Shown here one piece after another: positions 1 through 64,000 of a stretch of DNA of 64,000 nt. How positions within the stretch are numbered: the first letter of the stretch is position 1; the number at the start of each line of letters is the position of its first letter. The notes beneath the pieces were generated by a model, which did not search any database, had not been told where the DNA came from, and was given only the letters and a program-made list of their open reading frames with translations. The position numbers were made by a program, and so were the translations under genes. Origin of the DNA: an uncultured Eubacteriales bacterium (GTDB lineage: Bacteria > Bacillota > Clostridia > Peptostreptococcales > Anaerovoracaceae). The stretch spans positions 1-64,000 of the forward strand of contig CADATO010000006.1 in assembly GCA_902790905.1 (NCBI GenBank). The letters run 5' to 3'.

Positions 1-120
1 GCTGTAAATGTTGAAATTCCAACGATTTATCCGGTTGTTAATGAGAAAAGCCCCGGCTTGGCGGATCGCCAAGTCCAGGACTTTGTCTACAGTCTGAAGG
101 ACCGCAAGGTCCTTTTTTAG
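1..120 (+). other. Left edge: open frame running into a terminator, possible 3' end of an upstream gene
   Basis: Frame 1 is open from the first base to a TAG at 118-120 (39 codons, ending DRKVLF), while the other two plus frames have early stops. The same DNA folds into hairpins and ends in the terminator at 97-118, so the open frame may be accidental and the real upstream gene may end outside the window. No family is recognisable from so short a tail. Confidence 0.25.
97..118 (+). terminator. Rho-independent terminator, plus strand
   Basis: Stem AAGGACC / GGTCCTT with a GCAA tetraloop, followed by a T run. It closes an unseen plus-strand transcription unit entering from the left and touches the stop codon of the convergent minus-strand transporter gene. 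Confidence 0.85.
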
Positions 121-1490
121 TCTTTCATAAGAAGCTGCTGCCTGATCTGGTGGTAGACATCCCGCGTGATTGGATACTTGTAGATCGCGATGCTGGAAAG
201 GACCAGCATCAGTGCCGGCGCAAGTGTCGCGCAGTGATGGATCCAGGTGAGGGCGAGTTCGCTCTGCACGGCGGCTGTGCCGTCAAAGCCCGCGAGCTGC
301 AGGATGAACCCGAGCAGCAGAGATCCGGTGCCGGCGGCAATGCTCTCCACAAGGCCCTGGAAGGAGACGATGGTGCCGGCGCGTTCTTTGCCGCTTTGAA
401 GCTTGTCGTAGTCGCAGACGTCGTAGTAGATCGAGGGCATGATCGCCCAGTAGGTGCCAGTCGCATCGGCTGCGAGGAACGTGAAGAAGATCACCGCGGG
501 CGCAGAAGCGGAGGCGATGAGACGGCTCACGATAAAACCGCAGACAGCGAACAGATTGAACAGGATGATGGTCGGCCGTTTGTCGAGCCTTGCGGACAGC
601 TGCCCCTGCGGCAGCAGCAGGAACATCCTGAAGCAGGTCATCAGCAGCAGGCAGAGCGACACAGTGGATGCGGAGAAAGACAGACAGTAGGTCAGGTAGT
701 AGACGATATCTGCCGTGACCAGCGTATATGCGATAAGGCTGGTGACGCTCGCAAGGATCAGCCAGCGGACCGGCGGGAGTTTGGCGACGCTCAGGTATTC
801 ACCAAAGAGGCTGCTGAGATGGAATGGCTCTTTCTGCGAACGGTCCGGCCTGCTGACAGGCGGGTCCTTTTCTTTGGATGCGGCAAATGTGATGAGCAGC
901 GATGCAGCTGCGACGACCCCGATGAGCGCGCCGACGCTGGTCCAGGCAGGACCTTGTCCAAAACCGCGGGCAATAAGAAAGGCCGAAAGCGCCGCAGGGG
1001 CGCCGAGGCTGATCAGGTTGCCGAAACTGTTGAACATGGAGGCGAACAGGCGCAGCCGGGTTCTGTCATCGTAGTTGGTCGTGTACGCCGCACCGAGTGC
1101 ATTATAGGGGACAAAGAATCCGGTATAGACAAACCAGAACAGGAGCAGGAAGATGCCGTAATACAGGACCTTGGCAGTCCCGTGCAGCGGCACATCCGTA
1201 AAGAGCAGTGTGACAACGGCGCCAAGCGGCAGCGCAAAGACCAGCAGAGCGGGCCGCCGTCTGCCGTACTTTGTATAGACCTGGTCCGAAGCGTAGCCGA
1301 TGATCGGATTGGACACGGCGCTGAAGACAGAGCCGAGCGCGGAGATGACACCGGCGCTTGCGGGCGTGATCCCGGCGACCGTGGTCAGAAAGAACATTAA
1401 AAAAGACCCTACGAAAACATACGTGATCGAATCGCCCATAGAGGCTATGCCGTATCCCAGATGTTCCCGCAGTGTCAGTCGTTTTTCCAT
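117..1490 (-). CDS. GPH-family (MelB/XynP-like) sugar:cation symporter
   Basis: A 457-residue polytopic membrane protein with about 12 hydrophobic segments, of the glycoside-pentoside-hexuronide:cation symporter group of the major facilitator superfamily. The N-terminus (YGIASMGDSITY), the loop DQVYTKYGRRRPAL after helix 2 and the later FVPYNALG are typical of this group; family members import sugars or glycosides with Na+ or H+. The substrate cannot be read here. I start at the ATG at 1490 (MEKRLTLREH); a TTG 36 bases upstream adds an unlikely Pro/Arg-rich leader. It is the last gene of the metH-HAD-transporter group, 48 bases after the HAD gene. Confidence 0.8.
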   Translation of the reverse strand: MEKRLTLREHLGYGIASMGDSITYVFVGSFLMFFLTTVAGITPASAGVISALGSVFSAVSNPIIGYASDQVYTKYGRRRPALLVFALPLGAVVTLLFTDVPLHGTAKVLYYGIFLLLFWFVYTGFFVPYNALGAAYTTNYDDRTRLRLFASMFNSFGNLISLGAPAALSAFLIARGFGQGPAWTSVGALIGVVAAASLLITFAASKEKDPPVSRPDRSQKEPFHLSSLFGEYLSVAKLPPVRWLILASVTSLIAYTLVTADIVYYLTYCLSFSASTVSLCLLLMTCFRMFLLLPQGQLSARLDKRPTIILFNLFAVCGFIVSRLIASASAPAVIFFTFLAADATGTYWAIMPSIYYDVCDYDKLQSGKERAGTIVSFQGLVESIAAGTGSLLLGFILQLAGFDGTAAVQSELALTWIHHCATLAPALMLVLSSIAIYKYPITRDVYHQIRQQLLMKD

Positions 1491-1538
1491 GCGCCTATTG
1501 TATCGCGGCGGTCGAGGTTCCGTCAATGGGGACGCAGA

Positions 1539-2114
1539 CTATTCGTGCGTGCAGTTGATCACTAGGCACCCGGCGACGGTCGCCGCGGCGATCGCAAAAT
1601 CCGAGTCCTCGTACACGATCATCTCTTCCGGCTTGACGCCTGCTCTTATGGCAACTTCTGCAAAGGCCATCGGGCTGACTTTGTTGTAGCCGATCTCAGG
1701 CGTCGTGTAGATGGCCTCAAACCAGTCCAGCACACCGATGCGCGCGAGCGCCAGCTCGAGCAGCGGGGCATCCGTCGAAGAGAAGGCGACGATACGCTCG
1801 CCGGCTTCGTGCAGCCCGCGGAGGGTGTCCAGCGTGTCCGGGAAGGGCTGGAGGACTTCCGCATACTGTGATGTCAGATAATCGGTCATCTCCCGGTAGA
1901 CTTCCTCCGGGGTCATGTCCGGCAGATAGGTCTCGCTGATCCAGGCAGCGCCCTGTTCGCTGGTGATGGGGTCGATCTTCTTAAAGATCTTCTCGGCTTC
2001 CTCGCTGCCGGCTTCGATATGAATGCCGTGTTTTCCGAGCAGCTCCAGCGAGAGGCGATTCCACATGGGCATACTGTCGAGAAGGGTTCCGTCGATGTCA
2101 AATACGTGCAGCAT
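1539..2114 (-). CDS. HAD-superfamily hydrolase (beta-phosphoglucomutase-like phosphatase)
   Basis: A 191-residue protein with the HAD catalytic motif DIDGT at residues 6-10 (Asp nucleophile and general acid), the Ser of motif II in FSSTDAP, the motif III Lys in GYNKVSP and the metal-binding motif IV in VYEDSDFAI. A helical cap lies between motifs I and II, as in subfamily IA. These enzymes remove phosphate from small sugar or nucleotide phosphates in the cytoplasm; the substrate is unknown. It starts only 3 bases after the metH stop with a good AGGAGA site, so it is translated from the metH transcript. Confidence 0.8.
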   Translation of the reverse strand: MLHVFDIDGTLLDSMPMWNRLSLELLGKHGIHIEAGSEEAEKIFKKIDPITSEQGAAWISETYLPDMTPEEVYREMTDYLTSQYAEVLQPFPDTLDTLRGLHEAGERIVAFSSTDAPLLELALARIGVLDWFEAIYTTPEIGYNKVSPMAFAEVAIRAGVKPEEMIVYEDSDFAIAAATVAGCLVINCTHE

Positions 2115-2117
2115 AGA

Positions 2118-4571
2118 TTATCTCCTGATTGATTCAAATACCTGGTCTGCAAAGTGTACAGTGGCCATGGCGTCTTTGGCGTATTGGTCCGCGCCGATGC
2201 GGCAGGCGTATTCCTCGTTGAGAACCGCGCCGCCAACGACGACGAGGGCATCTTTTTTCTGTTCGCGCAGCAGTCGGATGGTGTCCTCCATGCTGCCTAC
2301 GGTGGTGGTCATGAGGGCGCTCAGACCGACGACCTTGATGTCATCCTTAAGCGCCGCGTCGACGATCACCTGCGGATCGACATCTTTGCCGAGATCGATG
2401 ACCTGGTAGCCGTAGTTTTCGAGCAGCACTTTGACGATGTTCTTGCCGATGTCGTGGATATCTCCCTTGACCGTGGCGAGGATGACCTTTTCTTTCTGCT
2501 CCTGCACCAGATCCTGCATCGACTCGTTGATTACGGCGAAAGCGGCTTTGGCGGCTTCCGCGCCCATCAGCAGCTGCGGCAGGAAGAGGCTGCCGTCCTC
2601 AAAACCTTTCCCGACTTCATCGAGCGCCGGGATGAGGATGTCGTTGACGACCGTCATCGGCGGAACGCCTTCGTCGAGTGCCTCTTTCGTTTTCTCGGCG
2701 GCGAGTTTTTCGATGCCGCGGACGATGCAGGCGTACAGGGTGAGGTCGCCGGGGGTGGCTGCTTTTGATGCGGGGCCGGGGGTCGTTTCGGCAGCCGGTT
2801 TGGTACCGGCTGCACCGGTGGTGTCCGCCGAAGCGACAGCGGCCGATGCGGGCAGCGATTCAGCGAGCGCGATATAGTCAAGACAGTTCGGGTCCTGATT
2901 GGTCAGCGCCAGATATGTATGATAGGCCAGGCGGATGTGCGGGTCAAGGACATTGACGATGCCCAGCGACAGACCGTTCTGCATGGCCAGCGACAGGAAC
3001 TGCGCGTTCAGATGATCGCGGCAAGGCAGCCCGAACGAGACGTTACTTACACCGAGCACGCTGCGGCCGCCCAGTTCGTCCCGGATGCGGCGGATCGTCT
3101 CCAGGGTGACAAGGCCGTTGCGGCCGCCCGTGGAGATGGTCAGCGCCAGCGGGTCGAGGACGATATCTTTTTTATCGATGCCGTAAGAGGCGGCTGTGTC
3201 GTAGATCTTCTTTGCGATGGCGATGCGCCCGTCCGCCGTATTGGGGATGCCGTTTTCATCGAGCAGCAGGCCGATGATGACGCCGCCGTATTTTTTCACG
3301 AGCGGGAACAGCTTTTCCATCTTTTCCTGTTCGCCTGTGACCGAATTGAGCAGGGGTTTGCCATTATAGATCCGCATGCCGCGTTCCATGGCATCTGCAT
3401 CGCTGGTGTCCAGGCACAGGGGCAGCGCCGTGGTAGCCTGGAGTCTGGCAACAAGGCCAGCCAGGATGGCAGGCTCGTCGATATCGGGCACGCCGACGTT
3501 GACATCGAGGATCGCTGCATCGGTATCCTCCTGCCGGAGCCCTTCTGCGAGCAGGGTGTCCAGTTCTCCTTTCTCAAGGGAGGCGCGCATCTTCTTCCCG
3601 ATGCTGGGATTGATGCGTTCGCCGATCAGGAGCGGCTTTTCGCCGATCACAACGGCGCGGGAGAAGGAGGACACGATGGTCCGCTCTTTGCGCAGCGGCG
3701 CCTTGAACGGGATCTCTTTGCAGACCTCGATGGTCTTGCGAATGTGCTCCGGGCCGGTGCCGCAGCAGCCGCCGGCGCCTGCGATGCCGAGGGCGGCGAG
3801 CTGTTTCATATAGCCTGCGAACTGGTCCGCATCGATGTCGTAACTGGTCACGCCGTTCTCGCTGCGCGGCAGGCCCGCATTCGGATTGGCGATGATGGGG
3901 AGTGAACTCGCAGCCACCAGTCTGGTCACGACTGGGATCATCTGTTTCGGGCCGAGGCTGCAGTTGACGCCGAGCGCATCGACGCCCAGCCCCTCCAGCA
4001 TAGCCACCATGGACTCTGGGGTACCGCCGGTGAGCATCTTGCCGTGTTCGTCAAAGACCATCGTCACAAAGACGGGGAGGTCTGTGTTTTCTTTGGCGCC
4101 CAGGACGGCGGCTTTGGTCTCGTAGCTGTCGGACATGGTTTCGATCAGCACGAGGTCTGCGCCGGCCTGTTGCCCGAGGCGTGCAACTTCACCGTACACG
4201 GAGACGGCTTCTTCAAAAGGAAGATCTCCCATCGGCTCCAGCAGTTTGCCGGTGGGACCCATGTCGATGGTGATGAAGGCATCTTCACGGCCCGTGCGGC
4301 GGCGCGCCTCTTTGGCGTGCTGCACCGCGGCGGTGACGATCTCTTCGAGGTTGTCCGGATATTTCAGGCGGTTTGCACCGAAGGTATTGGCGTTGATGAC
4401 GTCGCTGCCAGCCTCAAGATAGCCTGCATGCAGGGCAACGATCTCTTCGGGATGCGAGAGGTTCCAGGTCTCGGGCAGTTCACCCGGCTTGAGGCCTCTT
4501 GCCTGCAGAATGCTGCCGGTGCCGCCGTCGAAGTAGAGTCTGCGTTTTCTTATCTCAGTGCGGATATCCAT
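2118..4571 (-). CDS. metH: Cobalamin-dependent methionine synthase, short form without activation domain
   Basis: Transfers the methyl group of methyltetrahydrofolate to homocysteine through protein-bound cobalamin. Domains in order: homocysteine-binding barrel (about 1-290) with the zinc Cys pair in GGCCGTG near residue 268 and Cys in VNCSLGP; pterin-binding barrel (about 310-570) beginning LIGERINPSIGKK; a Pro/Ala/Thr-rich linker (about 580-610); the B12 cap helix bundle; and the Rossmann B12 domain with DIHDIGKN near residue 703, whose His is the axial cobalt ligand. At 817 residues it ends after the B12 domain, so the C-terminal SAM-dependent reactivation domain of the E. coli enzyme (about 1230 residues) is missing; this is common in Firmicutes, which use separate reactivation factors. 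No S-box is visible upstream. Ribosome site AAAGAGA precedes the ATG. Confidence 0.92.
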   Translation of the reverse strand: MDIRTEIRKRRLYFDGGTGSILQARGLKPGELPETWNLSHPEEIVALHAGYLEAGSDVINANTFGANRLKYPDNLEEIVTAAVQHAKEARRRTGREDAFITIDMGPTGKLLEPMGDLPFEEAVSVYGEVARLGQQAGADLVLIETMSDSYETKAAVLGAKENTDLPVFVTMVFDEHGKMLTGGTPESMVAMLEGLGVDALGVNCSLGPKQMIPVVTRLVAASSLPIIANPNAGLPRSENGVTSYDIDADQFAGYMKQLAALGIAGAGGCCGTGPEHIRKTIEVCKEIPFKAPLRKERTIVSSFSRAVVIGEKPLLIGERINPSIGKKMRASLEKGELDTLLAEGLRQEDTDAAILDVNVGVPDIDEPAILAGLVARLQATTALPLCLDTSDADAMERGMRIYNGKPLLNSVTGEQEKMEKLFPLVKKYGGVIIGLLLDENGIPNTADGRIAIAKKIYDTAASYGIDKKDIVLDPLALTISTGGRNGLVTLETIRRIRDELGGRSVLGVSNVSFGLPCRDHLNAQFLSLAMQNGLSLGIVNVLDPHIRLAYHTYLALTNQDPNCLDYIALAESLPASAAVASADTTGAAGTKPAAETTPGPASKAATPGDLTLYACIVRGIEKLAAEKTKEALDEGVPPMTVVNDILIPALDEVGKGFEDGSLFLPQLLMGAEAAKAAFAVINESMQDLVQEQKEKVILATVKGDIHDIGKNIVKVLLENYGYQVIDLGKDVDPQVIVDAALKDDIKVVGLSALMTTTVGSMEDTIRLLREQKKDALVVVGGAVLNEEYACRIGADQYAKDAMATVHFADQVFESIRR

Positions 4572-4686
4572 GGGATTCTCTTTCTTTTTCAGATAAGGGT
4601 TCGGGTTGCTCTTCCAGTGCCGGTTTCAGTCAGTAACAGTTTAGCATAGTGTTTTGCCGTCGTGCAAAAAAACTCCGGAGGTCACA

Positions 4687-4962
4687 GTGCTGCAGGGGGC
4701 GGGATTGGAGCGTGTGGCTGCAACGATGCTGCCGCTGATCCTGTGCCTGGTCCTGATGATTCTGCTGCATCCGTATTGCCCGCTCGTGCTGAACAATGCG
4801 GGATTTGGTTATTTCATTGTCGCGCTGATCCATGCCGAAAGCGCTGCGGAGAACGTCCTGCCGTATCTGGGCTCCCATCTGGCAGGACAGGTTATCGTGG
4901 TCGGCGGGGCGTTGCTTGCCGTACGGGCATGTACTGCACGGCGATGCGGTTCTCGGGAGTAG
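4687..4962 (+). CDS. Possible small membrane protein
   Basis: A 91-codon frame starting with GTG four bases after a consensus GGAGGT. It has two hydrophobic stretches (around residues 10-45 and 70-85) and no family I recognise. It lies in the gap upstream of metH, on the opposite strand, and its last 70 bases overlap the 3' end of the DUF6688 gene, which argues for caution. The ribosome site and hydrophobic pattern support it; the overlap and lack of relatives known to me count against it. Confidence 0.3.
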   Translation: MLQGAGLERVAATMLPLILCLVLMILLHPYCPLVLNNAGFGYFIVALIHAESAAENVLPYLGSHLAGQVIVVGGALLAVRACTARRCGSRE

Positions 4963-6286
4963 CATCAAACAGGTACAGCACAAGAAGGAACATCCATTCC
5001 AGTGGTTTCATGAGCAGCCAGACAAAGTCGGCTGCTTTTTTTGTGCGGATCAGCCGGGACAGGGGGAAGCCGTATGTATCGTAGAATCGCCTCAGCCGCC
5101 GGTGCATCCGCGGGGTGCGCTCCATCAGCAGGTCTTCAAAGGCATTGGCGATGCAGAGCTGCCGGTTGACCACGACCCTGTGCCCGTGCCGTTCGCCGTA
5201 CCGCATCGGGCGGACGATCTTCCGGTGTCCGCCGGCGGCAACTGTGCAGAGATAGTGTTCATCGTAGAATGCATTCTGCGGGGGGATCTTTTGTGATAGT
5301 CCCCAGTCGGCGGTCTCCGTCCAGGCGCGCACGAGTCTGTCCGGATACTGGCCGAACAGGGCGAGCAGAGCCAGCAGGATGCCGAGGAGCGGCACCATCA
5401 GGAGCAGTCCGCCAAGCGGCCAGTGCCGGCTGTTCGTCAGCCAGCTGTCAAGGTGTGCAATCAGGCGCCACCGCGGGGCGGCAAAGGGAAGCGGACGACC
5501 GTTGGCAATCTGCCGCACGGCCAGCTCTTCGTCAAGCGGGACGAAGCCGTCCCAGCTGCCGCGTTCATTCCATTCGTGGATCTTGTTTCGGATGAGCCCG
5601 ATCACGAGGAGGATATAGTCGCAGGGAAGCAGGCACAGGAAAAGATCCGCATGGCTGGCGTAGTCATGCTGCCCGATACCGAGCACCGGCAGGCCGATCT
5701 GGAGGCACCAGAAAACAGCCGGAATGACGCCGAGGTACATGGCGGCGATGGAGAGTGCAGTGACAAGCGGCGGCAGACGGTCGATCCGGACTGCGGACAG
5801 GACGATATAGCCGGCAAGCCCGAGAACAGCCAGCGCGATGATCAGGCCGAGGCCGCCGGTCCAGACAGGCTGGTGACGCTCGGCGTTGTAGAGCTGCTCA
5901 TTCCACATGGCATTCGGCATGACATTCGAGAACATCATATATAGGAAGCTGTACAGGATACCGATGGTGATCGTCAGAATGGCGAAGATACGGAATGTGC
6001 GGCGGCTTGCAGGCGTTTGCTTTTTGAAGACACCTATAAAGTCGATGATGCTCACCACGATAGGGAAGAGGAGCATCCCGCCGACGAAGACTGCCCCGGC
6101 GAGCAGCGCGCTGAGCAGGTCACGCAGCAGATACGCAGTGGAATCCCCGTATTCGATCGTTGTCAGGATGGCGGCGATGACGGACAGGATGGCTCCGATC
6201 GCCGGGCATCCGAGCAGGACGGTGGCGACAGGATGGCGCAGAAAGAGAGCGCGCTGTGCGGGCGCGGGTGGTGTGCTGTGCTTCAT
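4892..6286 (-). CDS. DUF6688-type polytopic membrane protein
   Basis: A 464-residue integral membrane protein with about eight hydrophobic helices in the first 330 residues, then a soluble stretch (HYLCTVAAGGHRKIVRP, RYGERHGHRVVVNRQL, IANAFEDLL) and a last membrane hairpin (MKPLEWMFLLVLYLFD) followed by ENRIAVQY. That C-terminal pattern matches what I recall of the uncharacterised DUF6688 family of Firmicutes. The function is unknown. Start at ATG 6286, six to seven bases after AAGGAGAT. It follows the XRE/DUF2975 pair with a gap of only 17 bases and may be in the same operon. Confidence 0.65.
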   Translation of the reverse strand: MKHSTPPAPAQRALFLRHPVATVLLGCPAIGAILSVIAAILTTIEYGDSTAYLLRDLLSALLAGAVFVGGMLLFPIVVSIIDFIGVFKKQTPASRRTFRIFAILTITIGILYSFLYMMFSNVMPNAMWNEQLYNAERHQPVWTGGLGLIIALAVLGLAGYIVLSAVRIDRLPPLVTALSIAAMYLGVIPAVFWCLQIGLPVLGIGQHDYASHADLFLCLLPCDYILLVIGLIRNKIHEWNERGSWDGFVPLDEELAVRQIANGRPLPFAAPRWRLIAHLDSWLTNSRHWPLGGLLLMVPLLGILLALLALFGQYPDRLVRAWTETADWGLSQKIPPQNAFYDEHYLCTVAAGGHRKIVRPMRYGERHGHRVVVNRQLCIANAFEDLLMERTPRMHRRLRRFYDTYGFPLSRLIRTKKAADFVWLLMKPLEWMFLLVLYLFDATPENRIAVQYMPVRQATPRRPR

Positions 6287-6303
6287 GACAGATCTCCTTG
6301 CGG

Positions 6304-6558
6304 TCAGGCCTGTTCTGCAGCGGCGGCTTCTTCGTTACCGGGTTCATCCGGTGCCGGTCTGTACTCGAGCAGATCGCCCGGCTGGCACTCCAGCACTTCG
6401 CAGAGCTTCATCAGGGTGGATACCTTGATGGCTTTGGCCTTGCCTGTCTTGAGAATGGACATGTTGGCGATGGTGATGCCGACTCTGTCGGCGAGCTCTG
6501 TCAGGCTCATCTTGCGGCGCGCCAGCATGACATCGATGTTGAAAATGATCTCTCCCAT
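6304..6558 (-). CDS. XRE-family (YozG-like) helix-turn-helix regulator
   Basis: An 84-residue DNA-binding protein: residues 1-68 form a Cro/CI-type HTH (SLTELADRVGITIANMSILK is the recognition region), followed by an acidic Ala/Glu tail. Small XRE proteins of this kind are typically encoded next to a DUF2975 membrane protein, exactly as here (10 bases apart). A role in local autoregulation of the operon is inferred. Ribosome site AGGAGGT precedes the ATG. Confidence 0.85.
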   Translation of the reverse strand: MGEIIFNIDVMLARRKMSLTELADRVGITIANMSILKTGKAKAIKVSTLMKLCEVLECQPGDLLEYRPAPDEPGNEEAAAAEQA

Positions 6559-6568
6559 GGCGCACCTC

Positions 6569-7102
6569 CTAGATCGTCAGATCGCTGTCTTCCTGCAGCT
6601 CGGCGGCACGCCCGACAAGGTGCGAGAGCGCCATGGCAGCCGCGACAAAAGCGGCGCCTGCAATGCAGATGAACAGGGCGACCAGTACGATGCCGGAGTG
6701 GGACATGTTCAGCAGCACCATCACGACATTCGCCGCAAAGAAGAAGACGACGTCCGCCAGGGCGAGCTGCCCGATGCGCCGGACGCGGCGCGCGTTATCG
6801 TGGGTGAACGGGTGCTCCTGCCCGATGTCCCTGGCAATCTGCCAGGCGAAGATCATCGCGGCATAGCAGGGAATCGCCGTGCACCAGAGGATGGCGAGCC
6901 ACGGGATATAGCAGTATGCGAACTCGGGATACGCATCCGCCATGGCGCCGCCTTCCGCCGGGATCATGATGAAATACAGCACGGTGCCGAGGATCGTCAG
7001 CAGGGCGACGGCGATGCGCAGCCACTTCGCGAGCCGCGGGTAGGGAATGTGCCGGTACCGGGAATCGCCGTACATTGCGTCGGTATATAAAGAATCGCTC
7101 AT
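6569..7102 (-). CDS. DUF2975 membrane protein paired with XRE regulator
   Basis: A 177-residue protein with four predicted membrane helices (around 35-55, 75-95, 120-145, 150-170) and the family-like segment FAWQIARDIGQEHPFTHDNARRVRRIG, typical of DUF2975. Members of this pair are thought to form a membrane sensor with the adjacent HTH protein; the signal is unknown. I start at ATG 7102 (MSDSLY), seven bases after AAAGGAGGT; a longer frame reaches upstream but would translate through the promoter. First gene of the operon. Confidence 0.8.
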   Translation of the reverse strand: MSDSLYTDAMYGDSRYRHIPYPRLAKWLRIAVALLTILGTVLYFIMIPAEGGAMADAYPEFAYCYIPWLAILWCTAIPCYAAMIFAWQIARDIGQEHPFTHDNARRVRRIGQLALADVVFFFAANVVMVLLNMSHSGIVLVALFICIAGAAFVAAAMALSHLVGRAAELQEDSDLTI

Positions 7103-7148
7103 GCGGATACCTCCTTTTCGCGCAGGACCAGTTCCTGCTTTCAGGGGC

Positions 7149-7202
7149 ATCATAGCACGAGCGATATCGTAATTCAAGTATTTTTTATCGTAAAACGATA
7201 AA
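7149..7202 (-). promoter_or_regulatory. Promoter and operator-like palindrome of the DUF2975/XRE operon
   Basis: On the minus strand TTGAAT (7172-7177), a 17-base spacer and TATGAT (7149-7154) form a near-consensus sigma-A promoter. Just upstream, 7184-7202 is a perfect inverted repeat TTTATCGT-TTT-ACGATAAA, and the spacer itself contains ACGATATCGCTCGT, repeating the ACGATA/TATCGT core. This is a plausible binding site for the XRE protein of the same operon. Confidence 0.75.
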
Positions 7203-7225
7203 TTTTGTTTCAACTAAGCGATTCC

Positions 7226-7708
7226 TTACAGACCGAGCGAATCCACCCAGGTCTTCATGCCGGCTGCCGACGGTCTGCCGCGGAACACCTGGCCTTCCTT
7301 GATGACCGTGTCACGGGCGACGCTGTTTTTGAGGCCTTCCACCGCTTTGCCAAAACCGCTGCCGCCGGAGGTGGCGAACAGGATGATGGTCTTGCCGCTG
7401 AAGTCATACGCCTCGAGGAACGAATTGATGATCGTCGGGGCGACGTACCACCAGATCGGGAAGCCGACGAAGATGACGTCCGCATCTGCGACCGGGGCAT
7501 CGGTATCCGCCAGCGCCGGGCGAGAGGACTTGTCGTTCATCTCGAGCGAGCTGCGGGACTGTCTGTCCATGTAGTTGAGGTCTGCGCTGGTGTAGGGAAC
7601 TTCCGGACGGATCTCATAGAGGTCTGCGTCGGCTGCCTCTGCCAGGGCCTTGGCTGCACCGGCGGTCGTGCCGGTGGGGGAAAAGTATGCAACAAGTTTC
7701 TTACTCAT
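7226..7708 (-). CDS. Flavodoxin-family protein
   Basis: A 160-residue flavodoxin fold protein. The N-terminal SPTGTTAGAAK after the first beta strand is the FMN phosphate-binding loop; FVGFPIWWYVAP and FATSGGSGFGK line the isoalloxazine site. It belongs to the Flavodoxin_4 type often found with stress or aromatic-degradation genes and may carry electrons to, or act as, an NAD(P)H-dependent quinone or disulfide reductant. It is the last gene of the four-gene minus-strand operon that starts at 8931. Confidence 0.8.
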   Translation of the reverse strand: MSKKLVAYFSPTGTTAGAAKALAEAADADLYEIRPEVPYTSADLNYMDRQSRSSLEMNDKSSRPALADTDAPVADADVIFVGFPIWWYVAPTIINSFLEAYDFSGKTIILFATSGGSGFGKAVEGLKNSVARDTVIKEGQVFRGRPSAAGMKTWVDSLGL

Positions 7709-7753
7709 CTTTAATACCTTCTTTCTTTCATGAACGGAACTATAGGTCAGCTC

Positions 7754-8188
7754 CTACAGTGCATTATAGTCTTCTTCGGAGACGGCTTCCAGCCATTCCG
7801 CGGACGTATTCTCACCGGGGACCTCGACAGCGATGTGGGAGAACCAGCTGTCCTTCTTCGCACCGTGCCAGTGCTTGACATTGGCGGGAATGGTGATCAC
7901 GGTGCCAGGTGTGAGGCTCACAGCTTCTTTGCCTTCTTCCTGGTACCAGCCTTCGCCGGCCGTGCAGATCAGCAGCTGTCCGCCGCCCTTGTCCGCGTGG
8001 TGGATGTGCCAGTGGTTTCTCGCACCAGGCTCAAAGGTCACGTTCGCGAGGAATACCGGGCATGCGCCGGGCTCCGTCAGCGGGTTGAGGTAGCTCTGGC
8101 CGTCAAAATACTGCGCATAGGCATCGTTCGGATTGCCAATGCCGAATACATTGGTGGTATCGAATTCTTCTTTGTTCATGTATTTCAT
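7754..8188 (-). CDS. Cupin-domain protein
   Basis: A 144-residue single-domain cupin. The metal-binding motif is readable: NHWHIHHADKGGGQLL (three His and a Gln) and the second motif PANVKHWHGA supplies the last His. Such cupins often sit next to carboxymuconolactone decarboxylase-like genes, as here. The substrate is unknown; small enzymes of this type bind Mn, Fe or Zn in the cytoplasm. Confidence 0.82.
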   Translation of the reverse strand: MKYMNKEEFDTTNVFGIGNPNDAYAQYFDGQSYLNPLTEPGACPVFLANVTFEPGARNHWHIHHADKGGGQLLICTAGEGWYQEEGKEAVSLTPGTVITIPANVKHWHGAKKDSWFSHIAVEVPGENTSAEWLEAVSEEDYNAL

Positions 8189-8247
8189 GTTGCAATTCCT
8201 CCTATATGATTACAATGCTGCGTTGCTGCGGGGAAGTGCGTTTCCGC

Positions 8248-8601
8248 CTACGCTGCTTCCACTGTCAGCGTGACCCGCTCCGGCATCTTCTTTACGAGCT
8301 CCAGGTCCTGCGGCTCGATATGCCCGATGATCATCATATCTTTGTACTTTGCCGAGACTTCCTCGCCGCCGTACAGCAGCGAGAACCAGCCGCCGCCCAG
8401 ACTGATGTCGCCGTTCTTCCATCCGGTCTGCAGTTCGGTCGGGTCAAAGACGCCGTTGGCTGCGCTGCAGCAGTAGTCCATGCCGTAATCGCTCCCGCTG
8501 CACGTGAACGGCAGTCTTTTTTCGAAGTCCCTGGCAGCCACGGTGTCGTTGAGCTGTGCCCGGATGCGGACGCTGCCGTCGGTGATGATAATGTTCTTCA
8601 T
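8248..8601 (-). CDS. Cyclophilin-like fold protein
   Basis: A 117-residue protein resembling the Cyclophil_like2 family: an N-terminal strand (IRAQLNDTVAARDFEKRLPF), a central GWKNGDISLGGGWFSLLYGG segment and a C-terminal HIEPQDLELVKKMP. This family lacks the classic peptidyl-prolyl isomerase active site and its role is unknown. It lies 3 bases downstream of the CMD gene, indicating tight co-translation. Confidence 0.7.
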   Translation of the reverse strand: MKNIIITDGSVRIRAQLNDTVAARDFEKRLPFTCSGSDYGMDYCCSAANGVFDPTELQTGWKNGDISLGGGWFSLLYGGEEVSAKYKDMMIIGHIEPQDLELVKKMPERVTLTVEAA

Positions 8602-8604
8602 AGG

Positions 8605-8931
8605 CTATTCCGCGTAGACTTCCTTCGCCAGGTTGAACACCGCCCAAGCGAACGGCCAGCCGCAGTAGAAGGCGGTGTGTGTGATCACAGCGGCCATCTC
8701 TTTCTGCGAAACGCCGTGGTTCTTCGCGTTGGTGAGGTGATACTTCAGGGAGTTGTCCGTCACGCCCTGCGCCATCAGCGCCACGACGGTGATGATGCAT
8801 CTTGTCTTCACATCGATGTCTTCGTTGTTCCAGTTCTCGCCAAAGAGAATGTCGTCGTTGAAATGCGCGAAGTCGGGGGCGAATTCTCCGAGGGCGTCTC
8901 TGCCGGCTGTCTGTACGATTTTTTCTGCCAT
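8605..8931 (-). CDS. Carboxymuconolactone decarboxylase (AhpD-like) family protein
   Basis: A 108-residue all-helical protein of the CMD family (segments TRCIITVVALMAQG, LKYHLTNAKNHGVSQKEM, THTAFYCGWPFAWAVF). It has a single Cys (FYCGW) rather than the CxxC pair of AhpD, so it is probably of the gamma-CMD type with an unclear reaction. It opens the minus-strand redox operon and is divergent from the TetR gene. Confidence 0.82.
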   Translation of the reverse strand: MAEKIVQTAGRDALGEFAPDFAHFNDDILFGENWNNEDIDVKTRCIITVVALMAQGVTDNSLKYHLTNAKNHGVSQKEMAAVITHTAFYCGWPFAWAVFNLAKEVYAE

Positions 8932-9075
8932 GTCATCCTCCTATATAATATCCACGTGTTGATTTATCGTTCTGTGGATATCATAATAAGGGCAGACGGG
9001 GAAAACCATTGCCAGATTCTGAGGTTTGGCGATTACGCCACACTTTTAAAAAAGTGGACATTTAAAGGAGACGCT
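8932..9075. promoter_or_regulatory. Divergent promoter region with inverted-repeat operator
   Basis: For the plus-strand TetR gene, TTGATT (8959-8964), a 17-base spacer and CATAAT (8982-8987) form a promoter. An inverted repeat ATATCCAC (8948-8955) ... GTGGATAT (8974-8981) overlaps that spacer and lies just ahead of the minus-strand gene, as expected for a TetR operator controlling both directions. The ribosome site of the TetR gene is AAAGGAG at about 9064-9070. Confidence 0.6.
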
Positions 9076-9642
9076 ATGCCGCTCGAACGCAAAAAAGACC
9101 TGCGCGTGGAGAAGACCCAGCACGCCATCAAGGAGACTTTCAAGCAGATGGTGCTGGAGATGGACGCCTCGGAGATCACCATCAAGGAGCTCACCGAGCG
9201 CGCCATGATCCACCGAAAGACATTCTATCTGCACTACACCTGCATCGAGGCGCTGTACGAAGACATCCTCTCGGAACTGGCCGGTAAATACTACGAGGCC
9301 ATCGACAGCATTCCGCCGGATGCGCCGTTCACGGAAGTCAACCGGGTGTTCTTCACCTTCATGGCGCAGCAGGAACCGTACATGGAGAAGATCGTGTGTT
9401 CCGCCAGCTACCGCGAGTTTGCGGATAAGTTTTTCATGTCCATGCTGCAGCACAACAGAGGCCGGCACAACCCGTACGCCGCCTACTCGCAGGAGGAGCA
9501 GAATGTGATCAACACGTTCCTCGCCCTGACGAGCTCAAATATCTACCGGCAGTGGGTCGCCGACGGCAAGCGGCTTCCGCTCGAAGACCTGATCGATCTT
9601 TCGGGGAAGCTGTTTATGAACGGGATCTCCTCTGTGTTATGA
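9076..9642 (+). CDS. TetR/AcrR-family transcriptional regulator
   Basis: A 188-residue regulator with an N-terminal TetR HTH (about 10-55: AIKETFKQMVLEMDASEITI, then LTERAMIHRKTFYLHY recognition helix) and a variable C-terminal ligand/dimer domain similar to TetR_C regulators of DhaS type. Start is the ATG seven bases after AAAGGAG. It faces the CMD-cyclophilin-cupin-flavodoxin operon across a shared promoter with an inverted repeat, so it most likely represses that operon and itself; the inducer is unknown. Confidence 0.82.
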   Translation: MPLERKKDLRVEKTQHAIKETFKQMVLEMDASEITIKELTERAMIHRKTFYLHYTCIEALYEDILSELAGKYYEAIDSIPPDAPFTEVNRVFFTFMAQQEPYMEKIVCSASYREFADKFFMSMLQHNRGRHNPYAAYSQEEQNVINTFLALTSSNIYRQWVADGKRLPLEDLIDLSGKLFMNGISSVL

Positions 9643-9719
9643 GGCACGCGCCGTGCGTTTGCGTCGCAGCGCACAAAACATATATCGTATTCAAATATGT
9701 GAAAGAAAGAGGAAACACA

Positions 9720-10715
9720 ATGGCAGTAAAAGTTCTGCATCTGGGCAGTCAGAAACGCTATGAAACCTACGATCCGCACACGCCGTTCTCGGACGCGGCG
9801 GAGAAGATCTATATCCCGATGAATGCTCCGCTGGAGGAGATCCTGGCGGCAGGCAGCGACGCGGACTACATCATCGCGGATGCGGTCACCTATGTCCCGG
9901 CGGCGCTGGTCGAACAGATGCCGCACCTGAAGATGATCCACTCCGAAGGCGTGGCGTTCAACAGCTTCGCCTGGCGGGAGGCGGCGCAGCGCGGCGTCTA
10001 TGTCTGCAACTGCAAGGGCGCCAATGCGGCGGCGGTCGCGGAGCAGGCGGTCTTTCTGATGCTGGCTTGCCTGCGCAATGCGGGTGAGGGCGACCGGGCG
10101 GTGCGCGAGGGCCGGCAGATCGAGGTCAAGGAGCGCATGATGGTCGAGGGCTTTGCGGAGCTCGGCGACTGCACGGTGGGTCTCGTCGGCTTCGGCGCGA
10201 TCGCAAAGGAGACGGCGAAGCGGCTGGCTGCGTTTGACTGCAGGGTCGTGTACTATGCGCGCCATCAGGCTTCACCGGAAGAGGAATCGCTCTGCCACGC
10301 CACCTATCTGCCGCTCGACGAACTGCTCGCACAGAGCGACATCGTCAGCCTGCACGTGCCGGTCACGGAAGAAACGACGGGCATGGCGGATGAGCGATTC
10401 TTTGAGGCAATGAAAAACACCGCCTGGCTGATCAACACAGCCCGCGGCGAGATCGTGGACAACGACGCGCTGGCGGCGGCCATCACCGGCGGCAAGATCG
10501 CCGGGGCAGGCATCGATACCCTGGCGCCGGAGCCCGTGCAGGCGGATCACCCCCTCGTGAATCTGCCCGCGCCGTACTGCGACCGCGTCTTCTTCTCCCC
10601 GCACATCGGCGGCGTCACGTCGACCATGTTCAAAAAGGCGCACCGCAACATCTGGGCGAACATCGAGCGCATGGAGCGCGGCGAACGCCCGGAGAACATC
10701 TGCAACGGGTTATAA
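9720..10715 (+). CDS. D-isomer 2-hydroxyacid dehydrogenase family protein
   Basis: A 331-residue NAD(P)-dependent dehydrogenase. The nucleotide-binding loop is VGLVGFGAIAKETAK (GxGxxxK) near residue 158; the catalytic Arg is in LINTARGEIVDN, and the catalytic His in SPHIGGVTS; an acidic partner lies between them. This family reduces 2-keto acids or oxidises D-2-hydroxyacids (phosphoglycerate, lactate, glycerate, isocaproate); the substrate cannot be fixed by eye. ATG follows GAGGAAAC. Its 3' end converges on the DMT exporter over a shared hairpin. Confidence 0.82.
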   Translation: MAVKVLHLGSQKRYETYDPHTPFSDAAEKIYIPMNAPLEEILAAGSDADYIIADAVTYVPAALVEQMPHLKMIHSEGVAFNSFAWREAAQRGVYVCNCKGANAAAVAEQAVFLMLACLRNAGEGDRAVREGRQIEVKERMMVEGFAELGDCTVGLVGFGAIAKETAKRLAAFDCRVVYYARHQASPEEESLCHATYLPLDELLAQSDIVSLHVPVTEETTGMADERFFEAMKNTAWLINTARGEIVDNDALAAAITGGKIAGAGIDTLAPEPVQADHPLVNLPAPYCDRVFFSPHIGGVTSTMFKKAHRNIWANIERMERGERPENICNGL

Positions 10716-10721
10716 TTTGGG

Positions 10722-10748
10722 GCGGCTGCGTTACGCAGCTGTCTTTTT
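10722..10748. terminator. Convergent terminator hairpin
   Basis: GCTGCG-TTA-CGCAGC followed by TGTCTTTTT on the plus strand, between the 2-hydroxyacid dehydrogenase and the convergent exporter gene. It overlaps the stop codon of the exporter gene. Confidence 0.6.
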
Positions 10749-11645
10749 ATCTGCGCGGGCGATCATGAAGATCGACAGCAGCACCATGGCGATGCCGGTG
10801 GCTTTCCACAGATTGAAAAACTCGCCCAGTACGACGAAGCCGAGCAGACAGGCGACGATGTTCTCCACCGAGGAGATGACGGGCGCCATGGATTTGTCGC
10901 GCACATCGAGCACGCCCTTGTAATACAGCCCGAAGCCGCAGGCGGTCGGGATGAGTCCGAACCCGCAGACAACGAGGATGTTGACCGTTGACGGCGCAAA
11001 GCCAAAGCCGTGCCACGGCGCGACGAGCGGGGCGAGCGCGATGGCGCCGAATAGAAATCCGTAGAACGTCAGCGGGAAAGGCTCCATGTCTTTGGCAAAG
11101 GCGCGGGTGAACAGGTTGTTGAGCGCAAAGGACAGCCCGGCGAGCAGGCCGATGGCGAGTCCGAACGGGGAGAAGGTCAGTTCACTGAAGTTGCCGCCCG
11201 TCACCATGACGGCGCAGCCGCCGAAGTTGAGGAGGACAGCCAGCAGCTTGCGGGCGGTCAGTTTGTCTTTGAAAAACACCGCCGACAGGAGCACAAGAAA
11301 ACCCGGCGCGGTGTAGTCCAGCACGGCGGCCGAGGCGATGCCGAGTTCCTGCATGGCGGTCATGTAGCAGTAGTTGTTGAGCGCGAGCCCGACGATCCCG
11401 ATGAGGATGACGGCGCCGAGCTCTTTTTTCGTGAGCCGGAACGAACGCGGCCCGGCGGTCATGAGCACGAGCGGTGCGACAAAAATGGCGCCGAAAAAGA
11501 GCCGCAGGAAAGCGGTCATCATCGACGAGGCGCCGGCGGCGAGCAGGTGCGTGGAAAACAGCCCGAGCGTGCCGCAGAGCGACCCGCCTGCCAGCAGGGA
11601 GACGATCCCGACTTTATTCTGTTTATCACTGATAGTGGGCTGCAT
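10731..11645 (-). CDS. EamA/DMT-superfamily transporter
   Basis: A roughly 304-residue membrane protein with ten hydrophobic helices in two EamA repeats (about 15-145 and 160-300), the usual architecture of drug/metabolite exporters. Signs are LAGGSLCGTLGLFS in helix 1 and VLDYTAPGFLVLLSAVFF in the first repeat. Such proteins export amino acids, nucleosides or other metabolites; the substrate is unknown. I choose the ATG at 11645 (MQPTISDKQ) after AGGAAA, removing a 16-residue basic leader. Confidence 0.82.
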   Translation of the reverse strand: MQPTISDKQNKVGIVSLLAGGSLCGTLGLFSTHLLAAGASSMMTAFLRLFFGAIFVAPLVLMTAGPRSFRLTKKELGAVILIGIVGLALNNYCYMTAMQELGIASAAVLDYTAPGFLVLLSAVFFKDKLTARKLLAVLLNFGGCAVMVTGGNFSELTFSPFGLAIGLLAGLSFALNNLFTRAFAKDMEPFPLTFYGFLFGAIALAPLVAPWHGFGFAPSTVNILVVCGFGLIPTACGFGLYYKGVLDVRDKSMAPVISSVENIVACLLGFVVLGEFFNLWKATGIAMVLLSIFMIARADKKTAA

Positions 11646-11943
11646 TGATTTCCTGTTCCGTATGAAAGTGCCGCGGCTATTGTGTGGCGGCACAGCAGTG
11701 CTGCCGGACTGCCTACATCGCTCATGCTATCGCATCTTCTTCGGCGGCGCAAGAAGGCGGGCCGAAAAATGGGGAACGGCGGGGCGATTCTTTGACAAAT
11801 ACGGCGCGGAGCGATTCCAAAACAGACCAAAGTGTGAGATAATAGCAGACGGACAACGACTGCGCGTGCAACTCCCCGCCGGAGGCGGAACGCCGCGCAC
11901 GACATAATGAACGTATCTCTCGGACAAGACAGAAAGGACAGAC
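11646..11943. other. Intergenic region between exporter and aminopeptidase
   Basis: About 300 bases with no convincing gene. It contains two copies of GCGATTC 27 bases apart (11784-11790 and 11811-11817), a TTGACA-like hexamer at 11792-11797 without a well-spaced -10 box, GATAAT near 11836, and a small GC-rich hairpin (GCCGGAGGC) before the aminopeptidase start. Confidence 0.4.
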
Positions 11944-13380
11944 ATGGAAAACAAGAACACCTGGGAAAAATACACGGCAGAGCAGGTCGAAGCCTGCATG
12001 ACTTTCAACGAAGGCTACAAGAACTTCCTGAGCGAGTGCAAGACCGAGCGTGAGTGCGTCGAGCGCATCAAGGCGGACATCGAGAAGGCCGGCTACAAGG
12101 ATATGGAATCGCTCATCGGCACGGACGCCAAACTGAGCGCGGGCGACAAGGTCTATCGCATCAACATGAACAAGGGTGTCGTGATGTTCAACATCGGCAC
12201 AGACCCCATCGAAGAGGGCATGAACATCCTCGGTGCGCATATCGACAGCCCCCGCATGGACGTCAAGCAGAACCCGCTCTATGAGGACGGCGGCTTTGCC
12301 TACCTCGACACCCACTACTACGGCGGCATCAAGAAGTACCAGTGGGTCACCCTGCCGCTGGCCATCCACGGCGTGTTCGTCAAGAAGGACGGTACGACAG
12401 TCAAGGTCGCGGTCGGTGAAAAGCCGGAAGATCCGGTCTTCTTCGTTTCGGATCTGCTGATCCACCTCTCCCAGGAGCAGATGACCAAGAAGGCGGCGAC
12501 CGTCATCGAAGGCGAAGCGCTCGACATCATCATCGGCAACCGCCCGCTCATCATCGAGCCGGAAGACGGGGAAGAAAAAGATGAGAAAGACGAAAAGAAA
12601 GCGGCGAAGGACGCTGTGAAGAAGGGCGTTCTGGAGATCCTGAAGGATATGTACGGCGTGGAAGAGGAAGACTTCATCTCCGCTGAGCTCGAGATCGTTC
12701 CGGCCGGTGCGGCACGCGATGCCGGCTTTGACCGCAGCATGATCCTCTCCTACGGGCAGGACGACCGCGTCTGCGCATACACCTCCTACATCGCCATGGC
12801 GCATGTGCCGGAGGTCACAAGAACCGCCTGCTGCATCCTCGTGGACAAAGAAGAGATCGGCAGCGTCGGCGCGACCGGCATGGAGTCGAAGTTCTTTGAG
12901 AATACCGTCGCAGAGCTGCTTTGCCTGATGGGCGAAGACGGTGCGATGACCCTCCGCAGATGCCTGGCGGCGAGCACGATGCTCTCCTCGGATGTAAGCG
13001 CGGGATTTGACCCGACCTACGCTTCCGCGTTTGAAAAGAAAAACGCCTGCACACTTGGCGGCGGCATGGTGTTCAACAAGTTCACCGGTGCGCGCGGCAA
13101 GAGCGGCAGCAACGATGCCAATGCGGAGTACATCGCACACCTGCGCGCTGTTCTGGAAGAGGAAGACGTCAACTTCCAGACGGCGGAGCTTGGCCGTGTC
13201 GACCTCGGCGGCGGCGGGACGATCGCATACATCCTGGCGCTGTACGGCATGAATGTCATCGACAGTGGTGTGGCGGTCCTCAACATGCACGCACCGTGGG
13301 AAGCGACGAGCAAGGCGGACGTCTATGAGACGGAGCGCGGCTACGAAGCCTTCCTGCGTCACGCAAAGAGAGTTCGTTAA
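11944..13380 (+). CDS. M18-family metallo-aminopeptidase
   Basis: A 478-residue dinuclear zinc aminopeptidase of family M18 (aspartyl aminopeptidase/LAP4 type). Metal and active-site motifs are readable: GAHIDSPR near residue 98 (His ligand and Asp), DKEEIGSVGATG (catalytic Glu pair), SSDVSAGFDP (Asp ligand) and a C-terminal NMHAPWEATSKAD (last His ligand). An insert of about 20 Asp/Glu/Lys residues near 205-225 (EDGEEKDEKDEKKAAKD) is unusual. It trims N-terminal residues from peptides in the cytoplasm. ATG follows AGAAAGGACAG. Confidence 0.92.
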   Translation: MENKNTWEKYTAEQVEACMTFNEGYKNFLSECKTERECVERIKADIEKAGYKDMESLIGTDAKLSAGDKVYRINMNKGVVMFNIGTDPIEEGMNILGAHIDSPRMDVKQNPLYEDGGFAYLDTHYYGGIKKYQWVTLPLAIHGVFVKKDGTTVKVAVGEKPEDPVFFVSDLLIHLSQEQMTKKAATVIEGEALDIIIGNRPLIIEPEDGEEKDEKDEKKAAKDAVKKGVLEILKDMYGVEEEDFISAELEIVPAGAARDAGFDRSMILSYGQDDRVCAYTSYIAMAHVPEVTRTACCILVDKEEIGSVGATGMESKFFENTVAELLCLMGEDGAMTLRRCLAASTMLSSDVSAGFDPTYASAFEKKNACTLGGGMVFNKFTGARGKSGSNDANAEYIAHLRAVLEEEDVNFQTAELGRVDLGGGGTIAYILALYGMNVIDSGVAVLNMHAPWEATSKADVYETERGYEAFLRHAKRVR

Positions 13381-13417
13381 GTACGACCGAACCTGATCGT
13401 ACAGAAGGAGAACCAAA

Positions 13418-14482
13418 ATGTACGAATCAACCAGAAACAACAAAACAGTCTTCGGGTTCGCGGTGCGCGATACCGCGGCGGCCTGGCAGGTCGTACAGAA
13501 TTACATGAACGATAAGTACTTCCGCCCGCACGAAGAGTTCCGCGATCTGTACTATACGACCGCACCGGGGCTCGGGATGCAGTACCTGCAGTTCTTCAAG
13601 ACGGAGAACGAGATCCAGGTCGTGACCTTCCTCGGCGGGCCGGTCCATCCGGTGCCGCTGAGCGAGATGCAGCCGCAGACCGCGGAGAGTGTGCGCATCG
13701 CCCTGAAGGGGATGCTGGAGCCGCTGCGCGATATGGAATCGCAGGAGGCGGCCGCAGCGCAGCCCGCACCCGAGGCACCCGTGCAGCCTGCGCCCGAAGC
13801 GCCCGTACAACCGGAAGCGCCGGCTGCAGAAAGCACTGCAGCGCCAGCCGCGCAGCCCGCACCCGAAGTGCCCGTACAACCGGAAGCGCTGGCTGCAGAA
13901 AGCACTGCAGCGCCGGCCGCGCAGCCCGCACCCGAAGCGCCCGCACAGCCTGCGCCGGAAGCACCTGCGCAACAGAGTTGGTACACGAGGCAGGAACCGA
14001 TCCCGACACAGATCCCGCAGACCCCGGATGCCGGGTTCGTCAGCGGACAGGCACCCAAGGCGCAGCCGACGGCAAACGAATACGCCGCGGGCGGGCCGCA
14101 GGCATCTTCACAGCAGGCAAACCCGCAGCAGGCGACGTTCACATACGGCGCCAGCCAGCAGAGCCAGCCGCTTCCGCAGGACCCGTACGGAACACGATAT
14201 ACATATGATCCGGTCAACGGCGGTCCGAACGACCGCGCATCGAATGCGACCGCAGGTCTGGTGCTCGGCATCATCGGCCTTCTGATGGCGTTCCTCGGTA
14301 TGGGATTGCCCACACTGGGCCTTGTCGGACTGATCCCCCTCGCCATCGGGCTGATCCTGAGCGTCAACGGACGCCGCAGCAGACGGCGCGGTGTGGCGAC
14401 AGCAGGCATGATCATCTGCCTGGCAGGCATCGCTGTGGTCATCTTCGCCACGATCGTATGGATTGATATCCTGGCGGGATAA
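13418..14482 (+). CDS. Pro/Ala-rich protein with C-terminal DUF4190-like membrane segment
   Basis: A 354-residue protein in three parts: a folded N-terminal domain of about 100 residues (FGFAVRDTAAAWQVVQNYM...), a long low-complexity linker (about 108-270) of PAPEAP/QP repeats, and a C-terminal pair of hydrophobic helices (GLVLGIIGLLMAFLGMGLP and GMIICLAGIAVVIFATIVW) around a basic turn (NGRRSRRRG) that resembles DUF4190 proteins. No signal peptide, so the linker and N-domain probably stay in the cytoplasm. Function unknown. The ATG follows GAAGGAGAA, 38 bases after the aminopeptidase. Confidence 0.7.
   Translation: MYESTRNNKTVFGFAVRDTAAAWQVVQNYMNDKYFRPHEEFRDLYYTTAPGLGMQYLQFFKTENEIQVVTFLGGPVHPVPLSEMQPQTAESVRIALKGMLEPLRDMESQEAAAAQPAPEAPVQPAPEAPVQPEAPAAESTAAPAAQPAPEVPVQPEALAAESTAAPAAQPAPEAPAQPAPEAPAQQSWYTRQEPIPTQIPQTPDAGFVSGQAPKAQPTANEYAAGGPQASSQQANPQQATFTYGASQQSQPLPQDPYGTRYTYDPVNGGPNDRASNATAGLVLGIIGLLMAFLGMGLPTLGLVGLIPLAIGLILSVNGRRSRRRGVATAGMIICLAGIAVVIFATIVWIDILAG
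13802..13939 (+). repeat. 69-bp tandem repeat, two copies, in coding sequence
   Basis: A unit starting CCCGTACAACCGGAAGCG repeats after exactly 69 bases (13802 and 13871), encoding 23 residues each (PVQPEAPAAEST... and PVQPEALAAEST...). Only a few bases differ between copies, so the duplication is recent. Length polymorphism between strains is likely. Confidence 0.85.
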
Positions 14483-14504
14483 ATGTGAATCTGGAGGAAA
14501 TGAA

Positions 14505-15407
14505 ATGAAACTCATCAGTTACCGGTATGAAGAGGAAATGCAGGTAGGCATCCTGACCCCGGACGGGCTGGGCGTGCTGCCGCTCGAGGCTGTCCTGCCG
14601 GAGACGGCGGGGCTTTCGATGCTGGAAGTCATCGAAGCATTCCCGGAAGGCCTTCCCATTACGGCGGCGGATGCAGAGGACGCCATGGCGGAAGAGGGCA
14701 TGGTCCTCCCGCTGGCGGAACTCGAAGTGACGGCGCCGATCGAACGCCCGCACCACGATGTGGTCTGCGTCGGCGTCAACTACCTCAGCCATGTGTCGGA
14801 GTCTACTACGGCGCTCGGCAAGGAAGAGGGGGACCTGATGCCGCCTGCGGAGACGATTTACTTCGCAAAGCGTGTCGTCAGAATGACCGGTCCGGATATG
14901 CCGGTGGTCAACGCATGGGATGTGGATGATCATCTCGACTACGAGGTCGAACTGGCCGTCATCATCGGCAAAGGCGGCCGGAATATTAAAAAAGAAAACG
15001 CAGGGGAGCATATCTTCGGCTATTCGGTCTTCAATGACATCTCCGCCCGCAAGACGCAGCAGGCGCGCGTCCAGTGGTATATGGGCAAGAGCATGGATAC
15101 CTATTCGTGCATGGGCCCCGTGATCCTGACGGCCGACGAGATCGAACGGCCTGAAAAGCTCGAGGTCATCTCCCGTGTCAACGGCGAAGAGCGTCAGCAT
15201 TCCACCACGGAGCTTCTGATCCGCGATGTGGCGACCCTGATCGAAGAGATCTCTTCGTACTTCACACTGGAACCCGGCGATATCATCGCGACCGGCACAC
15301 CGTCCGGCGTGGCGCTGGGGATGGAAGAGCCGAAGTGGCTCGTTGCCGGCGATGTGGTCGAGTGCGAGATCCCGCAGATCGGCATTCTGCGCAATCCGAT
15401 ACTGTAA
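14505..15407 (+). CDS. Fumarylacetoacetate hydrolase family protein
   Basis: A 300-residue protein with the FAH fold. The core begins VVCVGVNYLSH; the metal site is DYEVELAVIIG (Glu-x-Glu plus Asp), followed by GYSVFNDISAR and the end signature GDIIATGTPSGVALG. Members hydrolyse or decarboxylate acylpyruvates, or act as oxaloacetate decarboxylase or keto-enol isomerase, in the cytoplasm. The start is the ATG 8 bases after GGAGG; the frame extends further upstream but overlaps the previous gene. Confidence 0.85.
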   Translation: MKLISYRYEEEMQVGILTPDGLGVLPLEAVLPETAGLSMLEVIEAFPEGLPITAADAEDAMAEEGMVLPLAELEVTAPIERPHHDVVCVGVNYLSHVSESTTALGKEEGDLMPPAETIYFAKRVVRMTGPDMPVVNAWDVDDHLDYEVELAVIIGKGGRNIKKENAGEHIFGYSVFNDISARKTQQARVQWYMGKSMDTYSCMGPVILTADEIERPEKLEVISRVNGEERQHSTTELLIRDVATLIEEISSYFTLEPGDIIATGTPSGVALGMEEPKWLVAGDVVECEIPQIGILRNPIL

Positions 15408-15453
15408 CCGTGTGGTATACGCCGGGGTGGCTGCTCCGGCGGCATCTTTGTAT

Positions 15454-15984
15454 ATGATGACATCGAACGAAAAAGACAATCTGGTTTCGCACGGGTTCGG
15501 CCCGGTCTATGATGCGCGGTCCCGCATACTGATCCTGGGAAGTTTTCCGTCGGTCAAGTCGCGGGAGCAGCAGTTTTACTATGGCCATCCGCAGAATCGC
15601 TTCTGGAAGGTGCTTGCCGCTCTGACAGGGGCGGAGATCGAAGCGGCGGCGGACATCGCGGTGAAAAAGCGATTCCTCGAAGACTACGGCATTGCCCTGT
15701 ACGACGTCATCGAATCCTGCCGCATCACAGGCTCCAGCGACGCATCCATCAGGGATGTCACACCGGCAGATCTCACACCGATCCTGGAGGCCGGGAACAT
15801 TGAAGAGCGCATCTATGCTAACGGCACGAAGGCATACGATCTTTACATGAAGCACATCTACCCGGTGAACGGGATCGCGGCGGTGAAGCTGCCGTCGACG
15901 AGCCCTGCCAATGCGGCGTGGTCGCTTGCCCGGCTCACCGAAGAATGGCAGCGGCTGATTGGGCTGCTGGAATGCATCAGATAA
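15454..15984 (+). CDS. DNA-deoxyinosine glycosylase (uracil-DNA glycosylase superfamily, family 6)
   Basis: About 176 residues. The motif ILGSFPSVKSR followed by YYGHPQNRFWKV near residues 30-50 and LPSTSPANA near 150 match hypoxanthine-DNA glycosylase (HDG), a UDG-superfamily enzyme that removes deaminated adenine from DNA. The later KTYDVIESC-like segment (YDVIESCRITGSSDASI) also fits. The start is uncertain: tandem ATG codons at 15454 and 15457 lack a strong ribosome site. It is followed after 9 bases by the histidine phosphatase. Confidence 0.8.
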   Translation: MMTSNEKDNLVSHGFGPVYDARSRILILGSFPSVKSREQQFYYGHPQNRFWKVLAALTGAEIEAAADIAVKKRFLEDYGIALYDVIESCRITGSSDASIRDVTPADLTPILEAGNIEERIYANGTKAYDLYMKHIYPVNGIAAVKLPSTSPANAAWSLARLTEEWQRLIGLLECIR

Positions 15985-15993
15985 AGGAACAGC

Positions 15994-16578
15994 ATGGGAT
16001 ATATTTATTTCACACGCCACGGGCAGTCCCTGTGGAACATCGAAAAAAAGATCTGCGGTGCGACCGATATCGCCCTGTCGGACCTCGGCAGGGAGCAGGC
16101 ATCGGCGCTTGGCTGCAGGATCCGGGAGATGCTGGATGCCGGAGAGAAGACGCCGGACGGCAACGCTTTCCGAATCGACGAGATCCTGTATTCGCCGCTC
16201 TCGCGCACCACGGAGACGGCGCAGCTGATCGCGGAGGCAACGGGCATTCCCTGCCGCCCCGAGCAGCGGATCATCGAGCAGGACTTCGGCAGATACGAAG
16301 GGCTCGACCGGGAACTTGAGGAGTTTGCGGCAGATAAGATGCGGTTTTTCTACGACTTCGACGGCGGTGAGACGATGGCCAGATGCATGGCGCGTGTGTA
16401 CAGCCTCATGGGAGACCTGGAGGCGGAGAGCCGGCAGACGGGCAGGATCTATCTGCTGGTCGCGCACAACGGGATCGCACGCGGGTTCGAGTCGTGGTTC
16501 CGCGAGATGACCATTCAGGAATACGCGAATGGCTGCAGGTTTGGGAACTGCGAACTGATCCGCAGAGAGTTTAAATAG
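15994..16578 (+). CDS. Histidine phosphatase (phosphoglycerate mutase-like) family protein
   Basis: A 194-residue protein with the catalytic RHGQS at residues 8-12 (phospho-His), SPLSRTTETA (Arg), Glu in QDFGRYEG and the second His in LVAHNGIAR. These four sites define the histidine phosphatase branch 1 (PhoE, CobC, GpmB types). The substrate is not evident. It sits between the DNA glycosylase and a Nudix enzyme and may be co-transcribed with both. Confidence 0.85.
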   Translation: MGYIYFTRHGQSLWNIEKKICGATDIALSDLGREQASALGCRIREMLDAGEKTPDGNAFRIDEILYSPLSRTTETAQLIAEATGIPCRPEQRIIEQDFGRYEGLDRELEEFAADKMRFFYDFDGGETMARCMARVYSLMGDLEAESRQTGRIYLLVAHNGIARGFESWFREMTIQEYANGCRFGNCELIRREFK

Positions 16579-16588
16579 GAGATACGAC

Positions 16589-17584
16589 ATGATTCAGGAT
16601 ATCGCGCCGAAGAAAATCAACAATCACTACGACCCGGCGAAACGCCCCGCGGCGGACAGTTATATACTGTCGTACAGCGGCGGCAACGTGCTGAGCATGC
16701 TGGAAGAAGCAGCGCCTGATACAGACACCAGGACGGAGCAGCCGCTGCAGCTCGTTCTGCCGACGCTGGCTGATCTGAAGGCGACCTGGCAGGAGATCGG
16801 CGAGGCGGATGAAGAGAAGGCGGCGGCCTTTGAGGACTCTCTGATCTATCTGTTCTCCATCGACGAGGACATGTATTTCCTGGCTGAGCCGGATCTCTTC
16901 AGTGAAGTGGATTATCCGAAAGCGGAGGGGATGGCGCTGGACGCTGCGCAGGCGGCCTGCGAAGCATCGGCGGCAGTCGGCATCGGCGGATGGGCATACC
17001 TCAACCCACGCTTTATGCGGCAGTATCTGAAGGAGCCGAAGGATCAAGTCTTTGCGGTTCTGACCGGCGTGCAGCTGGCCCGCTGGTATCATAACAACAG
17101 ATATTGCGGGCGGTGCGGCGCGAAGACACATCTGGATACCAAAGAGCGTATGATTCGCTGCCCGGCGTGCGGCAATATGATCTTCCCGAAGGTGCAGCCG
17201 GCGGTCATCATTGCGGTGACGAACGGCGACAAGCTGCTCCTGACCAAGTATGCAGACCGGCCCCACAAGGCGTTCGCCCTTGTGGCGGGATTTGTCGAGA
17301 TCGGCGAGACGCTGGAAGAATGCGTACAGAGAGAGGTCATGGAAGAGGTGGGCATGAGAGTCAGCAACATCCGCTACTACAAGTCGCAGCCGTGGGGGAT
17401 CGACGACGATCTGCTGGCCGGGTTCTTCTGCGATGTCGATGGGGATGATACCATCCACCTCGATCATCAGGAACTCAAAGAAGGCGCTTGGATGACCAGG
17501 GAGGACGTGCCCGGTGAGCCGGATGACTACAGCCTGACGAATGAGATGATGATGCTGTTCAAGGCAGGTAAAGAGCCGCGCTGA
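16589..17584 (+). CDS. nudC: NudC-like Nudix hydrolase (NAD+/NADH pyrophosphatase)
   Basis: A 331-residue protein with the NudC layout: an N-terminal NUDIX-like domain, a four-Cys zinc ribbon (YCGRCGAK ... CPACGN) near residue 172, then the Nudix domain with the box GFVEIGETLEECVQREVMEEVG near residue 235. NudC hydrolyses NADH and removes NAD caps from RNA. The diagnostic SQPWxxPxS reads SQPWGIDDD here, so the proline and serine are absent and substrate preference may differ. The start follows AGGAGATAC. Closed by the terminator at 17621. Confidence 0.85.
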   Translation: MIQDIAPKKINNHYDPAKRPAADSYILSYSGGNVLSMLEEAAPDTDTRTEQPLQLVLPTLADLKATWQEIGEADEEKAAAFEDSLIYLFSIDEDMYFLAEPDLFSEVDYPKAEGMALDAAQAACEASAAVGIGGWAYLNPRFMRQYLKEPKDQVFAVLTGVQLARWYHNNRYCGRCGAKTHLDTKERMIRCPACGNMIFPKVQPAVIIAVTNGDKLLLTKYADRPHKAFALVAGFVEIGETLEECVQREVMEEVGMRVSNIRYYKSQPWGIDDDLLAGFFCDVDGDDTIHLDHQELKEGAWMTREDVPGEPDDYSLTNEMMMLFKAGKEPR

Positions 17585-17620
17585 CTGAGCACCGGCGGCT
17601 GATCCACATCTGAACAGAAA

Positions 17621-17649
17621 AAAGACCGTTCTCCGGGAACGGTCTTTTT
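17621..17649. terminator. Bidirectional rho-independent terminator
   Basis: Perfect 11-bp stem AAAGACCGTTC / GAACGGTCTTT with T runs on both sides (A run before, T run after on plus). It separates the Nudix gene from the convergent membrane protein gene. Confidence 0.9.
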
Positions 17650-17675
17650 GATATCAGTATTCATGAAGCGGAGCG

Positions 17676-18155
17676 TTACAGTACCACATTGAACACGCCG
17701 TGGCTGAGCAGGAGCATCAGCCCGCCCGCTGCCATCACGCCGAGGAAGATGAGCGGGATCGCCCGTCGGAATCGCATATCCAGCAGCGAGGCGACAAGTG
17801 CACCGGTCCAGGCGCCGGTGCCCGGCAGCGGGACCGCGACCAGCAGAAACAGCCCGAGTGCTTCGTAGTCCTCGATCTTTTTCCCTTTGTTCAAGGCGCG
17901 GTTTTCGATGCGGTCTGCCAGTTCGCCGATCTTTTCGAAGTGGTGCAGCCAGAGCAGCAGCTTGCGCATGAACAGCATGACAAACGGCACCGGAACCATA
18001 TTGCCCAGCACCGCTGTTATGTAGGCCTCCCACAGCGGCAGGTCGTGCGCAACACCCCAGGGGATCCCGCCGCGCAGCTCCACCACCGGCGCCATCGATA
18101 TCAGAAATGTAGAGAGGAGGTTCCCGATGTGGGAACCGGTCATCCATTCAAGCAT
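17676..18155 (-). CDS. COG2426-type small multidrug export family membrane protein
   Basis: About 159 residues with four or five membrane helices. The N-terminal ISMAPVVELRGGIPWG and the later VPLPGTGAWTGALVASLL match the Sm_multidrug_ex (PF06695) family, whose name is historical and whose transport activity is poorly established. I begin at ATG 18155 (MLEWM) after GGGAGTATAACTGT; a frame 18 codons longer would need translation through the likely promoter. Confidence 0.75.
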   Translation of the reverse strand: MLEWMTGSHIGNLLSTFLISMAPVVELRGGIPWGVAHDLPLWEAYITAVLGNMVPVPFVMLFMRKLLLWLHHFEKIGELADRIENRALNKGKKIEDYEALGLFLLVAVPLPGTGAWTGALVASLLDMRFRRAIPLIFLGVMAAGGLMLLLSHGVFNVVL

Positions 18156-18215
18156 ACAGTTATACTCCCTCGTAAAACGACTGGCAGGAAGCAGCCGGCG
18201 CCGCTTCACAAGTCA

Positions 18216-18243
18216 TTGTAGCATAAAAGAGGTCGTTTATGAT
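18216..18243 (+). promoter_or_regulatory. Probable promoter of scpA-scpB-yhhN-rluB
   Basis: TTGTAG (18216-18221), 16-base spacer, TATGAT (18238-18243), 29 bases upstream of the scpA ATG. Confidence 0.5.
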
Positions 18244-18272
18244 ACTATATTGTATTATGAGAAGGAGCCGGC

Positions 18273-19028
18273 ATGGGGTATAAAGTCAAGCTGCCGCTCT
18301 TCGAGGGGCCGTTCGATCTGCTTGTCTATCTGATCGAAAGCGCCAGGATGGATATTTACGATATCCGCGTCTCGGAGATCACCGCGCAGTATCTGGAATA
18401 CATCGAGAATATGCAGCAGATGGACGTCTCCGTGTCGTCCGAGTTTATGGTGCTTGCGGCGGAGCTGATTGAGCTCAAGTCCCGCATGCTGCTGCCGCGG
18501 CAGTCCGCCGATCCGGACCAGGCGCCGCCGGAAGATCCGCGCAGCGAATTGGTGGCCCGCATCCTGGAGTACAAGACGTTCAAGACGCTGTCGGGTTATC
18601 TTTCCGAGCGCGAAGAGCATGGCTTCATGGTGCGCGAAAAGCCGCAGGAGGACATTTCGCAGTACCTGGAATCGCCCGATGAGTACCTCACGCTCGAGAT
18701 GGGGCAGTTCGTGCAGGCATTCAATGCGTTCCTGCTCCGTAAAAAACGCGTGGAGGAGATCCGTACCCGGTATGAACGGATCGAGCGGGAGAAGATCACG
18801 GCGGAAGCAAGGATGACATTCATCCAGTCGCTTCTCCGGCAGCATCACGGCAAGGAAGTCAATTTCAAAGAGACGATCAAGGAAGGGGACCGGTATGATA
18901 CCGCGCTGTCCTTCTCCTCGATGCTCGAAATGATCCGGCAGAAAAAACTCACGGCGGAGCAGAAAGCGCTCTTTGCCGATATTTATCTGAAAGAAGCTGA
19001 CCCGCAAGGGTTGAAGGAGGTCAAGTAG
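18273..19028 (+). CDS. scpA: Segregation and condensation protein A
   Basis: A 251-residue kleisin subunit of the bacterial SMC-ScpAB condensin. The N-terminal FEGPFDLLVYLIESARMDIYD, which contacts the SMC neck, and LAAELIELKSRMLLP are hallmark segments; the C-terminal winged helix (LTAEQKALFADIYL near 230) binds the SMC head. It acts with SMC and ScpB in chromosome arm alignment and segregation. The ATG follows GAAGGAG, and its stop codon overlaps the scpB start by one base. Confidence 0.95.
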   Translation: MGYKVKLPLFEGPFDLLVYLIESARMDIYDIRVSEITAQYLEYIENMQQMDVSVSSEFMVLAAELIELKSRMLLPRQSADPDQAPPEDPRSELVARILEYKTFKTLSGYLSEREEHGFMVREKPQEDISQYLESPDEYLTLEMGQFVQAFNAFLLRKKRVEEIRTRYERIEREKITAEARMTFIQSLLRQHHGKEVNFKETIKEGDRYDTALSFSSMLEMIRQKKLTAEQKALFADIYLKEADPQGLKEVK

Positions 19029-19693
19029 TGGCAGCCAGCAAGCAAGTCCGTTCGGCGCTTGAGTCGATGATGTTCGTCTGGGGGGAGCCTCTGGCGGTGA
19101 GAACCGCTGCTGATGTGCTGAATGTTTCCGAAGCGGAGACGAAGGAAGCCTTTGAAGCGCTGATGGAAGAATACGACCAGGAGCAGCGCGGTATCCGCGT
19201 CCGCCGGATCAACAAAGGGTATCAGTTCGTGACAGCCGAAGAGAACGGGACGTATATCGAACGCCTGTGCACGCCTGTCAAGAGAAGAAGACTCAGCCAG
19301 TCCGCTCTCGAAGTGCTGGCCATCATAGCGTATAAGCAGCCTGTTACAAAAGGGGAAATCGAAGCGATCCGCGGCATCCGCTGTGATCGTGTCATCGAAG
19401 GGCTGATGAACAAAGACCTCGTGGAAGTCAAAGGCCGTTCCGAAGCCATCGGCCGTCCGAATCTGTACGGCACGACGGATGCCTTCCTCCGGTATTTCGA
19501 TCTGGAGGACATCAAACAGCTGCCCGACATCCAGGATATCGAGCAGGTCATGGAGCTGCCTGAGGACTACGAAGACAGCGTCACAATGAACCAGATCTCA
19601 CTGGCCGATATGACCGGTGAGGGTGCTGCCGAAGAGGCGGCGCCGCATGCTGCTGCAGAAGATGCGGACGCACCGGAAGGGGACGAGCTGTAA
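19028..19693 (+). CDS. scpB: Segregation and condensation protein B
   Basis: A 221-residue protein made of two winged-helix domains (ALESMMFVWGEPLAVR...; SQSALEVLAIIAYKQPVTKGEIEAIRG) that dimerises and binds ScpA. GRPNLYGTTDAFLRYF is a family signature. The acidic Ala/Glu tail after residue 195 is likely disordered. GTG start, read from the ribosome site AGGAGG at the end of scpA. The stop overlaps the next ATG (TAATG). Confidence 0.95.
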   Translation: MAASKQVRSALESMMFVWGEPLAVRTAADVLNVSEAETKEAFEALMEEYDQEQRGIRVRRINKGYQFVTAEENGTYIERLCTPVKRRRLSQSALEVLAIIAYKQPVTKGEIEAIRGIRCDRVIEGLMNKDLVEVKGRSEAIGRPNLYGTTDAFLRYFDLEDIKQLPDIQDIEQVMELPEDYEDSVTMNQISLADMTGEGAAEEAAPHAAAEDADAPEGDEL

Positions 19694-20391
19694 TGACAAA
19701 TCCGATCGTACCGGTCATAGCTTTATATGTACTGATGGCGGTTGCCACGATCGTGGTCATGTACCGCGGCGACCAGCCCCGTTACCTGAAGGCGAAGACG
19801 ATCACGAGTCTTCTCTTTATCGCGCTGGCTGTCATCTGCTGGCAGACAGGCGAAGGCGGACCTTTCCCGGAGAGCTGGATGCGGATCCTGCCGGGACTTG
19901 TGTTCTGCCTGTGCGGGGATGTCTTCCTGGCGCTCGCCCATGAGATCGACAACAACCTCGATCCGAAGCTGTTCCGCTTTGGGGTCGGGAGTTTTCTGAT
20001 CGCGCATCTGTTCTTCTGCTTTGAGATCATGGCGGTCCTGAACGTATACGCGCCGCAGAAAGTGCTGCCGGTCATCGTCGGGCTGGTGACGGTCGGCGTT
20101 TCGATCTTCACGAGCCGCAGCGACATGTATGACTACAAGGGGAACGCCAGACCGGCGATCCTGTATTCCTTCTTTGTGGGCTTTCTCTGCGGACTCGGCA
20201 TCCAGCTGATGATCTCCATGGGACCGACCGGCAGATGGCTCATCATGGGCGCAGGCTCGATCCTGTTCCTGCTGTCCGATCTGACATTGTCCAACAAATA
20301 CTTCCTGAAGAAAAAACCGAAGGCATTCGGCGCGATCGTGCTGGTGACCTACTATGCGGCGGTGGCCTGCTTCGGGCTGTATCTGCTGTAG
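19693..20391 (+). CDS. YhhN/TMEM86-family membrane protein (lysoplasmalogenase-like)
   Basis: A 232-residue protein with eight hydrophobic helices. The paired acidic motifs FCLCGDVFLAL and FLLSDLTLSNKYF are the conserved Asp sites of the YhhN family, whose vertebrate member hydrolyses lysoplasmalogen. Clostridia often contain plasmalogens, so a lipid-turnover role is plausible but not shown. Translationally coupled to scpB. Confidence 0.8.
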   Translation: MTNPIVPVIALYVLMAVATIVVMYRGDQPRYLKAKTITSLLFIALAVICWQTGEGGPFPESWMRILPGLVFCLCGDVFLALAHEIDNNLDPKLFRFGVGSFLIAHLFFCFEIMAVLNVYAPQKVLPVIVGLVTVGVSIFTSRSDMYDYKGNARPAILYSFFVGFLCGLGIQLMISMGPTGRWLIMGAGSILFLLSDLTLSNKYFLKKKPKAFGAIVLVTYYAAVACFGLYLL

Positions 20392-20418
20392 CGATTCCTG
20401 GATACCAAGGGAGCAACC

Positions 20419-21123
20419 ATGCGACTGAACAAATACATCGCCCAGGCCGGCATCGCAAGCCGGCGCAAGGCGGACGAACTGACAAAGAACGGCAACGTCA
20501 AAGTTAACGGCGTCGTCGTGACAGAGATGGGGTATGAAGTACAGCCGGATGACCGCGTCGAGGTCAACGGCCGTGTTGCAGTACTCGCAGATAAGTTCGT
20601 TTACTATATGATGAACAAGCCCAAGGGGTTCATCACCTCGATGAAAGATGAGCAGGGACGTCCGACGGTCATGGACCTCATGACAGATGTCCCGGTACGG
20701 GTCTTCCCGGTGGGGCGTCTCGACTACAACACGACGGGCATGCTGCTGCTCACCAACGACGGGGATCTGGCGAACAAACTGGCGCACCCGGAGCACGAGG
20801 TCGGCAAGACATACCGCGCGACCGTGGCCGGCGTGGTCTCCAAGAAACGCCTTGCGATGCTGCGCAGAGGCGTTGATATCGGCGGGTTCATCACGTCGCC
20901 TGCAGAGGTCACGGTGGTGAAACAGACGGAGAAGTCTGCCATCATCGAGCTCACCATTCACGAAGGAAAGAACCGTCAGGTCCGTCGGATGTGCAAGGCG
21001 GTCGGCTGTCCGGTCAAGGAACTGCAGCGCATCGCGATCGGGGACCTGTATCTGGCGCGCCTCAAAGAGGGGCATTACCGCAAACTCCGCAAAGAGGAGA
21101 TCGACTATCTGAAGAACCTGTAA
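20419..21123 (+). CDS. rluB: RsuA/RluB-family 23S/16S rRNA pseudouridine synthase
   Basis: A 234-residue enzyme: an N-terminal S4 RNA-binding domain (MRLNKYIAQAGIASRRKADEL) and a catalytic domain with GRLDYNTTGMLLLTNDGDLA, whose Asp attacks uridine, then KTYRATVAG and EGKNRQVRRMC. It converts uridine to pseudouridine in ribosomal RNA; RluB (23S U2605) is the likely type in Firmicutes next to scpAB, but RluF/RsuA specificity cannot be excluded. It ends just before a strong terminator. Confidence 0.88.
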   Translation: MRLNKYIAQAGIASRRKADELTKNGNVKVNGVVVTEMGYEVQPDDRVEVNGRVAVLADKFVYYMMNKPKGFITSMKDEQGRPTVMDLMTDVPVRVFPVGRLDYNTTGMLLLTNDGDLANKLAHPEHEVGKTYRATVAGVVSKKRLAMLRRGVDIGGFITSPAEVTVVKQTEKSAIIELTIHEGKNRQVRRMCKAVGCPVKELQRIAIGDLYLARLKEGHYRKLRKEEIDYLKNL

Positions 21124-21131
21124 GAATAGGA

Positions 21132-21161
21132 AATCCCGGGATGCTGTCCCGGGATTATTTC
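21132..21161. terminator. Terminator after rluB
   Basis: Perfect 10-bp stem AATCCCGGGA / TCCCGGGATT with loop TGCTG and a following TATTTC. It also abuts the 3' end of the convergent AlaX-like gene. Confidence 0.8.
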
Positions 21162-22482
21162 ACAGTGTCTCAAGGAATCGCTTCATGCTCTCCTGATCGG
21201 GGAACATGGCGCGGGCGGATTCTTTATTGCCGCCGCCCCGGCCGCCGAAGGCGGCTGCCTGCTCTTTCACAACCGCGCCGCAGTCCAGACTGTCTGCGGA
21301 CTTGTCGGCATACAGGAGCAGTACGGACTCATCCGGGAATGCCGCGAGGACGCTGCCCCGGATCTTCTTTTGCAGTTTCTTGCCAGCTTTGGAAAAGTCG
21401 CCGGAAGCGATATCTGTAAACGTGAACACGAGCGGCGCGCTGCCTGCAGCGCCGGCTTCTTCGGCAGCCTGTTCAGAAGACGCCTTCTGTTCCAGCGCGG
21501 TCAGGATCTCTGCCAGGTGGGCGTCTGCCGCTGCCTTTCTGAAAGCGGTCAGTTCTTCGCGCATCTTCGCATGCCGCTCTTCCTCGGCATGGAGTCTTGC
21601 AGGCAGTTCCTCCGGGGAGGTGCTGTTGGCGTTGGCGAGGTCGGTCAGGATCGCCATGTGCGCGTCGATGTGCGCCATGGCCTTGCGGCCTGCATCGAAG
21701 TATACGCGGGTCATATCCTTGTTCTTTTCAACTCTATAGACTTTGACGAGCCCCACCTGCCCGGCGGTGGAGGGGTGCGTGCCGCAGCAGGCGCAGCAGT
21801 CCGCCGGCTCTTCGCGGTCGCCGACGGTGACGATGGAAATGTCTTCATCAAACGCCACGGGCTTTCTTGTGGGCATGGCGGACGCTTCTTCGTTGGTCTC
21901 GAAATAGTCCACGTGGATGGGCAGATCCTCCCAGATCACTTCATTGGCTGCATGTTCTGCCGCCATGGCCATGTCCAGCGTCAGGGTCTTACCCAGGACC
22001 GCATTGCCATCCGCATCTTCAAAGCGGATGTCGATGGTCATATAGTCTTCGCCCATGTGGAAGCCGCGGTTCGTACCGCCGTACAGCGCCCAGATGCGGC
22101 CGGATAGAATGTGCTCGCCGGCATGGCGCTGCATGTTTTCAAAGCGGTGCGCCCAGTCGATGGCGAGCGTGACGGTCTCACCTGTCTTGAAAGGATGTGC
22201 GTCCGGTGCGGTCTCCTCTTCGCCGGATGCGGCGAGCCTGTGCCAGACAGCATCGCCTTCTTCGAGGACTAGATCGATCCGGTGTGTGGCACCGGCAGCC
22301 TTTTCATTCTTCCCGGTCACGGTACCGATATCCGAACTCTGTCCGCCGCCTTCCGGGAAGAAGGGCGTGCGGTCAGCGGCGAACCAGTATCCGTCTTCGC
22401 GCTTTTCGGTAGCGGTGATCACGGCCTCTGCGGCGCGGAGGTAAACATCCTTTTGATAGAGTCTGCTAGTTGTAAGTTCCAT
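21160..22482 (-). CDS. AlaX-like alanyl-tRNA editing protein with DHHA1 domain
   Basis: A 440-residue trans-editing factor that would hydrolyse Ser- or Gly-tRNA(Ala). The editing domain has PFFPEGGGQSSD, the zinc His pair in RHAGEHILSG and the Cys/His pair in CACCGTHPSTAGQVGL. A coiled-coil middle (about 290-345) leads to a C-terminal DHHA1 domain with FGGRGGGNKESARAM, as in the C-terminal part of AlaRS. I start at ATG 22482 (MELTTSRL) after GGAGAGAG; a 20-residue longer frame has no better site. The DnaA-box region lies directly upstream. Confidence 0.88.
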   Translation of the reverse strand: MELTTSRLYQKDVYLRAAEAVITATEKREDGYWFAADRTPFFPEGGGQSSDIGTVTGKNEKAAGATHRIDLVLEEGDAVWHRLAASGEEETAPDAHPFKTGETVTLAIDWAHRFENMQRHAGEHILSGRIWALYGGTNRGFHMGEDYMTIDIRFEDADGNAVLGKTLTLDMAMAAEHAANEVIWEDLPIHVDYFETNEEASAMPTRKPVAFDEDISIVTVGDREEPADCCACCGTHPSTAGQVGLVKVYRVEKNKDMTRVYFDAGRKAMAHIDAHMAILTDLANANSTSPEELPARLHAEEERHAKMREELTAFRKAAADAHLAEILTALEQKASSEQAAEEAGAAGSAPLVFTFTDIASGDFSKAGKKLQKKIRGSVLAAFPDESVLLLYADKSADSLDCGAVVKEQAAAFGGRGGGNKESARAMFPDQESMKRFLETL

Positions 22483-22944
22483 AATATGGTCTCTCTCCAG
22501 TTGTTTCAAAGGATCTGCAGCGCAGTGCCAACCCTTACGCATATAGAAAATGCAGAATTTGCAAGGTGCGCCGACAGGTGTCCGTTTTTTTCAGAAATCT
22601 CTGTGGATAATGACAAGTCGCCGGCATTCATAAAAAGTATGCACAGCGTCATAAAATGCGAACAAAAATGTGGATAACTTTTTGTTGACATTCCTTCTTT
22701 TGTCGCTCATCCCTCTCGTTGCAAGGGTTGAGGGTTTTCCACTTTTCCACAGGCTCCTTGGGATAAAATTGTATACAATTTCGTATAAAGTGTGGATAAA
22801 ATCGCGGATGGTTCAAATCATGCGCTCTGAGCAACTGTGAATAACTTTGCCGTGAAAGACGAACATTACTTTACATAAAACGCACTTTTTTGGTTATGGT
22901 AAAAAAAATTACTCAGCCTTTAAGAAGCCGGCAGACAACCGCTG
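22483..22944. other. AT-rich intergenic region with DnaA-box cluster
   Basis: No convincing gene. Three perfect DnaA boxes TGTGGATAA lie at 22602-22610, 22669-22677 and 22791-22799, with near-consensus boxes TGTGAATAA at 22836-22844 and TTTTCCACA (opposite strand) at 22743-22751. An A/T-rich stretch follows (22875-22915, including TGGTAAAAAAAATTACT). Three perfect copies of a 9-mer within 200 bases is far above chance. It may be a replication origin or a DnaA-titrating/regulatory cluster; dnaA and dnaN are not adjacent. Confidence 0.7.
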
Positions 22945-24153
22945 CTATTCGTCTTCCCTGATGACTTCCACAAAGTCGTTGAAGTCTTCATAGCCGCTCT
23001 GGATGAACTCATACAGGACCGGTTCCTTGAATTCAAATCTGTCCGTCAGGAACAGCGGCAGCCCGCATCCCTCCGTATCGAGACGGTGCTCCAGTTCATG
23101 GATCGCGTTGATGTCGTACGCCATGACGAGCAGCTGGCCCATATCGGTCAGGTAATAGACACCGCGCACATCTCCGCTGAGCAGGAAGACCGGGCGGTCC
23201 ACATAGGTGTTGTTGTCGTAGAAGGTAAAGAACAGGCGGCCGGTGTCGTAGGAGTCTGACATGGTATCAAAGTCCAGGGTGAACGCATCGAGCCGTCCGT
23301 TGATGGTCTCGTCGTAGTCCGCTTCGTCATCCGGATCGAACATGCCTGCGTCCAGAACGCGGTAGACGGTGATGAACTCCGGCCGGGACAGAATCAGTGC
23401 CGCTTCCTGCGGGGTGATCTTCATGGTGGAGACAGTCTCGCACTTTTCGATCTTCATGCCGGTCACACGGATCTTCGTGATGACGACCTCGTACTGCCCG
23501 CCGTGCTCGATCAGCGAGTCGCAGTGGTACAGGCCGTGGTCTTCGCGGATCGCGTTGCGGCACATGGTGGCGATCCCGCAGGCTGGATAGACTTCCTGCC
23601 GGCGTCCGTTATCCGTGAGCAGGCTGACCGCTTCGAGGTCCTTGCCAAAGCTGCGCATCAGGAAGTAGTGGATCAGCGCATACTCGGATGTGACAGGCGC
23701 GCACTGCTTCATGAGCAGCCAGTAGCTTTCTTCTTCACTGATCGGCGGAAGATCCTTGAGCAGCTCCAGATACTCTTCCTTGCCCGGGGGCATCGGCAGC
23801 CCGTGGGTCTGGTTGAACGTCAGGTATCTGTGCAGGATATGCTTGGCTTCGGTGAGTGTCAGGTTGATTTTCTTGCCACCGAGTCCGCCGCTGTTTTCCC
23901 GCTCTTTCTCCGCAACTTCCTGCGGGTCATCCGACCAGAGCCCGAGATACGTCTCAAATCCGGTCTCCTCCGCATCGAAATAGAAGAACTGGTGAAAGTC
24001 CGCGGTCTGTCCGTTGTCCGCCGCGCGCCAGTGGATATACATGCCAAGCACACCCATGAGCCGGGTGTCGGTCACATAAGCGGAGATGAAGTACCTCCGC
24101 CATTCGTTTTTTTCTTTGATGCCTCCCTTGATGAGGCGAAAATTTCGTTCCAT
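22945..24153 (-). CDS. Uncharacterised 402-residue protein
   Basis: I do not recognise this protein. It has no signal peptide or membrane segments and looks like a soluble, acidic protein (FFYFDAEETGFETYLGLW, LTEAKHILHRYLTFNQTHGLP, ETVSTMKITPQEAALIL, TGRLFFTFYDNNTYVDRPVFLLSGDV). The start ATG at 24153 opens MERNFRLIKG. It is a single-gene unit between the DnaA-box region and the cobalamin riboswitch promoter, which is divergent. Sustained amino-acid-like composition over 400 codons makes it a real gene. Confidence 0.75.
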   Translation of the reverse strand: MERNFRLIKGGIKEKNEWRRYFISAYVTDTRLMGVLGMYIHWRAADNGQTADFHQFFYFDAEETGFETYLGLWSDDPQEVAEKERENSGGLGGKKINLTLTEAKHILHRYLTFNQTHGLPMPPGKEEYLELLKDLPPISEEESYWLLMKQCAPVTSEYALIHYFLMRSFGKDLEAVSLLTDNGRRQEVYPACGIATMCRNAIREDHGLYHCDSLIEHGGQYEVVITKIRVTGMKIEKCETVSTMKITPQEAALILSRPEFITVYRVLDAGMFDPDDEADYDETINGRLDAFTLDFDTMSDSYDTGRLFFTFYDNNTYVDRPVFLLSGDVRGVYYLTDMGQLLVMAYDINAIHELEHRLDTEGCGLPLFLTDRFEFKEPVLYEFIQSGYEDFNDFVEVIREDE

Positions 24154-24269
24154 AGCAGTATTATACCATTTGCAGATATGCAGACAAGGTGCAAAGGGAG
24201 GACTTGCGGCGGGTTACGCTGCATTCGCAACTAGTATGTTTTTACTATGTATTCATAGCTTGCGGGGTT

Positions 24270-24298
24270 GTTATCACAAAAGGTATTTGGTAAAATAT
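24270..24298 (+). promoter_or_regulatory. Promoter ahead of the cobalamin riboswitch
   Basis: TTGTTA (24270-24275), a 17-base spacer and TAAAAT (24293-24298), about 20 bases before the riboswitch aptamer. Confidence 0.6.
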
Positions 24299-24317
24299 TC
24301 TTGCATAAAAAGTGAAT

Positions 24318-24490
24318 ATTGCTTTGTGTTCCGGCGGTTCCAAGCCGCCGGCCAAGAGGGAAACAGGTGCAAAGCCTGTGCGGTCCCGCCACTGTAAGGG
24401 AGGAGAGCGTTTCCATGATGTCACTGGCCTGATGGCTGGGAAGACGGAATCGCCCGTTGACGCCCAAGCCAGGAGACCTGCATAAAGCAA
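24318..24490 (+). ncRNA. Cobalamin (B12) riboswitch
   Basis: The plus strand shows the hallmark order of the cobalamin aptamer: a GC-rich helix GGCGGTT CC AAGCCGCC, then AAGAGGGAAACAGGTGC, the core GCGGTCCCGCCACTGTAA, and the B12 box AGCCAGGAGACCTGC at 24467-24481. A terminator stem follows at 24543, so adenosyl- or methylcobalamin binding most likely stops transcription of the large surface-protein gene downstream. It is unusual because the target is neither a known B12 synthesis enzyme nor a classical ABC uptake gene. Confidence 0.93.
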
Positions 24491-24542
24491 CAACTGGAAG
24501 CGCGCTACGGGTAATTAGTGACTGCACTTTGCTAGTATCTTT

Positions 24543-24568
24543 GCCATAGCCTTTGCTATGGCTTTTTT
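24543..24568 (+). terminator. Riboswitch-controlled terminator
   Basis: Stem GCCATAGC / GCTATGGC followed by TTTTTT, 60 bases after the B12 box. This is the expected expression platform of a transcription-terminating riboswitch. Confidence 0.88.
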
Positions 24569-24655
24569 AAAGGGTTTTCTTCCTATGCTTTACCTGCCGC
24601 GATGTCTTCCGGGGCAGGTATTTTGTTCTATTTCTAAATAAGAAAGGGGGAAAAG

Positions 24656-27600
24656 ATGAACAAGGCAAGTAATGCGGGCATAGGAAAACGTCTCCTCATG
24701 CTCCTCCTGTCAATTGCCATGGTATTCACGATGATGCCGCTGACATCTGCTGTGAGTTATGCAGACGAAGCGACACCCATCACGAGCGCGGAAGAGTTCG
24801 CGGCCATGGATGCGGCAGGCAACTATGTACTGGCAAATGACATCACCGTCGATACGCCGTATCCGAATGATTTTTCGGGCACATTCGACGGCAACGGTCA
24901 TACCGTCACGCTGGCGATCGAGGCTGATGCAACTTATCAGGCTTTGTTTAAAACCCTGGTCGGCGGTGCAACGATCAAGAATCTTGTGACCGACGGCAGT
25001 GTAGCTGTTACCAGCAAGAGTTACACTGGCGGCGTGGCAGGCAAGGCGAGCGGCGAGGTGACCATTGCGAACTGCGTGAACAATGCGTCGGTTTCCGGTT
25101 ATAAGGCCGTAGGCGGCCTCGTCGGCTGGAGCATGAGCGGTGTTGTGATCACCGGATGCGTGAACAACGGCACAGTGACCGGCGGTAACAACCAGGTCGG
25201 TGGTTTTGTCGGAAACAATTCCACCGGTGCTCTGACGATCGAGAACAGCTATAACACGGGTGCTGTTACCGGTTTCAACATGACCGGCGGCTTCATCGGG
25301 CAGGCAACCAGGTCCGGATCTGCGGATGCACTGGTAAACTGCTATAACACCGGTGCGATCAAAAACACTTCTACGAATACCAGCATTGGTGCGCTGGTGG
25401 GCAACAAGTCCAACAGTGGCACAGTCACCAACTGCTACTTCCTCGAAGGTTCGGCAGCGGTTGCGGTCGGCGGCGCGACAGTTGAAGGTGCTTCCTCCAA
25501 GACAGCTGATGAGATGAAGGCCGGCGAATTTGTCACGGCGCTGAACGGCGATGGCGAAGCGTTCGCGATGGATACAGACAGCATTAACGGCGGCTATCCG
25601 GTCCTGTCCTGGCAGGGCGGCGGCAGCGTTGAGCCGGAAGTGCCCGTTCCGGTGACGGCAGTCACGATCGAGGGCGAGGCAAAGACCGGCGAAACACTGA
25701 CAGCCGTTGCAACCGGCGCGGACGGTGCGGAGCCGACCAATGTCACCTATCAGTGGCAGTACGAATACAGTGAATATGATGACTGGGAAGAAGATTGGGT
25801 CACAGATTACTATGATATCGATGGCGCAAAGGACGCTACATTTGTAATCCCGGCTGACATGGCGGGCAAGAAACTGCGCGTCATCGTAAAGGGTGAAGAA
25901 AACTCCAGTGCAACATCCGAGCTTACCGCAGCTGTTGCGAAGGGCGACGATGCCCTGGTTGCAGAAGCAGCCGATGCACTCAAAAATCCGTTCGCAGCAG
26001 AGTACAAAGAAGCGGCGACCGTGACACTGCCTGCGGAGGGCAAGAACGGCGCGGCTATTACCTGGGCGAGCAGCGATGCTGCGGTCATTAGCAATGACGG
26101 CGTCATCACGCTCCCCGAGACAGGCATCAGCGAAGTCACGATGACCGCCACACTCACAATTGGCGATAAGAGCGCGACGAAAGAGTTCAAGGTCTCCGTC
26201 ATCTCCGAGGCGGCGCAGACCGACGCGGCGGTCGTTGACCAGGTGCTCGACAAGTTCAAGTACGGCACGCTCAACCCGCAGTTCGGCACAGACACGAACA
26301 TCATCGACTACATGATGCGTCTTGCAGGCAATCCGGAAGGCGTCACCATCCAGATGACCTCCTGCTCCGAGCCGGACTACATCGCGGAGAACGGCGACAT
26401 CACGTACTTCTTCCGCGCGGTCGACATGACCAAACCCGGATTCAGCGACATCGGCTGGAAATACGTGCAGCCCGAAGTAACGTTCACGGTCAGCAAGGGC
26501 GATGTCACAAAGACTCTCGAGAAGAAGGCCAACATCTACTGGGATCAGGACAAGCTCAAGGCTGACCTGAAAGAGAAGGTCCTCGACAAGATCACAGAAG
26601 ACACCATCAAGGGCGAGAACGAGTCCCTGGCAAGCGTCAGCAAGCCGCTGAGCCTGCCGCAGAGACCGACGAGCTATGTCTGGGTCGAATGGACTTCGAG
26701 CGACGAGGACGTCCTGGCGATCACCAAGCCGTCCGGCTACTCCGAAGAGCCGTGGACCGCAACGCCCAAGAAAGGCGCCGAAGAGAAGACCGTCACGCTG
26801 ACGGCCAAACTGACGAGCTTTAACTCCACCAACATCGGCACGGAAGATGCCGCGGTCGAGACGGTCACCAAGGACTTCACCGTGACTGTACCGGCGCTTG
26901 GTGAAGAGGAACTCGCGCAGATGCAGAAGGACCTCGACGACAATCTGACGATCGACAAGTTCAAGGTCTTCGGGTCTAATACGGCCATCGATCCGGAAGG
27001 CGTCACGACGGATGTGCAGTATCCGCTGGCGAAGAACACCGGTGTGCCGGAGTATGGCAAGTATACCTTCACCTATGAATCGCTCACGCCGGATGTCCTG
27101 AAAGACAGCGGCTACCGCGGCGATGTCTACCGTCCGAACATCGGCGGCGAGCCGGCAACGGCAACGGTCAAGGTGACCATGAAGATGCGCGACAGCAATC
27201 TGTCCGTCTCCAAGGAACTGTCCTTCAAGGTGCTGCCGCTGACGCAGGAGGAGATCGACAAAGAGATCCAGCTGATGAATGACGTCAAGGAACATTACTA
27301 CGACGGCATCAAGGGTGAGAACACCGACCAGAACGACATCACGGCCGACCTGCACAATTTCCAGGAAGTCCGTTACGATGAGAACGGCGAGCTGGTGTGG
27401 GTCTACAACTACGCGGACCGCAAAGACACCGGCATCAAGCCGGACGATCTCGATCCGGAGCATCTGCAGGAAGCGTACAATCTGTTCCGCTCCAGCCATC
27501 CGGCGATCATCCAGCATGAGAACCTGCGGCTGGTAAGCACACCGCAATACGACACGGAAGTCACGATCGACAGTATCCTGACCAGCATCCAGTTCGGTAA

Positions 27601-29215
27601 ATACGCGGAGCTGTATCCGGACAATGCGGATCTGCAGAAGCTGTACAAGCAGCCTGTATCCGCGACCGTTACGGTCAAGGGCACAGACGGCCCGCAGCCC
27701 GGCGGCGATGACCCTGTTGACCCTGTTGAACCTGCGGATCCCGCGGATGTCACCATGACAGTCAGCAACAAGGGCGTGATTGCACAGGCCAAGGATGGCA
27801 GCGCGATGGTTGAAAAAGAAGTCACGGTCACCGACCTCGATGAGGACGGCCATCTGACCTATGACGAGGCACTCGTTGCGGCGCACGACGCGTACTATGA
27901 AGGCGGCAAGGCCGGGTATGCGACCGGCACATCCCAGTACGGCGCTTACGTCACAAAGCTATGGGGTATTGACACGTCCAACACTCTGTTCCATATAAAC
28001 GGTGAAGGATTCAGTTCCGGCGTTAAGGATACAGAAGTCGCGGAAGGCGATGCACTTTATGCATCTGTCAACAAGGATGATACCTACTATGCTGACTGGT
28101 ATGCACAGTTCGATAAGACGGAGGCCGCTGTCAAGGAGGGGAAAGAAATCACGCTCACAGTGACCGGTCATCTCGGCATGGCGTATACCGATGAAGACAA
28201 AGCAAATGTCCCGCTCGAGGGCATCCAGATCGGCCTTTGGAAAGAGGGCGCTTTCGAAGCAATCGAAGGTGCAGTTACCGACGCGGATGGCAAGGTGACC
28301 TTCACCATGCCGGAAGGCGAATATCTGCTGACAGCAACTGGTACGGTCAAGGACGAAGTTTCCGACTGGTCAACCGGGACAGAGACGACTGTTACTGCGG
28401 ACTGCCCAATCATGGCACCGTACTGCACGCTGGAAGTCTCCAAGGACAATATGCTTGAGCAGATCAAGCAGGATGTCATGGAATCGCTGCAGGACGAAGT
28501 GGACCTTTCCCGGTACAACACCGAGGAACAGGTACAGATTCTCAGCGCACTGGTCAAGGCGCAGGCTGAGATCGCTGCGGCGGGTTCCTCCGACGAGGTA
28601 GACAGCATCGTTGAGAGCTTCAGAGCGCAGGTTGCGGAAGTAGCTACCAAGCAGGGCTGGAGCAAAGAAGACGGCGAGTGGTACTACTACAAAGACGGCG
28701 AAAAACTGACCAACGGCTGGGTGAAGGCCAATGCAGGCTGGTGCTGGATGGATGCGAACGGCAAATGGACCAAGAGCAGATGGATCATTGACAACGGCAG
28801 CTGGTACTACATCAAGCCGGACGGCTACATGGCAGCCAACCAGTGGGTCAAGGCCAGCGGCGGCTGGTGCTACGTCGGCGCAAGCGGACGGATGGTCACC
28901 AACGGCTGGGTGAAAGACAGCAAGGGTTGGTGCTGGATGGGCTCCGACGGCTACTGGGTCAAGAACAGATGGATCCAGGATAAAGGCACGTGGTACTACA
29001 TTAAATCCGATGGCTATATGGCGTCCAGCCAGTGGGTGAAATCCGGAAGCCAATGGTGCTACCTGAAAGCCAGCGGAGCGATGGCAGCCGGAGAATGGGT
29101 CGAGGTTGGCGGTTCCTGGTACTACCTGAAAGCTAACGGCTACATGGCGACAGGCACACAGACCATCAATGGCAAGACCTACAGATTCGACGCATCGGGG
29201 AAATGGATACAGTAG
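24656..29215 (+). CDS. Giant secreted surface protein, cobalamin-regulated, with transcobalamin-like segment and cell-wall-binding repeats
   Basis: A 1519-residue secreted protein. Signal peptide about 1-36 (cleavage after SYA). Residues about 50-300 carry GLUG-type beta-helix repeats (GGLVG, GGFVG, GGFIG). About 335-430 is an Ig-like domain; about 435-870 holds several atrophied bacterial Ig-like (aBig) domains with the WASSD / WTSSD signature. After a Pro/Asp linker (about 1015-1035), residues 1037-1150 contain an EF-hand-like DLDEDGHLTYDEAL and a DUF4430/transcobalamin C-domain-like FHINGEGFSSG...EGDALYASVNKD. A carboxypeptidase-regulatory-like strand domain follows (about 1165-1240), then about nine Trp/Tyr-rich choline-binding-type repeats (about 1335-1519: GWVKANAGWCWMD, GSWYYIKPDGYMA) that anchor to wall polymers. 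Strong AAGGGGGAAAAG site. Regulation by the B12 riboswitch suggests cobalamin capture at the cell surface; binding is inferred, not shown. Confidence 0.85.
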   Translation: MNKASNAGIGKRLLMLLLSIAMVFTMMPLTSAVSYADEATPITSAEEFAAMDAAGNYVLANDITVDTPYPNDFSGTFDGNGHTVTLAIEADATYQALFKTLVGGATIKNLVTDGSVAVTSKSYTGGVAGKASGEVTIANCVNNASVSGYKAVGGLVGWSMSGVVITGCVNNGTVTGGNNQVGGFVGNNSTGALTIENSYNTGAVTGFNMTGGFIGQATRSGSADALVNCYNTGAIKNTSTNTSIGALVGNKSNSGTVTNCYFLEGSAAVAVGGATVEGASSKTADEMKAGEFVTALNGDGEAFAMDTDSINGGYPVLSWQGGGSVEPEVPVPVTAVTIEGEAKTGETLTAVATGADGAEPTNVTYQWQYEYSEYDDWEEDWVTDYYDIDGAKDATFVIPADMAGKKLRVIVKGEENSSATSELTAAVAKGDDALVAEAADALKNPFAAEYKEAATVTLPAEGKNGAAITWASSDAAVISNDGVITLPETGISEVTMTATLTIGDKSATKEFKVSVISEAAQTDAAVVDQVLDKFKYGTLNPQFGTDTNIIDYMMRLAGNPEGVTIQMTSCSEPDYIAENGDITYFFRAVDMTKPGFSDIGWKYVQPEVTFTVSKGDVTKTLEKKANIYWDQDKLKADLKEKVLDKITEDTIKGENESLASVSKPLSLPQRPTSYVWVEWTSSDEDVLAITKPSGYSEEPWTATPKKGAEEKTVTLTAKLTSFNSTNIGTEDAAVETVTKDFTVTVPALGEEELAQMQKDLDDNLTIDKFKVFGSNTAIDPEGVTTDVQYPLAKNTGVPEYGKYTFTYESLTPDVLKDSGYRGDVYRPNIGGEPATATVKVTMKMRDSNLSVSKELSFKVLPLTQEEIDKEIQLMNDVKEHYYDGIKGENTDQNDITADLHNFQEVRYDENGELVWVYNYADRKDTGIKPDDLDPEHLQEAYNLFRSSHPAIIQHENLRLVSTPQYDTEVTIDSILTSIQFGKYAELYPDNADLQKLYKQPVSATVTVKGTDGPQPGGDDPVDPVEPADPADVTMTVSNKGVIAQAKDGSAMVEKEVTVTDLDEDGHLTYDEALVAAHDAYYEGGKAGYATGTSQYGAYVTKLWGIDTSNTLFHINGEGFSSGVKDTEVAEGDALYASVNKDDTYYADWYAQFDKTEAAVKEGKEITLTVTGHLGMAYTDEDKANVPLEGIQIGLWKEGAFEAIEGAVTDADGKVTFTMPEGEYLLTATGTVKDEVSDWSTGTETTVTADCPIMAPYCTLEVSKDNMLEQIKQDVMESLQDEVDLSRYNTEEQVQILSALVKAQAEIAAAGSSDEVDSIVESFRAQVAEVATKQGWSKEDGEWYYYKDGEKLTNGWVKANAGWCWMDANGKWTKSRWIIDNGSWYYIKPDGYMAANQWVKASGGWCYVGASGRMVTNGWVKDSKGWCWMGSDGYWVKNRWIQDKGTWYYIKSDGYMASSQWVKSGSQWCYLKASGAMAAGEWVEVGGSWYYLKANGYMATGTQTINGKTYRFDASGKWIQ

Positions 29216-29256
29216 CAATGGCTAATCTGGCATGATTGCCTGACGGAAATGATATC

Positions 29257-29288
29257 TGAAAGAGAGGATCTTCATCCTCTCTTTCTTT
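29257..29288 (+). terminator. Terminator after the surface protein gene
   Basis: GAAAGAGAGG / CCTCTCTTTC stem around ATCTTCAT, then a T-rich tail, about 40 bases after the stop codon. Confidence 0.8.
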
Positions 29289-29313
29289 GTGGTATAAAGT
29301 CCGCGAATAGGGG

Positions 29314-29319
29314 TATAAT
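29314..29319 (+). promoter_or_regulatory. -10 box of the racemase gene
   Basis: A consensus TATAAT (preceded by GGG) 66 bases before the ATG. No good -35 box is visible at normal spacing. Confidence 0.45.
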
Positions 29320-29384
29320 AAAGAGCAGAAACTTTGCGGAGACCGTGCAGGACCGCGCGGTGTGAAAAAACAGGAAAGCAAAAC

Positions 29385-30110
29385 ATGAAAAAGACGATTG
29401 GTATCATCGGAGGCATGGGTCCGCTGGCGACCTGTGACCTGTTTCACAAGATCATCGATGTGACGGATGCGGCGTGCGACCAGGATCATGTCCACGTGCT
29501 CATCGACAACAACACGAATATCCCCGACCGCACGGCAGCCATCCTGCACGGCGGGCAGGACCCGGTGCCGGAACTCGCAAAGAGCGCCGGACGGCTTAAG
29601 GAAGCGGGGGCGGATGTACTCATCATGCCCTGCAATACGGCGCATTACTTTTACGACCGGTTTGCGCCTGCGGCGGGAGTGCCTGTTCTGCATATGATCC
29701 GGGAGACTGCGGCATCGCTCAGGCGGCAGGGCCGCCGCTGCGTGGGTCTTCTGGCGACTGATGGAACGGTGCAGTCCGGTGTCTATGCGGGTGCATTCAA
29801 AGAGGCGGATATCGAGATGTTGACCCCGGATGCGACCGGGCAGCAGGCGGTGATGGATGTGATCTACAAGGGCGTCAAGGCCGGCAATATGCAGATTGAC
29901 CTGACCGGCTTTGAGAAAGCCATGGATGACCTGCTGGCGCGTGGCGCGGAGGTGTTGGTGCTCGGATGCACGGAACTGCCCGTCGCCTTCCAGGAGTTTG
30001 GCATCGACCGTCCCAACATCGACCCGACGCATGTGCTGGCATCGGCGGCGGTGCGTTTTGCAGGGGCGCCGCTGAAGGAAGAGGTCCGGCAGATGTATTG
30101 CTTTGAATAA
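29385..30110 (+). CDS. Aspartate/glutamate racemase family protein
   Basis: A 241-residue cofactor-independent amino-acid racemase. The two catalytic cysteines are in IMPCNTAH (near residue 82) and VLGCTELP (near residue 192); the N-terminal IGIIGGMGPLAT is typical of the aspartate racemase (RacX/YgeA) branch. It would supply D-amino acids, such as D-Asp or a broad-specificity product, to the cell wall. The ATG follows CAGGAAAGC. It is a single-gene unit between two terminator/promoter regions. Confidence 0.88.
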   Translation: MKKTIGIIGGMGPLATCDLFHKIIDVTDAACDQDHVHVLIDNNTNIPDRTAAILHGGQDPVPELAKSAGRLKEAGADVLIMPCNTAHYFYDRFAPAAGVPVLHMIRETAASLRRQGRRCVGLLATDGTVQSGVYAGAFKEADIEMLTPDATGQQAVMDVIYKGVKAGNMQIDLTGFEKAMDDLLARGAEVLVLGCTELPVAFQEFGIDRPNIDPTHVLASAAVRFAGAPLKEEVRQMYCFE

Positions 30111-30158
30111 GTCTGCGCGGCGGCAGGGCAGAGCGGCTAAAATTCCGTCGGCAACCCG

Positions 30159-30187
30159 TTGACAGCGCAGACTGCGCATAGTACCAT
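30159..30187 (+). promoter_or_regulatory. Promoter of metK leader
   Basis: Perfect TTGACA (30159-30164), 17-base spacer, TACCAT (30182-30187), about 25 bases upstream of the S-box. Confidence 0.75.
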
Positions 30188-30211
30188 AGGTTCGTTACAA
30201 TTATATACAGG

Positions 30212-30318
30212 ATCCTTATTAAGAGTGGTGGAGGGACTAGGCCCTATGAAGCCCGGCAACCCGGTGGTGACACATGCGGGTGCCAAATCCTACAGCGTCA
30301 GCTGAAAGATGAGGTGAA
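30212..30318 (+). ncRNA. SAM-I (S-box) riboswitch
   Basis: Contains the conserved S-box core in order: CTTATTAAGAG, GGTGGAGGGACT, GGCCCTATGAAGCC, CGGCAACC and the P3/P4 segment ending AGCTGAAAGATGAG. Followed by a terminator, it should shut off metK when S-adenosylmethionine is plentiful. Confidence 0.95.
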
Positions 30319-30329
30319 ACAAGCGACAT

Positions 30330-30361
30330 GCAAAGCCTCTTCTTGATGAAGAGGCTTTTTC
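30330..30361 (+). terminator. SAM riboswitch terminator
   Basis: AAGCCTCTTC / GAAGAGGCTT stem (loop TTGAT) followed by TTTTT, directly after the S-box and before metK. Confidence 0.9.
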
Positions 30362-30437
30362 ATAGGATCCTGCTGCCGGCTTCCGGCAGTATCCATATAG
30401 AAAGGCCGCAAAGAGGCGGCAGAAAGGACAGGACAGA

Positions 30438-31631
30438 ATGAAGAGATTATTTACTTCCGAATCCGTCACCGAAGGGCATCCGGACAAGGTCTGCGACCAG
30501 ATCTCGGATGCGATCGTGGATGCGATTCTTGAGCAGGACCCGATGGGGCGCATCGCTGCAGAGACGACCGTCAAGACCGGCTACGCGATGATCATGGGCG
30601 AGATCACCACAGAGTGCTATGTGGACATCCCGAAGATCGCGCGCGAGGTCATCTGCGACATCGGCTACAACAAGAGCGAGTATGGCTTTGACGGCAACAC
30701 CTGCGCGGTCGTGATGGCGGTGGACGAGCAGTCCCCGGATATCGCGATGGGTGTCAATGAGGCGCTGGAGCGCCGCGATGGCGAGGCGGATCCGTACGAC
30801 CAGATCGGCGCCGGCGACCAGGGCATGATGTTCGGCTATGCCTGCGACGAAACGCCGGAGCTGATGCCGATGCCGATCTCCCTGGCGCACAAGCTTTCCA
30901 GACGGCTGAGCGAAGTCCGCAAGGACGGCACGCTGCCGTATCTGCGCCCGGACGGCAAGACCCAGGTGACGGTCGAGTATGACGGGGATCTGCCGAAGCG
31001 CATCGAAGCGGTCGTCGTGTCCACACAGCACGATGAAGAGGTGAACCTGGAGACAATCCGCAAAGACATGATCGAGCATGTTATCCGTCCGGTCATTCCG
31101 GCGGCGCTGCTGGACGATGCGACCAAGTATTTTGTCAATCCGACCGGCAGATTTGTCAAAGGCGGCCCGTATGCCGATTCGGGGTTGACAGGACGGAAAA
31201 TCATAGTAGATACTTACGGAGGATATGCCCGCCACGGCGGCGGCGCATTCAGCGGCAAAGACCCGACAAAGGTGGACCGTTCCGCGGCTTATGCAGCCCG
31301 TTATGTTGCGAAGAACATCGTGGCTGCCGGTGTCGCAAAGCGCTGCGAGATCCAGCTCGCATATGCGATCGGCGTCGCGCATCCGGTCTCTGTCATGGTC
31401 GACAGCTTCGGCACCGGCGTCATTCCGGATGAGGACATCGCGGATATGATCACCCGCCACTTCGATCTTCGCCCGGCGGCGATCATCGACAAGCTGGATC
31501 TTAGAAGACCCATCTACCGTCAGGTCGCGGCATACGGACACTTCGGCCGCACGGATCTCGATCTGACCTGGGAGAGGACCGACAAGGCAGAGGAACTGCG
31601 CGAGGAACTGAAGCTGCAGGAAGCGCTTTAG
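30438..31631 (+). CDS. metK: S-adenosylmethionine synthetase
   Basis: A 397-residue enzyme that makes SAM from methionine and ATP. Signatures: [20 protein letters not shown] at the N-terminus, the ATP motif [12 protein letters not shown] near residue 117, and the P-loop-like [19 protein letters not shown] near residue 265. Full length for the family (about 390). Controlled by the S-box immediately upstream; followed after 93 bases by aspartokinase, so the aspartate-methionine route is clustered. Ribosome site AAAGGACAGG. Confidence 0.97.
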
Positions 31632-31724
31632 CGAACCGCGGCACCTAAAAGGGTGCGGCATTTCCGTAAACGAAAAGAATAAGTTTGAAAGAAAGGCAAG
31701 TAAGAAAGAAGGAAACGCAAAACA

Positions 31725-33041
31725 ATGGGACTGAAAGTAGCAAAATTCGGCGGCTCGTCCGTTGCGGACGGGATCCAGCTCGCCAAGATCCGCGAGATCA
31801 TTGAGAACGACGAAGACATCCGTTACGTAGTTGTCTCCGCGCCGGGGAAGCGATTCCCTGAAGACAGCAAGATCACCGATCTTCTGTATTCCTGCAAGAT
31901 GCACATCGAACACCATCTGCCCTATGAGCAGCTGTATCAGGTGGTCTGCGACAGATTCAGCGCGGTCGCCTTCAACCTCGGTGTAGACGCGGGGCTGCGG
32001 GAGGATTTCGAGACGGTTCTCAAGGCGATGAAGAGCGGTGCGTCGGAAGACTACATTGCAAGCCGCGGCGAATATCTCAATGCGAAGCTGATCGCGGCGT
32101 ATCTGGGGTACGACTTTGTGGATGCGGCAGGTACGATCCTGTTTGACGAGAAAGGGCGATTCCTCGCAGAAGAGACCAACGAAAAACTGGCGGCGGCGCT
32201 TGCCGAGCACGAGCATGCGGTCATCCCCGGGTTTTACGGTTCCAAACCGGACGGCAGCATCAAGACATTCTCGCGCGGCGGCTCCGACATCACCGGATCG
32301 ATCGTGGCCAGAGCGGTCGGGGCGGACATCTATGAAAACTGGACGGACGTTTCCGGCTTCCTGATGGCAGATCCGCGCATCGTCAAGAACCCCAAGCCGA
32401 TCAGCCACATTTCTTACAAGGAACTGCGCGAGCTGTCCTACATGGGCGCGAGCGTGCTGCATGAAGATGCGATCTATCCGGTGCGCGCATCGGAGATCCC
32501 GATCAACATCCGCAATACCAACGCACCGGAGGACCCGGGCACGTTCATCACAGCGGAGCCCACGGAAGAAGCGAAAGCCCGCACGATCACCGGTATCGCG
32601 GGCAGCAAGGACTTCACCGTCATCAACCTGTACAAAAACCGCATGAACCAGGAACGCGGCTTCATCCGCCGTCTGACCGGGATCCTCGAGGACTTCAACA
32701 TTCCGATCGAGCATATGCCGACCGGGATCGACACGCTGTCCATCGTCGTCGCGGACGATGAACTGGCGGGCCGGATCGATGAGGTCACGGAGGAACTCAA
32801 CAAGCAGCTCAAGCTGGACAGCATCGAAGTATTCGAGAATATGGCGCTGCTCGCTACGGTTGGTGTCGGCATGAGCTACCGCCTCGGCGTTGCGGCGAGG
32901 CTGTTCACAGCGCTGGCGGATGCCAAGGTCAATATCCGTATGATCGACCAGGGCAGCAGCGAAATGAACATCATCGTCGGTGTCGAAAATGACGATTTTG
33001 AGACTGCGACCCGTGCCATTTATGAGGCATTTGTGGAATAG
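31725..33041 (+). CDS. Aspartokinase
   Basis: A 438-residue ATP:L-aspartate 4-phosphotransferase, first step toward lysine, threonine and methionine. The kinase motif VAKFGGSSVADG is at residues 4-15, with SRGEYLNAKL and FSRGGSDITGS typical of the monofunctional enzyme. Two ACT domains occupy about 300-438 (FTVINLYKNRMNQERGF; LATVGVGMSYRLGVAARLF) and should bind a feedback amino acid. The unusually short first ACT region and a 12-residue insert near 45 (KRFPEDSKITDLLY) recall the clostridial class. It lies downstream of metK and may share its transcript. Confidence 0.93.
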   Translation: MGLKVAKFGGSSVADGIQLAKIREIIENDEDIRYVVVSAPGKRFPEDSKITDLLYSCKMHIEHHLPYEQLYQVVCDRFSAVAFNLGVDAGLREDFETVLKAMKSGASEDYIASRGEYLNAKLIAAYLGYDFVDAAGTILFDEKGRFLAEETNEKLAAALAEHEHAVIPGFYGSKPDGSIKTFSRGGSDITGSIVARAVGADIYENWTDVSGFLMADPRIVKNPKPISHISYKELRELSYMGASVLHEDAIYPVRASEIPINIRNTNAPEDPGTFITAEPTEEAKARTITGIAGSKDFTVINLYKNRMNQERGFIRRLTGILEDFNIPIEHMPTGIDTLSIVVADDELAGRIDEVTEELNKQLKLDSIEVFENMALLATVGVGMSYRLGVAARLFTALADAKVNIRMIDQGSSEMNIIVGVENDDFETATRAIYEAFVE

Positions 33042-33130
33042 ACTGGAAACCGTTCGCGAACAATCGGGGAGTTGACCGATTTCAGAAAGTTCGGAGTTCC
33101 AAAAAAGCGCATTTTTCAACGAAAACATCC

Positions 33131-33159
33131 TTGATAGAAAATTATCAACATGATACAAT
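33131..33159 (+). promoter_or_regulatory. Promoter of the acyl-CoA dehydrogenase-etfBA operon
   Basis: TTGATA (33131-33136), 17-base spacer, TACAAT (33154-33159), giving a leader of about 90 bases that contains GCGATTC at 33209-33215 and the ribosome site AGGAGG. Confidence 0.7.
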
Positions 33160-33256
33160 ATTTGCGCACAGCGTTTTCGCATAAGTCGCAATAACTGCAC
33201 TGGCAGGAGCGATTCTGCGATTGCAAGAGGATATACTTATAGGAGGAAAACTTATT

Positions 33257-34408
33257 ATGAATGTTCATTTCACAGAAGAACAGAAAATGCTGCAGCAGGC
33301 ATTCAGAGAGTTTGCTGAGGAGTATCTTGCTCCCAATGCTGCAAAGTGGGATGAGGAACACAGCTGCCCGACCGAACTGTTCCCGCTCGTCGGCGAACTG
33401 GGCGTTCTCGGCATCTTTGTTCCGGAAGAGTACGGCGGGGTTGGCCTCGGCCATGTCGAGCGTATCATCGCTATGGAAGAGTTCGGCAGAGCTTCCGCTG
33501 GCTTCACCACATTCCTGTTCGCGCATCAGCTGGCTGTTGGCGCAATGAACGACTTCGGCACAGAAGAGCAGAAGAAGCAGTACCTGCCCGGCATGTGCGA
33601 TGGTACCGCGATCTGGTCCCTGGCTGTTACCGAGCCGGGTGGCGGCACAGACCTGTACAACCACAAGGTCACTGCTGAGAAGGACGGCGACGACTACATC
33701 ATCAACGGCCGTAAGTGCTTCCTGACCAACTCCCACAACTGCGACTACTGCATCGTTACCGCTAAGACCGGAGTCAACGAAAAGGGCCGCAACATCCTGT
33801 CCGCTTTCATCGTTCCGATGGACAACGAAGGCATCAAGCCCGGCAGACTGGAGAACAAGTCCGGTATGAGAGGCTCCCTGACAGGCGACATGATCCTGAC
33901 CAACTGCAGAGTTCCGGCCAGCGCTATGCTGGGTGCGGACGGCAAGGGTGCTCAGATCGCACTGAAAGAGATCGGTGAGATCGGTCGTGCTTCCATGTCC
34001 GCTATCTGCGTCGGCATCATGAAGGCCTGCATCGAAGAAGGCGTCAAGTTCGCGAACGACCGCATCATCTACGGCAAGCCGCTTGCTAAGATCCAGGCGA
34101 TCCAGTGGCACATTGCTGAGATGCGTCTGAACTACGAGATCGGCCGCGCTCTGATCTACAGAGCTGCCTGCTACAAGGACGAAGGTCAGGCTACCACACT
34201 GTGGAACGGCATGGCTAAGCTGTTCGGCACAAGAGCAGCTGTCGAAAGTGCACAGCACTGCATCGAACTGATGGGCGGCTACGGTGTCATCACCGAGTAC
34301 CCGGTCGACAGATACATGAGAGATGCGCTGGCTGCTATCAGCCCGGGCGGCACCAACGAAGTCCACAAGATGGTCATCGCTGCTGACACCCTGAAGACAT
34401 TTGCGTAA
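33257..34408 (+). CDS. Acyl-CoA dehydrogenase family flavoprotein (Etf-linked)
   Basis: A 383-residue FAD enzyme of the acyl-CoA dehydrogenase fold: N-terminal helical domain, beta domain with WSLAVTEPGGGTDL (FAD/substrate contacts, near 125), and C-terminal helices with YGKPLAKIQAIQWHIAEM. It is encoded with etfB and etfA, as are butyryl-CoA dehydrogenase, caffeyl-CoA and acryloyl-CoA reductases of anaerobes, so it probably reduces an enoyl-CoA. The canonical catalytic Glu of YEGT is replaced: the site reads ISPGGTNEVHK near residue 365. Codon choice (GCT, GGT, AGA, AAG) differs from neighbours and suggests high expression. Start at ATG 33257 after AGGAGGAAAA. Confidence 0.88.
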   Translation: MNVHFTEEQKMLQQAFREFAEEYLAPNAAKWDEEHSCPTELFPLVGELGVLGIFVPEEYGGVGLGHVERIIAMEEFGRASAGFTTFLFAHQLAVGAMNDFGTEEQKKQYLPGMCDGTAIWSLAVTEPGGGTDLYNHKVTAEKDGDDYIINGRKCFLTNSHNCDYCIVTAKTGVNEKGRNILSAFIVPMDNEGIKPGRLENKSGMRGSLTGDMILTNCRVPASAMLGADGKGAQIALKEIGEIGRASMSAICVGIMKACIEEGVKFANDRIIYGKPLAKIQAIQWHIAEMRLNYEIGRALIYRAACYKDEGQATTLWNGMAKLFGTRAAVESAQHCIELMGGYGVITEYPVDRYMRDALAAISPGGTNEVHKMVIAADTLKTFA

Positions 34409-34429
34409 ATCTGTGATACTATGACTATG

Positions 34430-34459
34430 TAGCGGGCATGCACTCATGCATGTCCGCTA
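34430..34459 (+). other. Intercistronic hairpin between acyl-CoA dehydrogenase and etfB
   Basis: TAGCGG-G-CATGCA / TGCATG-T-CCGCTA with loop CTC forms a strong stem followed by TAAAAAATAAAG rather than a clean T run. It is more likely a processing or mRNA-stability element than a full terminator, allowing different yields of the dehydrogenase and Etf. Confidence 0.6.
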
Positions 34460-34494
34460 TAAAAAATAAAGTCTTAATTCAAAGGAGAGACGAC

Positions 34495-35292
34495 GTGAAT
34501 ATTGTAGTATGTGTGAAACCGGTACCGGATCCCGAACAGTACGATAAGCTGAGACTGGATCCCGTTACCAAGAGACTCGTTAGAGAAGGGATTGATTCCA
34601 TTGTCAACCCCACTGACAAGAACGCTCTCGAAGCTGGTCTGGCGCTGAGAGACAAGTTCGGCGGCAAAGTCATCGTTGTTGCGATGTGCCCGGACTTCAA
34701 CGCTCCGCAGATCAAGGAATGCCTGGCGATGGGCGCTGACGAAGCGTACATCCTGAGCGACAGAGCTTTCGGTGGTGCTGACACATTCGCTACTTCCTAC
34801 ACCCTGGTTCAGGGCTTCAAGAAGATCGGCATCGAAGCTGACATCGTCCTCGGTGGTAACGAATCCGCTGATGGTGCAACATCCCAGATGATCTCCCAGA
34901 TCGGTGAGTGGATGGAACTGCCCCATGTCAGCAACATCATCGAGATGGAAGTCGAAGACGGCGTTGCGAAGGTCAAGAAAAAGACCCCGAACGGCTACGT
35001 TGCTTACGAAGTTGAGCTTCCGGCTGTTATCGGTATCGCAAGAGGCGCTAACAAGCCCAGAATGGTCACCGCGATGGGCATTATCAAGTCCAAGAATAAG
35101 CCGCTCACCATCTATGGCAAGGCTGATCTGGATGTCGACGAGAAGTACATCGGTCTGCCCGGCAGCCCGACGCAGCCCGGCAGCTTCATCGAACCTGACA
35201 TGGCTAGAGCCGGTGTCAAGATCGAAGGCGAACCGGAAGAAATCGCTGACAAGATCATCGACGTCATCAAGAAGTCTGGCTATCAGCTCTAA
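34495..35292 (+). CDS. etfB: Electron transfer flavoprotein beta subunit
   Basis: A 265-residue subunit beginning MNIVVCVKPVPDPEQYDKLR, with the nucleotide-binding loop region GGNESADGATSQMISQIGEW near residue 120 and C-terminal IDVIKKSGYQL. With EtfA it binds FAD and passes electrons to or from the dehydrogenase; in anaerobes such complexes often bifurcate electrons from NADH to ferredoxin and enoyl-CoA. GTG start nine bases after AAAGGAGAG. Codon use matches the preceding gene. Confidence 0.95.
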   Translation: MNIVVCVKPVPDPEQYDKLRLDPVTKRLVREGIDSIVNPTDKNALEAGLALRDKFGGKVIVVAMCPDFNAPQIKECLAMGADEAYILSDRAFGGADTFATSYTLVQGFKKIGIEADIVLGGNESADGATSQMISQIGEWMELPHVSNIIEMEVEDGVAKVKKKTPNGYVAYEVELPAVIGIARGANKPRMVTAMGIIKSKNKPLTIYGKADLDVDEKYIGLPGSPTQPGSFIEPDMARAGVKIEGEPEEIADKIIDVIKKSGYQL

Positions 35293-35310
35293 GGAAAGGA
35301 GGAAGGACAA

Positions 35311-36291
35311 ATGGAAAACAAGAACATTATGGTCTATGCAGAACTTGACAACGGCAAAGTTCAGTCCTCCGCTCTCGAACTGATGAGCAAGGCTCGCAGC
35401 CTCTTCACAGGCGACGATGTCAAGATCGTTTACGTCACAGTTGGTGACGACACAAAAGCGGCAGTCGAAGAACTGTCCAAGGCTGGCGCTGACGCAGTTT
35501 ACTTCTGCGAGAACGCTAAACTCAACATCTTCAACGTGGATTACTTCTCCGCAGCAGTCGGCGAAGCCATCAAGATGTTCAACCCGGACGTTGTCCTGAT
35601 GCCGGCTTCCACCTATGGTGAAGAACTGGCTCCGACAGTCGCTCTGCAGTTCAAGACAGCTGGTGCTGCTCACTGCGTCGACCTCGTCCTCAGAGAGAAC
35701 GGCGAATTCGTCACACACGTTCCGGCATTCGGCGGCAAGGTCATCGGCGAGATCCTGATCCCGAATACAAGACCGCAGATCGCATCCATCAAGCCCGGCC
35801 TGTTCACGGCTGAAGCTCTGGAAGCTAAGGAATGTGAAGTCATCGCTGTTGATCCGGCTGTTGTTGACAACACCAAGAGCAAGATCAAGGCGATCGAAGT
35901 TGTCGAAAAAGAGCCCGAAGGCATTCCGGTCGAGAAGGCTGACCTCATCGTCTGCGGCGGCTTCGGTGTTGGTTCCCAGGAGAACTGGGACAAGCTCGAA
36001 GAGCTGGCTGCCAAGATGGGTGGTACCACTGGCTGCACCAGACCGGTTGTCGACGAAGGTTGGGTTCCGGATGACAGCAAGATGATCGGTACTTCCGGTA
36101 AGGGCGTCCGTCCGAAAGTCTACGTTGGCTTCGGTATCTCCGGTGCTGCTCACCATCTGTGCGGCATGAAGGATGCTGGCCTGATCATCTCCGTCAACAG
36201 CGACGGTGAAGCTCCGGTCTTCGGTGCTTCCGACTACGCTGTCGTTGGCGATGGTATGCCGGTTGTCGAAGCGCTGCTCGAGAAGCTCTAA
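35311..36291 (+). CDS. etfA: Electron transfer flavoprotein alpha subunit
   Basis: A 326-residue subunit. The C-terminal FAD-binding domain shows GCTRPVVDEGWVPDD, GTSGKGVRPKVYVGFGISGA and HHLCGMKDAGLIISVN, matching the family pattern (Arg-Pro, GxSGK, GISG). It starts 18 bases after etfB with AAGGAGGAAGG. No N-terminal ferredoxin extension is present, unlike some EtfA proteins. Ends before a strong terminator. Confidence 0.95.
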   Translation: MENKNIMVYAELDNGKVQSSALELMSKARSLFTGDDVKIVYVTVGDDTKAAVEELSKAGADAVYFCENAKLNIFNVDYFSAAVGEAIKMFNPDVVLMPASTYGEELAPTVALQFKTAGAAHCVDLVLRENGEFVTHVPAFGGKVIGEILIPNTRPQIASIKPGLFTAEALEAKECEVIAVDPAVVDNTKSKIKAIEVVEKEPEGIPVEKADLIVCGGFGVGSQENWDKLEELAAKMGGTTGCTRPVVDEGWVPDDSKMIGTSGKGVRPKVYVGFGISGAAHHLCGMKDAGLIISVNSDGEAPVFGASDYAVVGDGMPVVEALLEKL

Positions 36292-36322
36292 ACTGCTTCG
36301 CGGAAACGCATATACGCAATCC

Positions 36323-36352
36323 AAAAGGAGTCCCTTCGGGGGCTCCTTTTTC
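36323..36352 (+). terminator. Terminator of the etf operon
   Basis: AAAAGGAGTCCC-TTCG-GGGGCTCCTTTT, a long stem with UUCG loop and T run, 32 bases after etfA. Confidence 0.92.
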
Positions 36353-36373
36353 GTACTTCTGCAGGCAGTGTGA

Positions 36374-36447
36374 GCGGCGCGGCTGTCACGCATGCTCCTT
36401 CGGCGAACTGAAAACGTTCGCCTCACGAGCAGTGCGTGCGCCGCGCC
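36374..36447 (+). repeat. Long three-stem hairpin element
   Basis: Nested complementary arms GGCGCGGC / GCCGCGCC, ACGCATGCTC / GAGCAGTGCGT and GGCGAAC / GTTCGCC, separated by small symmetric internal loops, fold into one long hairpin with loop TGAAAAC. There is no T run, so it is not a simple terminator. Its right arm is the start of the 100-bp direct repeat. Confidence 0.75.
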
Positions 36448-36687
36448 ATGACATCTGTGCAGACGTACGGAAAAGGACTGCCGAAAGGGAAACAGTTTGG
36501 CGATCGCTAAGTGCCGGCGTTGCGGATACTCTGCCCTAAGGCCCTGACTGCATCTATTTGAAAAAGGGTCTCCGAAGGTGAATGTTAGTGCGTGCGCCGC
36601 GCCATAACCATCTGTGCAGACGTACGGAAAAGGACTGCCGAAAGGGAAATGGTTGGCGATCGTCAAGTACCGGCGTTGCGGATACTC
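36432..36687 (+). repeat. Two 100-bp imperfect direct repeats
   Basis: Copies at 36432-36531 and 36588-36687 (period 156) both start GTGCGTGCGCCGCGCCAT and end CCGGCGTTGCGGATACTC, sharing ATCTGTGCAGACGTACGG and AAAAGGACTGCCGAAAGGGA. They differ at only a few places. No plausible gene covers them. They look like members of a dispersed intergenic repeat family. Confidence 0.8.
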
Positions 36688-36713
36688 ATCCGCAAGCCTC
36701 TGCTGCATCTTCT

Positions 36714-36982
36714 CGAAAAAAAGGAGTTTGGATCATCATTGCACACAGAAGTGCTTTAATTGCCTCTTTTTGGGCAATGATTTTAGTCGCCTAAAGCGGC
36801 AGGGGGCGGATCACGGGATCTGGCATGGGTTTTTAATAACCATAACCCTTTGTGACTCAGTTATTGTAAAGCCTGACACCCCGGGGGCGGCATGCGTTTC
36901 GGAAATACGGGAAGAGATTGCCCAAAAACCAGATGTTTCGAGGCTCCCGTGTGCAATGATTCCTAAAAGTCCTTTTTCAAAG
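36714..36982. repeat. Large imperfect palindrome (MITE-like or structured RNA)
   Basis: Perfect 12-bp arms ATCATTGCACAC (36735-36746) and GTGTGCAATGAT (36949-36960), and TTTTTGGGCAAT (36767-36778) and ATTGCCCAAAAA (36917-36928), are symmetric about one centre; flanking arms (GAAAAAAAGGAG-like left, CCTTTTTC right) also pair imperfectly. The whole of about 270 bases can fold on itself. No transposase gene is inside. Confidence 0.7.
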
Positions 36983-37002
36983 GGCGTTGCGGATGCCCGT
37001 AC

Positions 37003-37028
37003 GAAAAAGCCGCCCCAGAGGGCGGCTT
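37003..37028 (-). terminator. Terminator of the polysaccharide deacetylase gene
   Basis: On the minus strand AAGCCGCCC-TCTG-GGGCGGCTT followed by TTT, about 65 bases after the stop codon. Confidence 0.85.
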
Positions 37029-37091
37029 CGTGTTCAATGTGAATATCCGGTATATGTGTTTGCAGCTTGTCCGCTGCTGCCGCTAGGCGGT

Positions 37092-38555
37092 TTATTCGCC
37101 GGACTCGGGCCGGAAGAAGTAGCCGTAGTGCTTGACTTCGATCGGGGTGTAGCCGTATTTGTACTGCAGCAGTTCGCTGACAGTAACGAGCTGGTAGCCC
37201 TGGTCGACGAGCTCCGGAACGAGGCGCTCGGTGGCTTCGGCGGAGGAGCTGTAGATGGAATGCATCAGGACGACGCATCCGTCCAGGTTGCCTATCTTGT
37301 GCACTTCTTCAATGACGGCATCCGCGTTGCGGCTGGACCAGTCGAGTGTATCGACGTCCCAGTTGATGGAGGGCAGACCGAAGATCTGTGCGATCTCATC
37401 ATTGCCGTTGCCGTAGGGCGGCCGCATGATCGTGGGCGGCTGGCCGGTTGCACGGGTGATCGCATCGATGCTCTTCTGGGCCTGTTCCTGCAGGCCGGCA
37501 GTGTCGAGCTCGTAGAGGTTCGGATGGCTGTAGGAGTGAGTGCCGACTTCGCAGCCGAGTTTGAGTTCGCGCTGCAGGAGCTCTGCCCCGCGGTCGCCTT
37601 CTTCATCGACGCGCTCGCCGAGTTCGAAGAAGGTGCAGACAACGTCGTACTTCTCCATGACGTCGAGGATCCGGTCGGTCGAGTTGTCGACGCTCGGACC
37701 GTCGTCGTAGGTGAGGGCGACCATCGGCTTGTTCGGGTCGATGATGCGCTTACCGATATCCGTGCGGATGACGCCATCGAACTTTTCGTACGGGATGGTC
37801 ATGCTGATGGCGCCCTGGTCGGCCGAGGCGACGGTGCCGCTGTTAAAGAAGAACTTGACGCCGTCCTCCGTGAGGATGAAGTTCTCTGCGGCGGCATCGA
37901 TCTGCGCGGCGTAGTCTTCGGTGAGATAGTCAGCGTATTTCTCCTGCAGGTAGGCATCTGCCTCCTGCTTGAAGACGCTGTTGTAATCGCCGTAGAACAT
38001 CTGCGAAAGTGTCAGCTCGCCGCCGGTCTTGGTGGCGATGTTGTAGCAGTCGACACGTTCTGTGAGCGATTCCGCGTCATCGATGTTGCTGTAGTGATAT
38101 GTATGGACGGCCACGCTCTCCGCATCGTAGGGAGTGGCGGATGCTTCGTAGGCTGCCATGAGGGCGACCTGGTTCTGCTGCGCGACGGTCTGGTTGTCGT
38201 TCTCAAAGTTCAGGCGGTCCTGTGCCCAGACATCCGCGATGGCGGTGTCGATGGCTTCGTAGCCGGTGGCGGGCATGACGGTCGCAAAGGACATCGGTTC
38301 GCCGTATTCATACTGGAATTCGCCGCCGTACATCTTGGTGTCGCCGTCGATGCTCTTCATCGTCTCCTTGGCGAACTTTTCAAATCCGGACTCGCTGCTG
38401 TAGCCGGTGCGGTCGAGCAGATGCCGGACGCCGAAGAAGCCGAGTGCTGCGATCAGAAGCAGAACGACAACAGCCAGGATGAATCTGCGGATCTTGATGA
38501 TCCGGTACCGTCGCGCTCTGCGCGGGTTTTGGTCGAATATGTTTTTGTTGCTCAT
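37092..38555 (-). CDS. Membrane-anchored polysaccharide deacetylase (PdaC-like)
   Basis: A 487-residue protein: basic N-terminus, one transmembrane anchor (about 24-46), an extracellular DUF4163/DUF3298-like region (about 70-265) and a NodB deacetylase domain (about 275-465). NodB motifs: TYDDGPS (catalytic Asp and metal Asp), THSYSHPN (metal His pair), RPPYGNGND, and LMHSIYSS (catalytic His). It probably removes acetyl groups from peptidoglycan or another wall glycan, as PdaC does in Bacillus. It is the only minus-strand gene in a 36-kb plus-strand block. Confidence 0.9.
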   Translation of the reverse strand: MSNKNIFDQNPRRARRYRIIKIRRFILAVVVLLLIAALGFFGVRHLLDRTGYSSESGFEKFAKETMKSIDGDTKMYGGEFQYEYGEPMSFATVMPATGYEAIDTAIADVWAQDRLNFENDNQTVAQQNQVALMAAYEASATPYDAESVAVHTYHYSNIDDAESLTERVDCYNIATKTGGELTLSQMFYGDYNSVFKQEADAYLQEKYADYLTEDYAAQIDAAAENFILTEDGVKFFFNSGTVASADQGAISMTIPYEKFDGVIRTDIGKRIIDPNKPMVALTYDDGPSVDNSTDRILDVMEKYDVVCTFFELGERVDEEGDRGAELLQRELKLGCEVGTHSYSHPNLYELDTAGLQEQAQKSIDAITRATGQPPTIMRPPYGNGNDEIAQIFGLPSINWDVDTLDWSSRNADAVIEEVHKIGNLDGCVVLMHSIYSSSAEATERLVPELVDQGYQLVTVSELLQYKYGYTPIEVKHYGYFFRPESGE

Positions 38556-38585
38556 GGTGTTCTATCTTGCTTTCAGTTTGTGACA

Positions 38586-38614
38586 GTAATATGTAACAAA
38601 AGTGGCTGTTTCAA
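38586..38614 (-). promoter_or_regulatory. Promoter of the polysaccharide deacetylase gene
   Basis: Minus strand TTGAAA (38609-38614), 17-base spacer, TATTAC (38586-38591), about 30 bases before the ATG. Confidence 0.6.
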
Positions 38615-38770
38615 CCTCTACTATGGTATCACAAGTGGTATTCCGAAAAAAGTAGAGATATAGGAAAGAAATACTTAACAATTGTAAAGAAAGAGGTGTT
38701 GCCGGCGCGTTAAGGTTGGCCGGGGAGGCGGAAAAGAACACTGCCGTCTGTGAAACGGCACCAATAATGT

Positions 38771-38778
38771 GATATAAT
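38771..38778 (+). promoter_or_regulatory. Extended -10 promoter of the CBS/CorC protein gene
   Basis: TGATATAAT: a TATAAT box at 38773-38778 with an upstream TG, 35 bases before the ATG; no good -35 box. Confidence 0.55.
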
Positions 38779-38813
38779 TCTAAAAGGTATGCAATAGAGG
38801 AGGTGCCATCCAG

Positions 38814-40091
38814 ATGGATGACCAAACAGTATGGATGATCGTGATCATCGCCGTGCTCGTGATCCTGTCGGCGTATTTCTCGGCAACGGAGACGGCGTTT
38901 ACCTCGGTCAACCGCATAAAGATTAAAAACATGGCCATGGACGGGGACCGCAGAGCGGAGCGCGTGCTGACGCTGATCGGCGAGTACGACAAGCTGCTGT
39001 CCACCATCCTGATCGGCAACAATATCGTCAACATCGGCATGACCGCCATCGCCACGATGCTGTTCGTGGAACTCTACGGCAGCAGGGGTGCGAGCTATGC
39101 GACCCTCGTGATGACACTGGTGGTCCTGATCTTCGGGGAGATCTCTCCGAAGAGCCTTGCCAAGGAATCGCCGGAGTCGTTCTCCATGTTCTCCGCTCCG
39201 CTGATCCGCGGCTTTATGTGGATCCTGACTCCGGTCAACTACGTGTTCTCGCTGTGGAAGAAGCTGCTCAGCAAGGTATTCCACGTCAGCAACACACGCA
39301 ACATCTCGGAGGATGAGCTGCTGACCATGGTCGAAGAGGCGGAGACGGAGGGGTCTCTGGAACAGGAACAGAGCGAACTGATCCAGAATGCGATCGAGTT
39401 CAACGAGGTCGAGGCGGAGGAAGTCATGACGCCGCGTGTCGACATCGTTGCGATCGATCTGTCGATGACCGAAGAGGAGATCCAGGACGTCTTCCGGACG
39501 ACAGGGTTCTCGCGTCTGCCGGTCTATGAAGAGGATATGGACAGCGTACAGGGCGTCCTCAACGAAAAGGACTTTCACAACTACGTGCTCGGCAGCGAGC
39601 ATACTGTCTCCGATTTCGTCAAGCCGGTCGTCTTCGTGGCGGGCAGCATGAAGATCAGCAGCCTGCTGCGCAAGCTCCAGTCGATGCAGACGCACATGGC
39701 GATCATCGTCGACGAATACGGCGGGACGGAAGGTCTGGTCACGATGGAAGATATCATCGAGGAACTTGTCGGCGAGATCTACGACGAGCACGATGCGATC
39801 ATGAGCCAGGAGATCACGGAGCTCCAGAACGGCAGCTACCGTGTCCTGTGCAACGCTTCGCTGAGCAAGGTGCTGGACTTCTTTGATGTCGATGAAGAGA
39901 TCGACGCCAACACCGTCAACGGCTGGGTCGTGCTGTGCCTCGACAAGCTGCCTGAAAAAGGTGACCGTTTTGAGGTCACGATGGATAAGAAGGTATTCCG
40001 CGGAAGGGTCACCAAGGCGACCGACAAGAAAGCTTTGGAGATCAACCTCGAAGTCTCCGCAGCGCCGGAGGATGACGCGGAATCAAAATAA
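38814..40091 (+). CDS. CNNM/HlyC-CorC family CBS-domain membrane protein
   Basis: A 425-residue protein: DUF21 membrane domain with three or four helices (about 1-185, containing YFSATETAFTSVNRIKIKN and FGEISPKSLAKE), two CBS domains (about 205-330, EVMTPRVDIVAID, GFSRLPVYEED, IVDEYGGTEGLVTMEDIIEE) and a C-terminal CorC_HlyC domain (about 345-420). Relatives export or sense Mg2+ and were once called hemolysins. The ATG follows GAGGAGGTG. Confidence 0.9.
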   Translation: MDDQTVWMIVIIAVLVILSAYFSATETAFTSVNRIKIKNMAMDGDRRAERVLTLIGEYDKLLSTILIGNNIVNIGMTAIATMLFVELYGSRGASYATLVMTLVVLIFGEISPKSLAKESPESFSMFSAPLIRGFMWILTPVNYVFSLWKKLLSKVFHVSNTRNISEDELLTMVEEAETEGSLEQEQSELIQNAIEFNEVEAEEVMTPRVDIVAIDLSMTEEEIQDVFRTTGFSRLPVYEEDMDSVQGVLNEKDFHNYVLGSEHTVSDFVKPVVFVAGSMKISSLLRKLQSMQTHMAIIVDEYGGTEGLVTMEDIIEELVGEIYDEHDAIMSQEITELQNGSYRVLCNASLSKVLDFFDVDEEIDANTVNGWVVLCLDKLPEKGDRFEVTMDKKVFRGRVTKATDKKALEINLEVSAAPEDDAESK

Positions 40092-40139
40092 AACAAACAT
40101 CGGGCTGCCTCCTGGCAAGCCGGAAAGGAAACGACGTAC

Positions 40140-42902
40140 ATGGGTTTAATGGAAAAGATCTTTGGCGATCTGAATGCCAAAGAGGTCAAGAAGATTGAAA
40201 AGATCGTCGAGAAAGTGGAAGCGCTCGATGAAACGATGCAGGCGAAAAGCGACGACGAACTGCGCGCGATGACGCCGCATCTGAAGGAACGGCTCGCCCA
40301 GGGCGAAACACTGGACGACATCCTGCCGGAAGCGTTTGCGGTCTGCCGGGAGGCGGCCTGGAGAACGCTGGGCATGAAACACTTCCACGTACAGCTCATC
40401 GGCGGCGTCGCCCTGCACCAGGGCAACATCGCGGAGATGAAGACCGGTGAAGGTAAAACACTGGTCGCGACCCTGCCGACCTACCTGAACGCGCTGGAAG
40501 GCAAGGGCGTCCACGTCGTCACGGTCAACGACTACCTGGCCAAGCGTGACGCGGAGTGGATGGGACAGGTCTATACGTTCCTCGGCATGACCGTCGGCGT
40601 TGTCGTCCACGGCATCACCACCGAGGAAAGAAGAGCGGCCTATCAGTCCGACATCACCTACGGCACGAACAATGAGTTCGGTTTCGATTACTTAAGAGAC
40701 AACATGGTCACCTACAAAGAGGCCATGATGCAGCGCGACCTCAACTACGCCATCGTCGACGAGGTCGACTCCATCCTCATCGATGAAGCGAGAACCCCGC
40801 TCATCATCTCCGGCAAGGGCGACAAGTCCACGGATCTCTACAAGCAGGCGGACCGCTTCGTGAAGATGCTGAAGAACGAGCAGGATTTCACGATCGAGGA
40901 GAAAGACAAGCAGATCTCCCTGACCGAAGAGGGCGTCGCCAAGTGCGAAGCGTACTTCAAGATCGACAACTTCTCCGATCCGGAGCACATGGAGATCAAC
41001 CACCACGTCATGCAAGCCCTGAAAGCCCGCAACATCATGCACCGTGATGTCGACTACATCGTCAAGGACGGCGAGATCGTCATCGTCGATGAGTTCACGG
41101 GCCGTCTGATGTTCGGCCGCCGGTACTCCGACGGACTGCACCAGGCGATCGAGGCGAAGGAAAACGTGAGCGTACGCTCCGAGTCCCGGACTCTTGCGAC
41201 CATCACCCTGCAGAACTATTTCCGCATGTACAACAAGCTCGCCGGCATGACTGGTACCGCGAAGACCGAGGAAGACGAATTCCGCGACATCTACAACATG
41301 GAAGTCATCGTCATCCCGACCAACCGCCCCGTCGTCCGTGACGACATGCAGGATGCGGTCTTTGCGACAGAGCGCGGCAAATACAAGGCCATCGTTGACC
41401 GCATCGTCGAGGCGCACGAGAAGGGCCAGCCGGTCCTGGTCGGTACCATCTCGATCGAAAAGTCCGAGATCATTGCAGACCAGCTGCAAAAGCGCGGCGT
41501 CAAGAACTTTAGCGTCCTGAACGCCAAGCAGCATGAAAAGGAAGCGGCGATTGTCGCAGAAGCAGGCCGTGAAGGCGCCGTCACCATCGCGACCAACATG
41601 GCAGGCCGTGGTACCGATATCATCCTGGGCGGCAACCCCGAGTTTGAGGCGCGCCGCCAGATGGTCAAAGACGGCTACAGCGATGAACTGATCTATAAGG
41701 CGCGTACCTTCGTGCCCACGGATGACCAGGAAGTCATCGACGCGCATAAGCGATTCATCGAACTGCGCGACAAGTTCACCGTGGAACGCAAGGAAGAGCA
41801 GGAACGCGTCAAGGCACTCGGCGGCCTGTACATCATCGGTACGGAGCGCCACGAGTCCCGGCGTATCGACAACCAGCTGCGCGGCCGTTCCGGCCGTCAG
41901 GGCGACCCTGGTAAGACACAGTTCTGCATCTCCCTGGAGGACGATCTGCTCAGACTGTTCGGCGGCGAGCGCATGAAGAGCGTGGTCGACAGACTGGGCG
42001 TCGAGGAGGATGAAGCCATCGAGGCGGGCATGATCACCCGCAGCATCGAGAATGCGCAGAAGAAGGTCGAAGGCCGCAACTTCTCCGCCCGTAAATACGT
42101 CCTGCAGTACGACAACGTCATGAACAAACAGCGTGAGATCATCTACGGCGAGCGCCGGCGCGTGCTCTTCGGCGAGGACCTGCGCGGGCATATCATGAAC
42201 ATGATGGGCGAGCTCGTGGATGAGTACATGGGCGCCATCGTGGCGGACAGCAAGTACGCGGATGAGTGGGATTTCGAGACGCTCACCAAGGACCTCAGAA
42301 GCATCAGCCCGAAATTCGAGGGATTTGAATTCGATGCCGAGGAGCTCGGCAGCATGACCCCGGAATCGCTCCGTGAGCAGATCGTCGAGGAGTTCGAAAA
42401 GATCTACGAAGAGAAGGAAGCGGAGATCGGTCCGGACCGTATGCGCGAACTCGAGCGCATGATCCTGATCCGTGTCGTGGACAACAAGTGGATGGACCAC
42501 ATCGACGCGATGGATCAGCTCAAGAGCGGCATTGGCCTGCGCGGCCTGGGCGGTGTGGATCCGGCTGCGGCGTACGCACAGGAAGGCTTCGACATGTTCG
42601 AAGAGATGGAAGCCGCCATCAAGGAAGAGACCGTCAGATTCTGCTACAACGTCACGCTGCGCACCACGACCGAGCGCCGCGAAGTCTTCGGCAAGGGCGA
42701 AGACAAGAAAGACGAGTACGTCGATGAAGGCGCACAGGCGGCAGCGGCTGCACAGGGCGGCCCGCAGCAGGGCATGAAAGTCCCGCCGCGTGAAAAGAAG
42801 CAGGAAACGATCCGCAGAGAGTTCCCGAAAGTGGGCCGCAACGACCCCTGCCCCTGCGGAAGCGGTAAAAAGTATAAGTATTGCCACGGCAGGGAGCAGT
42901 AG
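40140..42902 (+). CDS. secA: Preprotein translocase ATPase SecA
   Basis: A 920-residue motor that drives proteins through SecYEG. N-terminal [18 protein letters not shown], Walker [12 protein letters not shown] near residue 100, [19 protein letters not shown] (DEAD-type box) near 207, [17 protein letters not shown] near 480, and [20 protein letters not shown]. The C-terminal zinc site [15 protein letters not shown], which binds SecB or lipids, is intact. Full length compared with B. subtilis (841) plus the clostridial inserts. Follows the CorC gene by 48 bases and precedes a zinc-ribbon protein. Confidence 0.98.
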
Positions 42903-43003
42903 TTTCTGCCGGCAACGATACAGAGAACAATCAACACGACCCGAAAGCAGTGACCGGAAAACCCTATCGCATGCATGAATTTGTCATTTAGAGGAGGAAC
43001 ATC

Positions 43004-44347
43004 ATGTATTGTAAACATTGCGGAAAACAAATCGCTGACGACAGCCTGTTCTGCGAATTCTGCGGCACAAAGCAGGATCACGCAGCGCCGGCGGAAGAAC
43101 CGGCACCGGCAGCCACAGAGGCGCCGGCAGCAGCACCCGCAGCAGCGGGGATGGCATTTTCGTCTGATGATGGATTCACCAGCGCACCGGCTGGCGGGAA
43201 CGGATTTATGCCGGGGGCTCCGGCACCGGGCGTACCGCCGGTCCAGGACTTTGCAGCGGCACCGGCCGCAGAAGAGCCTGTGGCTGAGGCAGCAGAAGCG
43301 GTAGAGGAAGCGGTCGAAGAGCCGGCTGCAGAAGTCGCAGAAGCAGTCGAAGAACCTGTGGCAGAAGTTGAAGAGGCGGTTGCTGAGGTTGCAGAAGCAG
43401 TTGAGGAAGCTGTAGAAGAACCCGCGGCTGAGGTTGTAGAAGCAGTTGAGGAAGCTGTGGAAGAGCCGGTTGCTGAGGCCGCGGAAGCAGTTGAAGAAGC
43501 TGCGGAAGAACCGGTTGCCGAGGTTGGAGAAGCTGTTGAGGAAGCTGCAGCGCCTGCTGCGGATGACGGCTTCACAGCAGCGCCTGCCGCAGATAACGGA
43601 TTCACAGCTGCGCCCGCCGCAGATGCAGGCTTCACCCAGGCAGCACCGCAGAGCGCCGGCTTTACCCAGGCAGCACCGCAGAACGACGGGTTCACGCAGA
43701 CGGCGCCGGGCGCGGCGGCCGGTATGGCAGGTGCAGCGGCATACGGCGCAGCACAGCAGCAGGGCATGCCGCTTGACTACAACCAGCAGAACGGGCAGTG
43801 GAGCACAGGCGCGTCTCAGAACGGTCCTGTGAATACGATGCCGCAGGGCGATTACATGGGCAATGCGGTCCCACAGAAGAAGGGCGGCAAGAAAAAGGTC
43901 ATCATCCCGATCGCCATCATCGTCGGCCTGCTCGTCATCGGCGGCATCATCATGGCGGTAACAGGCGGTTTTGGCGGCGGCAGCAGCAACAACGGCGGCG
44001 GTCACTCCGGCAACGCTTCGGAGTACAAGGAAAACTGCATGCTCGTGCCGTACGACGATCTGTTCGACAACCTCGACAGCTATGCGGGTGAGGATGTGGA
44101 ATTCACCGGTGAAGTTTTCGAAATGCATGACGACGGACTCTTCGTCATGGATACTGATTACGATGAAGAGTATGATATGTACTACGGCGGCACGCTGATC
44201 ATCCGCTATGACGGCGATGATGTCGAGAACTGGGATGAGATCACCGTCTACGGCACCGTAGAGAGCGATCTGGCAGAATTCGAATCAGAGTACGGCGACT
44301 ACTCTGTTCCGGTCATCGATGCGCAGTACATCGACCACGTCGAGTAA
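43004..44347 (+). CDS. Zinc-ribbon membrane protein with EAVEEP repeats and OB-like tail
   Basis: A 447-residue protein with no known function. Residues 1-25 form a zinc ribbon (YCKHCGKQIADDSLFCEFCG). A long low-complexity stretch (about 30-270) contains Ala/Glu/Val heptad-like repeats (AEAVEEAVEEP) that could be coiled coil and then DGFTAAPAA/GFTQAAPQ repeats. One transmembrane helix lies at about 305-325 after KKGGKKK, which places the zinc ribbon in the cytoplasm. The outer C-terminal domain (about 345-447, YDDLFDNLDSYAGEDVEFTGEV ...) resembles small OB-fold domains of surface proteins. Strong AGAGGAGGAAC site. Confidence 0.75.
   Translation: MYCKHCGKQIADDSLFCEFCGTKQDHAAPAEEPAPAATEAPAAAPAAAGMAFSSDDGFTSAPAGGNGFMPGAPAPGVPPVQDFAAAPAAEEPVAEAAEAVEEAVEEPAAEVAEAVEEPVAEVEEAVAEVAEAVEEAVEEPAAEVVEAVEEAVEEPVAEAAEAVEEAAEEPVAEVGEAVEEAAAPAADDGFTAAPAADNGFTAAPAADAGFTQAAPQSAGFTQAAPQNDGFTQTAPGAAAGMAGAAAYGAAQQQGMPLDYNQQNGQWSTGASQNGPVNTMPQGDYMGNAVPQKKGGKKKVIIPIAIIVGLLVIGGIIMAVTGGFGGGSSNNGGGHSGNASEYKENCMLVPYDDLFDNLDSYAGEDVEFTGEVFEMHDDGLFVMDTDYDEEYDMYYGGTLIIRYDGDDVENWDEITVYGTVESDLAEFESEYGDYSVPVIDAQYIDHVE
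43270..43545 (+). repeat. Coding repeat: tandem GCAGAAGCGGTAGAGGAA-like units
   Basis: About 275 bases of degenerate tandem units encoding AEAVEE(AVEE)P and VAEV/VAEA variants within the zinc-ribbon protein. Such arrays expand and contract by slippage. Confidence 0.7.
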
Positions 44348-44462
44348 CAGGATGCGGGCTCTGCCGGGAACACCCGGTCAACCACACCGAGAATAGTAAT
44401 ACAGTAATGATCTGGTCCGGCGGTCTTTTGGCCGCCGGCCATGGCATAGAACGGAGGCAAGC

Positions 44463-45572
44463 ATGCTGCAGCTGGATGCAGTCAAATACGAAATGCCGGA
44501 GATCCGCAAGACCCTGGAAGAAGTCGGGGATTCGCTGGATCTGGCCGGTATGAGGGCGCGGCTCGATGAGCTGAACGCCAGGATCGCAGAGGCGGATTTC
44601 TGGAACGATCAGAAAACGGCGCAGAAAGTCCTGAAAGAAAAAAAGCAGATCGAGGATGAACTGGGCACGTATGAAGATCTCGAGACCTCTCTGTCCGATC
44701 TTGACGTGCTGATCGAAATGGCGGAGGAAGAGGATGATGAATCGCTCCTCCCCGAGATCGAAGAAGCCAAAGCGCAGATTGAAAAGGATCTCGAAGCCTT
44801 CCGCATTCGCACCTTGCTCTCCGGGGAATACGACAACAACAACGCCATCCTGTCCGTGCACGGCGGCAGCGGCGGCAACGACGCCAAGGACTGGGCGGAG
44901 ATGCTGTACCGTATGTACACGCGCTGGGCGCAGAAGAGAGGCTACAAGGTCAAGGTGCTGGACTATCAGGATGATGAAGAGGCCGGCATCAACAGTGCCA
45001 CCATTCTGGTGGAAGGCGACCATGCCTACGGGTACCTGAAGAATGAGAAGGGCGTGCACAGGCTCGTCCGCATCTCGCCGTTCGACAGTTCCGGCAGACG
45101 CCACACCTCGTTCGCATCGGTCGACGTGACGCCGGAGATCGACGACACCGTCGAGGTCGAGATCGACCCGCAGGACATCCGCATCGACACGTACCGCAGC
45201 AGCGGCGCGGGCGGCCAGCACGTCAACAAGACGGACAGCGCCATCCGCATCACGCACTATCCGACGAACATCGTCGTCACCTGCCAGAACGAGCGCTCGC
45301 AGCACCAAAACAAGGAGCAGGCGATGAAGATCCTCATGAGCCGGCTGATCGAGCTCAAGGAACGCGAAAAACTGCAGGATCTGAAGGACCTGCAGGGCGA
45401 TTACAGCCAGATCACATGGGGCAGCCAGATCCGCTCCTACGTCTTCCAGCCGTACACCATGGTCAAAGACCACAGGACCGGCGCGGAGATGGGCAATGTG
45501 CAGGCGGTCATGGACGGCGACATCGATCTGTTCATCGACGAGATGCTCAAGAGCAGCAAGGAAGCGGAGTAG
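44463..45572 (+). CDS. prfB: Peptide chain release factor 2, without programmed frameshift
   Basis: A 369-residue RF2 that releases peptides at UGA and UAA. The stop-codon recognition tripeptide SPF is at about 205 (VRISPFDSSGRRHTSF) and the catalytic GGQ at about 250 (SSGAGGQHVNKTDSA). The frame is continuous from ATG; the usual in-frame UGA and CUUUGAC slippery site near codon 25 are absent (the stretch reads SLDLAG). The ATG follows ACGGAGGC. Located between the zinc-ribbon protein and tex. Confidence 0.96.
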   Translation: MLQLDAVKYEMPEIRKTLEEVGDSLDLAGMRARLDELNARIAEADFWNDQKTAQKVLKEKKQIEDELGTYEDLETSLSDLDVLIEMAEEEDDESLLPEIEEAKAQIEKDLEAFRIRTLLSGEYDNNNAILSVHGGSGGNDAKDWAEMLYRMYTRWAQKRGYKVKVLDYQDDEEAGINSATILVEGDHAYGYLKNEKGVHRLVRISPFDSSGRRHTSFASVDVTPEIDDTVEVEIDPQDIRIDTYRSSGAGGQHVNKTDSAIRITHYPTNIVVTCQNERSQHQNKEQAMKILMSRLIELKEREKLQDLKDLQGDYSQITWGSQIRSYVFQPYTMVKDHRTGAEMGNVQAVMDGDIDLFIDEMLKSSKEAE

Positions 45573-45612
45573 GGCCGCAAAACAGGACTGATACAGTAAA
45601 ACGGAAAGGACG

Positions 45613-47796
45613 GTGGCTGTCATAGACATCGCACGTATACTCGCCGAAGAGCTCGGCATCGGCAAAGACCAGGCGGATCAGGTTATCCGCCTTCTTGATG
45701 AGGGGAACACGATCCCGTTCATCGCAAGATACAGGAAAGAGATGACCCGCGGGATGGACGACACCTCCCTGCGGGCTTTTGAAGAGCGCCTCACATACCT
45801 GCGCGGGCTGGAGGAGAGAAAGGAAGAGGTCTTGTGCCTGATCGACGAGCAGGGCAAGCTCACCCCTGCACTGACAGCGCAGATCAACGAGGCGACCGTT
45901 CTCCAGCGCGTTGAGGACCTGTACAAGCCGTTTAAGAAAAAGCGGCAGACCCGCGCGGCGAAGGCCAGAGAAAAAGGGCTCGAACCGCTCGCCATGGCGC
46001 TGCTCGACAAGCGCAGCACGGTGCCGCTCGCAGAGCAGGCAGGGGCGTACCTCAATGAAGAGGTCGCGACGGCAGAAGAAGCTGTGGCCGGTGCCTGCGA
46101 CATCGTGGCGGAGATCGTGGCGGACGATCCGGAGATGACGGACCGCATCCGTACGCGCACGGAGAAGTCCGCGCAGATCGCTGTTTCGGCAGGCGCGGAG
46201 GAAGATGAGCAGGGCACCTACGACAACTACAAGGATTTCGAGCAATCGCTCTCGAAGATCCCGGGACACCGGATCCTCGCGATCAACCGCGGCGAGAAAG
46301 AAAAGAAGCTCAAAGTCAGCGTGCAGGTGGATGAGGCCTCGATGGAGGAGATCCTGGAAAGGCGATTCCTCAGGAAGGGCAGCGTCAACGAATCGCTCAT
46401 GGAGGAAACGCTCACGGACGCGTACAAGCGGCTCATCGCCCCGTCGATTGAGCGCGAAATGCGCAATATGCTGACCGAGAAAGCGCAGGAAGAAGCGATC
46501 AAGGTCTTCGGCCGCAACACCGAGAGCCTGCTGATGGTCCCGCCCGTGCGCGGCGCGCGCATCGTCAGCATCGACCCGGGATACAGGACCGGCTGCAAGG
46601 TGGCGGTGCTGGATGAGACCGGCAAGCTGCTCGACCATACGACGATCTACCCGACCAAACCGCGGGCGGACATCGTGGGGTCCGAGAAGGTCCTGGAATC
46701 GCTCTGTGCGAAATACAACATCAACACGATCGTCATCGGCAACGGCACCGGCGGCCGCGAGACGGAGGAGTTCGTCGCCGGCTACATCAGACGGTCCGGC
46801 CGGGAGATCCGGTACACCATCGTCAATGAGGCGGGGGCGTCGGTCTACAGCGCTTCCAAACTGGCGGCGGAGGAGTACCCGGACCTCGATGTGACGACAA
46901 GGGGCGCCATGTCGCTGGGAAGACGCCTGCAGGACCCGCTGGCGGAACTCGTGAAGATCCCGATCAAGAGCATCGGCGTCGGACAGTACCAGCACGACAT
47001 GGACCAGAAAAAACTCGAGAAAGAACTGCACGATGTGGTCGAGGCCTGCGTCAACAGCGTCGGTGTTGATCTGAACACGGCCTCGCCGTCCCTGCTGAAA
47101 TACGTGGCGGGCATCAACGAGACGGTCGCGAAGAACATCGTGGCATATAGAGAGGAAAACGGCCGGTTCACCTCCCGGCGGCAGCTGCTCAAAGTGCCGA
47201 AGCTCGGTGCGAAGGCGTACGAGCAGTGCGCGGGCTTTCTGCGGATCGCCGGCGGCAGCGAGGTGCTGGACGCGACCGGGATCCATCCGGAGTCGTACGA
47301 TGCGGCGAAGAAGGTGCTCGCGAAGATCGGCCTCGGTCCCGCGGACATCGGCAACACCGGCCGGTGCAGGGAAGCCGTCCACGCACTGCGCAAGGACAAA
47401 GGCGCGATGCGGCGGACAGCGGAGGAGACCGGCGTCGGCGGATTTACTCTGGACGACATCCTGACGGAGATCGAAAAGCCGGGCCGCGATCCGCGCGACG
47501 ATGCGCCGGAAGTTGTGTTCAGAAGAGACGTCACCACGATGGAAGATATGCAGCCGGGAATGGAACTGACCGGCACGGTGCGCAATGTCGTGGACTTCGG
47601 CGCGTTCGTCGACGTCGGCGTCAAGACGGACGGCCTGGTGCATATTTCGCAGCTTGCGGACAGATTTGTAAAACACCCGCTGGATGTGGTTGCCGTTGGG
47701 GATACGGTGCGGGTGCGCATTCTCGAGGTGGATCATAAGAAAGGGCGGATCAGCCTGACGATGAAAGGTGTCGCACAGCCTGGGCACAAGAAATAA
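45613..47796 (+). CDS. tex: Tex-family RNA-binding transcription accessory protein
   Basis: A 727-residue protein with the Tex/YqgF/HhH/S1 order: N-terminal Tex helices (IPFIARYRKEMTRGMDDTSLR near 35), YqgF-like domain (RIVSIDPGYRTGCKVAVLD near 315), helix-hairpin-helix (NTASPSLLKYVAGINETVAKNIV near 490) and C-terminal S1 domain (GTVRNVVDFGAFVDVGVKTDG near 652). It binds nucleic acids and affects transcription or RNA turnover. GTG start 4 bases after AAAGGACG. Confidence 0.95.
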   Translation: MAVIDIARILAEELGIGKDQADQVIRLLDEGNTIPFIARYRKEMTRGMDDTSLRAFEERLTYLRGLEERKEEVLCLIDEQGKLTPALTAQINEATVLQRVEDLYKPFKKKRQTRAAKAREKGLEPLAMALLDKRSTVPLAEQAGAYLNEEVATAEEAVAGACDIVAEIVADDPEMTDRIRTRTEKSAQIAVSAGAEEDEQGTYDNYKDFEQSLSKIPGHRILAINRGEKEKKLKVSVQVDEASMEEILERRFLRKGSVNESLMEETLTDAYKRLIAPSIEREMRNMLTEKAQEEAIKVFGRNTESLLMVPPVRGARIVSIDPGYRTGCKVAVLDETGKLLDHTTIYPTKPRADIVGSEKVLESLCAKYNINTIVIGNGTGGRETEEFVAGYIRRSGREIRYTIVNEAGASVYSASKLAAEEYPDLDVTTRGAMSLGRRLQDPLAELVKIPIKSIGVGQYQHDMDQKKLEKELHDVVEACVNSVGVDLNTASPSLLKYVAGINETVAKNIVAYREENGRFTSRRQLLKVPKLGAKAYEQCAGFLRIAGGSEVLDATGIHPESYDAAKKVLAKIGLGPADIGNTGRCREAVHALRKDKGAMRRTAEETGVGGFTLDDILTEIEKPGRDPRDDAPEVVFRRDVTTMEDMQPGMELTGTVRNVVDFGAFVDVGVKTDGLVHISQLADRFVKHPLDVVAVGDTVRVRILEVDHKKGRISLTMKGVAQPGHKK

Positions 47797-47899
47797 CAGG
47801 GCGATTCCTGTACAACCACCACATGTTGTGACTGACCGCACCTGGGGAAAAATATCGTTACGAAATTGTCAAAAACAGGCCGAAAAGGTTAAAAAGTCA

Positions 47900-47928
47900 T
47901 TGCGACTTCGGGCACCGCATGATATTAT
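47900..47928 (+). promoter_or_regulatory. Promoter of the sodium-pump beta subunit gene
   Basis: TTGCGA (47900-47905), 17-base spacer, TATTAT (47923-47928), 54 bases before the ATG. Confidence 0.6.
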
Positions 47929-47981
47929 TACAGAGTGCGAAAAAAGGCACAGAAAGTCATTATAGTTAAGGAGTAAACGAG

Positions 47982-49124
47982 ATGATTTTAGAGACAATAA
48001 TTAACTTCTCGGAGACAATGGGTATCATGAACCTTGATTACCGTTCGGTCATCATGGTCGTGGTTGCCTGCATCTTCCTGTATCTGGCCATCAGACATGG
48101 TTTTGAGCCGCTGCTGCTCGTCCCGATCGCGTTCGGTATGCTGCTTTCCAACCTGCCGCTGACCGGTATCTTCGAGGCACACCCCGAAGGGGAATTCGCC
48201 ACCTGGGGCCTGTTCTCAGTATTCTATGCGTTAAAACCAGTACTACCGTCACTGATCTTTATGGGTGTCGGTGCGATGACTGACTTTGGTCCGCTGATCG
48301 CGAACCCGAAGTCCCTGCTCATGGGCGCCGGCGCACAGTTCGGTATCTTCATCGCCTTCACAGGCGCGATCCTGCTGGGCTTCAATGCGCAGGAAGCTGC
48401 ATCCATCGGTATCATCGGTGGTGCTGACGGTCCTACCGCGATCTTCCTGACACAGAAGCTGGCTCCGCATCTCCTCGGTGCGATCGCTGTAGCAGCGTAC
48501 TCCTACATGGCGCTGGTACCGATCATTCAGCCGCCGATCATGAATGCGGTCACCACCAAGCACGAGAGAATGATCAAGATGCAGCAGCTCCGTCCGGTCA
48601 GCCAGAAAGAGAAGATCCTCTTCCCGATCATGGTTACCATCCTGGTCGTCCTGCTGATCCCGTCGGCTGCTCCGCTGGTCGGCTGCCTGATGCTCGGCAA
48701 CCTGTTCAAAGAATCCGGCCGTACGCTGCGTTTGTCCGACACCGCGTCCAACGCCATGATGAACATCGTCGTCATCATGCTCGGCCTCTGCGTCGGTGCT
48801 TCCGCTGTCGGTGAGACCTTCCTGACCTGGTCCACCATCAAGATCGTCATCCTGGGCGTCATCGCTTTCGGATTCGGTACTTTCGGCGGCCTGATCATCG
48901 CGAAGATCATGAACGCTGTCAGCAAGAGCCCGATCAACCCGCTCATCGGTTCCGCCGGCGTATCCGCTGTACCGATGGCTGCGCGTGTATCCCAGGTTGA
49001 GGGTGCGAAGAACGACCCGACCAACTTCCTGCTCATGCATGCGATGGGTCCGAACGTTGCTGGTGTTATCGGTTCCGCTGTCGCGGCCTGCACCATGCTG
49101 TCCATGTTTGGTCCTTATGTATAA
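47982..49124 (+). CDS. Sodium-ion-translocating decarboxylase beta subunit
   Basis: A 380-residue, highly hydrophobic protein (nine or more helices) of the OadB/GcdB/MmdB family, which couples decarboxylation of a carboxybiotin to Na+ export. Signatures: [14 protein letters not shown] (Asp of the Na+ site), [17 protein letters not shown] and [17 protein letters not shown]. Glutaconyl-CoA, methylmalonyl-CoA or oxaloacetate decarboxylase are possible. No alpha, biotin or gamma subunit genes lie beside it. Codon use is biased to GCT/GGT/CGT-type codons, suggesting high expression. Own promoter and terminator make it a single-gene unit. Confidence 0.93.
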
Positions 49125-49156
49125 ACACAAGTAGCTAGTTGATTTAAGAAGACTTT

Positions 49157-49188
49157 CGAAGGAGATCGCTGCGGCGGTCTCCTTTTTA
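49157..49188 (+). terminator. Terminator after the beta subunit gene
   Basis: GAAGGAGATCGC / GCGGTCTCCTTTTT stem with a T run, about 35 bases after the stop. Confidence 0.88.
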
Positions 49189-49280
49189 TTGCCCGGCATC
49201 GGGGCGGTGCGGCGCATGCGGCGGCGCTTTCTGACCGGTATCCAATCTTTTCCGAAGGATAGAGTTTTGGCTGTGAACAT

Positions 49281-49289
49281 GGTATAATT
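49281..49289 (+). promoter_or_regulatory. Extended -10 promoter of the acyl-CoA synthetase gene
   Basis: TGGTATAAT, a TATAAT box at 49284-49289 with an upstream TG, about 75 bases before the chosen ATG; the -35 region is weak. Confidence 0.55.
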
Positions 49290-49362
49290 TTCAGGTATGC
49301 GGGCATCTTCTGTGCGCATACGATGAGTGAAAATCAAGAAGCAGGTAAAAGGAAGAAAGAAT

Positions 49363-51027
49363 ATGCACAATACAGAACGCAACGAAGGACCTCTTGCCGG
49401 CATCGCCGCACGTTGGATTGACACCGTCGAGGACGAGCGCGGCGCGCTGCAGGAGATTTCCTTTAAGAACACGGAGCATTTCAACTTCGCCTATGATGTT
49501 GTGGACGAGCTGGCCAGGCTGACGCCGGACCGCCGTGCGATGCTCTACGTGGATAAAGAAAAGAATGAACGGTCTTTCACCTTCAAGGAGATGAGCGATT
49601 ACTCCTCGATGACGGCCAACTACTTCAAGCGGCTGGGCATCGGCAAGGGAGACCGTGTCCTTCTGGTGCTCAAACGCCACTACCAGTTCTGGTTCGCGAT
49701 CCTGGCGCTCCACAAGCTCGGCGCAGTTGCCGTCCCCGGCACGCACCAGCTCAAGGAGGAGGATTTCCGCTACCGGTTTGACATCGGCAAGCTCAAGGCC
49801 GTCTTCTGCACGCACGAGGACGATGTCGTGGAAGAGGCCGGCAAGGCGCTCGAGGATCACCCGGAGATCATCCGGATCATGACCGGCATCGCCAAGCCCG
49901 GCTGGCACGAGTTCAACGAGGAACTGGCGCTCGAGAGCAGAGAGTTCGAAAGAGTCGAGACCAGCGGGGATGATCCGATGGTCATGTTCTATACGTCCGG
50001 CACCACCGGGCAGCCCAAGATGGTCACGCACAACTTCAAGTACCCGCTGGGGCACTACATCACCGCGAAGTACTGGCAGCACGTCGATCCGTACGGACTG
50101 CACTTCTCGGTCGCGGACACCGGGTGGGGCAAGGCGCTGTGGGGCAAGCTCTACGGCCAGTGGCTGTGCGAGGCGGCGGTCTTCGTCTACGACATGGAGA
50201 CCTTCGTGCCGCACGACTTCCTGACGCTCTTCCGGGCGTACGGGATCACGACGTTCTGCGCACCGCCGACCGCCTACAGGGTATTCGTCAAGCGCGACCT
50301 GAGCAAATACGGCATCATGGATCTGCAGTATGCGACGACCGCGGGCGAAGCGCTCAATGCGGAAGTGTGGCAGCAGTTTTACGACAAAACCGGTCTGAAG
50401 ATCATGGAAGGCTTCGGCCAGACCGAGACGACGCTCTCGCTGGCGACGCTGTACGGCACAGAGCCGAAGCCCGGCTCCATGGGCAAACCGAGCCCGATGT
50501 ACGACGTTGACCTGGTGGACCCCGAAGGCAACAGCCTCCCGGACGGCGAAGTCGGCGAGGTCGTTATCCGTACCGATAAGAATGTTCCCTGTGGCCTGTT
50601 CTGCGGCTACTTCGGCAGCGAAGACAAGCTGGAGGACGTCTGGTATGACGATATGTATCACACGGGCGACATCGCCTACCGCGATGAAGACGGCTACTAC
50701 TGGTACGTCGGCAGAACGGACGATCTGATCAAGTCCTGCGGCTACCGCGTCGGCCCCTTTGAGGTCGAGTCGGTCCTGATGGAACTGCCGTACGTGCTCG
50801 AGTGCGCGGTCACCGGCATTCCGGACAAAAACCGCGGCCAGCTCGTCAAGGCGACCGTCGTCCTGACAGAGGGCACAGAAGGCACGCGCGAACTCGCCAA
50901 GGAGATCATGCGCTACGCCAAGGAGCACATGGCCCACTACAAGGTGCCGCGCGTTGTGGACTTCGTAGAGGAACTTCCGAAGACGATCAGCGGCAAGGTC
51001 CGCAGAGTGGAGATCCGCAATGATTGA
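49363..51027 (+). CDS. AMP-forming acyl-CoA synthetase (medium-chain/acetyl-CoA synthetase-like)
   Basis: A 554-residue adenylate-forming ligase. The P-loop-like YTSGTTGQPKM is near residue 210, the adenine-binding EGFGQTETT near 350, YHTGDIAYRDEDGYYWYVGRTDDLIKSCGYRVGP near 430-460, and the catalytic Lys in LPKTISGKVRRVEIR at the end. It activates a carboxylic acid to acyl-CoA with ATP. The pattern WGKALWGKLYGQWLCEAAVF is typical of medium-chain synthetases. Start ATG 49363 (MHNTERNEG) after AAAGGAAG. The gene overlaps the HAD phosphatase by 8 bases and is followed by the fab cluster. Confidence 0.9.
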   Translation: MHNTERNEGPLAGIAARWIDTVEDERGALQEISFKNTEHFNFAYDVVDELARLTPDRRAMLYVDKEKNERSFTFKEMSDYSSMTANYFKRLGIGKGDRVLLVLKRHYQFWFAILALHKLGAVAVPGTHQLKEEDFRYRFDIGKLKAVFCTHEDDVVEEAGKALEDHPEIIRIMTGIAKPGWHEFNEELALESREFERVETSGDDPMVMFYTSGTTGQPKMVTHNFKYPLGHYITAKYWQHVDPYGLHFSVADTGWGKALWGKLYGQWLCEAAVFVYDMETFVPHDFLTLFRAYGITTFCAPPTAYRVFVKRDLSKYGIMDLQYATTAGEALNAEVWQQFYDKTGLKIMEGFGQTETTLSLATLYGTEPKPGSMGKPSPMYDVDLVDPEGNSLPDGEVGEVVIRTDKNVPCGLFCGYFGSEDKLEDVWYDDMYHTGDIAYRDEDGYYWYVGRTDDLIKSCGYRVGPFEVESVLMELPYVLECAVTGIPDKNRGQLVKATVVLTEGTEGTRELAKEIMRYAKEHMAHYKVPRVVDFVEELPKTISGKVRRVEIRND

Positions 51028-51748
51028 GGCCGTCCTGTTTGACTTTGACGGAACGCTGATGAACACCGACGAGGTGGTCCTGCGTTCCTGGCAGCACACG
51101 TACGAAGGGATGGGAAGACCTGTTCCTTCAGATGAGTACATCCGGACGACGTTCGGCGAACCGCTCATCCGCTCGATGCAGGAGGAGTTCCCGGACGCAG
51201 ACTACAAAATCCCGCTGGGCATCTACCGGACGTTCAACGAATCGCGTTTTCTCGAGTATGCAAAGCCGTATCCCGGCATGGTCGAGCTGATCGACCGGCT
51301 GCGCGAAAAAGGCATCCTGACCGCGCTCGTGACATCGCGTCTTAAGAGAACGACCTACATCGGCCTGGAGCACTTCGATCTTGTCCGCCGCTTTGATGCG
51401 ATCCTGACAGAAGACGAAAGCCCCAGCAGCAAGCCGGATCCCGGCCCCGTCTACGTGACGCTGCGGATGCTCGGCATGGATTTTAAGGAATCGCCAAACG
51501 GCGCTCTCGCACCGGACGGAACGTCCCTCAAGGACCGCGTGCTGATGATCGGCGACTCGATCTACGACATCCGCTGCTGCGACAACGCGGGCATCGGCTC
51601 CATGCTGGTGACCTGGTCGGAAGCGCTGAAGATCACGCAGGAAGGGACTGTGAATACAGCGGTCCACGGCAACGGGGAAGAAGTGCAGCCGGACTTCATC
51701 CTTCCGGACGCGGACGACTTCGAGAAGATCCTGGCAGGCAGGATGTAA
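51020..51748 (+). CDS. HAD-family phosphatase (PpaX/Gph-like)
   Basis: A 242-residue HAD subfamily IA hydrolase: FDFDGTLMNTDE (motif I, residues 7-18), VTSRLKR (motif II), the Lys in SSSKPDPGPV (motif III) and MIGDSIYDIRCCDNAG (motif IV). An unusual insert near 160 (FKESPNGALAPDGTSLKD) precedes motif IV. PpaX-like pyrophosphatase or phosphoglycolate phosphatase activity is possible. Translationally coupled to the acyl-CoA synthetase by overlap. Confidence 0.85.
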   Translation: MIEAVLFDFDGTLMNTDEVVLRSWQHTYEGMGRPVPSDEYIRTTFGEPLIRSMQEEFPDADYKIPLGIYRTFNESRFLEYAKPYPGMVELIDRLREKGILTALVTSRLKRTTYIGLEHFDLVRRFDAILTEDESPSSKPDPGPVYVTLRMLGMDFKESPNGALAPDGTSLKDRVLMIGDSIYDIRCCDNAGIGSMLVTWSEALKITQEGTVNTAVHGNGEEVQPDFILPDADDFEKILAGRM

Positions 51749-51806
51749 ACATGTGAACAACCGCAGCAGCGGCTGCGGCAGTATAGAGACAATGAAGAGG
51801 TGAATC

Positions 51807-52748
51807 ATGAACAGAGTTTGTGAAATTCTTGGAACAGAATATCCGATCATCCAAGGCGCGATGGCGCGCATCGCGACAGCGGAACTGGCCGGCGCGGTCA
51901 GCAACGGCGGCGGTCTCGGCATCATCGCGGCAGGCGGGGCGCCTGTCGAATGGGTGAAGGAACAGATCGATAAATGCAGAGCGATCACCGACAAGCCGTT
52001 CGGTGTGAACATCATGCTGCTGGCGGACAACGTCGACGAGCTCGTGGATCTTCTCATCGAGGAGAAGGTCGCGGTCGTCACCACAGGCGCCGGCAACCCG
52101 GGCAAATACATTCCGCGCTTTAAAGAGGCGGGCATCAAGGTCATCCCGGTCGTGGCGAACGTGACACTGGCCAAGCGCGTCCAGCGCGCCGGTGCGGATG
52201 CCATCGTGGCGGAAGGCTGCGAGGCGGGCGGCCACATCGGGGAGACGACCACCATGGCGATGATCCCGCAGATGGTGGACGCCCTGGACATCCCTGTCAT
52301 CGCGGCAGGCGGCATCGCCGACGGACGCGGCCTCGCAGCGGCGTACATGCTCGGTGCGGAAGGCGTGCAGGTGGGTACGCGATTCCTCGTCGCGGAGGAA
52401 TGCATCGTCAGCCAGCCGTACAAGGAGATGGTCCTCAAGGCGAAAGACAGCAGCACGGTTGCGACCGGCAGATTCACCGGCCACCCGGTCCGCGTTCTTA
52501 AGAACAAGCTCTCCCGCCAGATGCTGGAGCTCGAAAAGACACAGGACCTCGAGGAGTTCGAACGCCTCGGCACTGGCGCACTCTCCCGTGCGGTCCTGCA
52601 GGGCGACGTTGAACACGGCTCGGTCATGTCCGGCCAGGTCGCAGGCCTTGTGAACAAAGAGCAGCCGGCGGCCGAGATTATCCGCGAGATGTTTGAGGAA
52701 GCAGAGAAAATCTACGATGCAAGAGCCGCTGTCGTCAAAGAACGGTAG
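51807..52748 (+). CDS. fabK: Enoyl-ACP reductase FabK (NMO-like flavoprotein)
   Basis: A 313-residue FMN TIM-barrel enzyme that reduces trans-2-enoyl-ACP, the last step of each elongation cycle. Signatures: YPIIQGAMARIATAELAGAV at the N-terminus, GAGNPGKY near 93, VAEGCEAGGHIGETTTM near 133 and the phosphate-binding AAGGIADGRGLAAAYMLGAEGVQVGTRF near 170-195. Its place directly before fabD-fabG-fabF-fabZ favours FabK over nitronate monooxygenase. ATG follows GAGGTGAATC. Confidence 0.92.
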   Translation: MNRVCEILGTEYPIIQGAMARIATAELAGAVSNGGGLGIIAAGGAPVEWVKEQIDKCRAITDKPFGVNIMLLADNVDELVDLLIEEKVAVVTTGAGNPGKYIPRFKEAGIKVIPVVANVTLAKRVQRAGADAIVAEGCEAGGHIGETTTMAMIPQMVDALDIPVIAAGGIADGRGLAAAYMLGAEGVQVGTRFLVAEECIVSQPYKEMVLKAKDSSTVATGRFTGHPVRVLKNKLSRQMLELEKTQDLEEFERLGTGALSRAVLQGDVEHGSVMSGQVAGLVNKEQPAAEIIREMFEEAEKIYDARAAVVKER

Positions 52749-52805
52749 GCAGCATCGGATCAGTGATAGAAGGCAGCCTATGCTGCCGTTGTGAGGAAGA
52801 ACAGT

Positions 52806-53822
52806 ATGAAGATCGGCATCGTCTTTGCCGGCCAGGGCGCACAGTACGAAGGCATGGGCAAAGACTTATATGACAATTACGAACGGGCACGCGCGGTGTT
52901 CGATGAGGCCGGGGAGGAAGTGAAGAACTGGTGCTTCACGGCCGACAAGGAAACGCTCCGCAAGACCCACATCACGCAGCCGACGGTCTACACCGTGACC
53001 ATGGCTGCCTACGAAGCCCTGCTCGGCGAGCTGGAGAAGGAAGGGCTGCTCACAGGCAGCCCGGACGACCCGATCGAGATCGCGGGCTTTGCGGGATTCA
53101 GCCTCGGCGAATATGCGGCGCTGACCGCGGCGGGCTGCATCGACGACCTCGACAAAGGGCTCGAGATCGTGGAGACGCGCGGCCGGCTCATGGAGGCGGC
53201 AGGCCTCGATGAGAACGGGGAAAACCGCGGCGGTATGGCGGCGGCATTCGGCCCCGCGGAGAAAGTCGTGGAAGCGGTCGCAGCAGTCGCAGACGGACGC
53301 ATCCTCGAGGCGGTCAACTTCAACAACCCGAAGCAGACCGTCGTCGCGGGCGAGTTCGCGGCGCTCGACGATTTCCTGGAGCACGCAAAAGACTACCGCC
53401 TGAAGTGCAAGCGCCTGTCCGTCGGGACAGCGTTCCACTGCGCGATGATGGCCCCGGCGTCGGATAATCTGCGTCCGGAACTCGAGAAGGTCGGCTTCTG
53501 CGCCCCGCACAAGAAGGTCTACTCCAACATCACCGCTGAAGACATCATGGCGGGCTATGAAGAGGGACAGGACGTCAACGAATACCTGGCGGACGTCATG
53601 GCCAGACAGGTCAAGAGCCCGGTCATCTTCGTGGAGGTCATCCGCCACATGGTTCGCGACGGCATCGAGATGTTCATCGAAGTCGGCCCGGGCGAGACGC
53701 TCTCCGGCTTTGTCAGAAAGACCGAGAAGGAAGTCAAGGCGCACAACGTAGAGGATAAAGAATCGCTCGAGCTCGCTGTCGCTTCCCTGAAAGAAGCGTT
53801 GGCGGAAAGAGCCGCACAGTAG
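52806..53822 (+). CDS. fabD: Malonyl-CoA:ACP transacylase
   Basis: A 338-residue acyltransferase that loads malonyl onto ACP. IVFAGQGAQYEGMGKDLYD is the N-terminal oxyanion-hole motif; the nucleophile Ser is in GFSLGEYAALTAAG near residue 99 (Phe replaces the common His of GHSLGE), and the catalytic His in VGTAFHCAMM near 210; QTVVAGE and EVGPGETLSGFV are also typical. I start at ATG 52806 (MKIGIVFAGQG) after GAGGAAGAAC, which is in frame with a weaker ATG/GTG upstream. Confidence 0.94.
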   Translation: MKIGIVFAGQGAQYEGMGKDLYDNYERARAVFDEAGEEVKNWCFTADKETLRKTHITQPTVYTVTMAAYEALLGELEKEGLLTGSPDDPIEIAGFAGFSLGEYAALTAAGCIDDLDKGLEIVETRGRLMEAAGLDENGENRGGMAAAFGPAEKVVEAVAAVADGRILEAVNFNNPKQTVVAGEFAALDDFLEHAKDYRLKCKRLSVGTAFHCAMMAPASDNLRPELEKVGFCAPHKKVYSNITAEDIMAGYEEGQDVNEYLADVMARQVKSPVIFVEVIRHMVRDGIEMFIEVGPGETLSGFVRKTEKEVKAHNVEDKESLELAVASLKEALAERAAQ

Positions 53823-53853
53823 GCGATTCCATAAGGATAAGAAGGAGAACAGC

Positions 53854-54597
53854 ATGTTATTAGAAGGCAAATCCGCCATCATCACCGGCGGCGTCAGAGG
53901 CATCGGCCGCGGCATCGCGGAGGCGTTCTGCAAAGAGGGCGCCAATGTGGTCCTCGTGTACCGCAGCAACGACGAAGCAGCGGAAGCGACCCGCGCAGCG
54001 CTGGCTGCCTACGGCACCGGCGTGGAGCTCGTCAAGGGCGACGTCGCATCGATGGAAACGGCCAAGGAAGCCGTGGCGCGCTGCAAGGAAACGTTCGGCA
54101 GTGTGGATATCCTGGTCAACAACGCCGGCATCACCAAGGACAAACTCCTGCTCAAGATGTCCGATGAGGACTTCGGGCAGGTCGTCGATATCAACCTGAA
54201 GGGGAGCTTCAACTTCCTGCAGGCGGCGGGCAGCGTCATGATGAAACAGCGCCACGGGGCGATCATCAACATGGCGTCCATCTCCGGCGTCATGGGCAAC
54301 CCCGGTCAGGTCAACTACAGCGCCAGCAAGGCGGGCGTCATCGGCATGACCAAGGCGGCAGCTAAAGAGCTCGGCCGCCGGCACATCCGCGTCAATGCGA
54401 TCGCACCGGGCTTCATCGAGACCGACATGACCGCGGCACTGACGGACGACCAGAAGGAAGCTGCGGCGAAGAACATCGGCCTCGGCAGACTCGGCCAGCC
54501 GGAAGACATCGCGAACTGCGCGGTGTTCCTGGCATCCGACATGAGCGATTACATCACAGGACAGGTCATCGGCGTCGATGGCGGCCTGATCATATAA
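53854..54597 (+). CDS. fabG: 3-oxoacyl-ACP reductase
   Basis: A 247-residue short-chain dehydrogenase that reduces 3-oxoacyl-ACP with NADPH. Cofactor loop GGVRGIGRGIA near 12, NNAGI near 88, the Ser-Tyr-Lys triad in MASISGVMG ... YSASKAGVIG near 138-155, and the C-terminal ITGQVIGVDGGLII. Standard length. ATG 6 bases after AGAAGGAG; it starts 31 bases after fabD. Confidence 0.96.
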   Translation: MLLEGKSAIITGGVRGIGRGIAEAFCKEGANVVLVYRSNDEAAEATRAALAAYGTGVELVKGDVASMETAKEAVARCKETFGSVDILVNNAGITKDKLLLKMSDEDFGQVVDINLKGSFNFLQAAGSVMMKQRHGAIINMASISGVMGNPGQVNYSASKAGVIGMTKAAAKELGRRHIRVNAIAPGFIETDMTAALTDDQKEAAAKNIGLGRLGQPEDIANCAVFLASDMSDYITGQVIGVDGGLII

Positions 54598-54608
54598 GGA
54601 GGAAAGAC

Positions 54609-55841
54609 ATGGAGAAAAGAGTTGTCATCACCGGCATGGGGGCAGTCACCCCGATCGGGCACAGCGTAGAGGAAACATGGCAGGGGATCAAAGACGGTGC
54701 CTGCGGCATCGCGGAGATCACCCATTTTGATACGACCGGCGAAAAGTGCCACATGGGCGCAGAGGTCAAGGACTGGGTCTACCCGGACAAGCGCGCGGCG
54801 AAGCGCCTCGACCTCGTGAACCAGTACGCGAACATCGCGGCCAAAGAAGCGATGGAACAGAGCGGCATCGTCAGCGGCGAGAACGTCGACCCTGAGCGCT
54901 TTGGCATCATCGCGGCGTCCGGCATCGGCGGCGTCAAGACCCTGGAAGACCAGATCGTCAAGGCGACGGTCAAGGACACGACCCGCTTTGTCAGCGCACT
55001 GATGGTCCCGATGCTCATCATCAACATGGTCGGCGGCAACCTCGCGATCGAGTACCAGGCGAAGAACTCCTGCCTCGGTCTCGCGACGGCCTGCGCATCC
55101 GGCACCCACGGCATCGGCGAAGCGTACCGCATGATCAAGCACGGCTACGCGGATGTCATGATCGGCGGCGGTGCGGAAGCGCCATTCTCCAAGATCTGCT
55201 TTGCCGGTTTTGAGAACATGACCGCAACCACCGTCCGCACGGATCCGAACCGCTGCTCCACGCCGTTCGACGCGGAAAGAGACGGCTTCGTCATGGGCGA
55301 AGGCGCCGGCTTCTTCGTGCTGGAAGAGTACGAGCATGCCAAGGCGCGCGGCGCGAAGATCCTGGGCGAGATCGCCGGCTACGGCACCACCTGCGACGCG
55401 TACCACATCACCGCACCTGAACCCTCCGGTGACGGCGCGGCAAGAGCCATGAAGATGGCGCTGCAGGATGCGGGCATCGCACCGGAAGAGATCGACTACA
55501 TCAACGCGCATGGCACGGGCACACCGCTCAATGACCTGTCCGAGACCCGCGCGATCAAGCTGGCATTCGGCGACGAGACGAAAGTCCCGATCAGCTCCAC
55601 CAAGGGCAACATCGGCCACCTGCTCGGCGCGGCCGGCAGTGTGGAAGCCATCTTCTGCCTCAAGGCGATCGAAGAGGGCTGGATCCCGCCGACGATCAAC
55701 CTCGAGAAACCGGATCCCGAACTGACGCTCGACTACGTCCCGAACGAAGGGCGCAAGGCGGATATCACCTACACCATGAGCAACTCTCTTGGGTTCGGCG
55801 GTCACAACGGTACGCTGATCATTAAGAAGTTCGTAGACTAG
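54609..55841 (+). CDS. fabF: 3-oxoacyl-ACP synthase II
   Basis: A 410-residue condensing enzyme. Catalytic Cys in ATACASGTHGIGEAYR near residue 161, His in YINAHGTGTPLND near 300, and His in TKGNIGHLLGAAGS near 335; the start RVVITGMGAVTPIG is characteristic. It elongates acyl-ACP with malonyl-ACP. ATG after AAGGAGGAAAG, 11 bases behind fabG. Confidence 0.96.
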   Translation: MEKRVVITGMGAVTPIGHSVEETWQGIKDGACGIAEITHFDTTGEKCHMGAEVKDWVYPDKRAAKRLDLVNQYANIAAKEAMEQSGIVSGENVDPERFGIIAASGIGGVKTLEDQIVKATVKDTTRFVSALMVPMLIINMVGGNLAIEYQAKNSCLGLATACASGTHGIGEAYRMIKHGYADVMIGGGAEAPFSKICFAGFENMTATTVRTDPNRCSTPFDAERDGFVMGEGAGFFVLEEYEHAKARGAKILGEIAGYGTTCDAYHITAPEPSGDGAARAMKMALQDAGIAPEEIDYINAHGTGTPLNDLSETRAIKLAFGDETKVPISSTKGNIGHLLGAAGSVEAIFCLKAIEEGWIPPTINLEKPDPELTLDYVPNEGRKADITYTMSNSLGFGGHNGTLIIKKFVD

Positions 55842-55970
55842 CTGCGGCTGTCAGTCGATCGCTCTCGCAGAATCTGTGTTCGCGATGCTCACAACGATGC
55901 AGCTCGAGCTGGATCGTCTGCGCCGCAGACTCTGCGATTCCTTAACAACTACATCAAGGAGTACATCGAA
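55842..55970 (+). other. fabF-fabZ spacer
   Basis: A 129-base gap without a gene inside an otherwise tight cluster. It contains GCGATTC at 55934-55940 and complementary segments (CTGCGGC / GCCGCAG; CGCAGAATCTG / CAGACTCTGCG) able to form alternative hairpins. No promoter boxes at good spacing are visible; it may reflect loss of a gene such as accB. Confidence 0.4.
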
Positions 55971-56396
55971 ATGTTGATGAACAAAGACGACATCAAAAAG
56001 ATCATTCCTCATAGAGAACCTTTCCTGCTCGTGGACGAAGTGCTGGAACTTGAGCCCGGCAAGAGCATCACGGCGGTCAAGCACGTGAGCGCGGACGAGT
56101 ACTACTTCCAGGGACACTTCCCGCAGGAGCCGGTCATGCCGGGCGTGCTCATCGTCGAGACGCTGGCACAGGCGGGCGCTATCGCGGTGCTCTCCATGGA
56201 GGACCACAAGGGCAAGACCGCGTACTTCGGCGGCATCAAAGAAGCGAAATTCAAGAGAAAGGTGGTGCCCGGGGATGACCTCATCCTCAAGGTGACCATG
56301 GACAAACTCAGGAGCCGCGCGGGCACCGGCAGCTGCGAAGCGTACGTCGGCGATGAACTGGCGTGCAAGTGCCAGGTGCTCTTCATGCTCGGCTAA
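55971..56396 (+). CDS. fabZ: 3-hydroxyacyl-ACP dehydratase
   Basis: A 141-residue hot-dog fold dehydratase. [20 protein letters not shown] (catalytic His) near residue 11 and [23 protein letters not shown] (catalytic Glu) near 47-70 are the defining motifs. It removes water from 3-hydroxyacyl-ACP for the following FabK step. ATG after AAGGAGTACATCGAA. Confidence 0.96.
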
Positions 56397-56432
56397 CGGC
56401 ATCTTTGGAGCACTGCATCGGAGGAATCGCAC

Positions 56433-59400
56433 ATGCTGACCATCTGCTATGGCAGAGAAAACGTGGATAAAGACAGGTACCTGTTCGACCGGCTCGCGGA
56501 GGACGCGCTGCTGATCGTGCCGGACCAGTATACGCTCGAGGCGGAGAAGGACATCATCGAAGCACTCGGGCGCAAGGGACTTCTCGGCATGGAAGTCCTT
56601 TCTTTTTCGCGCCTCGGAAGCCGTATCCTGCAGGAGGCAGGCGGCGGCAGACGGCCGATGATCGACCGCTACGGCAGACACATGCTGCTCGGGCGGATCG
56701 TGCGCCGGCATGAGAACGACCTGAAGCTGTACGGGCGGTACGGGGAGAACACCTCGTTCCTGTCCATGCTCAACGACATGATCTCGCAGATGAAGCAGTA
56801 CGGCGCCACCCCGGAAGTGCTGGGGGAGGCGATCGAGGCGATGCCCGAAGACCACGGCCATCTGCGGCAGAAACTGACCGAACTCAAGCTGGTCTATGAA
56901 GAATACGAAAAAGCCATCGACGGCAAATACGTCGATACGGAGGATCTGATCGGACTGTACTGCGAGCGGCTGCCGCAGTGTGAGGATTTCACCGGCCGGC
57001 AGGTCGTGATCTTTGGATTTGATTATTTCACGCCGGGCAACCTGCGGATGATCGGCGAACTGATGAAGGTGAGCCGTGAGATGCTCGTCATGCTGAGCCT
57101 CGATGACCGTGAAGAGGGCGATCTGTTCGCGCTCGGCGGTATGATGAGAAAACGCCTTGCCGACATGGCGAAAGACGCCGGCATCCCGTGCCGCACGGAG
57201 CAGGTGCCGGACAGCTACAGCCTGGCGGCGCGGAGAAAACCGGCGCTGATGTTCCTCGAGTCCCAGCTCTTTGCGATGAGCCCCGGCACCAGCGATGACC
57301 ACGAGGGCATCGAACTCGTGCGCGCGGCGAACTACTACAGCGAAGCCGCAACGGCCGCCCAGCGGATCCGCAAGCTGGTGCAGGAGGAAGGCTACCGCTA
57401 CCGCGATATCGTCCTGATCTGCAACGACCTCACCACCCGCGGGAGCATCATCCGGCGCGTGTTCAAGGGCTACGGCATGGATGTGTTCCTCGACCAGAAG
57501 CGGGACGTGCTGGCGAGCCCGGCGGTCAGCTATATCCTGGCGCTCTTTGCGATCGTGACCAGAGGCTGGCGGCGGCGCGACGTGATCGCCCTGCTCAAGA
57601 CGGGCCTGACGGATATGGCGCCGGCGGATGTCAGCCGGTTTGAAAACTACTGTGAACATTACCGCATCGACGGGAAGCGATTCCAGGAGCCCTTTGTCAA
57701 AGGCGTCACCGACCTCGGGGAGGAAGGCCTCGCCGAGCTGGAGGCTCTGCGTGCCTCCCTGGTCGGCCCGCTCGCTGTCTTTGCGGAGGACTTTAAGAAT
57801 GCGCAGACCGTCCGGGAGAAGGCGTCTGTGCTCTTCGCGTACCTGCAGGAGGAGGCGCAGCTGCCCGCGCACATGGAATCGCTCGTGCAGGAGCAGTTTG
57901 ATGCAGGCGACGGCGATCTGGCGCAGGAGACCGCGCAGATCTGGAACATCGCGATGGAGATCCTCGACCAGATCGTGGCGATCACCGGGGACGACCGCAT
58001 CGGGATGGCGAACTTTGCCGATACCTTCCGCGCCGGCATCGAAGCCGTGGAAGTCGGCGTCCTGCCCCCGACGATGGACGGGCTTGTCATGGGCACCATG
58101 CAGCGGACCCGTACCGGACGCGTCCGGGCGCTGTTCGTGCTGGGAGCGAACGAAGGCATCCTGCCGGCGGAAGTGCGCAGCCAGGATGTGCTGACCGAAG
58201 ACGAAAAGACCTACCTCATGGACAGAGACGTGTCGCTGTGCAAGATGGACCGCCTCCGCGTCATGGAGGAAAACCTCGCCATCTACCGCGATATGGCGCA
58301 CGCGGATGAACTGCTGTATATCAGCTGCGCCACAACGGACCAGGAGGGCGGCGCGATCAGCCCGTCACCGGTCTACGATACGATCAAGCAAATGTACCCG
58401 GGGATCCGGGAGCAGCAGGACGTGGAAAACCGCGGCAGCTTCCTCGAGCTCATCGGCGGCGAGCGCAGCACGCTGGAGCATCTGGGCAGATACTTCAAGC
58501 AGAAGATCGAAGAAGATGCGCAGATCGCAGGGCCCTTAGACCCGGCGGCTGCGGAAGCGCTGCTCTGGTACAGGGAACACAGACCGGAAGAGGCGGCCAG
58601 GATCGAGCAGGCCGTCGGCTATCAGAACATCGCAGAGCCGGTCGGGCCCGAGACGGCCATGGCGCTGTACGCACATGCCTGGGCACAGGCGGAGGATGCG
58701 GATGACATTCTGTCTGTCAGCCCGTCGCGCCTGGAGAAATACGGCGGCTGCCCGTTCGCGCATTTCGTAAAATACGGACTCCGTCCGGAAGAGCCCAAGG
58801 ACTATGCAGTGAAAGCGTTCGACATGGGCGATGTGTACCACTGGGCGCTCAAAGAACTGGCGCAGCGGCTCACCAAAGAAGGCGTCGCCATCACCGACGA
58901 GGCATCGCCGTGGATGACGACGAGCCAGGAGGATCGCGACCGGATGATGGATGAGATCCTGACGGAGCGATTCCATGAGTTCAGGGAAGGCCTCCTCGAA
59001 GCCGGCAAAGCCGAGCAGTACCGCGCAGACAGACTGCGGTTCCTCTGCAAGACGGCCGGGAAAGTCATGGTCGAGCAGGTGAGAAAGGGCGCCATCGAAG
59101 GGATGGCGTACGAGATGCCTTTCGGCCGCGGCAAGGAGATCCCGCCGGTGCGCATCCGGACAAAGGACGGCATCGACGTGCTCGTTGAGGGGACGATCGA
59201 CCGCGTGGACTACCTGCCGGGCGGGAAGGTCAAGGTCATCGACTACAAGTCCGAAAAGAAGAAGTATAAGGAAGAAGAGGCCAAGGCGGGGACCCAGCTG
59301 CAGCTCTTCCTCTACCTGGCGGCAGCGTCGCAGGGGCTGGAGGACGGCAGCGCAAAACGCGAACCGGTCGGGGCGTTCTACTTCCCTGTGGATACGCCGC

Positions 59401-59894
59401 TCATGGACGGGGACAAGATTCCGGCCAAGGCGCGCGTGGACGAGGAAAGCATCGTCAAAGACCTGGAAAAGAAGATCCGCCGGCGGCTCCGGATGAACGG
59501 TTTTATGCTCGAGCGGGAGGATGTCGTCGCGAGCATCGAAGGGGAGCTGGACGAAGAAGGCAAGGGAACGGTCGTGCCTATCACGCATGTCAAAGGCGAC
59601 CCGAAGAAGGGCAAGGAAGAACGCCTGCAGGGCGGTGCGGAACTGCATCTTCTCAGGCAGGAAGACTTCGACGCACTGCTTGCCAGCGTAGCGGGCAGGG
59701 TGCAGGAAATGGCGGACGATCTGGCGGCAGGGCACATCGAGATCGCCCCGCGGCGCACCGACCATGAAACCAGCAGCTGCACGTACTGCGATTACAAGGG
59801 CATCTGCAAGTTCGACACCACATTCCCGGAATGCATGTATGTGCATATCCATAAAGAGAAGAAGGAAGACGCTCCGCAGGAGGCAGATAATTAA
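56433..59894 (+). CDS. addB: ATP-dependent helicase/exonuclease subunit B
   Basis: A 1153-residue AddB-like subunit of the AddAB double-strand-break resection complex. The N-terminal LLIVPDQYTLEAEKDI, SFSRLGSRILQEAGG and the inactive-helicase core match AddB. The C-terminal RecB-like nuclease has VEGTIDRVDYLPGGKVKVIDYKS with the catalytic Asp/Lys, and the iron-sulfur cysteines are GGCPFAHF near 771 and CTYCDYKGIC ... FPEC at the end. The usual Walker A (GRSGSGKT in Bacillus) reads GRENVDKD here. addA does not follow; azlC does. The start ATG follows GGAGGAATCGC. Confidence 0.9.
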   Translation: MLTICYGRENVDKDRYLFDRLAEDALLIVPDQYTLEAEKDIIEALGRKGLLGMEVLSFSRLGSRILQEAGGGRRPMIDRYGRHMLLGRIVRRHENDLKLYGRYGENTSFLSMLNDMISQMKQYGATPEVLGEAIEAMPEDHGHLRQKLTELKLVYEEYEKAIDGKYVDTEDLIGLYCERLPQCEDFTGRQVVIFGFDYFTPGNLRMIGELMKVSREMLVMLSLDDREEGDLFALGGMMRKRLADMAKDAGIPCRTEQVPDSYSLAARRKPALMFLESQLFAMSPGTSDDHEGIELVRAANYYSEAATAAQRIRKLVQEEGYRYRDIVLICNDLTTRGSIIRRVFKGYGMDVFLDQKRDVLASPAVSYILALFAIVTRGWRRRDVIALLKTGLTDMAPADVSRFENYCEHYRIDGKRFQEPFVKGVTDLGEEGLAELEALRASLVGPLAVFAEDFKNAQTVREKASVLFAYLQEEAQLPAHMESLVQEQFDAGDGDLAQETAQIWNIAMEILDQIVAITGDDRIGMANFADTFRAGIEAVEVGVLPPTMDGLVMGTMQRTRTGRVRALFVLGANEGILPAEVRSQDVLTEDEKTYLMDRDVSLCKMDRLRVMEENLAIYRDMAHADELLYISCATTDQEGGAISPSPVYDTIKQMYPGIREQQDVENRGSFLELIGGERSTLEHLGRYFKQKIEEDAQIAGPLDPAAAEALLWYREHRPEEAARIEQAVGYQNIAEPVGPETAMALYAHAWAQAEDADDILSVSPSRLEKYGGCPFAHFVKYGLRPEEPKDYAVKAFDMGDVYHWALKELAQRLTKEGVAITDEASPWMTTSQEDRDRMMDEILTERFHEFREGLLEAGKAEQYRADRLRFLCKTAGKVMVEQVRKGAIEGMAYEMPFGRGKEIPPVRIRTKDGIDVLVEGTIDRVDYLPGGKVKVIDYKSEKKKYKEEEAKAGTQLQLFLYLAAASQGLEDGSAKREPVGAFYFPVDTPLMDGDKIPAKARVDEESIVKDLEKKIRRRLRMNGFMLEREDVVASIEGELDEEGKGTVVPITHVKGDPKKGKEERLQGGAELHLLRQEDFDALLASVAGRVQEMADDLAAGHIEIAPRRTDHETSSCTYCDYKGICKFDTTFPECMYVHIHKEKKEDAPQEADN

Positions 59895-59960
59895 CAGATT
59901 AGTCTGCGTTTTTTCAGGCATCTTTCGGAACGATGCGCGGAGTGGTATTGTATATTCGTT

Positions 59961-60680
59961 ATGAGTAAAAGAGAGTATTTCAAGTATGTTTTCATAAAGA
60001 CGATCCCGGTCTTCACAGGGTACACGGTGCTCGGCATCGGTTTTGGCATCCTGCTGCAGAAGGCCGGTTTTGGCGTCGGCATGGCCGCGCTGATGGGGAT
60101 CACGATCTTCTCCGGCACGATGCAGTACGTCGGCGTCGATCTGCTCGCGGGCGGGGCCTCCCTGGTCACGAGCGCGATCGTTACCCTGATGGTCAATGCG
60201 CGGTATCTGTTTTACGGACTCGCGACGGTCGAGAAGTACAAGGATGCCGGCTGGCGGCGGCCGTACATGATCTTCGGTCTCGTCGATGAGAGCTATGCGA
60301 TCATCGTCTCGGACGACGGTCCGGAAGGGGAAGATCCGAATAAGTTCTGGTTCTACGTCACCCTGTTCGACCAGATCTACTGGATCGTCGGGGATATGCT
60401 CGGCGTGCTGATCGGCTCGGCGCTGCCTTTTAGTACGGAAGGCGTTGAGTTCATCATGACGGCGCTGTTCATCACGATCTTCGTGGATCAGTGGCGGGAT
60501 AACAAGGAACACATCCCGGCTGTGCTTGGCGTAGGCGTCAGCGTGGTGTGCCTGCTGATCTTCGGCCCGTCCAACTTCCTGATCCCCGCGATGATCGTCA
60601 TCGCAGCCGCCTTGCTCTTCCTGAAGAAGCCGATCGAAAAGCGCGGCAAGATGCCTCTGAAAGGTGGTGATCCGTCATGA
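59961..60680 (+). CDS. azlC: AzlC-family branched-chain amino acid exporter subunit
   Basis: A 239-residue membrane protein with about seven helices: PVFTGYTVLGIGFGILLQ, IFSGTMQYVGVDLLAGG, and LMVNARYLFYGLA are AzlC signatures. With AzlD it exports branched-chain or related amino acids. The stop overlaps the azlD start (ATGA). A segment with acidic residues (DDGPEGEDPNK) near residue 115 lies in a loop. Confidence 0.92.
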   Translation: MSKREYFKYVFIKTIPVFTGYTVLGIGFGILLQKAGFGVGMAALMGITIFSGTMQYVGVDLLAGGASLVTSAIVTLMVNARYLFYGLATVEKYKDAGWRRPYMIFGLVDESYAIIVSDDGPEGEDPNKFWFYVTLFDQIYWIVGDMLGVLIGSALPFSTEGVEFIMTALFITIFVDQWRDNKEHIPAVLGVGVSVVCLLIFGPSNFLIPAMIVIAAALLFLKKPIEKRGKMPLKGGDPS

Positions 60681-61003
60681 TCACGACCACGCACGCACTC
60701 GGCATTGTGGCGGCCATCGCACTGGTCAGCGCAGCGCTGCGGTTCTTCCCGGCGCTCGTCTTCCGCGGCAGGGAAACGCCCCAGAGCATCATCTACCTGG
60801 GCGATGTGCTTCCCTACGCAATCATGGGCATGCTGCTGGTGTACTGCCTCAAGGCGACGCCCATCCTCGAAGCGCCGCACGGCTTGCCGGAACTCATCGC
60901 CGTGCTCGTCACTGTCCTGCTGCAGCTCTGGAGAAAGAACTCCCTGCTCAGCATGGTCGTCGGCACAGCGGTCTACATGGTGCTGATCCAGCTCGTCTTC
61001 TAG
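60677..61003 (+). CDS. azlD: AzlD-family branched-chain amino acid exporter subunit
   Basis: A 108-residue protein with four helices, TALRFFPALVFRGRE-like segment (LRFFPALVFRGRETPQSIIYLGDVLPYAIMG) and short C-terminus typical of AzlD, the partner of AzlC. Translational coupling by the ATGA overlap supports the pair. Confidence 0.92.
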   Translation: MITTTHALGIVAAIALVSAALRFFPALVFRGRETPQSIIYLGDVLPYAIMGMLLVYCLKATPILEAPHGLPELIAVLVTVLLQLWRKNSLLSMVVGTAVYMVLIQLVF

Positions 61004-61083
61004 ACGGGCAAACGCCAGCGCGGCAACGCCTGCGGCTGACAGATAAGACAAACGGCACGAAAGGTGCTGAAATCAACAACATC

Positions 61084-61112
61084 TTGACTTGCGAAAATAA
61101 AAATAGTATTAT
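61084..61112 (+). promoter_or_regulatory. Promoter of the tRNA pair
   Basis: TTGACT (61084-61089), 17-base spacer, TATTAT (61107-61112), 19 bases before the first tRNA. Confidence 0.75.
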
Positions 61113-61130
61113 CTTATGCAGGCACGGTAT

Positions 61131-61206
61131 GCCACTATAGCTCAGTCGGTAGAGCAGCGCATTCGTAACGCGCAGGTCGTCCGTTCGATCCGGATTGGTG
61201 GCTCCA
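61131..61206 (+). tRNA. tRNA-Thr (anticodon CGT)
   Basis: 76 bases with a full cloverleaf: acceptor GCCACTA / TGGTGGC-type pairing, D arm GCTCAGTCGGTAGAGC, anticodon loop TTCGTAA (CGT, reading ACG), T arm with GTTCGATC, and encoded CCA. The last pair of the anticodon stem is A-C, a small irregularity. Confidence 0.93.
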
Positions 61207-61238
61207 TACCTGGTGCGGTGCATATGATACCGCATCCT

Positions 61239-61314
61239 GGGGCATTAGCGCAGCTGGGAGCGCGTTTGACTGGCAGTCAAGAGGTCACGGGTTCGAGCCC
61301 CGTATGCTCCACCA
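61239..61314 (+). tRNA. tRNA-Ala (anticodon GGC)
   Basis: 76 bases: acceptor GGGGCAT / ATGCTCC, D arm GCGCAGCTGGGAGCGC, anticodon loop CTGGCAG (GGC, reading GCC), T arm CGGGTTCGAGCCCCG and encoded CCA. Its 3' end is the likely integration site of the element to the right. Confidence 0.93.
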
Positions 61315-61460
61315 GTAAAGGAAGTGTGAAAGCACTTCCTTTTTTCTTGTCTGGCGTTGCAATGACTGGGTTCTAAGCCGTGACCTTTGCTGTAAAAATC
61401 CGCTTGTATTCTTTGAAAAACTGCCCTTTTTTGAACACACCCCTTGAACACAGTGAGGGA
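61315..61460. other. Presumed att-side junction of the integrated element
   Basis: Between the tRNA-Ala 3' end and the integrase stop codon there is no gene. After the terminator the base composition becomes AT-richer. A tRNA 3' end next to a tyrosine integrase gene that reads toward it is the classic left end of an integrated element. The matching direct repeat lies outside the window. Confidence 0.5.
61317..61348 (+). terminator. Terminator after the tRNA pair
   Basis: AAGGAAGTG-TGAAAG-CACTTCCTTTTTT, a perfect stem with T run three bases after the tRNA. Confidence 0.9.
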
Positions 61461-62750
61461 TCATCCGAGTGCTGCGGCCATTTTCCGCACTTTCTCTTCG
61501 TCGGTGCTTCGGTCGTAGCAGTAATTGTTGAGTGTTGTCCGCTCGTCGGTATGGCCGACTATTTTGCGCACTGTGTTGATGCTGACGCCGCCATCGATCA
61601 TGGTGGACACGAAGGTTTTTCGCGCCTTGTGCGAACTTTTGGCATCGATGCCAAGTATGTCGCAGTAACGGTAGAATGCCTTCGTTACCGATGTGTAGAG
61701 CAGCGGCCCTTCATTCATAGAGAAGATGTAACCGTCATCCGGCGCATTGTTCTCTTGCTGCCATTGTCTGGCTGCATTGATCAGGTCCCATGCTTTCGGC
61801 ACAAGAGGGATCTCCCTGTCACCGAAGGTGCCTTTGGTATCCTCCGTGACCACATTGTCCGGGTGATGCACGGTCCGCTGGATGATCAGATTATTTCCAT
61901 CAATGTCGCTGTACCTGATGCCGCAGATCTCACCGACTCTGGCGCCGGTGTAGAACATGAACATGACTGCCAGCGGTGTTAGCTGATGCACTTTGTAGTG
62001 TTTCGTTTCAAAGTCCTTCCATGCCAACTCTTCAAGTTGTTTCTGCTCTTCTCTGGTGAACACCTGCGTACGATCTGGCTTCTTGTGCTCCGGCACCAGC
62101 ACTCTTTTCTTATCGACCTTGACATCCCGGAAGGGGTTCCTGTCGATGATGCCGAGGTCAACGGCGTAGTCCAGTTCCTGCCGGATGATCAGACTGAAGT
62201 TGGTGTACTTGTGTTTTGTCATCTCATGCTCGCGGATCATTTCGTGGACCCACCGATCCAGTTCCAGTTTTGTCAGACTGCTGATCGGCTTGTTCACTAT
62301 GGCTGTGTTCGCGTAGTAGCGGTCCCAGTCATTCTGAACACGCGCGATAGAGGATGCTTTCACATGCAGCGCCTTGAACTCGAGCCACTCTTTGTAGAGC
62401 GAGGCCATGGTCGTTCTCTTTTTCAGCCTGGTCGTCGGCACCCCGAGATAGAAGTCGCATAGTGCATCCTCTAGAACTTCGCGGTTGCTCTTGACGATCG
62501 CCTTTCGTCCGTACTTGTTGGTTTCGTCTTTGATATAAGTGCGCCACCGTCCGTCTTTATCCTGATAGATATTGTACGGATGGTTTTCGAGTATCTGTTG
62601 CCTCCTTGATTGTTTCATCTGCGTAGTAACACCGTCCAAGTCGATGCTACCATTGCTGATGAGGAAGTTCAATATTTCTTCCGCAGGGAGTTCTATGACA
62701 GGGGGCATCGCTGCGGCCGTGTTCAATTGTACGTTGTTCAGATTCGTCAC
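61461..62750 (-). CDS. Tyrosine recombinase (phage/ICE integrase)
   Basis: About 429 residues: an AP2-like arm-DNA-binding domain (NIYQDKDGRWRTYIKDETNK), an SAM-like core-binding domain (about 85-190) and a catalytic domain with Arg in TGARVGEICGIRYSDID, His/Arg in SSHKARKTFV, and the final VGHTDERTTLNNYCYD with His and the nucleophilic Tyr. I choose the GTG at 62750 because GAAAGGAGGT lies just upstream; an ATG 24 bases earlier would translate the ribosome site itself (KERR). It should catalyse integration at the neighbouring tRNA. Confidence 0.93.
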   Translation of the reverse strand: MTNLNNVQLNTAAAMPPVIELPAEEILNFLISNGSIDLDGVTTQMKQSRRQQILENHPYNIYQDKDGRWRTYIKDETNKYGRKAIVKSNREVLEDALCDFYLGVPTTRLKKRTTMASLYKEWLEFKALHVKASSIARVQNDWDRYYANTAIVNKPISSLTKLELDRWVHEMIREHEMTKHKYTNFSLIIRQELDYAVDLGIIDRNPFRDVKVDKKRVLVPEHKKPDRTQVFTREEQKQLEELAWKDFETKHYKVHQLTPLAVMFMFYTGARVGEICGIRYSDIDGNNLIIQRTVHHPDNVVTEDTKGTFGDREIPLVPKAWDLINAARQWQQENNAPDDGYIFSMNEGPLLYTSVTKAFYRYCDILGIDAKSSHKARKTFVSTMIDGGVSINTVRKIVGHTDERTTLNNYCYDRSTDEEKVRKMAAALG

Positions 62751-62874
62751 GCTGCGACACCTCCTTTCTTTCATCCTGGGTCTTAGGGTCTCCCTAAAGT
62801 GCGTTTTTCGTTTTTACGGAAAAAGGCTTTGCTTGCTATTACGAATAGGCATTACGCTATTTCTTCTTTTCGGA

Positions 62875-63045
62875 TCAAGACTCAGCCCTTTTGCTCCTGT
62901 AATCAGGGCAATAAACGAGCTCTGCTCGCCAGCTTTGCTTACATTCTTTCTGGCATCGTTTGCACTTTTCGTTGTACTCGATGCGGTTTCTTGCGTTCAG
63001 GAAGAACGCCCACTCTTCCTTTTTCTTCTGACTCATTCTTGACAC
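62875..63045 (-). CDS. Small cysteine-rich mobile-element protein
   Basis: A 56-codon gene with GTG start six bases after GAAAGGAGG; a second in-frame ATG follows three codons later. The product (MSQKKKEEWAFFLNARNRIE ... CKRCQKECKQSWRAELVYCP) has the pattern CxxCxxxCKQSxR...CP, which I recall from short conserved proteins of Firmicute phages and conjugative elements. It may bind a metal. Function unknown. It lies between the replication-like gene and the integrase, all on the minus strand. Confidence 0.65.
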   Translation of the reverse strand: MSRMSQKKKEEWAFFLNARNRIEYNEKCKRCQKECKQSWRAELVYCPDYRSKRAES

Positions 63046-63193
63046 GGTGTTCCTCCTTTCCTTCTGATAGTGGGGTATGATCCCTTGTTTTACTGTCCCA
63101 TCTAGGTGTCATTTTGAAGAGTTTTCTTCGATCTAAGCGATAATTTTTCGGCCGTCGATATCTTTATCCTCGGCGGAGACTTTGATACTCAGA

Positions 63194-64000
63194 TCAGCGT
63201 TTTTTCGCAAGATCGTGCCTGACTTTTGCCTCGTAATGCGTATCCATCGTTATCGGCGCATTGTACATCGTCGTGATGAGCATGGCCCTGACGTTCTTCA
63301 CTTCTGTCTTAGAAGCCTGCAAGGATTCGAGGATATATTTCACTGTGAAGAAGTTGATCTTTTGGAAACGCTCTTGCACTCTTGCCATAGGTATCTCTTC
63401 GCCATTCACCCTACATTTCTTTTTCGGGGAGACTATGATATCGGTTGCAATTTCTACCATCGCATCAATCACATCCATCTCGTGTGGATGATCGAGCTTC
63501 AGAATGTCGTATTCGATCTGTTCTTTGAACGATTGCTCAGCCTTCTGATAGATGGATAGATAGTCTTCATCAGTAATCTCGTTAGTATTCTTTGTAGTAA
63601 TCTTTGTATTTGTACGGTGCTTTTCCACCTCACCTGTATCGTTTTTTTGAAGGGGCGTCATATCGTTTTCTGCCATACCTGTGTGAATGGATGTGCATAC
63701 CTCTGTGGTTTTTTTGACAGAGGTTGTTGCTTCTTCAGAATACGAGTCATCTACTTTCTCTGGAAAAGTGAGTTCAATGAGGCGGTCAGGATCAAGGTGG
63801 ATATACATGACGTTGTTCACTTTTGTTCCCCGGACCACCAGATTGCGGAAGCTTCGGCGAATGACACCGAGCTTTTCCAGCACGAGAATAGCAGCCTTGA
63901 CTTGGTTGCGAGTCAGGCTGAACTTCTGCTCCAGTTGTCGATAGCTCATTTGCAGAGTATCTCCGCTGAACTTTTTCCTGATGCGGGACACTTTTAAGTC
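63194..64000 (-). CDS. Replication-initiator-like protein (RepA_N/DUF6017 type), 5' end cut by the window edge
   Basis: At least 268 codons; the frame stays open to the window edge, so the true start may lie outside (a GTG at 63991 is possible). An N-terminal HTH region (MSYRQLEQKFSLTRNQVKAAILVLEKLGVIRR) is followed by MYIHLDPDRLIELTFPEK, a Thr/Asp-rich linker, and a C-terminal domain (IDAMVEIATDIIVSPKKKCRVNGE ... VKYILESLQASKTEVKNVRAMLITTMYNAPITMDTHYEAKVRHDL) resembling DUF6017 of Firmicute RepA_N initiators. It would support autonomous replication of the excised element. AT-rich compared with the chromosome to the left. Confidence 0.55.
   Translation of the reverse strand, partial: DLKVSRIRKKFSGDTLQMSYRQLEQKFSLTRNQVKAAILVLEKLGVIRRSFRNLVVRGTKVNNVMYIHLDPDRLIELTFPEKVDDSYSEEATTSVKKTTEVCTSIHTGMAENDMTPLQKNDTGEVEKHRTNTKITTKNTNEITDEDYLSIYQKAEQSFKEQIEYDILKLDHPHEMDVIDAMVEIATDIIVSPKKKCRVNGEEIPMARVQERFQKINFFTVKYILESLQASKTEVKNVRAMLITTMYNAPITMDTHYEAKVRHDLAKKR

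Follow-up and report, generated by a model that had tools for sequence, protein, structure and literature searches.

The 1519-codon gene in the window, that is, the whole stretch of 64,000 nucleotides analysed here from the genome of an uncultured Eubacteriales bacterium of the family Anaerovoracaceae (G000), encodes what we take to be a member of the B12 regulon that is bound to the cell wall and captures corrinoid, a reading to which we assign a probability of about 0.72. This reading rests on a cobalamin riboswitch ahead of the gene, on the architecture of the protein, on the predicted fold of one of its domains and on a genetic linkage conserved among Clostridia, from which we infer corrinoid binding, a role for Ca2+, a partnership with proteins encoded on C17 of the same genome and the hand-over of the ligand to a transporter. 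A preliminary description of this DNA had read the purpose of the protein in essentially the same way, and that reading is largely supported, now on broader and firmer grounds that generalise to other genomes, with corrinoid binding as its prediction.

A cobalamin riboswitch precedes a large surface protein

The preliminary description had placed a riboswitch, with its B12 box at 24467, and a terminator directly upstream of the gene, and both are there. The covariance model RF00174 matched over its positions 1-189, the full aptamer, scoring 136.1 bits where the gathering threshold is 31.5 bits, and the B12 box read from the sequence (AGCCAGGAGACCTGC) occupies positions 24467-24481. The hairpin that follows at 24543-24570 (GCCATAGC-CTTT-GCTATGGC-TTTTTT) lies 85 bases from the start of the open reading frame and is probably the expression platform of an OFF switch; from the anatomy of this leader, transcription would pass the terminator when adenosylcobalamin is low. 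The features of the region are as follows.

24309..24499, + strand: cobalamin riboswitch aptamer, class I (RF00174; cmscan, E 3.8e-34)
24543..24570, + strand: intrinsic terminator-like hairpin and U run (sequence; also in the MFE fold)
24643..24650, + strand: ribosome-binding-site-like AAAGGGGG, read directly from the sequence
24656..29215, + strand: secreted choline-binding-repeat surface protein, 1519 aa (ORF; Pfam/NCBIfam)
24656..24766, + strand: signal-peptide-like N terminus, residues 1-37 (KRLLMLLLSIAMVFTMMPLTSAVSYADEA, by eye from the sequence)
24872..25645, + strand: GLUG-repeat region, residues about 73-330 (PF07581)
25646..27682, + strand: Ig-like / atrophied Ig (aBig_2) stalk, residues about 331-1009 (PF20578)
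27725..28078, + strand: EF/SLBB domain, residues 1024-1141 (AlphaFold2 model; PDB structure matches)
27833..27868, + strand: EF-hand-type loop DLDEDGHLTYDE, residues 1060-1071 (sequence; kept in the subfamily alignment)
28094..28354, + strand: Ig/MG-like beta-sandwich after EF/SLBB, residues about 1147-1233 (AlphaFold2 model)
28652..29209, + strand: choline-binding / cell-wall-binding repeats, residues 1333-1518 (PF01473, PF19127, PF19085; PspC/PspA repeat region)
30213-30315: SAM riboswitch (RF00162; 75.6 bits), upstream of an ORF at 30438 reading as metK

The surface architecture proposed earlier, with Ig-like and choline-binding-type repeats, was recovered by Pfam as choline-binding repeats, aBig_2 and GLUG, the C-terminal PF01473-type repeats scoring 82.6 bits against a cut-off of 20.5. 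The GLUG region shares 35% identity with a protein of a riboswitch operon in a relative (L039), to which residues 504-1009 are also similar (30% identity, E 1e-54), and the beta-sandwich resembles the MG domains of alpha-2-macroglobulin and C3 (VIA Z about 6). No alpha6/alpha6 toroid was found among the Pfam matches of the whole protein.

Beside the gene lies a 402-aa ORF on the opposite strand, and downstream are an ORF reading as an Asp/Glu racemase, the SAM riboswitch and metK, the names being read from the sequence. The statement that no ABC uptake genes are adjacent holds within the window, although elsewhere in the genome a riboswitch operon encodes a BtuFCD-like transporter. Farther off in the window, an ORF at 2118-4571 (-) encodes a MetH-like protein of 817 aa in which the B12-binding part is present; its match to the metH model stops at position 859 of 1182, and the C-terminal activation domain appears absent.

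A predicted transcobalamin-like domain with an EF-hand loop

We use the name EF/SLBB for the EF-hand-bearing subfamily of transcobalamin-beta-like beta-grasp domains to which residues 1024-1141 are assigned. An AlphaFold2 model of residues 1024-1247, computed with eight relatives, had a pLDDT of 83 and a pTM of 0.81. The best nine PDB matches in Foldseek were haptocorrin, transcobalamin, intrinsic factor and the Ruminococcus gnavus protein 3u7z (probability 1.00, E 1.5e-3 to 3.3e-2). With VIA-align, 14 of the top 15 PDB entries were transcobalamin, haptocorrin or intrinsic factor and the other was 3u7z (Z 10.6-12.0 over 92-102 residues, 2.3-3.4 A), the next different fold scoring Z 7.9. The alignment to the animal carriers falls on their beta domain and extends over 96-102 residues, at a sequence identity of 14-20%. 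Judged by topology, the model has a beta-hairpin insert after the helix (H46-57, H61-64, then E65-70, E73-79 and the remaining strands), and G17, G42 and G81, in the numbering of subfamily alignment A4, are nearly invariant and are candidates for the two glycines that the superfamily has at set positions.

The preliminary description had called this segment a DUF4430-like fold resembling the C-terminal domain of transcobalamin. The structural half of that claim is borne out by the model, but the Pfam assignment falls short: PF14478 was not detected in the whole 1519-aa protein at E<=1, the isolated segment reached 16.2 bits against a cut-off of 23.8 (E 0.015), and 5/27 subfamily members reached E<=0.1. 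In a profile-profile comparison, EF/SLBB matched canonical DUF4430 with E 3.8e-4 and with the NG and GD motifs in register, against E 0.36 for an unrelated control. When PDB sequences were searched with the EF/SLBB profile, nearly all matches were EF-hand proteins (lanmodulin, calmodulin-like) and none was transcobalamin, and the canonical DUF4430 profile returned nothing useful. Because these direct searches missed transcobalamin, the relation to it rests on the predicted structure together with the weak profile-profile match. Residues 1024-1141 belong to a subfamily that is distinct from, but related to, DUF4430.

The EF-hand-like loop noticed earlier in the sequence is a constant of the subfamily. 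It sits between strand 2 and the helix, in its loose form in all 27 aligned members and in its strict form in 23 of them, a form that arises in 0.07% of shuffles. Binding of Ca2+ by this loop is probable.

The domain is linked to cobalamin riboswitches across Clostridia

A survey of Clostridia, suggested earlier for riboswitch and DUF4430 pairs, was made for the EF/SLBB domain, which was found in 18 genomes among 149 sampled from the family and in 42 among 291 from the class; the named relatives are mostly MAGs from the ruminant gut. RF00174 was mapped in 42 domain-bearing genomes (15 of the 18 from the family and 27 from the class sample), three family genomes and weaker class matches being left out with no choice by riboswitch content. 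A simple regular expression for the B12 box, tried as a riboswitch finder, recovered only 15 of 24 known riboswitches and was replaced by Rfam. A same-strand RF00174 match lay upstream of the domain within 8 kb in 35/42 genomes, spanning 11 families, and within 1 kb in 24/42, against 0.24 and 0.03 expected, these expectations being derived from riboswitch density under uniform placement and rounded genome sizes, with genomes that are not independent, so that Poisson tail probabilities are not to be taken at face value. Of the canonical DUF4430 loci compared from the same family, 7/20 carry a riboswitch. Exactly one RF00174 match was present in 20 of the 42 genomes, and in 19 of these 20 it fronts the EF/SLBB gene. 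Seven genomes had no linked riboswitch, five of them having no RF00174 match at all.

This distribution bears on the simplest alternative, namely that the protein is an ordinary adhesin or wall protein next to a riboswitch by coincidence. GLUG, Ig-like and choline-binding repeats are indeed common among adhesins; however, a linkage kept in 35 genomes contradicts a chance neighbourhood, and among the partner genes described below are components of ECF transporters and, in a single operon, the gene for a corrinoid adenosyltransferase, so that we regard coincidence as very improbable.

Partner genes in riboswitch operons of relatives

Partner genes were examined in 17 riboswitch operons, selected for having a riboswitch. 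Canonical DUF4430 was encoded in all 17 and an alpha/alpha toroid in 13 (the query being the toroid alone, without SLH repeats); an ECF ATPase with an S component was found in six, an EcfT-like protein in five and the corrinoid adenosyltransferase CobA (PF02572) in one. Some relatives join these parts in a single protein, made of EF/SLBB, toroid and DUF4430 in L123 and of a toroid, two EF/SLBB domains and DUF4430 in L137. In L042 and L043 the order is riboswitch, DUF4430, toroid and EF/SLBB surface protein. In L039 the riboswitch is followed by a homolog of window residues 73-1009, a subtilase and an EF/SLBB protein. Because L039 encodes the stalk homolog and the EF/SLBB domain in separate genes, the window protein seems to unite parts that elsewhere have genes of their own within one riboswitch operon.

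Two further observations were made in these loci. The subtilase-family protease of L039 (7482-9863) stands between two receptor-like genes of a cobalamin-riboswitch operon, and L041 carries a second cobalamin riboswitch on the opposite strand, adjoining a Clostridiales-1 RNA (16599-16744 (-) and 16863-17021 (+)).

The frequency of the partners raises the alternative that the protein belongs to the corrinoid-uptake machinery with EF/SLBB as a Ca2+-stabilised adaptor or docking domain, the toroid and the canonical DUF4430 being the parts that bind the ligand. The universal EF-hand loop would suit such a domain, as would a riboswitch-free copy fused to an alkaline phosphatase (L038:9908-14056), which suggests reuse of the domain outside B12 uptake. 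On the other hand, the riboswitch-linked proteins of L126 (246 aa) and L124 (268 aa) consist of little except the EF/SLBB domain, and the fold is nearest to ligand-binding beta domains. We consider a purely docking role unlikely, though the most plausible of the alternatives to corrinoid capture.

B12-linked loci and corrin-synthesis genes in the source genome

In the source genome (2.0 Mb, 97% complete), RF00174 matched at six sites, including that of the window. One, on C7, directly precedes a 1977-aa secreted choline-binding-repeat protein (L009:3758-9691). Another stands ahead of the gene for a secreted 860-aa protein, behind which a substrate-binding protein, a permease, an ATPase and CbiK are encoded, the ATPase having corrinoid BtuD as its best model, below the cut-off (208.6 against 537). 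A third, on C20, leads a secreted CbiK-like protein (L010:10679-12981, 217 bits), and yet another precedes a hemB-type tetrapyrrole cluster. By eye, the 1977-aa protein contains another DUF4430-like segment as well as NEAT-like segments, one of them at a NEAT E of 0.0023; the lipoprotein beside the CbiK-like gene has a sub-threshold NEAT match (E 5e-7). The sixth match, a further C20 riboswitch at L010:3384-3585 (C20:14383-14584), is separated from the next long ORF by about 1 kb.

Since cbiD, F, G, H, ET, A and P follow the CbiK operon on C7, this organism probably makes corrinoid itself. The earlier statement that the receptor is made when B12 is scarce can be read as a statement on the predicted regulation, given the riboswitch control, but not as one on dependence, because a genome encoding corrin synthesis is no obvious auxotroph.

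The same genes favour an alternative in which the protein would scavenge a different tetrapyrrole or cobalt (heme, sirohydrochlorin or a cobalt-loaded precursor) for corrin synthesis, a pathway under the same riboswitch regulon. It would account for the CbiK-like secreted protein, the NEAT-like lipoprotein and the hemB-type genes behind other riboswitches of this genome, and for the strong CbiK match found in L036 within the same secreted protein as the EF/SLBB domain. Against it, CbiD is absent from 29 of 37 tested domain-bearing genomes, including all 19 in which the sole riboswitch fronts the EF/SLBB gene, so that these 29 would have no use for corrin precursors, whereas proteins with a B12-binding domain are present in 35/37 (17/19 of the sole-riboswitch genomes), and the proteins matched by the fold are cobalamin binders. 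We hold this alternative to be improbable.

On C17, a paralog of the EF/SLBB domain (57%) has as neighbours a membrane-anchored canonical DUF4430 protein (L012:2368-3678) and an alpha/alpha-toroid protein (L012:377-2434), whose predicted structure is closer to terpene cyclases (Z 23.8) than to transcobalamin, intrinsic factor and haptocorrin (Z 19-19.7). The leader of the paralog (L012:6513-6656 (-)), searched alone, gave a sub-threshold match to the AdoCbl riboswitch (30 bits against a cut-off of 50, E 9.4e-4), and this divergent candidate may be a variant class.

Proposed function and comparison with known systems

In the corrinoid-capture reading, low adenosylcobalamin would allow transcription through the terminator, and the secreted protein would be fixed to the wall through its choline-binding repeats, with GLUG and Ig-like domains as its stalk. 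The EF/SLBB domain, with its probable Ca2+-binding loop, would help to bind the corrinoid, most likely jointly with two partners, an alpha/alpha-toroid protein and a DUF4430 protein anchored in the membrane. Candidates for both are encoded in this genome on C17 beside the paralog; in relatives they share one riboswitch operon or one protein with the domain. A membrane transporter, of the ECF type in several relatives and BtuFCD-like in the source genome, would next receive the ligand. For capture of host-bound cobalamin, which the preliminary description had considered, no evidence was found in either direction. Counting against this reading are the seven genomes without a linked riboswitch, the phosphatase fusion of L038, the greater similarity of the C17 toroid to terpene cyclases and the corrin-synthesis operon of the source genome; moreover, the CbiK and NEAT-like partners would equally fit another tetrapyrrole or cobalt.

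More tentatively, and with less than even odds, many Clostridia may possess a wall-anchored "split intrinsic factor", in which a surface receptor of the transcobalamin-beta type with an EF-hand, an alpha toroid encoded apart from it and a DUF4430 beta domain anchored in the membrane would close round a corrinoid, with Ca2+ controlling EF/SLBB, and would supply a transporter of the ECF or BtuCD type; many species have the genome's only cobalamin riboswitch at this operon. The window protein resembles animal transcobalamin, intrinsic factor and haptocorrin in its predicted beta-domain fold and in the existence of a partner toroid; it differs in its low sequence identity and in that the two halves lie on separate genes in the source genome, the toroid being outside the window protein. 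A precedent for a split receptor is given by human transcobalamin, whose separate TC-alpha and TC-beta assemble only with cobalamin, isolated TC-beta binding corrinoid (Bloch et al. 2017; PMC5599065).

Among bacterial proteins, Burroughs et al. (2007) defined a transcobalamin-like SLBB clade, described fusions to toroids, CbiO/CbiQ genes nearby and members secreted by Gram-positive bacteria, and predicted that the clade scavenges B12; the paper makes no mention of riboswitches (PMC1796856). EF/SLBB proteins share with that clade and with Pfam DUF4430 the beta-grasp fold, secretion to the surface, an association with toroids, with a second SLBB protein and with transporter genes of the CbiO/CbiQ kind, and the predicted part in B12 scavenging. 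They differ in scoring below the Pfam cut-off, in the EF-hand loop of the 27 aligned members, in the cobalamin riboswitch linkage, in giant choline-binding or SLH architectures, in the CbiK fusion and in occurring in a genome that encodes corrin synthesis. R. gnavus RUMGNA_00854 (PDB 3u7z), a solved bacterial structure, has the same fold (Z 10.6 over 92 residues), but its solved chain has 97 residues and is titled a putative metal-binding protein.

BtuG of Bacteroides is a beta-propeller. Together with BtuH and BtuJ (DUF4465), it belongs to the surface B12-binding lipoproteins (PMC6143338, PMC8941943, PMC13398666), whose btuG, btuH and btuJ loci are riboswitch-regulated, BtuJ being a beta-jelly roll (PMC13398666). 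The window protein is like these functional counterparts in riboswitch control and, as predicted, in surface B12 capture, but those are Gram-negative lipoproteins and not Gram-positive wall proteins.

No link of the DUF4430 or EF/SLBB domain to riboswitches was found in the open-licence literature, and the linkage is what is new with respect to the 2007 prediction: it is regulatory evidence for a role in B12 metabolism, independent of the fold. While the Bacteroides receptors are well studied, surface B12 capture by Gram-positive bacteria of the gut and rumen is largely undescribed in that literature, and the linkage singles out specific gene sets and genomes for experimental work. It is also relevant to the proposed origin of animal transcobalamin and intrinsic factor in Gram-positive bacteria, from which animals would have acquired them.
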